Assembly: GCA_947459655.1 (NCBI GenBank)
Contig: CANHEE010000013.1
Coordinates: 1-38,812, forward strand
Source: Lewinellaceae bacterium
GTDB taxonomy: Bacteria > Bacteroidota > Bacteroidia > Chitinophagales > Saprospiraceae
Direction of reading: 5' to 3'
DNA length: 38,812 bases
The notes under the pieces: model-generated
Databases searched by the model: none
What the model was told of the DNA's origin: nothing
The model's input: only the letters and a program-made list of their open reading frames with translations
Made by a program: the position numbers and the translations under genes
In this document: positions 1-38,812 of the stretch, in pieces
How the letters are laid out: every line of letters begins with the position of its first letter
Numbering within the stretch: position 1 is the first letter of the stretch

Positions 1-144
1 ATCTGCGACTGAATGAAAAAGTTCTTTTGCCTCGCCGAAGACTTTTTGTGATTTCTCCTTTTCGGAGCTGTCACCCCAGTAACGATTGTATACCAAAATA
101 GCAGTTATCAGGATGATTGACCAGAACAACAATTTGCGGATCAT
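1..144 (-). CDS. small membrane-anchored protein, N-terminus only (cut by window edge)
   Basis: The first 48 codons of a minus-strand gene are visible, beginning with the ATG at 142-144 and open to the left edge. The peptide starts MIRKLLFWSIILITAILVYN and continues with a charged segment containing SEKEKSQKVFGEAKEL. It shows a short positive N-terminus, one hydrophobic segment of about 16 residues (roughly 4-19) and then a hydrophilic, probably helical part. This suggests a single N-terminal membrane anchor or an uncleaved signal sequence. The ATG at 147-149 meets a stop after two codons, so it is not the start. A TATTTTTG box lies upstream on the minus strand. I do not recognise the family, and the rest of the gene is outside the window. 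Confidence 0.6.
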   Translation of the reverse strand, partial: MIRKLLFWSIILITAILVYNRYWGDSSEKEKSQKVFGEAKELFHSVAD

Positions 145-182
145 AACATTTTTTTTGTGTCAGTAAGAATAACGATACTCTG

Positions 183-190
183 CAAAAATA
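183..190 (-). promoter_or_regulatory. possible -7 promoter box (TATTTTTG)
   Basis: Read on the minus strand this is TATTTTTG, a perfect match to the Bacteroidota -7 element TAnnTTTG. It lies about 38 bases before the start codon of the left-edge gene. No TTTG was seen 17-23 bases upstream, so the assignment rests on one box only. Confidence 0.35.
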
Positions 191-372
191 GTTGTCTTGA
201 ATTTCTGTTCTCCGTTATCAAAATTTTTTAACATCGAAAAGGCGATAGTGGAAATATTCCTATATGATAATCATCAATCTGCCTTCTGATGAGCATCATC
301 CCGACAAAAACAGGATTGATTCATTTTTGCGGGAATAACTACCAATCCGTAGTTATTCATCAATATTTAGGA

Positions 373-1713
373 ATGGAAATATCGTTTCACGGCGCGGCGC
401 GGACAGTCACGGGAAGTAAATTTCTTCTGACCTTGGACAGCGGCAGGAATGTGCTTCTTGATTGTGGCATGTTTCAGGGGCGCCGAAAGGTTGCTGGGGC
501 GCTGAATGCACATTTTGGATTTGAACCGGCGGGGATTGACTATGTCATCTTGACTCATGCACATATTGATCACTCAGGTCTTTTACCGAAACTTGTTAAA
601 GAGGGTTTTAAGGGTAAAATTTACTGTACACGTGCTACTGCCGATGTGGCAACGCTGCTGTTGTACGATTGCGCGCATATTCAGGAATACGATATTCTTT
701 TTCAGCACAAGAGGCGTCACAAAAAGGACAAACAAAAATTACCTCAGCCCCTTTATAGAAGGCAAGATGTGGATGAAACCGTAGCACTATTTGAAATGGT
801 TGACTACGATTTTCCTTTGAAAATTGATGAAGAAATAACGCTAACATTCAGGGATGCTGGCCACATTCTCGGATCGGCAACTGTATTTCTAGATGTGAGA
901 GATCATAAACTGACCACAAAATTACTCTACACGGGCGATCTGGGTCGCTACCACAACAGCATACTGAATTCACCCAAACCTGTACCCCAACCTGAGATAG
1001 TGATATGCGAAAGCACTTACGGCAATAGTCTGCATGACAGTACTGATTCCGCGATGTCGCAGCTGAAGAATATCGTTTTGGAGACCTGTGTAGAAAAAGG
1101 TGGAAAGCTGGTAATTCCTGCATTCAGCGTTGGTCGCTGCCAAGAGGTATTGTACGCCTTGAATAATCTGTTCAACAACAATGAAATACCTCTCATTCCA
1201 GTGTATGTGGACAGTCCGCTATCCACTGAGGCGACAAAAGTAATTAGGTCCCATCCCGAATGCTTCAATCAGAACGTTCAGGAGTTGATGGTGGAGGACA
1301 GCGATCCTTTTACTTTTCGTGGATTAAAATTTATAGCCAGTGTTGAGCAAAGCAAAGCGCTAAACGACAATGATGAACCTTGCATCATTATATCAGCATC
1401 AGGTATGGCTGATGCTGGCAGAGTCAGGCATCATATTGCCAACACAATTGGAAATAGCAGGAATACAGTACTGATTATCGGTTACTGCGAGGCTTCAACA
1501 TTGGGCGGCATACTGATGAGCGGGGTAGAGGAGGTGAAAATCTTCGGAAAAATAAGGAAAGTAAGGGCGAACGTGACCATCCTGCACTCTTTTAGTGCAC
1601 ATGCCGACTATGAGGAAATCTGCCGGTTTCTTTCCCCAATTGATCCTGCTTTGGGGAAATCTGCCGGTTTCTTTCCCCAATTGATCCTGCTTTGGTCACA
1701 CATTTTTTCATAG
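373..1713 (+). CDS. MBL-fold beta-CASP ribonuclease-like protein, C-terminus frameshifted
   Basis: This is a metallo-beta-lactamase fold protein of the beta-CASP/RMMBL group, whose members cleave RNA in the cytoplasm. I chose the ATG at 373 because the product then begins MEISFHGAARTVTGS, the usual start of the family; an in-frame ATG at 289 adds 28 unconserved residues. Zinc ligands are visible in THAHIDHSG (residues 61-69), GHILGSA (163-169) and YTGDLGR (186-192). The beta-CASP part carries CESTYG (motif A) and SFSAHADY (motif B, near residue 410). After residue 427 the frame runs through the second copy of a perfect 41-bp tandem duplication (1614-1695) and ends on an unrelated tail at 1713. 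The normal C-terminus, with the HGE of motif C, continues in another frame to 1817. Without the extra copy the protein would be 467 residues, a usual family length. The gene is therefore probably inactive or altered, unless the duplication is an assembly artefact. Confidence 0.85.
   Translation: MEISFHGAARTVTGSKFLLTLDSGRNVLLDCGMFQGRRKVAGALNAHFGFEPAGIDYVILTHAHIDHSGLLPKLVKEGFKGKIYCTRATADVATLLLYDCAHIQEYDILFQHKRRHKKDKQKLPQPLYRRQDVDETVALFEMVDYDFPLKIDEEITLTFRDAGHILGSATVFLDVRDHKLTTKLLYTGDLGRYHNSILNSPKPVPQPEIVICESTYGNSLHDSTDSAMSQLKNIVLETCVEKGGKLVIPAFSVGRCQEVLYALNNLFNNNEIPLIPVYVDSPLSTEATKVIRSHPECFNQNVQELMVEDSDPFTFRGLKFIASVEQSKALNDNDEPCIIISASGMADAGRVRHHIANTIGNSRNTVLIIGYCEASTLGGILMSGVEEVKIFGKIRKVRANVTILHSFSAHADYEEICRFLSPIDPALGKSAGFFPQLILLWSHIFS
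1614..1695. repeat. perfect 41-bp tandem duplication (two copies)
   Basis: Bases 1614-1654 are repeated exactly at 1655-1695, with no mismatch and no extra homology at the borders. The unit length leaves a remainder of two when divided by three, so the second copy shifts the frame of the beta-CASP gene. Deleting one copy restores an open frame through to the TAG at 1815-1817. Confidence 0.97.
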
Positions 1714-1817
1714 TGCATGGTGAGCCAATTGTTCAAGATGAATTCAGAAAAAGATTGATAGAGAAAGGATTTAATAACGTGATTATCCCTGAACTACACG
1801 AACACTGTTTCATATAG
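1695..1817 (+). pseudogene. out-of-frame C-terminal remnant of the beta-CASP gene
   Basis: Read from GTC at 1695 this segment gives VTHFFIVHGEPIVQDEF and so on to HEHCFI and the TAG at 1815-1817. IVHGEP is the conserved C-terminal HGE motif (motif C) of beta-CASP RNases. This frame joins exactly onto the upstream frame if one 41-bp copy is removed. The restored stop lies only 8 bases before the ccoI start, which suggests that the intact gene was cotranscribed with ccoI. Confidence 0.9.
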
Positions 1818-1825
1818 ACCGCATT

Positions 1826-4261
1826 ATGACTTTGATTGCTACACTAAAACCAGAAACAAAAATCGATACCCACACTTGTTATCACTGCGGACAACCCGCT
1901 GATCGTGAGTTTATTGCTTTTCAGGACCATATTTTTTGTTGTAAAGGTTGCCAGACGGTATATGATATTTTGTCCTCCAGCAATCTTGGACAATACTATT
2001 GTCTCAATGAAAATCCAGGAGTAAACAGGAAAGAGAGTACTCCGGCTGAGTACTTTGGCTTCCTGGACGACACGAATGTCAGGTCAAAAATGATTGTTTT
2101 TTCTGATGCAAAGCGGACGCGGGTAGTGCTTCAGATTCCTCTGATTCATTGCAGTTCGTGCATCTGGCTGCTGGAGGCACTTTATAAACTACATCCCGGA
2201 ATCATTAAATCTCAGATAAATTTTCTTAAACGAGAGGCGACCATTGATTTTGATGAAAATAAAATATCCCTCAGGGAGCTGGTAGAATTGCTGAGTAAAA
2301 TCGGATATGAGCCTGAATTCAATTTCGCAAGTCTGAACAAAAAAGCGGTCAGCAATCCTATGAAAGCTTACTACATGAAGTTGGGAGTATCCTTTTTTTG
2401 TTTCGGGAATATAATGCTTGCCAGTTTTCCTGAATACCTTGGACTGGACGCTACACTTGAAGCATCGAATCACCGACTTTTCGGATTTCTCAATCTGGGA
2501 CTTGCGCTTCCGGTACTACTATTTAGCGCACAGGACTTCTTCGTTTCGGCATGGAATGGCTTGAAGCAGCGTTTTTTAAACATAGATGTGCCAATTGTAC
2601 TGGGTATTCTGGTTATGTTTTTTCGCAGTTTATACGAAATTCTGAGCCAGACAGGAGCAGGTTATTTTGATACCATGGCAAGTCTGGTTTTTCTTATGCT
2701 GGTCGGACGAATGTTCCAGAACAAATCTTACAACCGCATTTCCTTTGAGCATGACTTCAGATCCTATTTTCCAATAAGTGCCATGATAAATATCGACGGA
2801 AACTGGCGGAGTATGCCGGTTTCTGAAGTTAAAACGGGGGACAGATTGCTTATCCGCAACATGGAGCTGATTCCTGCCGACAGCATACTGGTCAGAGGTG
2901 ATGCCAATATAGACTATAGTTTTGTCACTGGAGAACAGACGCCGGTGCGGCATGAAAATGGAGCGATGATATTTGCCGGCGGCCGGCAGATGGGTAGCTC
3001 CCTTGAGGTTGAAGTTGTCAAGCCGGTTTCTCAAAGTTATCTGACGCAGTTGTGGAACAGCGACATTTTCAAAACCAAAACATCAAGGGATACGACTGCA
3101 CTCGCCAATCACATCAGCCATTATTATTTTACGCCGGTCATTTTACTGATCAGCTTCATGGCCATGGGTTACTGGATGATTTTTGATCCCACTCGTGCGT
3201 TGTCAGCCTTTACCTCTGTGTTAATCATTACCTGTCCCTGCGCCCTGGCATTGTCATCTCCCTTTACACTCGGAAACATTGTCAGAATTTTAGGAAAACA
3301 TGGTTTTTATCTGAAAAATGCCAATGTAGTAGAGCTAATCAATCAAACAGATGCGCTGGTATTTGACAAAACTGGCACGCTCACCAAGCCTGATGCTGCA
3401 CACGTGGAATTCATTGGCGAACCATTCACTGAACACGAGAATGTACTGGTTAAGTCTTTGTCTAGGCACTCTGTCCACCCACTTAGCCGAAGAGTATTTG
3501 ATAGTCTTCCGCAAGCTGAATTGATTGAAACGGAAGATTATAGCGAAAAAAGCGGGGCGGGAATCAGTGGAAAAGCGGATGGTCATGACATCATACTAGG
3601 CTCAGAAAAGTTCGCAGCCGGTACATTAGAACACCGCACTGAAAAGGGTGAGAGTTGTGTTTTTCTATCTATTGACGGAAAAATGCGCGGATATTTCAGT
3701 ATCAGAACGGCCTATCGCGATGGCTTCTCCAAACTGCTGCATGGCTTAAAGTCGCGCTACGACATGTATTTGCTCTCGGGCGACAATGAGAGTGAAAAAG
3801 TAAATCTGTTGCACTATTTTCGGGAAGGCGATAAGATGCATTTTAAACAATCTCCAGCCGCTAAATTGCAGTTTATCAGTGAATTAAATAGTAAAGGTCT
3901 GCGGCCGATGATGATTGGCGATGGGCTCAATGATGCCGGAGCACTACAAGAGGCAGCTGTAGGCGTTGCTATTTCCGAAAACATTAATCATTTCTCTCCT
4001 GCCTGTGATGCTATTCTGGATGCCAGAAAATTTGAAAAGCTGGACAAATTTCTGATGCTTTCGAGATATGGCGTGAAAGTAATGCAGGGCAGTTTTCTGA
4101 TTTCCTTCTGTTACAATATTGTCGGTATGTACTTCGCTGTTCAGGGTACCATGTCTCCACTGTTCGCCGCTGTGATCATGCCGGTAAGTTCAGTAACTGT
4201 AATTCTTTTTACCACGCTGGCAAGTAATCTGGCTGCCCGACGGATCGGATTACATGACTAA
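1826..4261 (+). CDS. ccoI: copper-translocating P-type ATPase CcoI/FixI (cbb3 oxidase copper loading)
   Basis: This 811-residue inner-membrane P1B-type ATPase uses ATP to move copper and is needed for cbb3 oxidase assembly. The N-terminus has the cysteine-rich domain typical of this subgroup (C18, C21, C38, C39, C42). A heavy-metal-associated domain follows, with HCSSC at 108-112 as metal site. The core shows the actuator TGE (368-370), the CPC transport motif in the membrane (470-472), the phosphorylation motif DKTGT (514-518), the HP dipeptide (551-552) and GDGLND (698-703). Hydrophobic segments lie near residues 185-300, 435-480 and at the C-terminus. The gene directly precedes ccoS and ccoNO, which separates it from general CopA exporters. 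The ATG at 1826 is the first start after the upstream remnant stop. Confidence 0.95.
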   Translation: MTLIATLKPETKIDTHTCYHCGQPADREFIAFQDHIFCCKGCQTVYDILSSSNLGQYYCLNENPGVNRKESTPAEYFGFLDDTNVRSKMIVFSDAKRTRVVLQIPLIHCSSCIWLLEALYKLHPGIIKSQINFLKREATIDFDENKISLRELVELLSKIGYEPEFNFASLNKKAVSNPMKAYYMKLGVSFFCFGNIMLASFPEYLGLDATLEASNHRLFGFLNLGLALPVLLFSAQDFFVSAWNGLKQRFLNIDVPIVLGILVMFFRSLYEILSQTGAGYFDTMASLVFLMLVGRMFQNKSYNRISFEHDFRSYFPISAMINIDGNWRSMPVSEVKTGDRLLIRNMELIPADSILVRGDANIDYSFVTGEQTPVRHENGAMIFAGGRQMGSSLEVEVVKPVSQSYLTQLWNSDIFKTKTSRDTTALANHISHYYFTPVILLISFMAMGYWMIFDPTRALSAFTSVLIITCPCALALSSPFTLGNIVRILGKHGFYLKNANVVELINQTDALVFDKTGTLTKPDAAHVEFIGEPFTEHENVLVKSLSRHSVHPLSRRVFDSLPQAELIETEDYSEKSGAGISGKADGHDIILGSEKFAAGTLEHRTEKGESCVFLSIDGKMRGYFSIRTAYRDGFSKLLHGLKSRYDMYLLSGDNESEKVNLLHYFREGDKMHFKQSPAAKLQFISELNSKGLRPMMIGDGLNDAGALQEAAVGVAISENINHFSPACDAILDARKFEKLDKFLMLSRYGVKVMQGSFLISFCYNIVGMYFAVQGTMSPLFAAVIMPVSSVTVILFTTLASNLAARRIGLHD

Positions 4262-4311
4262 TGTCAGAGACCATGCTAACCATCGTCATTCTGACTCGAT
4301 GTTACAGAATA

Positions 4312-4319
4312 TAATTTTG
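4312..4319 (+). promoter_or_regulatory. possible -7 promoter box before ccoS (TAATTTTG)
   Basis: TAATTTTG matches TAnnTTTG and lies 21 bases before the ccoS start, in the 79-base gap after ccoI. The expected upstream TTTG is not clear (TCTG at 4290-4293 with an 18-base spacer is the nearest). It may give the oxidase structural genes their own transcript. No FNR-type TTGAT-N4-ATCAA palindrome was seen here. Confidence 0.4.
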
Positions 4320-4340
4320 TGACTATAATTAAAGTAGTTT

Positions 4341-4508
4341 ATGAGTGCAATTGTAGTGCTTATTGCGGTGAGTCTTGTTGTGGCAGTTGGTTTTTTGGCC
4401 GCTTTCTTATGGTCGGTCAGGGATGGCCAGTTTGAGGATGACTACACGCCATCAGTGAGGGTGCTCTTCGATGATACAGTTGCCGATGAAGAAGGAGAAA
4501 AACGTTAA
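4341..4508 (+). CDS. ccoS: cbb3-type cytochrome oxidase assembly protein CcoS
   Basis: A 55-residue protein begins MSAIVVLIAVSLVVAVGFLA, one membrane helix, followed by the hallmark WSVRDGQFEDDYTPSVRVLF-type segment. The W-x-x-x-x-G-Q-F-D/E-D pattern is diagnostic for CcoS, which is required for cofactor insertion (heme and copper) into the catalytic subunit of cbb3 oxidase. The C-terminus is acidic and short, as usual. It sits between ccoI and ccoNO, with 22 bases to the latter. Confidence 0.95.
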   Translation: MSAIVVLIAVSLVVAVGFLAAFLWSVRDGQFEDDYTPSVRVLFDDTVADEEGEKR

Positions 4509-4530
4509 ACTAATTCAATTTTAATAGAAT

Positions 4531-6639
4531 ATGCGCTTGGAAAAATTTTACTACGACAATCGTATTGTACGGGACTTTGCATTTGCAACTGTCCTTTGGG
4601 GTGCAGTAGGTATGCTTGTGGGCGTAATAGCCGCTTTTCAGCTGGCGTTTCCTGTTTTGAATTTTAATTTGTCGTATACGAGTTTTGGAAGAATCAGACC
4701 TATTCACACGAATGCGGTCATTTTTGCTTTTGTTGGCAACGCCATTTTTGCAGGTGTATACTATTCCATGCAGAGACTTTGTAAGGCAAGAATGTACAGT
4801 GATCTGCTTGGGAAGATTCATTTCTGGGGCTGGCAGTTGATTATTGTTCTTGCAGCGCTGAGTTTGGCGTTAGGAATAACCACCGGTAAGGAGTATGCAG
4901 AACTTGAATGGCCAATCGATATTCTCATTGCACTGGTTTGGATAGTTTTTGGTATCAATATGTTCGGGCTGCTGATCAAACGTCGCGAACGGCACATATA
5001 TGTGGCAATCTGGTTTTATATCGCCTCCTGGGTAACGGTTACCGTTTTACACGTTGTTAACTCAATCGAGATACCGGTTACTTTGTTTAAAAGCTATTCT
5101 TTGTATGCAGGTGTTCAGGATGCGCTCGTGCAGTGGTGGTATGGCCACAATGCGGTGGCTTTTTTTCTTACAACTCCCTATCTGGGCCTGATGTATTATT
5201 TCCTGGTAAAAGCAGCCGATCGTCCAGTGTTTTCTTACCGACTGTCTATCGTACACTTCTGGTCTCTCATTTTTCTGTACATCTGGGCTGGGCCACATCA
5301 CCTCTTATATACCGCATTGCCAAACTGGGCACAATCACTGGGTGTGGTTTTTTCTGTGATGCTGATTGCACCTTCATGGGGGGGCATGGTCAACGGATTG
5401 CTGACACTTCGCGGGGCATGGGATAAGGTCAGGGATGACATTGTACTGAAATTTTTTGTGGTGGCTGTCTCAGCATATGGTATGGCTACTTTTGAAGGGC
5501 CGATGCTCTCGCTAAAATCAGTCAATGCAATCAGTCACTTTACAGACTGGACTGTTGCACACGTTCACGTTGGTGCATTGGGGTGGAATGGTTTTCTGAC
5601 CTTTGGTATGTTGTACTGGATGTTGCCACGGATTTTTAAAACCAGCTTGTATTCGCAAAGACTGGCTAATTTTCACTTCTGGATTGCAACGCTTGGAATT
5701 TTGATTTACGCCATTCCCATGTACTGGGCCGGCTGGACTCAGGCCATGATGTGGAAGGAATTTACATCTGCGGGAATGCTGAAATACCCTAATTTTCTTG
5801 AGACAGTTACTGTTTTGAAGCCGCTATACGCGCTGAGGGGAATAGGTGGAACGCTATACCTGATTGGATTTACGGTAATGATCTACAACCTGTTTAAAAC
5901 AGTCAAATCAGGAACTCTTGTGCAGGATGAAGCCGCGGAAGCCCCTGCTTTGGAGCCATTTGTTCGTCACGAGAAGGAATTCTGGCACAGGGTTTTCGAG
6001 CGTCGCCCACTTCAGATGCTGTTATTCAGTCTTGTTGCTATTTTGATTGGCGGTATAGTAGAAATGGTGCCTACTTTTCTGGTAAAAACCAATATTCCCA
6101 CCATTTCGTCGGTAAAACCCTATACACCGCTTGAACTGCAGGGTCGCGATATCTACATTCGTGAGGGTTGTTACACCTGTCATTCTCAGATGATTCGTCC
6201 ATTCAGGTCAGAAACGGAGCGTTATGGAGAGTATTCCAAAGCCGGTGAGTTTGTTTACGATCACCCATTCCAGTGGGGATCCAAGAGGACCGGACCAGAT
6301 TTGCATCGCATTGGTGGAAAGTACCCAAATGCATGGCACTACAACCACATGGATGATCCTTCATCAATGTCGCCCGGGTCAATTATGCCTCGTTATTCCT
6401 GGTTGCTGGATCAGCCACTTGATACCTCCAACACTGTTGCAAAAATAAATGCGATGCGAACCATTGGTGTTCCTTACGAAAATGGGTACGAATTGATTGC
6501 CAACAAAGAGCTGCAGGCTCAGGCCAATCTAATTGCAACTGATCTGAAAGCAAACGGTGTCAATACGAGTAGCGATAAAGAAATTATTGCGCTGATTGCC
6601 TATCTGCAGCGCCTCGGAACAGATATTAAGGCACATTAA
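4531..6639 (+). CDS. ccoNO: cbb3-type cytochrome c oxidase, fused subunits I and II (CcoNO)
   Basis: This 702-residue inner-membrane protein fuses the catalytic subunit CcoN (about residues 1-480) to the monoheme cytochrome CcoO (about 495-702). CcoN reduces oxygen at a heme b3-CuB centre. Candidate ligands are H59 in RIRPIHTNA, H206 in WYGHNAVAFF, H256 and H257 in GPHHLLYTALPNW, and H344 and H346 in TVAHVHVGALGWN. The CcoO part begins with a membrane anchor near residues 495-515 and carries one heme c site, CYTCH, at 547-551; SIMPRYSWL further on supplies a likely axial methionine. Separate ccoN and ccoO genes are the rule in Proteobacteria, while this fusion is common in Bacteroidota. Electrons should pass from CcoP heme c through CcoO to CcoN. 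Confidence 0.97.
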   Translation: MRLEKFYYDNRIVRDFAFATVLWGAVGMLVGVIAAFQLAFPVLNFNLSYTSFGRIRPIHTNAVIFAFVGNAIFAGVYYSMQRLCKARMYSDLLGKIHFWGWQLIIVLAALSLALGITTGKEYAELEWPIDILIALVWIVFGINMFGLLIKRRERHIYVAIWFYIASWVTVTVLHVVNSIEIPVTLFKSYSLYAGVQDALVQWWYGHNAVAFFLTTPYLGLMYYFLVKAADRPVFSYRLSIVHFWSLIFLYIWAGPHHLLYTALPNWAQSLGVVFSVMLIAPSWGGMVNGLLTLRGAWDKVRDDIVLKFFVVAVSAYGMATFEGPMLSLKSVNAISHFTDWTVAHVHVGALGWNGFLTFGMLYWMLPRIFKTSLYSQRLANFHFWIATLGILIYAIPMYWAGWTQAMMWKEFTSAGMLKYPNFLETVTVLKPLYALRGIGGTLYLIGFTVMIYNLFKTVKSGTLVQDEAAEAPALEPFVRHEKEFWHRVFERRPLQMLLFSLVAILIGGIVEMVPTFLVKTNIPTISSVKPYTPLELQGRDIYIREGCYTCHSQMIRPFRSETERYGEYSKAGEFVYDHPFQWGSKRTGPDLHRIGGKYPNAWHYNHMDDPSSMSPGSIMPRYSWLLDQPLDTSNTVAKINAMRTIGVPYENGYELIANKELQAQANLIATDLKANGVNTSSDKEIIALIAYLQRLGTDIKAH

Positions 6640-6677
6640 AATGTTTTTAAATCGTAAAAATTACCAACTGAAACGAA

Positions 6678-6836
6678 ATGAAGTTCAGACATTATCTTGA
6701 AACTATTGCTGGGATTGAAATTTATCCCATGCTGTCGATGCTGGTTTTTCTACTCTTTTTTATTGTACTGCTTGTTTATGTGATCAAGGTCAGAAAAAGA
6801 GATATCGAGGAGCTGGAAAATATCCCTTTGAAATAA
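6678..6836 (+). CDS. ccoQ: CcoQ-like small cbb3 oxidase subunit
   Basis: A 52-residue ORF starts at the ATG 6678, 38 bases after ccoNO and 29 bases before ccoP. It begins MKFRHYLETIAGIEIYPMLS, followed by a strongly hydrophobic helix (LVFLLFFIVLLVYVI) and a charged tail KVRKRDIEELENIPLK. Size, single membrane helix and position between ccoO and ccoP match CcoQ, a small subunit that stabilises the oxidase complex. CcoQ sequences are poorly conserved, so the name rests mainly on context. Confidence 0.85.
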   Translation: MKFRHYLETIAGIEIYPMLSMLVFLLFFIVLLVYVIKVRKRDIEELENIPLK

Positions 6837-6865
6837 TTTTTAACATTAAATATTATTTTCCAAAA

Positions 6866-7987
6866 ATGAAAAATTGGAATATGCATCACAAGATCATCCT
6901 AGTTGTTTTATTCTTGATGTCCGGTTTCAACAGCTTTGGACAGGAGACTGCAGAAAAATCGGTGCTAACGAAAATCAATCTTGAGTGGTTGCCGTATGTT
7001 TTAGTCACCGTGGCAGTGCTGTTACTGGTTACCATACTGGTTGTTGTGAATGTTTTGAAAGGACTAAGTGTCACAGTGTTGGCTGCCACTAAAAAAAATG
7101 TCACTGCCCTTGTTGGGTTTTTTCTGCTTTTTTCTCAGCTGGTTATGGCAGCCGAACCTGTTGCGAAGTCCGTTGAATTGCCATCAATAATGCTCTACAC
7201 TTTGCTGGCATTAGTGATTGTTATCGAATTGTTGATCCTTACATACCTGCTGAAGAATGTCCGCGTTTTCCTAGACATCCTTTATCCACCCAGCAAATTG
7301 GAAACTACTCAGGAGCCGTCGTTCAGCTTGGATGCTATCTGGCAGAAACTGAGTGGTCTCAAACCGATGGAGAAAGAGGCTGACCTCAGAATGCAGGATC
7401 ATGTCTACGACGGCAATATTGTGGAGCTCGACAACAGGATGCCACCGTGGTTGTTTTTCATGTTCAATGCTACCATCATCTTCGGAGTTGCTTACATCTA
7501 CCTCTACCACTTCTCGGCCTGGGGCCCCAATCCAAAACAGGAATATGAAGTTGCCATGGCCGAAGCGGCGGTACTAAAAGCTGCATATCTGGATAAGCAG
7601 GCAAATACAATTGACGAAAACAATGTGGCTCTGCTGACCGATGTGGCCAGTCTTCAGGCAGGTGCAAACATATACAAAGTCAATTGCGTGGCATGTCACG
7701 GCGACAAAGGTCAGGGAGGTGTAGGTCCAAATTTCGCTGACGACTATTGGATTCACGGTGGTTCAATGTCTGCACTGTACAAGACCATTACCTACGGGGT
7801 AGAAGCAAAAGGTATGAAGTCCTGGAAAAATGACATTATGCCTTCAGATATTCAAAAGGTGGCGAGCTACATTAAGTCGATGCATGGTACAAATCCGCCG
7901 GGAGCAAAGGCTCCTCAAGGTGAGCTATATACTGAGGTGACTACTGTTACAGAAGATCAGAATGCTCCGACAGTAAATGTGAAGTAA
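6866..7987 (+). CDS. ccoP: cbb3-type cytochrome c oxidase subunit III, monoheme (CcoP)
   Basis: This 373-residue membrane-bound cytochrome c passes electrons to the CcoNO core. The N-terminus is rich in hydrophobic stretches: a signal-like segment (about 8-25), helices near 38-60, 75-95 and 106-128, and the conserved CcoP anchor around MPPWLFFMFNATIIFGVAYI. The C-terminal cytochrome domain has one heme site, CVACH, at 274-278, followed by GDKGQGGVGPNFADDYWIHG. The Proteobacterial CcoP usually has two hemes and one or two helices, so this form has fewer hemes and more membrane segments; monoheme CcoP is known in Bacteroidota. It is the last gene before a clear terminator, closing the ccoS-NO-Q-P unit. 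Confidence 0.93.
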   Translation: MKNWNMHHKIILVVLFLMSGFNSFGQETAEKSVLTKINLEWLPYVLVTVAVLLLVTILVVVNVLKGLSVTVLAATKKNVTALVGFFLLFSQLVMAAEPVAKSVELPSIMLYTLLALVIVIELLILTYLLKNVRVFLDILYPPSKLETTQEPSFSLDAIWQKLSGLKPMEKEADLRMQDHVYDGNIVELDNRMPPWLFFMFNATIIFGVAYIYLYHFSAWGPNPKQEYEVAMAEAAVLKAAYLDKQANTIDENNVALLTDVASLQAGANIYKVNCVACHGDKGQGGVGPNFADDYWIHGGSMSALYKTITYGVEAKGMKSWKNDIMPSDIQKVASYIKSMHGTNPPGAKAPQGELYTEVTTVTEDQNAPTVNVK

Positions 7988-8015
7988 GAAGTAGTAGTTT
8001 TCATAATTAAGTCTT

Positions 8016-8051
8016 GGGCTGAACTGCGGAAACGCGGGGCAGCCCTTTTTT
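8016..8051 (+). terminator. rho-independent terminator after ccoP
   Basis: GGGCTG (8016-8021) pairs with CAGCCC (8040-8045), with a GC-rich loop that may pair further, and is followed by six T. It lies 28 bases after the ccoP stop and separates this unit from ccoG. Confidence 0.8.
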
Positions 8052-8167
8052 GCTTTTTGAAGTAGTATTATTGTTGATTTTGTTTGATTAAGGTGCCTGT
8101 TTTGTACTCATGAGAAAGATCAGCGCATACAAAAATCGTGGTCATCTTATCGGCATCAAGGCATTTA

Positions 8168-8175
8168 TAATTTTG
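8168..8175 (+). promoter_or_regulatory. possible -7 promoter box before ccoG (TAATTTTG)
   Basis: TAATTTTG matches TAnnTTTG, 73 bases before the ccoG start and beyond the ccoP terminator. No TTTG is seen at the proper distance upstream, so support is partial. Confidence 0.35.
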
Positions 8176-8248
8176 TAACTAGGTGGGAGATGTGCTTCCA
8201 TTTAATCGAAAATTCATCAGCAAAACCCACGCCTAGATTTAATTAGCG

Positions 8249-9691
8249 ATGAGTGTACATTTAACCGATCAGGATCAGTTCAGGGACCACATCAGTACGG
8301 CCGATCAGAGAGGAAAGAGGTTGTGGATTTACCCTCAGAAACCTTCCGGAAGGTTTTATAATTACCGCAAATACCTCAGTTACTTTTTCTTACTCATTTT
8401 TTTTGGTTTGCCTTTCCTGAAATGCGATGGTGAACCTTTGTTCCTTTTCAATGTCATTGAGGGAAAATTTATATTTTTTGGTACGCTGTTCCTTCCCCAG
8501 GATTTCCCACTCTTCGGATTGGCCATGCTTACCTTTATGGTCTTTATTGTTTTGTTTACGGCTATTTTCGGTCGCCTGTTTTGTGGTTGGATTTGTCCGC
8601 AGACCATTTTTATGGAAATGGTTTTCAGAAGAATAGAGTATTGGATTGATGGAGATGCCAATGAACAGAGAAGACTGAAGAACAGAGCCTGGGACGCTGA
8701 AAAAACTGGTAAACGAGTATTCAAATACAGCATATTTTTCATTATCTCCTTCCTGATTGCAAATATGTTTCTTTCCTATATACTGGGAATTGATGAACTT
8801 GGGAAAATAATTGTGCAACCCATTACCATGCACAAAGGGTTGTTTTTCGGACTGCTGTTTTTCTCGCTGGTTTTCTTTTTTGTTTATACCTACGTTCGTG
8901 AAAATGTTTGTATTCTCATTTGTCCTTACGGAAGATTGCAGGGCGTTTTACTTGACAACAAATCCATTGTGGTTGCCTATGATTATGTCCGCGGCGAACC
9001 ACGTGGCAAGCTGTCCAAAGAAATCAAAGCCGAATCACTTTCCGATAGCCGTGAAACCGGCCTCGCAAGCAGCGCAAAAGGCGATTGTATAGATTGCGGA
9101 TTGTGCGTAAAGGTTTGCCCGACGGGTATAGACATCCGAAACGGCACCCAACTGGAATGTATAAATTGTACAGCCTGCAATGATGCCTGCGATGAAATAA
9201 TGGACAAGATCCATAAACCAAGGGGGTTGGTCCGATACGCTTCTGAACTCAACATAAGAGAGAAAAAGCCTTTCAGGTTTACTGCGAGAATGATCGGATA
9301 CACGGTGGTTTTACTCCTTTTGTCCGGTACTTTTTTAAGATTGTTTATGAATCGAAGTGCTGTTGATGGTACATTTCTGCGGACGCCGGGAATCATGTAT
9401 CAGAAAATTGATAGCCAAAATATCAGCAACTTGTACAATGTTAAGATTTTAAATAAATCACATTTTGCACTCGGTTTTGACCTGAAAGTGGAGGGTGAGC
9501 CAGATGCGCGCATACAAATGATTGGTAATCATGCTCTTCATGCAGAAAAAGGTGATTATGCTGTAGGGGAGGTTTTCATCATTATGCCGCTTTCTGCACT
9601 TCATAAGAGAAATACTGAACTGAAAATTGGAATATATGCCGCCGGTAAAAAAATGAAAGAGATTAAAACCAATTTTATCGGACCGGGATAA
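8249..9691 (+). CDS. ccoG: cytochrome c oxidase accessory protein CcoG (FixG/RdxA family)
   Basis: A 480-residue polyferredoxin-like membrane protein. Family members reduce copper for cbb3 oxidase assembly. The N-terminal half has several membrane helices (near 44-58, 86-110, 155-180 and 195-220) and cysteine motifs FCGWICPQ and CILICPYGRLQG. The cytoplasmic region carries two 4Fe-4S sites: CIDCGLCVKVCP (C280, C283, C286, C290) and CINCTACNDACD (C304, C307, C310, C314). A further helix near 350-370 leads to the C-terminal Ig-like FixG domain. A TAATTTTG box at 8168-8175 may be its -7 element. It starts a second unit with ccoH and the SafE-like gene. Confidence 0.95.
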   Translation: MSVHLTDQDQFRDHISTADQRGKRLWIYPQKPSGRFYNYRKYLSYFFLLIFFGLPFLKCDGEPLFLFNVIEGKFIFFGTLFLPQDFPLFGLAMLTFMVFIVLFTAIFGRLFCGWICPQTIFMEMVFRRIEYWIDGDANEQRRLKNRAWDAEKTGKRVFKYSIFFIISFLIANMFLSYILGIDELGKIIVQPITMHKGLFFGLLFFSLVFFFVYTYVRENVCILICPYGRLQGVLLDNKSIVVAYDYVRGEPRGKLSKEIKAESLSDSRETGLASSAKGDCIDCGLCVKVCPTGIDIRNGTQLECINCTACNDACDEIMDKIHKPRGLVRYASELNIREKKPFRFTARMIGYTVVLLLLSGTFLRLFMNRSAVDGTFLRTPGIMYQKIDSQNISNLYNVKILNKSHFALGFDLKVEGEPDARIQMIGNHALHAEKGDYAVGEVFIIMPLSALHKRNTELKIGIYAAGKKMKEIKTNFIGPG

Positions 9692-9716
9692 TTATGTACA
9701 CATTCAATAAAATCAA

Positions 9717-10154
9717 ATGAACTGGGGAATCCGAATATTTATTTTTTACTCCTTTTTTGTTGTTGGAATACTTTTTTTGGTCATCAGGAGCACATTTCAC
9801 ACCTTGGATCTTGTGGCTGATGACTACTATGGTGAAGAGTTGAAATATGATTCACGCATAAAAGCAGTGAGCAATACCGTTGCACTTGCAAAAAAGCCGG
9901 AAATGAGAACCGACGGTAAAACAGTCGTTCTGAGTTTTCCCTCTGAACTGATGATCTTCAAGCCGGCCGGGAAGGTGAAATTTTATAAACCCTCAGACAA
10001 AGGTGGCGATTTTGAACTTCCGGTACAACTTGATACTCAGGGCAGTCAGACGATGGTCATTCCAGAGGGGAAAAATGGCAGGTATAATGCGCAGCTGTCC
10101 TGGTCAGCAATGGATAGGCAATACTATCAGGAATACTATTTGGTTTTACCCTGA
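9717..10154 (+). CDS. ccoH: FixH/CcoH family protein
   Basis: A 145-residue protein with one N-terminal membrane helix (about 4-24, IRIFIFYSFFVVGILFLVI) and a periplasmic domain. The segment LDLVADDYYGEELKYDSRI near residues 30-50 is typical of FixH proteins, which stabilise the cbb3 oxidase and interact with CcoI. The C-terminal region is predicted beta-rich and ends NAQLSWSAMDRQYYQEYYLVLP, consistent with the FixH fold. The start lies 25 bases after ccoG and the stop 12 bases before the next gene, so the three genes are probably cotranscribed. Confidence 0.9.
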   Translation: MNWGIRIFIFYSFFVVGILFLVIRSTFHTLDLVADDYYGEELKYDSRIKAVSNTVALAKKPEMRTDGKTVVLSFPSELMIFKPAGKVKFYKPSDKGGDFELPVQLDTQGSQTMVIPEGKNGRYNAQLSWSAMDRQYYQEYYLVLP

Positions 10155-10166
10155 ATACATTCGCGC

Positions 10167-10883
10167 ATGATTTATTCGGCATTTATTATCGGATTTTTAG
10201 GTAGTTTTCACTGCATCGGCATGTGTGGCCCGATAGCACTCTCCTTGCCGCTATCACCGCATAGCAATGTCGCTCGCTGGGTGGGGCATTTTATCTATCA
10301 GTCCGGAAAAATAAGTGCATATGTGGTATTGGGGATGATGATTGGTGCAATGGGCGAAGGTATAACACTACTGGGGATGCAGAAAAGCTACAACATGCTG
10401 CTCGGTCTATTGCTTTTTTTGCTTGGAATAGGGAGCCTTAGTGGCAAATTCAATTTGCTGTTCTACCTTGAGCAGAAGATGGGATATTTGAAAAACAGGA
10501 TAGGTAATTTTATTCATAGAAACACAAATACAGCCTTGTTCTCCATAGGCTTTCTGAACGGACTATTGCCTTGCGGACTGGTTTACATTGCCATTTTAGG
10601 TGCATCATCGTTTGGCAATCTGGTCAATTCTGTCCTTTACATGTTTTTCTTTGGGCTTGGTGTCATGCCAGCCCTGGTATTTGTTTCCGTTTTCGGTCAC
10701 TTTGCCGGAATTACGCTGCGAAACAGATTGAAGAAAATTTATCCGCTCACATCGCTTGCGCTTGGTATTTTTCTCATTTTCAGAAGTGTATACGTTGAAA
10801 AGCACCTGCCATTTTCTCCATTTGCTCAGCAAAATCATGAAATTCACTTGTGTAGTGGAAATGCAGGCTTACCAGGTAAATAA
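10167..10883 (+). CDS. SafE/TauE-like membrane protein of the cbb3 locus
   Basis: A 238-residue integral membrane protein of the sulfite exporter TauE/SafE-like family (COG2836 type). The N-terminus has the diagnostic GFLGSFHCIGMCGP (9-22), with a histidine and two cysteines (H15, C16, C20) that could bind a metal. About six helices follow, with a second conserved LNGLLPCGLVY near residue 133. Members of this family commonly lie beside cco genes and are suspected of handling copper or other metals during oxidase assembly. That role is inferred from position; sulfite export is not shown by the sequence. The last 20 residues are hydrophilic and poorly conserved. Confidence 0.85.
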   Translation: MIYSAFIIGFLGSFHCIGMCGPIALSLPLSPHSNVARWVGHFIYQSGKISAYVVLGMMIGAMGEGITLLGMQKSYNMLLGLLLFLLGIGSLSGKFNLLFYLEQKMGYLKNRIGNFIHRNTNTALFSIGFLNGLLPCGLVYIAILGASSFGNLVNSVLYMFFFGLGVMPALVFVSVFGHFAGITLRNRLKKIYPLTSLALGIFLIFRSVYVEKHLPFSPFAQQNHEIHLCSGNAGLPGK

Positions 10884-10968
10884 TCATTGGATAGGCTGAT
10901 TCAGGTCATATTTTGCTTTGGTGAACGGGCATAACTTGCATCATTATTAAAATTAAAAAGACTTAAAA

Positions 10969-11424
10969 ATGAACGTAATTGCACCAGTTTCATCAATCAT
11001 GAGTACAGATTTGCTTACCGTTAAAGCAGATGACAATCTTAATGCTGTAAAGGATATTTTTGAAAAGCATCGGATTCACCATATTCCCGTTGTGATTGGG
11101 AAGCATATTGTTGGAATTATCAGCTATTCAGATTTTTCGCACTATGTTCGAGGGGTAGATGGATACGAAGAGAAGTACATCAAGGAAAGGCGTCTTTTAC
11201 AGACCAAAGCTGCCGATATCATGACAGAGGGTCTGGCAAAACTTGAGCCCGAAGATAGGATAGATGTGGCAGTTAATATTTTCAAGGAAAATCGCTTTCA
11301 CGCCCTTCCGGTGGTTAGCGACGGCGAATTGGTTGGTATCGTTACTACCCATGATATCATCAAGCTGCTCGCAGATGAAAAAATACTGGATGAATACTAT
11401 AGAAGTACCAATTCTGTGCGTTAA
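10969..11424 (+). CDS. protein with two CBS domains
   Basis: A 151-residue cytoplasmic protein made almost wholly of a CBS pair (Bateman module). The first domain covers about 8-65 (VSSIMSTDLLTVKADDNL, IHHIPVV, IVGIISYSDF). The second covers about 85-142 (AADIMTEGLAKLEPEDRI, FHALPVV, LVGIVTTHDIIKLL). Such modules bind adenine nucleotides and sense energy state. No enzymatic or DNA-binding domain is attached, so it must act through a partner. It lies 85 bases after the cbb3 assembly genes and has its own terminator; a link to oxidase control is only a guess from position. Confidence 0.9.
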   Translation: MNVIAPVSSIMSTDLLTVKADDNLNAVKDIFEKHRIHHIPVVIGKHIVGIISYSDFSHYVRGVDGYEEKYIKERRLLQTKAADIMTEGLAKLEPEDRIDVAVNIFKENRFHALPVVSDGELVGIVTTHDIIKLLADEKILDEYYRSTNSVR

Positions 11425-11482
11425 TGCGAGGGAGAGACAATAAGATAAAATATAAGTGATGAGTAAATAATGAGCAGTTTTG

Positions 11483-11514
11483 GCTCCGGTTTTCAGCAAA
11501 ACCGGAGCTTTTTT
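11483..11514 (+). terminator. strong rho-independent terminator after the CBS gene
   Basis: GCTCCGGTTTT (11483-11493) pairs perfectly with AAAACCGGAGC (11498-11508) around a CAGC loop and is followed by six T. This is an 11-bp stem 58 bases after the stop. Confidence 0.93.
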
Positions 11515-11650
11515 CTTGGGAAAAGTCATGTCTGCCTAAAAAGATGCTCGCTCAAGCGAAATTGCTTAGATGCATAGCAGGTTGTAAAAAAAATCGCATC
11601 TTTGTCTGCCGAATACATAAGCACAATTTTTCCTCATAATAAAGTACAAA

Positions 11651-13210
11651 ATGAACAAACGCATCACATTTCTTCTCGCATTTTTCGCTTTGATTTTTAT
11701 CTGCCATGCCTCTGCGCAGCAGGAAAAAGTCGATTTACAGGTGATCACCCGCATAAAAGATGAGGCATTCAACCGATCAAAAGTTATGGACTACCTTTTT
11801 AATCTTACCGATGTAATTGGTCCTAGGCTGACTGGTTCTGCAGGATTGAAAAATTCTCAGGATTGGGCCATCAGGCAGCTGAATGAACTTGGTGCGGTAA
11901 ATGCAGGAGCCGAAGCCTGGGGTACATTTGGTAAGGGATGGGAAATCCAGAAGTCTTATGTTGCCATGACCAAACCTTATTATCAGGCACTTAGTGCAAC
12001 GCCAAAGGCCTGGACACCCGGTACAGGAGGATTGGTCACAGCCCCAGTTGTCGTTGTGAAAATCGAGGCCGAAGAGGATTTTGACAAATACAAGGGAAAG
12101 CTGGAAGGGAAAATCGTGGTTATTGACGCCAATACCGAAATCAAACCGGGAACCAAACCCGAGTTCAGACGATATACCGATGAAGAGTTGCATAAATTGT
12201 ACCTTAGTGATAAGGTATTTAGTGAAGAGGGTGGAGCGGCTTTTGATCGTGCAAAGTATAGGGCTGCCAGCCGTATACGCCAAAAAAGAAATGATTTTTT
12301 GATGGAAGAAAAAGCAGTCGCTGTAATCTCGACAAGGGGAAATAGTATGGGTACATACTACACCTCCAATGGAGCATCGTACGCTACATCTGCCAAAACG
12401 TCGCTTCCTGAGTTGGAGATGTCGGCCGAGCATGTCGCGAGATTGGTACGGTTTTCAGCTGCTGACAAAGCAATGGAACTGGAACTTGATATTAAGACGA
12501 GTTTCAATCTCAAGGATACCATACAATACAATGTTGTTGCAGAAATCCCGGGAACCGACAAAAATCTGAAAAATGAAGTGGTCATGATTGGTGCCCACCT
12601 CGACTCATGGCATGCCGCCACGGGTGCAACAGATAACGCTGCCGGATGCGCCGTGATGATGGAAGTTATGCGGATAATAAAGGTGCTTAACCTGTCACCA
12701 AAAAGAACCATACGCATTGCACTGTGGAGTGGAGAAGAGCAGGGGATACTCGGCTCCAAAGGTTATGTAAAAAATCATTTTGCCGATCCTGAAACCATGA
12801 CCCTCAAACCAGAGCACAAGTTGCTTTCAGCGTACTACAATCTGGACAATGGTGGTGGGAAAATCAGGGGAATATATTTGCAGGGCAATGATGCACTGCG
12901 TCCGATCTTCGAATCCTGGTTAGTGCCTTTTTACGATATGGGTGCTACTACTGTCACCGCACGAAACACAGGAGGCACTGATCACCTTCCTTTTGAGGAG
13001 GTTGGGTTGCCCGGATTTCAGTTCATTCAAGATGAAATGGACTATGACAACAAAACGCACCACACGAATATGGACACCTACGATAGAATCCAGAAGGCTG
13101 ATTTGATGCAATGCTCAGCTGTAATTGCAACTTTTGTCTACCATACGGCCATGCGGGATGAAATGCTGACAAGGAAAGTCCTTCCGAGACCCAAAGGAGA
13201 GAAAAAATAG
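11651..13210 (+). CDS. secreted M28-family zinc metallopeptidase (carboxypeptidase Q-like)
   Basis: A 519-residue exported peptidase. The N-terminus MNKRITFLLAFFALIFICHA is a signal peptide, probably cut before QQEKVD. A protease-associated-type insertion occupies about 120-260. The M28 catalytic core shows the two-zinc ligand pattern: H316 in GAHLDSW, D328 in GATDNAAG, E362 and E363 in SGEEQG, D399 in YNLDNGGG and H470/H471 in THHTNMDTYD. The product would be an aminopeptidase or carboxypeptidase acting on peptides in the periplasm or outside the cell. A CATCTTTG sequence (11597-11604) resembles a -7 box with one mismatch, 46 bases before the start. The gene appears to be transcribed alone. 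Confidence 0.92.
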   Translation: MNKRITFLLAFFALIFICHASAQQEKVDLQVITRIKDEAFNRSKVMDYLFNLTDVIGPRLTGSAGLKNSQDWAIRQLNELGAVNAGAEAWGTFGKGWEIQKSYVAMTKPYYQALSATPKAWTPGTGGLVTAPVVVVKIEAEEDFDKYKGKLEGKIVVIDANTEIKPGTKPEFRRYTDEELHKLYLSDKVFSEEGGAAFDRAKYRAASRIRQKRNDFLMEEKAVAVISTRGNSMGTYYTSNGASYATSAKTSLPELEMSAEHVARLVRFSAADKAMELELDIKTSFNLKDTIQYNVVAEIPGTDKNLKNEVVMIGAHLDSWHAATGATDNAAGCAVMMEVMRIIKVLNLSPKRTIRIALWSGEEQGILGSKGYVKNHFADPETMTLKPEHKLLSAYYNLDNGGGKIRGIYLQGNDALRPIFESWLVPFYDMGATTVTARNTGGTDHLPFEEVGLPGFQFIQDEMDYDNKTHHTNMDTYDRIQKADLMQCSAVIATFVYHTAMRDEMLTRKVLPRPKGEKK

Positions 13211-13314
13211 TGTTTTAATAGGAGTAAAATGAAATGGTCAGTATTTATCTCATCTGAACAAGCAACCATTTTACTTGTTTTCCACTCTATCGGAGTAATA
13301 AATATTCCGCACGA

Positions 13315-13578
13315 ATGATGAGTAAGAGATTAAATAATATCAAGTTTCCGGCCATGGTTGCAGTTGCCGTCATCAGTTTCTGTGCATTTGTATTTTTAAA
13401 TACTGTGCAGACTGGCAGTGTCTCAGTCCAGCAAATTGGATTGAAGCCAACTTCTGTTGAGGTAGAAGATACGGGTGAGAAGGAGCAAAGCCGGAAGTTT
13501 AAAAGTGATTATTTCCCCGACATATCGGCAGTGAAAAGAGCAGTTGAATTGATGAGGAAATTCATTCCCGCCTCTTAG
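13315..13578 (+). CDS. small protein with one N-terminal membrane helix, unknown function
   Basis: An 87-residue ORF starts at ATG 13315; a second ATG follows at once at 13318. The N-terminus has a short basic part (MMSKRLNNIK) and a hydrophobic helix (about 12-29, FPAMVAVAVISFCAFVFL). A polar region follows with an acidic and basic stretch (VEVEDTGEKEQSRKFKSD) and an amphipathic end (DISAVKRAVELMRKFI). I do not recognise a family. It converges with the next gene, the two stop codons being about 10 bases apart. Confidence 0.6.
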   Translation: MMSKRLNNIKFPAMVAVAVISFCAFVFLNTVQTGSVSVQQIGLKPTSVEVEDTGEKEQSRKFKSDYFPDISAVKRAVELMRKFIPAS

Positions 13579-13588
13579 ATAAGCATGT

Positions 13589-14239
13589 CTATAGGATCCA
13601 CCAGGCTGCCAGAGCAGTGCCTGCAACGCCAATTAGCAGACCCTGAATAATGTCTCTGAAATTGTGGGCATTGAGGTGTAATCTCGAACTGCATACAAGA
13701 CCTGATATGAAAATATTGGTCACTAGAATCCAGTAAACAGGAATTTCCATCCGCTGAGGTCCCCAAAAAAAATTGCTGTACGAGAACCAGTGCATGATTA
13801 CCAGGGTAATGGTCAGTAGACCACCTACTCCGGTTGCATGAGCACTGATTTTAGTGAAATTATTGAAAAAAAAAGCGAGAAAAAGGCTAATAGTCGCACC
13901 GAGTACTGCAATATCAAACACTATCGGGAATGTACTATTGTTCTTTACACTCATGTAAACCCAGATGTAAAAAATGCCACTGCTGATATACGGAATGATA
14001 CGTTCGGTACGCTCTTCCATTTCAAGCGACTGAACCAGTCCAAGTCTTTTCATCATCAGAACAGCTACTGCAGGCATAGCAAAGGTGGTCAGGAACACTT
14101 GCAATATTACCCACCAGCCCTCTTCAATGCTGTTTTTCCCGAACAGATAGGGATTAATGAGTAATAGTACACTGACGATGAAAGTCAGCATCATTAGTGG
14201 GTGAAAAATGTAACTGACTGTTTTACTGAGCGTTCTCAT
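13589..14239 (-). CDS. PAP2-superfamily-like integral membrane protein
   Basis: A 216-residue protein with about six membrane helices. The segment KISAHATGVGG (near 131-141) resembles the PSGH motif of type 2 phosphatidic acid phosphatases. SRLHLNAHNFRDIIQG (near 184-199) resembles the SRxxxxxHxxxD motif. A basic segment EERTERIIPY (about 75-84) could take the place of the K-R-P motif. If active, it would remove phosphate from lipid phosphates such as undecaprenyl or phosphatidyl phosphates at the membrane. The motifs are looser than in classic members, so the reaction is uncertain. A TAACTTTG box (14262-14269, minus strand) precedes the ATG by 22 bases. Confidence 0.75.
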   Translation of the reverse strand: MRTLSKTVSYIFHPLMMLTFIVSVLLLINPYLFGKNSIEEGWWVILQVFLTTFAMPAVAVLMMKRLGLVQSLEMEERTERIIPYISSGIFYIWVYMSVKNNSTFPIVFDIAVLGATISLFLAFFFNNFTKISAHATGVGGLLTITLVIMHWFSYSNFFWGPQRMEIPVYWILVTNIFISGLVCSSRLHLNAHNFRDIIQGLLIGVAGTALAAWWIL

Positions 14240-14261
14240 GCGGTTTACATAATTGGTGCTG

Positions 14262-14269
14262 CAAAGTTA
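14262..14269 (-). promoter_or_regulatory. possible -7 promoter box for the PAP2-like gene
   Basis: On the minus strand this reads TAACTTTG, matching TAnnTTTG, 22 bases before the start codon. No convincing TTTG element is seen upstream. Confidence 0.4.
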
Positions 14270-14452
14270 GTATAGTGTAGCGAAAATGAATGTGTATGGC
14301 GAAAAGATGTAGGCTATTTACTGTAAATAGAAGTTCAAAATACAATCAAGTGACTGCTCTTACACAGAACTGCTGTTGGTTCTAAAGCCTTTGCGGCAGT
14401 ATCAAAAAAGGTATTGTAAATGCAGCAATTACGATGATGGAAATGGTCGTCT

Positions 14453-15103
14453 TTACCTTTTGCCAAAAAGTAGACTTCCAACCCTTACCATGGTTGAGCC
14501 ATCTTTTACGGCTATTTTGTAGTCGTCTGACATACCCATGGAAATTTCCCGGAATTCCTCATCATCTGGGTAATACTTTGAACGAACCATTTCAAAAAGT
14601 GACCTAAGTTTCCGAAACTCATTGGTTATCTGATTGTTGTCATCAGTAAAAGTAGACATTCCCATAACCCCAACCAGCCTTACGTGTTTAGCTTGCCTGA
14701 AAATTTCCGAGTCAAAGAAATTTGCAATTTCAGATTCCGGCAGTCCGGATTTGGTCTCCTCTTCATTGATTTTGAACTGCAGCAGGCAGTTGATAACCCT
14801 GTTGTACTTACGTGCCTGTTTGTCTATCTCTGCGAGCAGGGAAAGGCTGTCCACTGTATGAATCAGATGTATGAAAGGAGCGATGGATTTGACTTTGTTG
14901 GACTGCAGATGACCTATGAAATGCCAGCGAATATCTTTCGGCAGAATGGCTGCCTTTAGTGTCAGTTCCTGTACGTAGTTTTCACCGAAGTCTCGTTGTC
15001 CGGCATCGTAGAATTCCCTGATGGTTTCGGCAGATTTTGTTTTTGAGACGGCTACCAGCAGTGTTTTTGTTGGTTGGAGTTCAGATAGTATTTTTTCCAG
15101 CAT
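14453..15103 (-). CDS. YggS/PLPBP family pyridoxal phosphate-binding protein
   Basis: A 216-residue cytoplasmic protein with the alanine-racemase-like TIM-barrel fold. Family members bind pyridoxal phosphate and keep its balance in the cell without a known catalytic reaction. The PLP lysine is K21 in LLVAVSKTK. Other family motifs are FGENYVQE, WHFIGHLQSNK, the L-x-x-N-E-E segment (FKINEEETKSG) and MGMSDDYKIAVKDGSTMVRVGSLLFG near the end. I take the ATG at 15103 rather than the GTG at 15115, because family proteins usually have few residues before this point. A good promoter (15123-15151) sits just upstream, divergent from the DAHP synthase gene. Confidence 0.93.
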   Translation of the reverse strand: MLEKILSELQPTKTLLVAVSKTKSAETIREFYDAGQRDFGENYVQELTLKAAILPKDIRWHFIGHLQSNKVKSIAPFIHLIHTVDSLSLLAEIDKQARKYNRVINCLLQFKINEEETKSGLPESEIANFFDSEIFRQAKHVRLVGVMGMSTFTDDNNQITNEFRKLRSLFEMVRSKYYPDDEEFREISMGMSDDYKIAVKDGSTMVRVGSLLFGKR

Positions 15104-15122
15104 AATCAGTTTCACTTTGATG

Positions 15123-15151
15123 CAAAAATACGCTTAAATTGGCAATTCAAA
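15123..15151 (-). promoter_or_regulatory. promoter of the yggS-like gene (TTTG-N17-TATTTTTG)
   Basis: Read on the minus strand, TTTG (15151-15148), a 17-base spacer and TATTTTTG (15130-15123) match the Bacteroidota two-part promoter, with a slightly short spacer. The -7 box ends 19 bases before the ATG. Confidence 0.55.
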
Positions 15152-15286
15152 TCAGAAAAGACCCTTTTGCAGGTGGTGTCAGAAAACTGGTGCTCGGTGT
15201 TTTCGAATGTTTGCAACAGAGAAAACAGATCTCATTTTTTTCAACAGGGGTTTGGTTACTTGTTGCTCAAACTTTGGTTCTGATTA

Positions 15287-15318
15287 TTTGTTAATTCAGT
15301 TCATGCGCCATTATTTTG
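15287..15318 (+). promoter_or_regulatory. promoter of the DAHP synthase/chorismate mutase gene
   Basis: TTTG (15287-15290), a 20-base spacer and TTATTTTG (15311-15318) fit the Bacteroidota consensus TTTG-N19-21-TAnnTTTG with one mismatch. It is 53 bases before the start codon. Confidence 0.55.
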
Positions 15319-15371
15319 CGCACTAAAATAACATTCGCAGACAAAATTTACCTCGAATTAACAAATTTGAC

Positions 15372-16442
15372 ATGCAATTTCAGCGCGTATTTGAATCATC
15401 AAACAAACCTATTCTGATCGCCGGCCCCTGTTCAGCAGAGACGGAACGTCAGGTGATGAATACCGCTGAAGAGCTTGCATCCCTTGGAGGTGTTGATGCA
15501 TTTCGAGCCGGAATCTGGAAGCCAAGAACGCGCCCGGGAAGCTTCGAAGGGGTTGGCAGCGAGGGTTTGAAATGGCTTTCAAAAGTAAAGGCGGAATTTG
15601 GATTCAGAACAACCACTGAAATAGCGAATCAGCAGCAAGTCCATGAGGCGCTTGAGGCAGGAGTAGACATTCTGTGGATTGGTGCGCGAACAACTGTGAA
15701 TCCATTTAGCGTTCAGGAAATAGCAGATGCGCTCCGAGGGTCAGACGTGCCGGTTATGGTGAAGAACCCCATAAATCCTGATCTTGAGCTTTGGATTGGT
15801 GCCTTGGAAAGACTATACAATGCAGGATTGAGTCGCATCGCTGCGGTACATCGCGGATTTTCAGGTCAGCGCAAAACTGAATTCCGGAACATTCCCATCT
15901 GGGAATATCCTCTTGAGCTAATGCTTCGTTTTCCCGAACTCCAGATCATCAATGATCCCAGTCACATCTGTGGTAACAGAACGTTGTTGTTGTCTGTCGC
16001 TCAAAAGGCGATGGATCTCAATTTTGACGGTATAATGCTGGAGACTCATATCGATCCGGACAATGCCTGGAGCGACAGCAGACAACAGGTTATTCCGATG
16101 CGCTGGAAAGAAATCATTAATTCACTAGTGCTTAGGGAGGAGAATGCAGCTGATTTGTCTGTGAAAACTGACCTGGAGCACCTAAGAAAACAGATAGATG
16201 AGCTTGATTTTGAGGTATTGCAGCTCCTTGGCGAGCGAATGAAAATTGCTGACAAAATTGGCAGTTTCAAAAGAGCACACAACATCTCTATATTTCAGAG
16301 TGAACGCTGGGCTGAAATTTTGAGGCAATCAGTCATCCAGGGCGACAGACTAGGACTTAGCACCGAATTTATTTCGGCCCTGTTAACAGCAGTGCATCAG
16401 GAATCTATCAATCACCAGGCAAAAATCATGAACAAGGACTGA
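15372..16442 (+). CDS. bifunctional 3-deoxy-7-phosphoheptulonate synthase / chorismate mutase
   Basis: This 356-residue enzyme joins the first step of the shikimate pathway (DAHP from phosphoenolpyruvate and erythrose 4-phosphate) to chorismate mutase, which leads to phenylalanine and tyrosine. Residues 1 to about 260 are a class I-beta DAHP synthase, with IAGPCSAE (16-23), KPRTRPGSF, the WIGARTTVNPF segment, VMVKNPINPD, AVHRGFS and NDPSHICG. Residues about 266-350 form an AroQ-type helical chorismate mutase, with LRKQIDELDFEVLQLLGERM and then IADKIGSFKR. In related fused proteins the mutase domain provides feedback control of the synthase. The ATG at 15372 gives MQFQRVFESSNKPILIAGP, a sensible N-terminus. 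The shikimate kinase gene lies elsewhere in this window (29605-30090). Confidence 0.95.
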   Translation: MQFQRVFESSNKPILIAGPCSAETERQVMNTAEELASLGGVDAFRAGIWKPRTRPGSFEGVGSEGLKWLSKVKAEFGFRTTTEIANQQQVHEALEAGVDILWIGARTTVNPFSVQEIADALRGSDVPVMVKNPINPDLELWIGALERLYNAGLSRIAAVHRGFSGQRKTEFRNIPIWEYPLELMLRFPELQIINDPSHICGNRTLLLSVAQKAMDLNFDGIMLETHIDPDNAWSDSRQQVIPMRWKEIINSLVLREENAADLSVKTDLEHLRKQIDELDFEVLQLLGERMKIADKIGSFKRAHNISIFQSERWAEILRQSVIQGDRLGLSTEFISALLTAVHQESINHQAKIMNKD

Positions 16443-16862
16443 TTTTTCACCCGAAGCAATCTCCGCTTCACCTTCTTGACGAGCACCTAACATTTTACAC
16501 GGAAATTCACATTATTCTTTTTTAAATATTGATTCTGAAGCCTCTTGAGGTGGTAATCGGGCAATTTCTGATTTTTAAGATAAGTTCAAAGAATCTGCAA
16601 CAAAAATTAAGATTTGGAGTAAAAAGCTATATATTTGCACGTTTTTTGAATGCTCAGTGAATTGCGATTGAGTGATTATACTTATGTCGTTCAATTACAG
16701 TGATTTGCGAAGCAGCGTCGTCGCCGGACAGCGAAATATTTCTTTTCCGGTACAATTTTGTCTCCGATTGTCCGGAGAAATTGTCTGATTGCTGCATCTC
16801 TGCAGGTCACATTTTTTTTTTCTTACTTGAATTTAACCGTTATTTTAAACAAAAATTTTGAG
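16443..16862. other. 420-base gene-free region holding the secDF promoter and long 5' leader
   Basis: The first part has only a weak hairpin (GAAGC 16453-16457, GCTTC 16465-16469) without a T run. A TATATTTG box lies at 16630-16637. The following leader of about 220 bases contains an inverted repeat (CCGGACA 16724-16730 with TGTCCGG 16769-16775), a hairpin (CTGCA 16792-16796 with TGCAG 16801-16805) and a possible 34-codon ORF (16684-16788). No riboswitch family was recognised. Confidence 0.6.
16630..16637 (+). promoter_or_regulatory. -7 promoter box of secDF (TATATTTG)
   Basis: TATATTTG matches TAnnTTTG exactly and is followed by CAC, as at other starts in this window. No TTTG is seen at 17-23 bases upstream (one at 16613-16616 is too close). 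It implies a leader of about 220 bases before the secDF ATG. Confidence 0.5.
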
Positions 16863-19841
16863 ATGCAAGGTAAAGGATTTATCCGTTTTTTTGCAATTGT
16901 TTTAGCGATTGTTTTTCTAGGTCAGTTTCTATTGACATACCCAACGAGCACAGTTGAACGCAATGCACACAACCATGCCAGCGGCGTAGCAGCTGCGGGC
17001 GGAGACTACAAAGCTGCGAGAGCAGCATATCTGGATTCGATGTCTACGGTAAAAATTGCCGGAACAAAATGGTTGAAAGAATACACTTATCAGGACCTTA
17101 AAAAGCAACAGCTGGCGCTCGGTCTTGACCTAAAGGGAGGTATGAGTGTCGTATTGCAGGTTGACCTACAGGAATTTGTTCGCACAATGGGTAACAACAG
17201 CAAAGACCCAGCATTTGTGTCTGCATTGGACAAGGCTTCTGCAACCCTAAGCCAGGGTGGTGGTTCCGATTACATCAGTATTTTCGCTAAGGAATTCAAG
17301 ACAGCATCAAACGGACAGCCGATGGCTTCCGTTTTTAGCCGCAATGAATCACTTTCCAATGATATTAAATTTGATAGTGGTGACGATGTAGTTGTCAGAG
17401 TACTTCGCCAGAAGGCAAATGAGACTGTAAAGTCAACATATGATCGCTTGAAAGAGCGTATTGACGAATTTGGTGTTACCCAGCCAAACGTATCGCTCGA
17501 CGCTACCCGTGACCTTATCGTGGTTGAATTACCGGGAGTTGACAATCCGAAAAGAGCCCGCAACATGTTATCTGCGACTGCTAAACTAGAGTTTTGGGAT
17601 GTTTACCGTCTTACAGATCCGGGTGTTTTCCCTGCTCTTCAGTCAGCCGATGCAAAGGCGAAGGCTATGATGGCAGGTGATACCTCGTCTGTCACAACAG
17701 TGGATACCTCAGCCAATGCACAGCGCGGACCAATTTTCTCTAATCTGCAAATCAATGGGCAGCTGGCTTTTGGACCAGCTGTATTGGGACTTGCGGACAA
17801 GAATAAAATCAAATACATTAACGAATGGCTTGAGAAGCCTGCCGTAAAGGGTTTCTTCCCTTCTGATATGGTTTTTGCATGGTCTCAGAAGCCTGTAAAA
17901 GCAAATGCAACCGACGGTGAAGGCTCTACATACGAACTTTACGCACTGAAAGCCAAGAGAGGCGGTTCCGGTTATGGAGCAGGTCTGGATGGTGGATGTG
18001 TAACCAATGCCTCTGTGAGTCCGGACGAAACAGGTAAGGCTGCAGTGTCACTCAAGATGAACACCACAGGTGCAAGAATCTGGGGAGAAATGACTACAGC
18101 GGCTTTCAACGACAAGAAAAAGCAAATTGCCGTAGTACTTGATGATAAGGTAGTATCGGCTCCAAATGTAAATTCGCCAATTCTTTCTGGCGATTCTCAG
18201 ATTACGGGCAACTACACTATTGAAGAAGCCCAGGATTTTGCGCGCATCCTTCAGATTGGTAAATTACCTGCCAAAACTAAAATCATCCAAGAGTCCGTTG
18301 TGGGTCCATCCCTTGGTCAGGACAACATCAACAAATCTTTGATTTCCCTTGGACTTGGTTTGCTGGCCATCATATTTCTAATGAGCACTTACTACAGCAG
18401 CGCAGGTGTTCTTGCGATTGTAGGACTCATTGTGAACATTTTCTTCATCATCGGATCACTTACATCGTATGGTACCGTTCTTACTCTTCCGGGTATTGCG
18501 GGTATCGTATTGACTATGGCCTCTGCGGTAGATGCAAACGTGATTATTTATGAAAGATGTCGTGAGGAACTCGCAGAGGGTAAAAAGCTATTAGAGGCCG
18601 TTAGGGATGGTTTCAAACATTCGTATCCTGCTATTTTTGACGCGAATATATCCAACCTTCTCATTGCATTCGTTATGGCCTACTTTGGTCTTGGACCGAT
18701 CAAAGGCTTTGCGGTAGTTTTGATTATTGGTATTGTGAGTACTTTGTTTACTGCTGTATTTCTCGTACAATACTTGATGGAATGGTGGATGAATCGAGGC
18801 AACAATGTGAGCTTCAGCCAGCGTTGGTCTTCAAACATACTTAGAAACGTGAACTATGACTGGGTAGGAAAGCGTAAATATGCCTATATCGTATCTTCGT
18901 TAGTGATAGCCCTCGGAATAGGATCTTACTTCACGCGTGGTTTTGAACTTGGCGTTGATTTCAAAGGTGGATACTCTTACAACGTTCAATTTGCTGAAAA
19001 TTCCAATGTTAGTGTAGAGGCCTTGCGTAATGCAATCGAAGCCAATTTGTCCTCAGGTGGTGTTCCAATTGTTAAGGCCATAGATACCAAAAACTCATTC
19101 AATATTGTTACATCCTATATGATCGATGACAATTCTTCTGAAGCGAGTGAAAAGGTTACCGCTAAAATCCATGAGGCTATTAATTCCCTAACACCTGTTT
19201 CTTTAGATGAATTTAAAAAGCATGACTTTGGTGGTACACACATCACCAGTTTCTCAAAGGTGGGTTCGTATGTGGCAGATGACATCCGAAATTCAGCATT
19301 CAAAGCTACTGCGTTGTCATTGTTGTTGATATTCCTTTATATCACGTTCCGCTTCAGCAAGTGGCAGTTCTCTTTGGGTGCGGTTATTGCGTTGTTCCAT
19401 GACGTTCTGTTGGTACTGGCGCTGTTCTCGATGTTGCATGGTGTTTTGCCGTTCTCGCTTGAAATCGACCAGGCTTTTGTGGCTGCATTGCTAACGGTAA
19501 TTGGTTATTCGATGAACGATACAGTGGTGGTATACGACCGTATACGTGAGTTCATCAACAAATATTCCGGTAAATCAAAGGCAGAAGTGATCAATGATGC
19601 CATCAACAATACATTGAGCCGTACTGTAATGACTTCGTTTATTACCTTCTTGTCCATGTTTATCCTTTTCGCTTTTGGCGGAAGTTCTGTTCGTGGATTT
19701 GCTTTTGCGCTCGTGGTAGGTATCGTCGTAGGAACATATTCTTCTATTTTCGTTGCAACGCCGATTATGGTTGACCTTACTTCTGAAAATCTTACAGATG
19801 CACCAAATCCTGTGCAGAAGAAGACTGCAGTAAACTCTTGA
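16863..19841 (+). CDS. secDF: protein translocase subunits SecD and SecF fused (SecDF)
   Basis: A 992-residue inner-membrane protein of the RND superfamily that uses the proton gradient to help SecYEG pull exported proteins across the membrane. I use the ATG at 16863, which gives MQGKGFIRFFAIVLAIVFLG, the first helix; an in-frame TTG at 16758 adds 35 residues that do not look like the family. The SecD half has the LGLDLKGGMSVVLQVD motif (near 82-97), the large periplasmic P1 domain, GPSLGQDNINKSL, and helices with TLPGIAGIVLTMASAVDANVII. The SecF half begins near residue 670, with GFELGVDFKGGYSYNV and AVIALFHDVLLVLALFS and then VIGYSMNDTVVVYDRIRE. Fused SecDF is usual in Bacteroidota. It probably forms a single-gene transcript with its own terminator. 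Confidence 0.96.
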   Translation: MQGKGFIRFFAIVLAIVFLGQFLLTYPTSTVERNAHNHASGVAAAGGDYKAARAAYLDSMSTVKIAGTKWLKEYTYQDLKKQQLALGLDLKGGMSVVLQVDLQEFVRTMGNNSKDPAFVSALDKASATLSQGGGSDYISIFAKEFKTASNGQPMASVFSRNESLSNDIKFDSGDDVVVRVLRQKANETVKSTYDRLKERIDEFGVTQPNVSLDATRDLIVVELPGVDNPKRARNMLSATAKLEFWDVYRLTDPGVFPALQSADAKAKAMMAGDTSSVTTVDTSANAQRGPIFSNLQINGQLAFGPAVLGLADKNKIKYINEWLEKPAVKGFFPSDMVFAWSQKPVKANATDGEGSTYELYALKAKRGGSGYGAGLDGGCVTNASVSPDETGKAAVSLKMNTTGARIWGEMTTAAFNDKKKQIAVVLDDKVVSAPNVNSPILSGDSQITGNYTIEEAQDFARILQIGKLPAKTKIIQESVVGPSLGQDNINKSLISLGLGLLAIIFLMSTYYSSAGVLAIVGLIVNIFFIIGSLTSYGTVLTLPGIAGIVLTMASAVDANVIIYERCREELAEGKKLLEAVRDGFKHSYPAIFDANISNLLIAFVMAYFGLGPIKGFAVVLIIGIVSTLFTAVFLVQYLMEWWMNRGNNVSFSQRWSSNILRNVNYDWVGKRKYAYIVSSLVIALGIGSYFTRGFELGVDFKGGYSYNVQFAENSNVSVEALRNAIEANLSSGGVPIVKAIDTKNSFNIVTSYMIDDNSSEASEKVTAKIHEAINSLTPVSLDEFKKHDFGGTHITSFSKVGSYVADDIRNSAFKATALSLLLIFLYITFRFSKWQFSLGAVIALFHDVLLVLALFSMLHGVLPFSLEIDQAFVAALLTVIGYSMNDTVVVYDRIREFINKYSGKSKAEVINDAINNTLSRTVMTSFITFLSMFILFAFGGSSVRGFAFALVVGIVVGTYSSIFVATPIMVDLTSENLTDAPNPVQKKTAVNS

Positions 19842-19872
19842 TTTTAAGACATTATAAATAACATTTACATAT

Positions 19873-19912
19873 AGCCAGGATTTTCCATTGCAGGAAGATC
19901 CTGGCTTTTTTT
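19873..19912 (+). terminator. rho-independent terminator after secDF
   Basis: AGCCAGGAT (19873-19881) pairs perfectly with ATCCTGGCT (19898-19906) and is followed by a T run, 32 bases after the secDF stop. Confidence 0.9.
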
Positions 19913-20102
19913 GGCCCGCGCCGATAATCTCTTACTAATCAGAGGAGGTATTTGCTCTTTTTGTTTCCTTTTCCATTTGTATAATCTGATTTTATAGCGT
20001 GTTGACAAAACTAATTTTAGCAGAGATTGTTATTCTGTGGTTTTTATTTTATTTAACAATTATTTAAGTACCCACGCTGTAGGAAAAATAGATGTATATA
20101 CA

Positions 20103-20110
20103 TATATTTG
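20103..20110 (+). promoter_or_regulatory. -7 promoter box of the YceI gene (TATATTTG)
   Basis: TATATTTG matches TAnnTTTG and is followed by CAC, exactly as before secDF. The start codon is 82 bases further on. No proper upstream TTTG was found. Confidence 0.45.
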
Positions 20111-20192
20111 CACTGCATTTGTCAGCACCGAGATGGGATGACGGTTGCAAATATTTTAAAAAACCTATCATTCATCAATTAAATTAAAAAAA

Positions 20193-20837
20193 ATGAAAAA
20201 ATTAATGTTATTAATGGTTTTCGCTGCTGTTTCAGCTGTTACTGTAAATGCTGCTCCGGGTCCGATGACTTTTAAAGTAGATGTCGCGAAAAGTACTTTC
20301 AAATGGACTGGAAAAAAAATTGCCAGTTCTCACTGGGGATACATTAAATTGAATAATGGAATGCTGACCGTCTCCAATGGTGCGGTAACCGCCGGAGATA
20401 TCAATGTGAACATGAATACGATGGACTGCCAGGACACCAAGGGAGAGTATGGTGATAAGCTGATAGGTCACCTAAAAAGCGAAGATTTCTTTGGTACAGG
20501 AAAGTACCCTTCTTCAATGCTGAAAATAAAGTCCCTTACTTCAAAGGGTGGAAACCAATATGATGTAAAGGCTGACCTTACCATCAAGGGTATAACCAAT
20601 GAAGTTAGTTTTCCTGCAACGATCAATGTGAAGGGAACGGAGTTAACTGCAGCTGCTAAAGTGATCGTAGATCGCACTAAGTATGGCATTAAATACGGCT
20701 CTGGAAGTTTCTTTGATAATCTTGGAGACAAAGCCATTGACAACAATTTCGAACTGGATGTTAACCTGGTTGCGATGGGTGAAGCTGTAGCTCCAGCTGC
20801 GAAAGCGAAGAAGCCTGCAAAAAAAGCGAAGAAATAA
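20193..20837 (+). CDS. YceI family protein, exported, with Lys/Ala-rich tail
   Basis: A 214-residue protein with the signal peptide MKKLMLLMVFAAVSAVTVNA, followed by a YceI-type lipocalin-like beta barrel. Family features are VDVAKSTFKWTGKK near the mature start, GDINVNMNTMDC, LKSEDFFGTGKYPS, the LTIKGITNEVSFPA strand pair and DRTKYGIKYGSGSFF. YceI proteins bind isoprenoid lipids such as quinone precursors in the periplasm, but the ligand here is unknown. The last 20 residues (VAPAAKAKKPAKKAKK) are a basic Lys/Ala/Pro tail not part of the YceI fold. The ATG at 20193 follows an A-rich leader and gives a perfect signal peptide. Confidence 0.9.
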   Translation: MKKLMLLMVFAAVSAVTVNAAPGPMTFKVDVAKSTFKWTGKKIASSHWGYIKLNNGMLTVSNGAVTAGDINVNMNTMDCQDTKGEYGDKLIGHLKSEDFFGTGKYPSSMLKIKSLTSKGGNQYDVKADLTIKGITNEVSFPATINVKGTELTAAAKVIVDRTKYGIKYGSGSFFDNLGDKAIDNNFELDVNLVAMGEAVAPAAKAKKPAKKAKK

Positions 20838-20865
20838 ACAGCAGTTTTTTCACATATATTCTTTT

Positions 20866-20905
20866 CAATCCCGGGCATTTTTAGTCAATGTCCGGGATTG
20901 TTTAT
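20866..20905 (+). terminator. rho-independent terminator after the YceI gene
   Basis: CAATCCCGGGCAT (20866-20878) pairs with ATGTCCGGGATTG (20888-20900) with one G-U pair, followed by TTTATTTA. The stem is strong and the T tract imperfect. Confidence 0.8.
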
Positions 20906-20941
20906 TTAGCCTGATTTCTACACTTTGTTCGCAAAATCGCT

Positions 20942-20949
20942 TATTTTTG
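20942..20949 (+). promoter_or_regulatory. -7 promoter box of the aminotransferase gene (TATTTTTG)
   Basis: TATTTTTG matches TAnnTTTG and is followed by CATCC, 45 bases before the start. A TTTG at 20924-20927 lies only 14 bases upstream, shorter than the usual spacer. Confidence 0.45.
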
Positions 20950-20994
20950 CATCCTTACGCGCACAATTATTTTTGATCACAATTACAGAGACTT

Positions 20995-22197
20995 ATGAGT
21001 GCTTCTCCGCTTTCGCGCCGTGTGCAGGCGATATCTGAATCTGAAACTTTGAAAATGGCCAAGATGGCCAGGGAACTAAAAGCACTGGGTCATGATGTCA
21101 TCAACTTGAGTCTGGGTGAACCGGATTTTGATACGCCGGTGCATATAAAAGATGCTGCCAAAGCAGCATTGGATCGTGGAGAAACCAAGTACACACCTGT
21201 CGCCGGAACCCTTGAATTGCGTCAGGCCATTGTCCGTAAATTCAAGCGTGACAACAACCTGGATTTTGAAGCCAACCAGATTGTTGTATCAAATGGTGCC
21301 AAACAAAGCCTCTGGAACGTCTGTCAGGCACTACTGAATCCGGGTGATGAGTGCATTATTTTTACCCCTTACTGGGTGTCGTACTCTGAGATGGTAAAAA
21401 TGGCAGATGCAGTACCGATTTATGTAAAAGCAGGTATTGAGCAGGATTTCAAAGTTTCTGCTGCACAGGTTGAGGCAGCTATCACACCCAAAACCAAAAT
21501 GGTGCTGTTTTCATCGCCATGTAATCCCACCGGCTCTGTATTTACAAAAGAGGAACTGGAGTCCATAGCAGCAGTAATTGCACCGCATGACGGAATCTAT
21601 GTGGTCTCTGATGAAATTTATGAGATCATCAATTTTACCGGAAAACACCACAGCATTGGTTCTATACCTGCGTTAAAGGACAGGGTTGTCACCGTAAATG
21701 GATTTGCCAAAGGATACGCTATGACGGGTTGGAGACTTGGATACATCGGTGCCCCTAAAGAAATTGCAGCAGCGTGTGAAAAAATTCAGGGACAGGTCAC
21801 TTCAGGTGCAAATGCTTTCAGTCAGTCGGCAGCGGTTACTGCATTGACTGCCGATCCGGAGCCAAGTTTTGCCATGAGAAGAGAATTTGAAAAACGGAAG
21901 TCGCTCTGCATCAGCCTGTTGAATGTGATTCCGGGAATTAAGACCAACAATCCGACAGGTGCATTTTATATTTTTCCGGATATCAGTAATTTCTTCGGTG
22001 CACGCAATGGTGATTTTATAATAAAAAATGCTGATGACTTTTGTGAATACCTTATACTTACGGTGTACGTAGCGGTTGTTCCTGGCAGCGCATTCGGGGC
22101 TCCCAATTGTTTCAGAATCAGCTATGCAGCTTCTGAGCAGCAGCTTACAGAAGCCATCGGCAGAATAAAGGCAGCAGTCGGGAAACTGCACTTTTGA
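20995..22197 (+). CDS. class I pyridoxal phosphate-dependent aminotransferase (aspartate type)
   Basis: A 400-residue cytoplasmic enzyme of aminotransferase family I-gamma, likely to interconvert aspartate and oxaloacetate with glutamate and 2-oxoglutarate. Visible motifs are SLGEPDFDTP (39-48), the YTPVAGTLELR substrate region, the PCNPTG loop (175-180), SDEIYE (205-210), the PLP lysine K239 in NGFAKGYAMTGWRLG, and FRISYA with the substrate-carboxylate arginine near the C-terminus. The length is normal. Closely related enzymes may also act on aromatic or prephenate substrates, so the exact substrate is inferred. The SDR gene follows after 44 bases, perhaps in the same transcript. Confidence 0.9.
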   Translation: MSASPLSRRVQAISESETLKMAKMARELKALGHDVINLSLGEPDFDTPVHIKDAAKAALDRGETKYTPVAGTLELRQAIVRKFKRDNNLDFEANQIVVSNGAKQSLWNVCQALLNPGDECIIFTPYWVSYSEMVKMADAVPIYVKAGIEQDFKVSAAQVEAAITPKTKMVLFSSPCNPTGSVFTKEELESIAAVIAPHDGIYVVSDEIYEIINFTGKHHSIGSIPALKDRVVTVNGFAKGYAMTGWRLGYIGAPKEIAAACEKIQGQVTSGANAFSQSAAVTALTADPEPSFAMRREFEKRKSLCISLLNVIPGIKTNNPTGAFYIFPDISNFFGARNGDFIIKNADDFCEYLILTVYVAVVPGSAFGAPNCFRISYAASEQQLTEAIGRIKAAVGKLHF

Positions 22198-22241
22198 GCA
22201 TCTTAGCGCTGCATCATTTTACATTTTCAATTTAGAGAGAT

Positions 22242-23021
22242 ATGGTAGTATGGATTACGGGCGCTTCTGATGGAATTGGGGCGGCACTGGTAAAGGAGTT
22301 TGCGAAAGCAGATTATAGCGTAGTGCTTTCAGCGCGACGAGAATCGCAGTTGAGACAAGTTGCAGTGGATGCGCGACTGAATGATGATAAGTGCATGATA
22401 CTGCCTTTGGACCTCGAATATACCGAGGATATTCAAAAAAATGTTGAAAAAATAGTAGGCAGATTCGGAAGAATAGACGTGCTGCTGCTCAACGCTGGAA
22501 TAAGCCAGAAGGGAATGGCCGAAAACACATTGGAATCTGTGGAGCGGTCAATAATGGAAGTGAATTATTTTGCCAACACACGAATTGTGAAAGCTGTTTT
22601 GCCTCATATGAAAGCTGCTGGAGGGGGAAAGATAGTAGTGGTGAGCAGCATCATTGGAAAGTTTGGTGGTCCATTTCTTTCTACCTATTCGGCCTCCAAG
22701 CATGCATTGGTAGGTTATTTTGAGTCGCTTCGCTATGAGGTCAATGCTGACAAAATAAGTGTTTTGATCGTTACACCTGGTTTTATCCGTACCGGTATTG
22801 CCAAAAAGGCGGTTACGGAAGATGGCTCCGCATTCAACGAAGACTCCAAAGCTCAGGAAAAGGGGACAGAACCCGAGAAAGTAGCAGCAAAAATAAGAAA
22901 GGCATTGGAGGGCGGAAGAAAACACCTTTACGTTGGCGGTCCGGAAACATTCACGCCAATGTTTAAGTTCGTTTTCCCGGGTTTGTTTTACAAAATATGG
23001 AAAAAACTGCACAAATTGTAG
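22242..23021 (+). CDS. short-chain dehydrogenase/reductase
   Basis: A 259-residue NAD(P)-dependent oxidoreductase with a Rossmann fold. The cofactor-binding motif is TGASDGIG (6-13), and LARR-like basic residues after strand 2 (SARRES, 30-35) favour NADP. The structural NAG is at 84-86. The catalytic serine lies in VVVSSIIGKFG (about 135/136), and Y149 and K153 form YSASK. The C-terminus ends in a hydrophobic and basic segment (FVFPGLFYKIWKKLHKL), resembling the DHRS7-like subgroup and possibly membrane-associated. The substrate cannot be read from sequence. It ends four bases before the stop of the convergent M29 gene. Confidence 0.9.
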   Translation: MVVWITGASDGIGAALVKEFAKADYSVVLSARRESQLRQVAVDARLNDDKCMILPLDLEYTEDIQKNVEKIVGRFGRIDVLLLNAGISQKGMAENTLESVERSIMEVNYFANTRIVKAVLPHMKAAGGGKIVVVSSIIGKFGGPFLSTYSASKHALVGYFESLRYEVNADKISVLIVTPGFIRTGIAKKAVTEDGSAFNEDSKAQEKGTEPEKVAAKIRKALEGGRKHLYVGGPETFTPMFKFVFPGLFYKIWKKLHKL

Positions 23022-23025
23022 GCTT

Positions 23026-24129
23026 TTAGCCTATGAGAAATCTGCCGTTTTCATAGATGAGCTGCCCGTCTGCAAAAATCTGGCCGCCCCTCGTCATATC
23101 TGAAATCATATCCCAGTGAACTACTGATTCGTTTTTACCTCCGCATTGTGGATAAGACTGGCCTATAGCCATGTGGATTGTACCACCGATTTTTTCATCA
23201 AAAAGGATGTTTTTAGTCATCCTATTGATACCGTAGTTCGTTCCGATGGCTGCTTCGCCGAATCGTCGTGTTCCTTCCAGTGAAAAAATGTAGTCGAGGT
23301 AATCCTTACCCGACTTCGCCTCCCATTTTTCTATGTAGCCTTCTTTTACATATAGCGTAACGTCCTGAACTTCGTTACCTTGGTATAGGCAAGGGTAATC
23401 AAAATACACAACTCCGTTGACCGAGTCTTCAACAGGGGAAGTATACACCTCACCAGAAGGCATATTGGTCTGCCCATCTGAATTGATCCACTTTCGTCCA
23501 TCTGTCCGGAAGCTGATATCTGTTTTAGGACCCAAATAACGGACATGTGTTGCTGCGTTCAGGATATCTGTAATTCCTTGCTGCTCTTTTCTGACATTAA
23601 GCCAAGCCTCAATTGGATTCGCTTCAAACAACTTACATGCATTGAATACAAAATACTCATAATCCTCCATAGACATTGCAGCCTCCTGGGCACTTGCCAA
23701 GGTTGGGAAAAGACAAAAGTTACGCTTCAGTGACCTTGTTGCAGCGCGTTCAAAGTAATTTTTGGAAAAGGGGCTTATTGCCGCTTTCTGCTTTTCTACC
23801 TTGGTAAAATCTTCAGGTTTAGTCTCTCTAAGATTGAAGGGCGCCTTCACATAAATATATGCATCATAACCCGTCATGGCAACTGAATATTGCAAGGGAA
23901 CATTGGTCAGCTGACTTTCCAGATGTGCCTCTTCATAGAAAATCTTGCTTTTGTCCATGAAATCCATGTCAACCTCAATTGTTGCTCCTGCACGGAGTCC
24001 GGCGCGGTATATTTCTCTGATCAGGGGTTCAGCAAGTGTGGTGGACTGAATATAAAGTTTGTTGCCCGGCTTAATATCAACACAGTAATTGACCAGTAGA
24101 TTGGCGTATTTTTCGTAAATCGGATTCAT
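23026..24129 (-). CDS. M29-family metallo-aminopeptidase
   Basis: A 367-residue cytoplasmic aminopeptidase of the thermophilic M29 family (AmpS/PepS/AmpT), which removes N-terminal residues using cobalt, zinc or magnesium. Two-metal site residues visible are E227 in PSGEVYTSPVED, E291 in FGEAAIGTN, H319 in GTIHMAIGQSYP, and H338 and D340 in VVHWDMISD. The N-terminus MNPIYEKYANLLVNYCVDIK matches the family start. An in-frame ATG at 24186 would add 19 unrelated residues and is rejected. A TATTTTTG box ends only 10 bases before the chosen ATG, implying an almost leaderless transcript. Confidence 0.92.
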   Translation of the reverse strand: MNPIYEKYANLLVNYCVDIKPGNKLYIQSTTLAEPLIREIYRAGLRAGATIEVDMDFMDKSKIFYEEAHLESQLTNVPLQYSVAMTGYDAYIYVKAPFNLRETKPEDFTKVEKQKAAISPFSKNYFERAATRSLKRNFCLFPTLASAQEAAMSMEDYEYFVFNACKLFEANPIEAWLNVRKEQQGITDILNAATHVRYLGPKTDISFRTDGRKWINSDGQTNMPSGEVYTSPVEDSVNGVVYFDYPCLYQGNEVQDVTLYVKEGYIEKWEAKSGKDYLDYIFSLEGTRRFGEAAIGTNYGINRMTKNILFDEKIGGTIHMAIGQSYPQCGGKNESVVHWDMISDMTRGGQIFADGQLIYENGRFLIG

Positions 24130-24139
24130 GTTTTTTTTA

Positions 24140-24147
24140 CAAAAATA
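24140..24147 (-). promoter_or_regulatory. -7 promoter box of the M29 gene, very close to the start codon
   Basis: On the minus strand this is TATTTTTG, matching TAnnTTTG, with only 10 bases (24139-24130) before the ATG. The box supports the ATG at 24129, because any start further upstream would lie inside or before the promoter. The upstream TTTG is not clear. Confidence 0.45.
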
Positions 24148-24207
24148 CGCATTTAATTCATTCCCTAAAATCTCAGCTAAACCCACATCGGAAAAACAGG
24201 AAAATAG

Positions 24208-24241
24208 AAAGGGCTGATTGCATTGACAGCAACAGCCCTTT
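24208..24241 (-). terminator. probable terminator after the HYR-repeat gene
   Basis: AAAGGGCTG (24208-24216) and CAGCCCTTT (24233-24241) form a 9-bp stem 22 bases beyond the stop of the minus-strand HYR gene. The T tract on the minus strand is mixed (CTATTTTCC), so strength is moderate. Confidence 0.6.
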
Positions 24242-24262
24242 TCAATTCATTTGTTTTCTTGG

Positions 24263-27200
24263 TTAATGAAGTACGATAACTTTCTGTGTGATGGTCGAAT
24301 GTAATCCTGTGAGACTGATAAAATAAGCGCCTGAAGGTATGCCCTCTAGTGAAATTCCGGCGTTCGTCACCGCCCTGGAAAATTCTCTTTGCAAAATCAC
24401 TTTTCCGTGTTTGTCGGTAAGCATGATTTTTTCAAGTCCGGGGTGACTAATGTTCAGCGTTTCAGATGCAGGATTAGGGAACACTGCTACATCCTCGGTA
24501 GCCAAATTTTGTTTTTCGGAACCGATAAATGACAACGCAACTGATTTTTCAGAAACTCCATCGGTAATCAGGCTGACGAAATCATCTGTATTCAAACGGA
24601 TACTTTCCCGCAGTGAATTCAGACTTTTCAATGCTTGAAAACGAAGCGTAACAAGTGGCTCAAGATGATTAACGGGTTGTATATCAGCATTAATCCAGGC
24701 CATTTTTAGTCCATTATGATCAAACTTGCAGTCGGTTAAAGCATTGAAATCCTTTAGGTTACTGTTCACTTCAAGAAGACGAATGTCGGCAGCATTGAAT
24801 TTCAGTCCTGCCTGTATGGCGGCAAGATTCAAACTTTCAGAAGTTGTAAGTGCCACTTCAAAAACTTCATTTTTTTCCACGGAGTGGTCTTTTAAGTCGA
24901 GGGTAAACACTTCGGGTGATCTTCCTCCGGAGACATTTGCCGAAAGGTTAATGTCTCCTGTTTTAATGGCAATAAAGTTCATGCTATCCTGATTGTTGAG
25001 CACATAATTGTTGCTAAGTGAATCGGGAAAACCTGGAACCTGATTTTGCGTCATGCCCGGAAAAACATAATTTGACGGTATAAAGCGCCATACGGGTGCA
25101 TTTCTGAATGTAGGCTGGTAGCTAAGAATGACCCTCTTAATTTCGGAAACATCAAGTGCAGTAAGTGTTCCACTGCGGTTCACATCGGCAGCAATCTTTT
25201 TATAGACTGAGTTCAATGACTGATAACCCAATATATGTCTCTGCAGTAATAATGCATCAACAGCAGTGAGGCCTGCGCGAACATTATCAGTTTTGGAAGC
25301 TCTGATAACCGCTCTGGAGCCTGTGGACAACGTAAAACTATACATTCCGTCCTTAAGTGTTATAGATGAGTCAGCACGGGTGCCACTGAGCATTACCCTG
25401 GTATCACGTATAGCTGCCCCGTCTTCTCTTTTGATTGTTCCCCTGAAGGTAGTAGTTACATTTCCATTGTTTATGCCCACTGAGCCGTTGATGAGGTTCA
25501 TTGGAATGTTTGTCAAACCCGAAGGCAGCATTTGACTGGCAAGTGGTCCGAAAGGGTTGTTTCCAAAACTGATGACGGAATAATTTCCGGAGGCCGCGTC
25601 AAGTCTGATTTTCAGCATAAATAGAGCTGTTCCGTTTGGCAAACTCACACCGCCACTTTCCCTGAAAAATTTACTGAATTGAATTCCGGTGGCGCTAACT
25701 GTGTAAGCAGCTGAATCACTCATGTTGATAGCAAAATTATCCGCACCTATGATTGTTCCTACAGCATTGTTTTCAAGACTCAGGGAAAACCTGATTTCCT
25801 TAATTTTGTTGAAGTTCTGTACTCGGACGGGAACAGAGACCACTGAACCTGATGTGGAGATGATGTTTCCAATAGTGATTGTTAGTTTCGGTCCTTCGCT
25901 GAGACTTGCAGATTTGGTTGCAGTACATCTGCTGACATTGTCAGTAACCGTTACGGTATAGGTTCCTGCTCCGATGTTTTGCAGTACAGCAGTATTGCCG
26001 CCGGTATTCCATGAATAGGAAAAACTTCCCGTTCCACCACTGACTCTCACTTCAACACGGCCATCGGTTGCACCCCAGTAAGATTCATCTGTGGTAACCA
26101 TTGTCGTGCTGAGGGAAAGATTGCTAAAGGAATTGACTACAGTCACATTGCTTGAGCATATACTTTCATTTCCTGCTGCATCCTTTACAGAAAGCTGAAT
26201 TCTGTTCAAACCGATGTGAGTGCAATTGAACCTTTCTCTGCCAGCAGTAAAACTGAGTTCCTGAGTCGTGCTGCAGTTGTCAAAACTGCCATTGTCCAGC
26301 AATACGGAAGGAACATATGCATTTCCGGTATTGTCCAGTGCAATGGTAATATCAGGACGGCAAACTGCAGTTGGGCTGGATTGGTCTGCCACGGTTACAG
26401 TAAAACTGCATGACGACGAATTTCCGTAGATGTCAGTTGCCGTGTAGTTTACAGTGGACAGTCCCAACCGGAAGCTTCTTGACGCAATGGATCCTGTTCC
26501 ACCTGAAATATTTGTGCTGCCGATTGCTGTGTAAGTCAGATCAACGCCACCACAATTGTCTTTTATCAAAGGTACGGCTGCCGAGATTAATGCAGAGCAA
26601 CTTGCATTGGCCGCTATATTGATGTTCTCCGGACAGCTGATCGAAGGCTTTAGGTCGTCTTTTACAAATAACTCAAAACTGCATTCTGCAGTATTGGAAG
26701 CATTGTCTGTTACGGTGTATTTGACAATATTACTGCCAAAATTCAATTGCTCATTACTGAACAGGCCATTGCCATCTTTCGTTGTTGCTCCGCTAATTTG
26801 GTAGGAGATGCTGCCGCTGCAATTATCGGAGAAAATCACCTGTGTACTTGAAACAACTGCATAGCAAGTGGTGTCAAGGCTGTTTACAGTTGTATTCTGC
26901 GGACAGGAAATGACCGGCTTAATATTGTCTGAAACCTTTATTTCGAAGGTGCAACTGGCCTTGTTTCCTGAAAAGTCAGTAATTGTGTAGGTAATCTGGT
27001 TACTTCCTGTTTTCAATAGGCTGCCATTAATGGAGCCGGTTCCCGAAGTGGTGGTCGAACCTGTAGTTCTGAAACTTAGCTTCAAATCTGAATTTTGGTC
27101 ACAGAGGTCAGAAAAAACAGGATTGGGGATATTCGCTGCCAGTACTTCGCAGGAATTGAATGGTGTATTCAGAACTGCGTCTGCAGGACAAGTGATTGTT

Positions 27201-29308
27201 GGGTTGCTTTTTTCGAAAACTGTTAAAAAGAATGTACATGAGTCCTGATTTTGAGCAGCATCCTGCACGTAGCAATCTATTCGTGTGATACCTGAGTTAA
27301 AATCTACGAGGTCGAGAGAGCTTGTTGTGGCAGACAGACTTGTCGCACCTGAAATTTTGTATGAGAAGATAAGGTTTCGTGAATCACAATTGTCTGTGGC
27401 AGTTGCCTGCAGACCGCTTACTCTGCTTTTACATCCATCGTTTATCGTTACAGTAAGGTCTTTTACACATGAAATAGCAGGCCGCTGAGAATCTGCAACA
27501 GTTACATTAAATCCCGCAGTTGAAGGGTTTCCTGATTCATCTATTGCAGTGTATTGTACGTAGGTCGTTCCCGTATTGAAAGTGAATCCATTCACGCCAG
27601 TCATGGGAGAGACAATGGAGTCATTGATTACAGTTGCACCGGAGAGACTCGCTTTAAGAATCATCTTGTTTCTTGCTGTGCAATTGTCACTTAGGGAGTC
27701 GGGAGCAAGTCCGGTAGCTATAGTAGCTGAGCACAAGCCAATTTGTGCGTCAACTGAAAGGTCAGTCGGACATTTGATGGTTGGACTTGCCACTGTTCCC
27801 TCGCGCACAAAAACATTGAAAGAGCACTGGGTACTATTGTTTTGTTGGTCTTTTACCTTGTAGGTTACTTTTGTCCAGCCTGCATTAAATGACTGACCAG
27901 AAGGTATCGTCCCGGTGCCGCTTGCATCCAGCGCACCGCTGCACTCATAATCAAGTGCGAGTAAGTTTTGCGGAGTGCAGTTGTCAGAGAAAATAGGTGC
28001 ATTCAGTTGCAGAACCTTCGAGCAGGTTCCTGCATTGGCAATGGTATTGATGTTGTCGTTATTGCAATTGATTTTAGGGGCCGTATTGTCCAAAATATTG
28101 ATTTGTTGTACGCAGGTATTGCTGTTAGCGGCGGCATCACTGACAGTGAAAGCCAGGAAAGAAACGCCATAGTTGAACCTTTGACGCTCGATGTTTCGCA
28201 AAGCAGTTGCCGATGTCTGCGTAGCTCCGCTCAACTGGTAGGTAATGCCAAGGTTAATTTGCCCGCAATTGTCAGTGCTGAAAGGTGTTACCGCTGAAAC
28301 AGGAACATAGTTAAATGCCGAATCCGCGAGTGCGTTTATCGTAACGTTGGTCGGACATAAAACCTGTGGTTTATCTATATCTTTAACATCTACGACGAAG
28401 CTACAAAAAGAATTTTCGTTTCCGCTGATGTCTCTCGCTGTGTAACGCACCAGCGTTTGGCCAACATTAAAAACAGCATTGTTTGCAGAGCCGTTACCAC
28501 TTGAATTTGTGGCGCCGGAAAGAGTGTACTCAACAGTCATCTGAGTAGGAGAGGTGCAGTTATCACCGTAAATAGGGCTTAAACCAGCAGGAATCTGAAG
28601 CTGACATGCATTTGATGGCGCACTATGGGTCGAGCCCGATGGGCAACTCAACAATATTGGAGCGACATTATCTTTTACATCTATAATGGTGGAGCAGGTT
28701 CTACTGTTTCCGGATGCATCTGTCGCCAGGTAGTTAATGGTGGTCTTTCCAGTATTCAATATGGTACCTGCAAGTGTTCCACTGCCATTTCCGGTAGTTG
28801 CACCAACGAGTGACCAGCTAACGGCAGAACTACTACAATTGTCAACCGCAACCGCAGTAAGTGCATCGTTTAGGGTAAAGCTGCATGCATTGCCAATGGC
28901 TACATAGTTCTGGTTGGCAGGGCAAGTCAGCACGGGTGCAGTTGTATCCAGAATTCTCAAGGTAAATTTCAATGGAGAAACCATTGGAGTGGCAGGATTG
29001 CCATCATCAGCGCTCACAAAAACTTCAATGTCCGGACCAATTGCAGTGGAATTGAAAGTTGGCAGTCCCGCAAATGGAATTGTCATACTCGCATCTCGGA
29101 AATAGGTAAGCGTACAACTGCCATTGACGTTCATATATGTTGTGGCGTCAAAAGACACAAGACAGTTGCCCCCTAAAATGAGATTGATGGTGCCCTGGGT
29201 CGGATTTTTAAAACTTATCGGACATTGGGCTTCAGAGGTAGACATGAAAAGTGTTAAACCAATAAAGAGGGAAAGCAGAATTTGGGATGATCTTAGTTTT
29301 GGTTGCAT
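24263..29308 (-). CDS. giant secreted HYR-repeat protein with cohesin- and dockerin-like domains and T9SS signal
   Basis: A 1681-residue exported protein. A signal peptide (about 1-27, ending MSTSEAQC) is followed by ten HYR-like (hyalin/Ig-fold) repeats of 80-95 residues from about residue 115 to 1010. Each has a pattern like CP-N, a central DNC, SGAT, F-N-G-V-YT, D-GN and CSF-V-V-D. A SprB-type repeat follows (GATDGRVEVRVSGGTGSFSY, about 1030-1085). Then come a cohesin-like segment (VSVPVRVQNFNKIKEIRFSL), a carboxypeptidase-regulatory-like part, a dockerin-like pair (VDALLLQRHILG and DVNRSGTLTALDVSEIKRVI), a second cohesin-like segment (FEVALTTSESLNLAAIQAGL), and a type IX secretion C-terminal domain (VFPNPASETLNISHPG to the end). 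It is probably a cell-surface adhesin or scaffold. No catalytic domain is seen. Its ligand is unknown. Confidence 0.93.
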   Translation of the reverse strand: MQPKLRSSQILLSLFIGLTLFMSTSEAQCPISFKNPTQGTINLILGGNCLVSFDATTYMNVNGSCTLTYFRDASMTIPFAGLPTFNSTAIGPDIEVFVSADDGNPATPMVSPLKFTLRILDTTAPVLTCPANQNYVAIGNACSFTLNDALTAVAVDNCSSSAVSWSLVGATTGNGSGTLAGTILNTGKTTINYLATDASGNSRTCSTIIDVKDNVAPILLSCPSGSTHSAPSNACQLQIPAGLSPIYGDNCTSPTQMTVEYTLSGATNSSGNGSANNAVFNVGQTLVRYTARDISGNENSFCSFVVDVKDIDKPQVLCPTNVTINALADSAFNYVPVSAVTPFSTDNCGQINLGITYQLSGATQTSATALRNIERQRFNYGVSFLAFTVSDAAANSNTCVQQINILDNTAPKINCNNDNINTIANAGTCSKVLQLNAPIFSDNCTPQNLLALDYECSGALDASGTGTIPSGQSFNAGWTKVTYKVKDQQNNSTQCSFNVFVREGTVASPTIKCPTDLSVDAQIGLCSATIATGLAPDSLSDNCTARNKMILKASLSGATVINDSIVSPMTGVNGFTFNTGTTYVQYTAIDESGNPSTAGFNVTVADSQRPAISCVKDLTVTINDGCKSRVSGLQATATDNCDSRNLIFSYKISGATSLSATTSSLDLVDFNSGITRIDCYVQDAAQNQDSCTFFLTVFEKSNPTITCPADAVLNTPFNSCEVLAANIPNPVFSDLCDQNSDLKLSFRTTGSTTTSGTGSINGSLLKTGSNQITYTITDFSGNKASCTFEIKVSDNIKPVISCPQNTTVNSLDTTCYAVVSSTQVIFSDNCSGSISYQISGATTKDGNGLFSNEQLNFGSNIVKYTVTDNASNTAECSFELFVKDDLKPSISCPENINIAANASCSALISAAVPLIKDNCGGVDLTYTAIGSTNISGGTGSIASRSFRLGLSTVNYTATDIYGNSSSCSFTVTVADQSSPTAVCRPDITIALDNTGNAYVPSVLLDNGSFDNCSTTQELSFTAGRERFNCTHIGLNRIQLSVKDAAGNESICSSNVTVVNSFSNLSLSTTMVTTDESYWGATDGRVEVRVSGGTGSFSYSWNTGGNTAVLQNIGAGTYTVTVTDNVSRCTATKSASLSEGPKLTITIGNIISTSGSVVSVPVRVQNFNKIKEIRFSLSLENNAVGTIIGADNFAINMSDSAAYTVSATGIQFSKFFRESGGVSLPNGTALFMLKIRLDAASGNYSVISFGNNPFGPLASQMLPSGLTNIPMNLINGSVGINNGNVTTTFRGTIKREDGAAIRDTRVMLSGTRADSSITLKDGMYSFTLSTGSRAVIRASKTDNVRAGLTAVDALLLQRHILGYQSLNSVYKKIAADVNRSGTLTALDVSEIKRVILSYQPTFRNAPVWRFIPSNYVFPGMTQNQVPGFPDSLSNNYVLNNQDSMNFIAIKTGDINLSANVSGGRSPEVFTLDLKDHSVEKNEVFEVALTTSESLNLAAIQAGLKFNAADIRLLEVNSNLKDFNALTDCKFDHNGLKMAWINADIQPVNHLEPLVTLRFQALKSLNSLRESIRLNTDDFVSLITDGVSEKSVALSFIGSEKQNLATEDVAVFPNPASETLNISHPGLEKIMLTDKHGKVILQREFSRAVTNAGISLEGIPSGAYFISLTGLHSTITQKVIVLH

Positions 29309-29353
29309 GAAATTGAATTTTGTATAATCTTGCAGGCATCAGCAAAATTATGA

Positions 29354-29385
29354 CAAATTTAGCACGAAGCATTAAAAAAAACCAA
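29354..29385 (-). promoter_or_regulatory. promoter of the HYR-repeat gene (TTG-N21-TAAATTTG)
   Basis: On the minus strand TTG (29385-29383), 21 bases and TAAATTTG (29361-29354) fit the Bacteroidota consensus. A second box, TAATTTTG (29350-29343), lies just downstream. The start codon is 45 bases after the first box. Confidence 0.5.
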
Positions 29386-29604
29386 CATATGAGATATGAA
29401 ATGTTCGCTTTATCGTAATTTTTTTTTATTCTAAGTATCAGACAAACAATTGGTTGTGGAGTGTGTGTAGACATTCATGTCTTCTTACACGACTCCCACT
29501 ACTCAAAAGCTCTTTTTGCCTATGCATAACAAGTACAAGGAGTTTGCAATACGTATTTAAAAAAAGATAAAACTATTTGTTGCGGGCTGGTGCGCTGCCT
29601 GATT

Positions 29605-30090
29605 TCAGAGTTTGTCCAGAATAAGTTTGTGCAAATGATGCTGTGAGGTTTCGTCGAAAGAGATTTTGAAATCAGCTTGCTCGTAAACGTGGCCCCTTTC
29701 CGTTTGTAGTTCACGGATTCGCTGAAGTATCTCTTTGTAGCCCGTAGCATTGTCCAGTACGGGACGCACTGCGGTTTCCTTTATAAGCCTATTGGTGAGA
29801 AGATCTGTGTCAGGATTTAGGTAAAAGCAGGTGAAGTTTTCAAGCAAAAAAGTGATGTTGTCAAAAAAACATGGTGTTCCACCACCTGTCGCTAGCACAA
29901 TTGGAGATTTGTCCTGAACTAACCGAAGGATACTTGCTTCTTTTTTTCTGAAATAATCTTCACCATTTTCCATGAAAACCAGTCGTATGCTTTTTCCTTC
30001 CGCTTTTTCAATTTGCTCATCAAGGTCAACAAAATTGTACTGCAGTGTCTCTGCGAGAAGTTTGCCGGTGCATGATTTTCCACTGCCCAT
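29605..30090 (-). CDS. aroK: shikimate kinase (start codon problematic)
   Basis: This enzyme phosphorylates shikimate at the 3-hydroxyl with ATP, the fifth step of the aromatic pathway. From the ATG at 30090 the product is 161 residues, beginning MGSGKSCTGK. Motifs are the P-loop end GSGKS, FVDLDEQIE (shikimate-binding aspartate), YFRKKEASIL (arginine), ATGGGTP (Walker B/GGG) and ETAVRPVL (lid arginine). The open frame continues upstream to 30126 and reads IKGIKNIALLGL before the ATG. That is the missing first beta strand and the first glycine of the P-loop (GLMGSGKS). No ATG, GTG or TTG exists in this stretch, only ATC, ATA and CTG codons, so translation may begin at ATC 30126 or CTG. The gene follows glmM closely on the same strand and is probably coupled to it. 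Confidence 0.9.
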   Translation of the reverse strand: MGSGKSCTGKLLAETLQYNFVDLDEQIEKAEGKSIRLVFMENGEDYFRKKEASILRLVQDKSPIVLATGGGTPCFFDNITFLLENFTCFYLNPDTDLLTNRLIKETAVRPVLDNATGYKEILQRIRELQTERGHVYEQADFKISFDETSQHHLHKLILDKL

Positions 30091-30134
30091 GAGGCCCAGC
30101 AGCGCTATATTTTTGATCCCTTTGATGGTACTGA

Positions 30135-31523
30135 TTACATTTTACCTGAGGCAATGTCTGCTATGTCCTGTTTGATTTTCAGCGCAATATTGTGTGCGAC
30201 AGTATCAAACTGGCTCTCAGCATAGATGCGGACAATGGGTTCGGTGTTGGACTTTCTGAGGTGGACCCAGTCATCGGCAAACTCGATTTTTAAACCGTCA
30301 ATTGTTGTGAGCTTTTCACGGTGGTATTTTTGAGCGAGTTTTTCAAATACCACATCAAGATTTACTCCATCTTCCAAGACAATTTTATTTTTGGAAATGT
30401 AGTAGTTGGGATACATGCGCCTTAAGTAGGAGGGTTTCATTTCCGACTTGCTGATAAGCGACAAAAACAGTGCTATTCCTACCATTGCATCACGGCCATA
30501 ATGCAGTTCCGGATAGATGATTCCACCATTTCCTTCACCTCCGATGACAGCTTTGACCTCCTTCATTTTCTCCACCACATTGACCTCGCCAACGGCTGCA
30601 GCATAGTAACTTCCGCCTTTACGCAGGGTTATGTCCTTCAACGCCTGTGTGGACGATAGGTTTGAAACGGTATTTCCTGACTTGTGTCCAAGGACATAAT
30701 CAGCCACAGCAACCAGCGTGTATTCCTCACCAAACATTTCTCCGTCTTCGGTGACGAATACAAGTCTGTCAACATCAGGGTCAACTGCAATACCCAGGTC
30801 TGCACGATGTGATTGCACGGCAAGCGAGAGTTCAGTGAGGTTTTCCGGCAATGGCTCCGGATTATGTGCAAACTGACCATTAATTTCTCCATTGATGAGC
30901 ACAACTTCACACCCCAGTTTTTCTAGCAGAGGAGGAATGGCCAATGCACCGGTAGAATTGATGCAATCAACAACTATTTTGTATTTTTTTTCTCTGACAG
31001 CATCAACGAGCACAAGGGGCAGACTCAGAATCTGGCTTATGTGTTTTGCAATGTAAGAATCATCTGCCCTGTAACTTCCAAGTTCCTCGACAGGGGCGTA
31101 CTCAATCGATTTCTCCTCCAGGTAGATTAGAAGCTCACTGCCATCAGCTGCACTGATGAATTCACCTTTTTCATTTAAAAATTTCAGCGCATTCCACTGT
31201 TTTGGGTTGTGAGATGCTGTGAAGATTATTCCTGCCTGAGCATTTTCCATCGGGACAGCCACTTCAACGGTAGGAGTAGTGGATAGACCAAGATCTACTA
31301 CATTTATGCCCAGGCTCCTGAGCGTATTGACTGCAAGGTTGCTGACAATTTCTCCGGAAATTCTTCCATCCCTTCCAACTACTATTGTAGCCTTGTTGTG
31401 GCGGCGAAGCACCCATTTGCCAAATGCAGCAGTACACTCCACGATATCCTGTGCAGTGAGATTATCCCCGACTTTACCTCCTATGGTTCCTCTGAATCCG
31501 GAAATTGATTTGATTAAAGACAC
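30135..31523 (-). CDS. glmM: phosphoglucosamine mutase (alpha-D-phosphohexomutase family)
   Basis: A 462-residue phosphohexomutase. The GlmM group converts glucosamine 6-phosphate to glucosamine 1-phosphate for peptidoglycan and lipopolysaccharide. The start MSLIKSISGFRGTIGG is typical, and the start codon is GTG at 31523; no ATG lies between it and the upstream stop. The phosphoserine is S104 in TASHNPKQWN, the magnesium loop is DPDVDR (248-253), the sugar-binding loop is GGEGNGG, and the C-terminal phosphate loop is KSNTEPIVRIYAES. Phosphomannomutases share these motifs, so the substrate is inferred from the Bacteroidota-type N-terminus. It lies between superoxide dismutase (30 bases upstream) and shikimate kinase. 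Confidence 0.88.
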   Translation of the reverse strand: MSLIKSISGFRGTIGGKVGDNLTAQDIVECTAAFGKWVLRRHNKATIVVGRDGRISGEIVSNLAVNTLRSLGINVVDLGLSTTPTVEVAVPMENAQAGIIFTASHNPKQWNALKFLNEKGEFISAADGSELLIYLEEKSIEYAPVEELGSYRADDSYIAKHISQILSLPLVLVDAVREKKYKIVVDCINSTGALAIPPLLEKLGCEVVLINGEINGQFAHNPEPLPENLTELSLAVQSHRADLGIAVDPDVDRLVFVTEDGEMFGEEYTLVAVADYVLGHKSGNTVSNLSSTQALKDITLRKGGSYYAAAVGEVNVVEKMKEVKAVIGGEGNGGIIYPELHYGRDAMVGIALFLSLISKSEMKPSYLRRMYPNYYISKNKIVLEDGVNLDVVFEKLAQKYHREKLTTIDGLKIEFADDWVHLRKSNTEPIVRIYAESQFDTVAHNIALKIKQDIADIASGKM

Positions 31524-31553
31524 GCGATGTATTGGATTTGTGAATGTAACAGA

Positions 31554-32162
31554 TTATTTCAGAGCATTGTACCTTGAAGAGACTGCGTTCCAGTCAATCA
31601 CATTGAAAAATGCGCTGATATAGTCTGGTCGGCGGTTCTGGTAGTGCAGGTAATATGCATGCTCCCACACATCCATTCCAAGAATAGGAGTTCCTTTCTG
31701 CTCAGCGATGTCCATTAGAGGGTTGTCCTGATTGGGCGTTGAAGAGACAAATAATTTCCCAGCCGCATCAACACTCAGCCATGCCCATCCAGAACCGAAT
31801 CGGGTAGCACCTGCATTGGAAAACTGCGTTTTAAAGTCAGCGAAAGAACCAAAAGTCTTGTCGATTGCCTCAGCAAGCGGCCCTGTCGGATTTCCGCCTC
31901 CGTTCGGGCTCATGATGGTCCAGAAGAGGGAGTGATTGTAATGGCCTCCGCCATTGTTTCTAACGGCCATTGAATAGGAAGATACACTTGCCATCAGCTC
32001 CTCAAGCGATTTTTCTGCTCCGGGTGTTCCTGCTAGGGCATTGTTCAGATTTGTCACGTATGCATTATGGTGTTTGCCGTGGTGAATCTCCATTGTTCTT
32101 GCATCGATATGTGGTTCAAGCGCATTAAAGTCGTAAGAAAGCGCGGGAAGTGTAAAGGCCAT
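31554..32162 (-). CDS. sodA: Fe/Mn superoxide dismutase
   Basis: A 202-residue cytoplasmic enzyme that converts superoxide to oxygen and hydrogen peroxide. Metal ligands are H27 in [10 protein letters not shown]77 in [11 protein letters not shown]164 and H168 in DVWEHAYYL. The active-site glutamine appears to be Q145 in [10 protein letters not shown], placed as in manganese enzymes, and GGH precedes the second ligand instead of the AAQ of typical iron enzymes. The metal is therefore probably manganese, or either metal. It has no signal peptide. The gene is divergent from the SNF2 gene and may lead a sod-glmM-aroK transcript. Confidence 0.95.
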
Positions 32163-32535
32163 AATAAATTGATTTATTTTATTTTACGAGATAAAAAGTA
32201 TAGTAATATGCTGTTTGTTGGCAGCATAATTCAAGATGCAATATTAACACAATTCGCTAACTATGGTTTTACTTTTTTCGTTTTTTTTGAAAAGTAAATT
32301 TGCCATTAGGGCTTCCGTTTTCGGTTGCTTTTTCACGGGTAGTTTGCGATTCCTGTGTTTTTCGATTTGAAAATTAATTTGTTTCAAATTCAGTCAATTC
32401 TCTTTCAGGCGCAAAGAAAAACCACTATCTTTGCGCAGTTTGGCCATAGCGATATGGTTTAAGTATAATTTAATTTATAATAAATTGTTTGTCAATTTTT
32501 TAAATTAAATTTTCCTCTTGCAATACTCCGGAGAT
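32163..32535. other. 373-base divergent intergenic region between sod and the SNF2 gene
   Basis: AT-rich. It holds a two-part promoter for the SNF2 gene (32403-32433) and a further plus-strand TAAATTTG box at 32295-32302, with no ORF behind it before the SNF2 gene. On the minus strand no clear promoter for sod could be assigned. No RNA gene or repeat was seen. Confidence 0.6.
32403..32433 (+). promoter_or_regulatory. promoter of the SNF2 gene (TTTC-N19-TATCTTTG)
   Basis: TATCTTTG (32426-32433), followed by CGC, matches TAnnTTTG. TTTC at 32403-32406 stands at the expected position for TTTG, with a 19-base spacer. The start codon is about 100 bases downstream. Confidence 0.55.
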
Positions 32536-35500
32536 ATGAATTTTATTGCTGACTATTTAAAGCGAAGTACGCAGTCCATCATCAAGAACAGGGGAGCCTG
32601 GTTGCTGAACTACGGAGATTATGTGCGTTTGGACAAACTCGACAGAATGTCACATACCGCAAGGTACATTGTCAAGAGTGAATCGGGAAGGGGTGCATAC
32701 ACCATTTCCGTCATGAATTACGATAAATCCAGTTTGCGTACCATCTGTACCTGTCCGTACGAAGGTGTTTGCAAGCATGCTGTGGCAGCACTTATGCATC
32801 TTGAAAATCACCTCCGTTTTAATCCCCGGGAGTATAATCCTACCCAAGAGCAGTTTCCAATCCAGGCCTATGATATCCATTTTTTCATTGCCAACGCACA
32901 ATACGACAGACTTGAGCAAGGTATGAGGTTGCTGAAAGCGGGAAAAGTCTTTCAGAAGGATGTCCGTAATGGGGAAGTTCATTTCCTGGTTGGCGGGACG
33001 CCCGATCAGCAGGTGACATTCAGGGTCGAGCAGAATATGTTGCAGACGGGCTGCAGCTGCCATGATAGCGGATCTGCCCTTTGCGCACACAAAGTAGCAG
33101 CATTGGCCATGATGGTGAAATCTTACGGGGAGCAACCATTTTCAGCTCTGAAAGATTTTTCTGCTGAACGTGCTGCAGGACTGGCCGAATATGGCTACAA
33201 ATCAGACGATCCGCGCCTAAGCGAACTCTTTGATTTTGAGGTAAAAAATGGCAAAATGCTGGTCATTCCCCGCGACAGGTCGATGGTCAAACTCAATGAT
33301 TATCAGAACTGGGATGTCATCAGCAGAAAAGTAGCGTCGCCCACGACTGATTTTCAACTTAGTCTCCGGCCACGGGACGAGGGATTGCCGGTTTTGATTT
33401 ACGTATTTGTTTTTCATAAGGAACCACTAAAAAGCAAGAGCCCCCAGATGGCAAGTTTGCAGCGCAGTGTTGGAGGTGGAAGAGAGTTTTCCAAAACCCA
33501 TTTCGTCGAGCTTTCGAATTATCTCAGCGCTCAGGAAAACGTGTATCATCCTTTTCCAGGGTTTGACATTAGGCCTGTGAGATCGGGAATCCGGGATGGC
33601 AAACTGGTTGGTAGACTCAGTGTAATTGATGCCGAGGAAAACAATTTCAGGCTAAAAGACATTGACGCTTTTGAGACCAGTGATGCACGTCTGATTCATA
33701 TTGCAACCGGTATTGATTCAAAGAATATCGGGAAGACACTAGAGGATATTGTTTCGCCGGGTATCAAAATCGCAAACTCAATGACCTGGGAAGAGCTGTT
33801 GAGAGAAGATGATTTTGATGCCGCAGTAGGTTATGTTGCCGATTCGCTTATTGAGACTGTAAGACTCCTGAAAAGCAAAAAAATCTACGAGTACACTGGC
33901 GACAAGTTCGACACCATAAAACTGAAAACGATTAGGGAGATTTATCCCGAATCCCGTACTGCGTTATTAGAGTTTGACCTTGATGAGGCAGAGGGTAAAT
34001 ACCAGCTAAAGCCCTTCGTGGTCATTGGGGATGAGAAACTTCCTTTCGGTTATCTTCAGCGTGTGAATTACTGGTTTTTAAGAGAGGCTGACCGACTGAT
34101 TCTGTTGGATAAAAAAGCTGCCAAGACCCTTCATTTGCTGGAAAATCGAACGGAAATTACCATCAATAAATCTGAACTGGATGGTTTTCTGAGTAGGTTT
34201 GTGTTGCCCGTGATGAATGTTCACAATGTAAATTTCAACATCCCATTACAGCTTACGGATGTTGAAGGTATATTTAATGCGCGTCTTTACCTTAAAGAAA
34301 TTGAAGATGCACTGATACTCACCCCTGTATTTACCTATGAACATCAGGGAATCATCCGTGAAGTACCATTCGACAGTAGGACCAGACAGATCGTTTCTGA
34401 AGGGACGGAAAGTGACATTTTTATGATGTACCGGGATGAGGAAAAGGAGGAGAATACCCGCCGCTTCTTCGCATCATTACATCCTGAGTTTGCCTCGCAG
34501 AGCGAACAGAATAGAGCGGGATTTGTGTTGTCGGTACCCCAGTTGTTTGAAAATGAATGGTTTTTTACGGCATTCGAAAAAATCAGCAATCAGGATATTG
34601 AGGTACTGGGGTTCAATCAGTTGACAAAAATCCGCTACAATCCCAACAGAGCAAAAATCAATATCCGGGCGTCGTCGGGCATCGACTGGTTTGATCTTGA
34701 AATCACCGTTGAATTTGGTGAGCAAAGCGTCAGTCTGAAGGATGTCAAAAAGGCACTGCAACTGAATCAACATTATGTCAGACTTGGTGATGGCACACTG
34801 GGTATGCTACCTAAAGACTGGATTGAAAAATACAGTTCTATCCTGAAAATTGGCAGACTTGAGGGTGACAAACTCAGGATGAGCGACAGACAGTTTTCAC
34901 TGGTTGAGGAATTGTACGAAGAAATCGACAACCATGATGTTTTGCGCAAGCTTTACGAGAAAAAGCAGAAACTGCGGCAGTTCGAAAACATCATGGAAGT
35001 GCAGCTTCCGGAAAACATCAATGCCAATCTCAGAGACTATCAGAAGTCTGGTTTCAACTGGCTCAACTTTCTGGAAGAGTTTGGTTGGGGTGGTATTCTG
35101 GCTGACGATATGGGGCTTGGAAAAACCCTGCAGGCTATCGCTTTCATACAACATCTTGTCAATCGAAACCCTAACGCTACCAATCTAGTTGCAGTTCCTA
35201 AATCACTGGTATTCAATTGGATAAAAGAGATTGAAAAGTTTGCTCCCGAACTCAAAACCCTCGCTTACTATGGTCCGTTCCGTCACCAGTTGAAACCGGA
35301 GCTTGAAAAATATCAGGTTATCATCGCAACCTATGGCTCTATAAGATCTGATATTGTGGATTTGCGCGAAATTCAGTTCAATTATGTCATTTTGGATGAG
35401 TCTCAGGCGGTCAAAAATCCCGATGCACTGATCAGCAAGTCGGTAAAATTGCTTAAGGCACGTAACCGGATTTGCATGACCGGTACGCCGATTGAAAACA

Positions 35501-36411
35501 ATACGTTTGATCTGTATTCCCAGATTGATTTTTTAAATCCGGGAATGCTCGGTTCGGTCGAATTTTTTAAAAAGGAATATGCCAATCCAATTGATCGTGA
35601 TAAGGACGAGCGAGTGGTTGACCACCTCAGAAAACTGGTATATCCGTTTATCCTGCGCCGGACCAAAGAGGAGGTTGCAAAAGAACTTCCCGAAAAAGTG
35701 GAGACTGTAATCTATTGTGAAATGGGGGTACAGCAGCGGAAAGTTTACGATGCGTTCAAAGACCGGTACAGGGACTACATCATGGGAAAGATAGACGATG
35801 AGGGCATTAAAAATGCCGGCGTCTACATTTTGGAAGGTTTGATGAAACTCAGACAGATCTGTAATTCTCCAGAATTGCTGGCCGACAAAGAAAACTACGG
35901 CAAAGAGTCAGTCAAACTCGAAGAACTCATCCCAAGAATAGCTGAAGATTCAGGTCGGCACAAGATATTGATATTCAGTCAGTTTTTAGATATGCTTGAA
36001 CTGATCAGGAAAGAACTGGAAAAGTTACACATCAAATATGAGTACCTTGATGGGCAAACCAAAGACCGCATCGAAAGAGTTGAAAACTTCCAGCAGAATG
36101 AGGAGTGTCGGGTGTTTCTGATGTCTTTGAAAGCAGGTGGAGTAGGTCTGAATCTAACCGCTGCTGACTATGTCTACCTTGTCGATCCGTGGTGGAATCC
36201 TGCTGTAGAGTCACAGGCGATTGACCGCGCGCATCGGATTGGCCAGGACAAGTCTGTTTTTGCGTATAAATTAATCTGCAGAGATACTATTGAGGAGAAA
36301 ATACTGCAGCTGCAGGAAAGGAAAAAGGCGGTCGCAAAGGATTTGATTAATATTGAGGCCGGATTTATCAAATCGTTGGATAAGGAGGATGTCCGGGATT
36401 TGTTCAGCTAA
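32536..36411 (+). CDS. SNF2-family helicase-like ATPase with two N-terminal SWIM-type zinc motifs
   Basis: A 1291-residue DNA-dependent ATPase of the bacterial SWI2/SNF2 (HepA/RapA-like) group. I use the ATG at 32536, which gives MNFIADYLKRSTQSIIKNRG; the open frame extends six codons upstream to a TTG. The N-terminus has a SWIM zinc motif (C71, C73, C79, H81 in CTCPYEGVCKH) and a second similar cluster (C173, C175, C183, H185 in CSCHDSGSALCAH). A long middle region (about 220-830) has no motif I recognise. The helicase core shows DDMGLGKT (857-864), DESQ (954-957), MTGTPIEN, SLKAGGVGLNLTAADYVYLV and DRAHRIGQ (1230-1237). It probably remodels protein-DNA or transcription complexes; no nuclease domain is visible, and no restriction or defence genes lie nearby. 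Confidence 0.93.
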   Translation: MNFIADYLKRSTQSIIKNRGAWLLNYGDYVRLDKLDRMSHTARYIVKSESGRGAYTISVMNYDKSSLRTICTCPYEGVCKHAVAALMHLENHLRFNPREYNPTQEQFPIQAYDIHFFIANAQYDRLEQGMRLLKAGKVFQKDVRNGEVHFLVGGTPDQQVTFRVEQNMLQTGCSCHDSGSALCAHKVAALAMMVKSYGEQPFSALKDFSAERAAGLAEYGYKSDDPRLSELFDFEVKNGKMLVIPRDRSMVKLNDYQNWDVISRKVASPTTDFQLSLRPRDEGLPVLIYVFVFHKEPLKSKSPQMASLQRSVGGGREFSKTHFVELSNYLSAQENVYHPFPGFDIRPVRSGIRDGKLVGRLSVIDAEENNFRLKDIDAFETSDARLIHIATGIDSKNIGKTLEDIVSPGIKIANSMTWEELLREDDFDAAVGYVADSLIETVRLLKSKKIYEYTGDKFDTIKLKTIREIYPESRTALLEFDLDEAEGKYQLKPFVVIGDEKLPFGYLQRVNYWFLREADRLILLDKKAAKTLHLLENRTEITINKSELDGFLSRFVLPVMNVHNVNFNIPLQLTDVEGIFNARLYLKEIEDALILTPVFTYEHQGIIREVPFDSRTRQIVSEGTESDIFMMYRDEEKEENTRRFFASLHPEFASQSEQNRAGFVLSVPQLFENEWFFTAFEKISNQDIEVLGFNQLTKIRYNPNRAKINIRASSGIDWFDLEITVEFGEQSVSLKDVKKALQLNQHYVRLGDGTLGMLPKDWIEKYSSILKIGRLEGDKLRMSDRQFSLVEELYEEIDNHDVLRKLYEKKQKLRQFENIMEVQLPENINANLRDYQKSGFNWLNFLEEFGWGGILADDMGLGKTLQAIAFIQHLVNRNPNATNLVAVPKSLVFNWIKEIEKFAPELKTLAYYGPFRHQLKPELEKYQVIIATYGSIRSDIVDLREIQFNYVILDESQAVKNPDALISKSVKLLKARNRICMTGTPIENNTFDLYSQIDFLNPGMLGSVEFFKKEYANPIDRDKDERVVDHLRKLVYPFILRRTKEEVAKELPEKVETVIYCEMGVQQRKVYDAFKDRYRDYIMGKIDDEGIKNAGVYILEGLMKLRQICNSPELLADKENYGKESVKLEELIPRIAEDSGRHKILIFSQFLDMLELIRKELEKLHIKYEYLDGQTKDRIERVENFQQNEECRVFLMSLKAGGVGLNLTAADYVYLVDPWWNPAVESQAIDRAHRIGQDKSVFAYKLICRDTIEEKILQLQERKKAVAKDLINIEAGFIKSLDKEDVRDLFS

Positions 36412-36447
36412 AAAAAGCCATTCAGATCAACTTCCGAATGGCTTTTT
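36412..36447. terminator. bidirectional terminator between the SNF2 gene and the minus-strand operon
   Basis: AAAAAGCCATTC (36412-36423) pairs perfectly with GAATGGCTTTTT (36436-36447). The T run on each strand allows it to stop transcription from both convergent units. Confidence 0.88.
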
Positions 36448-36459
36448 GAGCGCTGAACC

Positions 36460-36723
36460 TTACTGTATAGTAGGAGCTACGTTTATCGAAGTATTTTTTG
36501 GAGTAGGGGCTTCAAATCTGGGTTGTCTGTTGACTTCTTTCTGGAATTCCTTGTAGGAACCTGCACCATTATAGGTGAATACAATATACAGGGCAACCAT
36601 ACAGCCAAGAACGATAGAAGACAGGAAAATCCTTTCTCTGGTTTTTCTTCTCTCTTCAAGCTTTCTTTCTGCAATGTGCTTTTCAAGCTCTTCCGTGTTG
36701 ATTGAGTATTGGTGCATCATCAT
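36460..36723 (-). CDS. small membrane protein, unknown function
   Basis: An 87-residue protein with three consecutive start ATGs (36723, 36720, 36717). The N-terminal 30 residues form a charged, probably helical or coiled segment (TEELEKHIAERKLEERRKTRER). One membrane helix follows (IFLSSIVLGCMVALYIVFTY, about 32-51), then a proline- and asparagine-rich tail (RQPRFEAPTPKNTS). The long charged segment on the N-terminal side suggests a cytoplasmic N-terminus. It follows the preceding gene by 14 bases and is likely the last gene of the operon. I recognise no family. Confidence 0.65.
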   Translation of the reverse strand: MMMHQYSINTEELEKHIAERKLEERRKTRERIFLSSIVLGCMVALYIVFTYNGAGSYKEFQKEVNRQPRFEAPTPKNTSINVAPTIQ

Positions 36724-36737
36724 TATAGTGTAAGTTT

Positions 36738-37595
36738 TTAGTGGTTCCGGAATTGTTTTTTAAATTCGTTTGTCAGATTTTCACCAAATATTTCCTGAAA
36801 AATTTCGGTCATTTTTGTTTCCATTGCTTGTTTATCGCTTTCGGAAGTATTAATATTGATAAGTTTTACATCTATTTCTCTTTTCAGTGGTAATCTCCAT
36901 TGCACTCCAACGATAAAACTATCTTTATCAAAACCGTCGAAAGAAAATTTAAGCCTGTAGATTATACGCCAGAGTTCCAGCATAAGTTCCAAATCCAAGG
37001 CACTAATATCTTTTAACCTGAATTTCTTGTGCAGTCCAGTTCTTTTTACATAGGTTTCCAGCAGTTCGCCTTCGAAAAAAGGTCTGTAAAAATACAACTC
37101 ACCTGATGCGGTTTGACGGATACTACTGCAATCCTTGTAATAGGATTTTTCCCGGTCATGTAGCTTTTCAAATAGTCTGACAATTGTTTTCGGAACATTG
37201 TTTTTCAAAACCCTGAAAACAAGTTTCTTCTTTTCACCTTGCAATCTTCCTCTGAAACTGATGAATTCCCTATCAGGGATTTTTTCTTCAAAGACTGCAA
37301 ATTCAGCTATTTTAGGCAGCAAATTTCGATCCAAATCCTTCAAATCGGAATCAAATATCGGCCTCTCCGCATCTTTTTTTTCCGCGGGTTCGTGTTTAAA
37401 CGGCTTTTCTGTTTCCGGGGTTACATCTTTTTCATATTTTTTTTCATATTTTTTTTCTGAACCGGAATAAAATTCCGAATTGATGCCTCCCGAAGACAGC
37501 GGTCTGCTGAGTTGTTCAACGTCGTTTTTGATGAGAGGCTCCTGAGGGATATCATTGTCGGTTCGAATTACAACATCGCCGATTTCACTCAACAT
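36738..37595 (-). CDS. unknown protein with faint kinase-like region; probable C-terminal half of a split gene
   Basis: From the ATG at 37595 the product has 285 residues (a GTG at 37607 would add four). The first 100 residues are charged and low in complexity (KKYEKKYEKD, KHEPAEKKD). The rest is compact. Its order of elements faintly recalls a protein kinase: LVFRVLKNN, a helix (IVRLFEKLHDREKSYY), a hinge-like FYRPFFEGELLETYVKR, then ELMLELWRIIYRLKFSF, DGFDKDSFIV and DVKLININ, which could sit where the catalytic and DFG loops lie. The catalytic H-R-D, DFG and P-loop residues are absent, so any kinase relation would be a pseudokinase and is my inference. The gene overlaps the upstream ORF through a 19-bp tandem duplication. 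Removing one copy fuses the two into one frame. Confidence 0.7.
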   Translation of the reverse strand: MLSEIGDVVIRTDNDIPQEPLIKNDVEQLSRPLSSGGINSEFYSGSEKKYEKKYEKDVTPETEKPFKHEPAEKKDAERPIFDSDLKDLDRNLLPKIAEFAVFEEKIPDREFISFRGRLQGEKKKLVFRVLKNNVPKTIVRLFEKLHDREKSYYKDCSSIRQTASGELYFYRPFFEGELLETYVKRTGLHKKFRLKDISALDLELMLELWRIIYRLKFSFDGFDKDSFIVGVQWRLPLKREIDVKLININTSESDKQAMETKMTEIFQEIFGENLTNEFKKQFRNH

Positions 37596-37610
37596 CGCCG
37601 ATTTCACTCA
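37571..37610. repeat. perfect 19-bp tandem duplication at the junction of two ORFs
   Basis: The unit (CAACATCGCCGATTTCACT on the plus strand) occurs at 37571-37589 and 37590-37608, and two further bases match (37609-37610). Nineteen is not a multiple of three. On the minus strand both copies encode SEIGDV, once at the end of the upstream ORF and once at the start of the downstream ORF, in different frames. Deleting one copy gives a single continuous 644-codon frame. Confidence 0.97.
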
Positions 37611-38691
37611 GCTTTTGCAAACTGTTGATACTTTGTCTGATTTGCCAGATGATCATGTCGTCGGGTAAGCCAAGTTTCCGCGAGAGCGGCAGGTATTTGT
37701 CAAGGTAATCGCGGTATTTTCTTCTGTCTGTACACTTCGCCTTGATTTCGGCCAGTAAACCAGATTTGCCCCCTGATCCCTGAACAACTGTGTGGGAACT
37801 CAGGTACTGAATGATCTTTTCTAGTGCCTCTGTCTCACCGACAAATCGGATATCGTTTTTGGGTGGAAGTCTGTCGCTGCAGACGGTTCGGATATAGTCC
37901 CTGAAAACAGGATTGTCAAACAGGTCTGAAACAAACAGAATGGTGCATTCCGGATAGCCTGATGAAAAGAAAAACGACAGAATCTGAAAGTAGCGGTCCC
38001 TTTTCCAGGTCAGTAAGTCGTAATAACGTGACGGACTCAAGCTAAGATCAATGCTTATTCTGGCGAAATTGTCAGTAAAGTTGATGAGCAGTTTTTTGCC
38101 GGCTTCGTAGCTGTCAATCTCAGTCCTTAGATCAGTTAGTGCATCATCTGGAAGTACTAAATTTTTGTGCTTTAGTTCTTCGGTGATAACATTGTAAATG
38201 TGCTCAGTCCCATCCTCTATCCCAAGTTCCTGAAGGTCTAGCTGAGGAATCTTTTCCGCGATGGCAGGTATATTTGAATACAATTTCAAGCCCTCGTCCA
38301 ATGCTTCAAAGAGAATGAAATCTGAAAACTGACGCGGTAATGAGTAAGATAGGGCAGTGCTGAGGTCAGTCGACCGGATGGCAGACCAGTCAACAGAAAG
38401 GGAGGTAATCCAGTTGAGGATAACCTGTTTTTCAGATGCGGTGATAAATGAGTCATCACCCGGAAACACCAGTGCAAGTGAAGGGGATTCAAGCGGTGTC
38501 ATTCCGTTACCAAAAGCATGCCACTGGGCAGACCTGTAAATGTGATTAAAGTGGTTCTGCAACGTAGGCAGATATTCCCCTGAGTGGAAAATGTAGTTTT
38601 TTCCGGAGAGCCCAATGGGAATCCATTTTATTAATCCATTATCAGACCATGCAGCAAACAAGCGCTTCCGGGTAAAAATGATACCCAGCAT
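37585..38691 (-). CDS. protein of unknown function; probable N-terminal half of a split gene
   Basis: A 368-residue protein, start ATG 38691, without signal peptide or membrane helices. It begins with a beta-hairpin-like MLGIIFTRKRLFAAWSDNG. Later come LINFTDNFARISIDLSLS (about 200-217) and ECTILFVSDLFDNPVFRDYI (about 249-268). The spacing of these strands loosely recalls actin/Hsp70-type ATPases, but the phosphate-binding Asp-Gly motifs are not evident, so this is only a weak guess. The C-terminal 50 residues are helical and basic (RRKYRDYLDKYLPLSRKL). The ORF stops just after SEIGDV at the 19-bp tandem duplication; without it the frame would run on into the next ORF. A strong promoter lies 26 bases upstream, so this is the first gene of the operon. 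Confidence 0.7.
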   Translation of the reverse strand: MLGIIFTRKRLFAAWSDNGLIKWIPIGLSGKNYIFHSGEYLPTLQNHFNHIYRSAQWHAFGNGMTPLESPSLALVFPGDDSFITASEKQVILNWITSLSVDWSAIRSTDLSTALSYSLPRQFSDFILFEALDEGLKLYSNIPAIAEKIPQLDLQELGIEDGTEHIYNVITEELKHKNLVLPDDALTDLRTEIDSYEAGKKLLINFTDNFARISIDLSLSPSRYYDLLTWKRDRYFQILSFFFSSGYPECTILFVSDLFDNPVFRDYIRTVCSDRLPPKNDIRFVGETEALEKIIQYLSSHTVVQGSGGKSGLLAEIKAKCTDRRKYRDYLDKYLPLSRKLGLPDDMIIWQIRQSINSLQKLSEIGDVE

Positions 38692-38716
38692 AAGTCAGCG
38701 TATTTCAAATTTTAGT

Positions 38717-38748
38717 CAAAGATTGCAGATTTCTGAAGAATCGTCAAA
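38717..38748 (-). promoter_or_regulatory. promoter of the unknown minus-strand operon (TTTG-N20-AATCTTTG)
   Basis: On the minus strand TTTG (38748-38745), exactly 20 bases and AATCTTTG (38724-38717) match the Bacteroidota promoter with one mismatch in the -7 box. The start codon is 26 bases beyond the -7 box. This marks 38691 as the first gene of the unit. Confidence 0.6.
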
Positions 38749-38812
38749 TAACGTGCCTTTGTATGAGCAAAACAAGCATAAATCATATCATAGAAATAAT
38801 TTTTATTTTGAA

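Follow-up and report, generated by a model that had tools for sequence, protein, structure and literature searches.

Close to one end of the contig analysed here, two overlapping open reading frames on the minus strand meet at a short, exact tandem repeat. Do they represent two genes, or a single gene that the repeat has interrupted, and in the latter case, is the gene broken in the organism or only in its assembled sequence? The window, that is, the whole stretch of DNA under analysis, is the complete contig C13 (38,812 bases); the genome comprises 2.99 Mb in 175 contigs. The features discussed below are collected in Table 1. On the minus strand at 24263–29308, the window also carries a 1,681-aa ORF that looks secreted, with numerous HYR-like repeats and, at the C-terminus, an apparent sorting domain.

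Table 1. Features of the window that bear on the interrupted gene. Positions refer to the window; strand is given where it applies.
Feature	Position	Strand	Basis
Second exact tandem duplication, 41 bp	1614..1695		Repeat scans; exactly 2.00 copies
Gene of an MBL-fold/beta-CASP ribonuclease, cut short by the 41-bp duplication	289..1713	+	Pfam; TTHA0252 similarity
19-bp exact tandem duplication	37571..37610		2.1 copies; TRF and direct-repeat scans
ORF1, N-terminal half, Hsp70/actin-like ATPase-fold domain (predicted), 368 aa	37585..38691	-	Mapping to profile of single-chain relatives; Foldseek
ORF2, linker and C-terminal half, 289 aa counted from GTG	36738..37607	-	Mapping to profile of single-chain relatives
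Protein-kinase-like (apparently pseudokinase) domain, ORF2 residues about 93–289	36738..37331	-	AlphaFold2 model; Foldseek
Small gene just downstream, 87-aa protein, one apparent membrane stretch	36460..36723	-	Layout compared by inspection

The repeat and the two reading frames

The repeat unit, CAACATCGCCGATTTCACT, occurs as an exact head-to-tail pair at 37571–37589 and 37590–37608, and the two copies are 100% identical according to TRF and an independent repeat scan. Two further matching bases beyond the pair extend the identity to 21 bases at an offset of 19 (37571–37610), and the copy is flanked by a 2-bp microhomology (CA). The copies are adjacent, and the unit length is not a multiple of three. 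The window contains two exact tandem repeats with a unit of at least 13, whereas 60 third-order Markov simulations of it produced none.

ORF1 ends in ...LQKLSEIGDVE*, and its frameshift stop, TGA at 37585–37587, lies inside the repeat. ORF2, with the translation VKSAMLSEIGDVVIRTDND, overlaps ORF1 at the repeat. The earlier note on this DNA had regarded the pair as a 644-codon gene broken by a 19-bp tandem duplication, and both the repeat and the overlapping ORFs were recovered, with 367 and 277 codons giving the total of 644. Also borne out was its observation that the peptide SEIGDV is encoded twice, by ORF1 and ORF2 in different frames, as was the presence of two ORF2 start codons within the overlap, GTG at 37605–37607 and ATG at 37593–37595. 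The coding potential is intact on both sides of the duplication, and the downstream frame is undamaged. When the genome itself was searched with the repeat region for an intact or overlapping second contig, only the window matched.

A single chain in the relatives

A profile search located the gene in 13 other genomes among 398 of the family. The relatives of the gene in a named collection are Saprospiraceae MAGs, which makes it probable that the present genome belongs to that family; the loci of relatives include L002, L004 and L157–L162. In 11 of these 13 relatives, nearly the whole model lies in one stop-free frame, which in one instance reaches the contig edge. The remaining two are a locus cut by a contig edge and G111, which has the C-terminal part only, as a 203-aa ORF. 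A class-wide search added three single-chain cases of 635–798 codons from another family, bringing the full-length relatives that carry both halves uninterrupted to 14.

The two ORFs occupy complementary parts of these chains. On a profile built from single-chain relatives only, ORF1 maps to positions 1–375 and ORF2 to positions 419–660 of 661, and pairwise comparisons agree. ORF1 matches the G033 relative within a 635-codon frame, and ORF2 matches frames in G073 (689 codons), G033 (635 codons) and G010 (546 codons); in G033, the counterparts of ORF1 and ORF2 share one frame. A scan of genome contigs with ORF1 alone as the query returned no relatives. A repeat scan restricted to the 13 family loci, leaving aside the three of the other family, turned up no exact tandem repeat of at least 11 bp.

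Because 14 full-length relatives encode both halves as a single chain, comparison at the sequence level supports the interpretation of ORF1 and ORF2 as one gene interrupted by the 19-bp duplication. A search for homologous single chains covering both halves had been proposed earlier as a check on this interpretation, and every full-length relative that it found is of this kind.

Predicted domains of the interrupted protein

The gene family is uncharacterised and without a Pfam match, and it has members in the Saprospiraceae and in one or more further families of the class. Sequence searches of Pfam and PDB with both halves and with the relatives gave nothing above the cut-off; ORF1 matched no Pfam family up to E = 1, nor did it match the HSP70 profile. 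Structures were predicted with AlphaFold2 from shallow alignments. The model of ORF1 is of moderate quality (pLDDT 70), and Foldseek relates it to the ATPase fold of Hsp70/DnaK and MreB (best E 3e-8, DnaK/Hsp70 NBD), with TM-scores below 0.4. In the model of ORF2, residues 1–92 are disordered and the folded part begins at residue 93; Foldseek matched it to many protein kinases (best E 1e-5). As the TM-scores are low, the structural matches of ORF1 and ORF2 are only fold-level resemblances. At that level, the gene apparently encodes an Hsp70-like N-terminal domain, a disordered linker and a pseudokinase-like C-terminal domain. The break lies just after the last helix of the N-terminal domain, at the start of the linker, which is variable among the relatives and predicted to be disordered here. 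An in-frame 12-bp tandem repeat of 2.5 copies (37428–37457) is found in the linker part of ORF2, where it encodes KKYEKKYEK.

In G111, the kinase-like C-terminal domain stands alone (L100:1483-2094). Its motifs are better preserved (HNNLNERNILV, KLVDF), it has a weak Kdo-kinase match (E 0.019), and it is followed by a 407-aa membrane/TonB-like ORF.

The small gene just downstream of ORF2 has possible counterparts. By inspection, the next gene downstream in five relatives (G073, G208, G860, G659 and G111) is laid out similarly and encodes a protein with a single apparent membrane stretch; such a membrane-protein partner was not seen in the flanks of G033 and G365.

As a by-product, the analysis thus points to an uncharacterised family in which a pseudokinase-like domain would be combined with an Hsp70-like ATPase domain.

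A second duplication on the same contig

The window holds a second exact tandem duplication, near its other end, which the earlier note had overlooked. The unit of 41 bp is likewise not divisible by three and is without microhomology at its borders. It shifts the frame about midway through the RMMBL domain and so truncates the gene of an MBL-fold/beta-CASP ribonuclease, the product of which matches Pfam Beta-Casp with E 1.7e-36. The RMMBL match of this product ends at profile position 32 of 63, and its similarity to RNase TTHA0252 ends at residue 391 of the 431 residues of TTHA0252. The missing C-terminus of the nuclease, EICRFLSPIDPALVTHFFIVHGEPIVQDEFRKRLIEKGFNNVIIPELHEHCFI* (...HFFIVHGEP...), can be read in a different frame that is open from the second 41-bp copy onwards. 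A search of the genome with the 41-bp region for a second contig gave only a weak 69% match elsewhere. One contig therefore carries two similarly built lesions that affect unrelated genes, and otherwise undamaged coding sequence adjoins each of them. The 41-bp lesion is 1,613 b and the 19-bp lesion 1,202 b away from opposite contig ends.

The rarity of such lesions was assessed in 1.81 Mb outside the window (C1–C12, C14–C61, C70, C80, C90 and C100, some cut at 20 kb), a sample in which about 30 contigs were covered in full or almost so. Exact tandem duplications that break a frame and have a unit of at least 11 do not occur in this sample. Its only exact repeats of that unit size, with units of 12 and 18, lie at C5:28-190; they were rejected as further cases, their units being multiples of three within a repeat-rich stretch. 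A 40-bp repeat at C42:13673-13775 was rejected as a third case, because its 2.6 copies form a diverged array (93%). By calculation, if two events fell at random over roughly 1.85 Mb, the second would share the 38.8-kb contig of the first about 2% of the time.

Origin of the duplications

Rather than a new kind of gene, the lesion most probably reflects an error of assembly or else an ordinary mutation of recent date. The preferred reading, to which a rough probability of 0.55 is assigned, is that the repeats stem from assembly joins. Adjacent pieces sharing an overlap of 19 (or 41) bases would have been placed end to end and their overlap left unmerged. The 19-bp duplication shifts the frame into a stop within the repeat, and the gene is broken in this sequence; the organism itself probably has an intact gene.

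An assembly join is favoured because the two lesions lie near opposite ends of the contig, each at a distance below 1.7 kb, a placement that was noticed after the fact, and because the 41-bp twin exists and nothing of its kind was found in 1.81 Mb elsewhere. The exact 2.00 copies of the 41-bp unit and its lack of microhomology fit the simple concatenation of an overlap. Other considerations weigh against it. No such fault was seen at the ends of other contigs of the assembly, so that it is not systematic; the overlap lengths differ (19 and 41), so that no single k-mer setting explains both; and the lesions are set back from the very ends of the contig by 1.2–1.6 kb. The earlier note had named an assembly error only as an alternative to a biological break. 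The twin lesion and the absence of its like from the 1.81-Mb sample give that alternative more weight.

A real recent duplication, by slippage or break-repair, has a chance somewhat short of even. It would have inactivated the gene, as the 41-bp duplication would have inactivated the nuclease gene, making both of them young pseudogenes. Exact short tandem duplications belong to an ordinary class of mutation. Slippage could have used the CA microhomology at the 19-bp copy, and the patchy distribution of the gene, in 13 other genomes of 398, implies that its loss would be tolerated. However, two events would have to fall into one 39-kb contig, both near its ends, with none in 1.81 Mb elsewhere. 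Moreover, the 41-bp event would have proceeded without microhomology, and it would cost a widely conserved nuclease its conserved C-terminus.

It is very improbable that the split is functional, with termination and reinitiation at the ATG that precedes the ORF1 stop yielding two subunits from one mRNA. The ORF2 starts do overlap the ORF1 stop at a workable distance, the break falls where a disordered linker between the two domains begins, and the C-terminal domain of G111 is a free-standing 203-aa ORF. Nevertheless, all 14 of the 14 full-length relatives are single-chain, the GTG and ATG starts arise incidentally when the second copy is read in a different frame, and a functional split cannot explain why an unrelated gene of this contig bears a comparable lesion. 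The earlier interpretation was accordingly kept in part. The single gene broken by a duplication stands, on the strength of its single-chain relatives, but translational coupling that keeps both halves in production is not supported, since the starts come with the repeat and no full-length relative is split.

More speculative still, and a long shot, is the idea of genuine duplications, unstable within the population, whose copy number would switch both the Hsp70-like/pseudokinase protein and the beta-CASP nuclease between full-length and truncated forms. Least credible is the production of full-length protein in some cells, either by programmed +1 frameshifting or by phase variation through a reversible switch in repeat copy number: a +1 shift in the overlap would join the frames, and gain or loss of the repeat is conceivable in principle, but the relatives have no repeat there and an uninterrupted frame, only two copies are present instead of an array, and no slippery motif was recognised by inspection.

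The main lesson is one of caution: the split gene and the truncated conserved nuclease should not be taken as biology before a check of the reads.

Comparison with known systems

The N-terminal half of the interrupted protein may be compared with the nucleotide-binding domain of Hsp70/DnaK (ASKHA ATPases), since the predicted fold of ORF1 is like that of the DnaK, BiP and MreB structures. Unlike Hsp70/DnaK, ORF1 has no Pfam HSP70 match, with an identity of about 10%, and its N-terminus is without a phosphate motif of the DLGTTNS type. In addition, a kinase-like domain replaces the substrate-binding domain in the broken gene.

The folded part of ORF2, residues about 93–289, is alike in predicted fold to protein kinases, with TkArkI (7vnx) as the closest match. 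It differs from them in having no Pfam kinase match and in reading FDGFDKDSF and NINTS at the places of the catalytic-loop HRD and DFG. Because these catalytic motifs are absent at the aligned positions, the domain looks like a pseudokinase.

The interruption itself resembles a frameshift pseudogene formed by a short tandem duplication, or an assembly error that mimics one: exact copies, a unit length not divisible by three, and coding sequence on both sides are all found here. What distinguishes the present case from these is solely the second instance at the other end of the contig.
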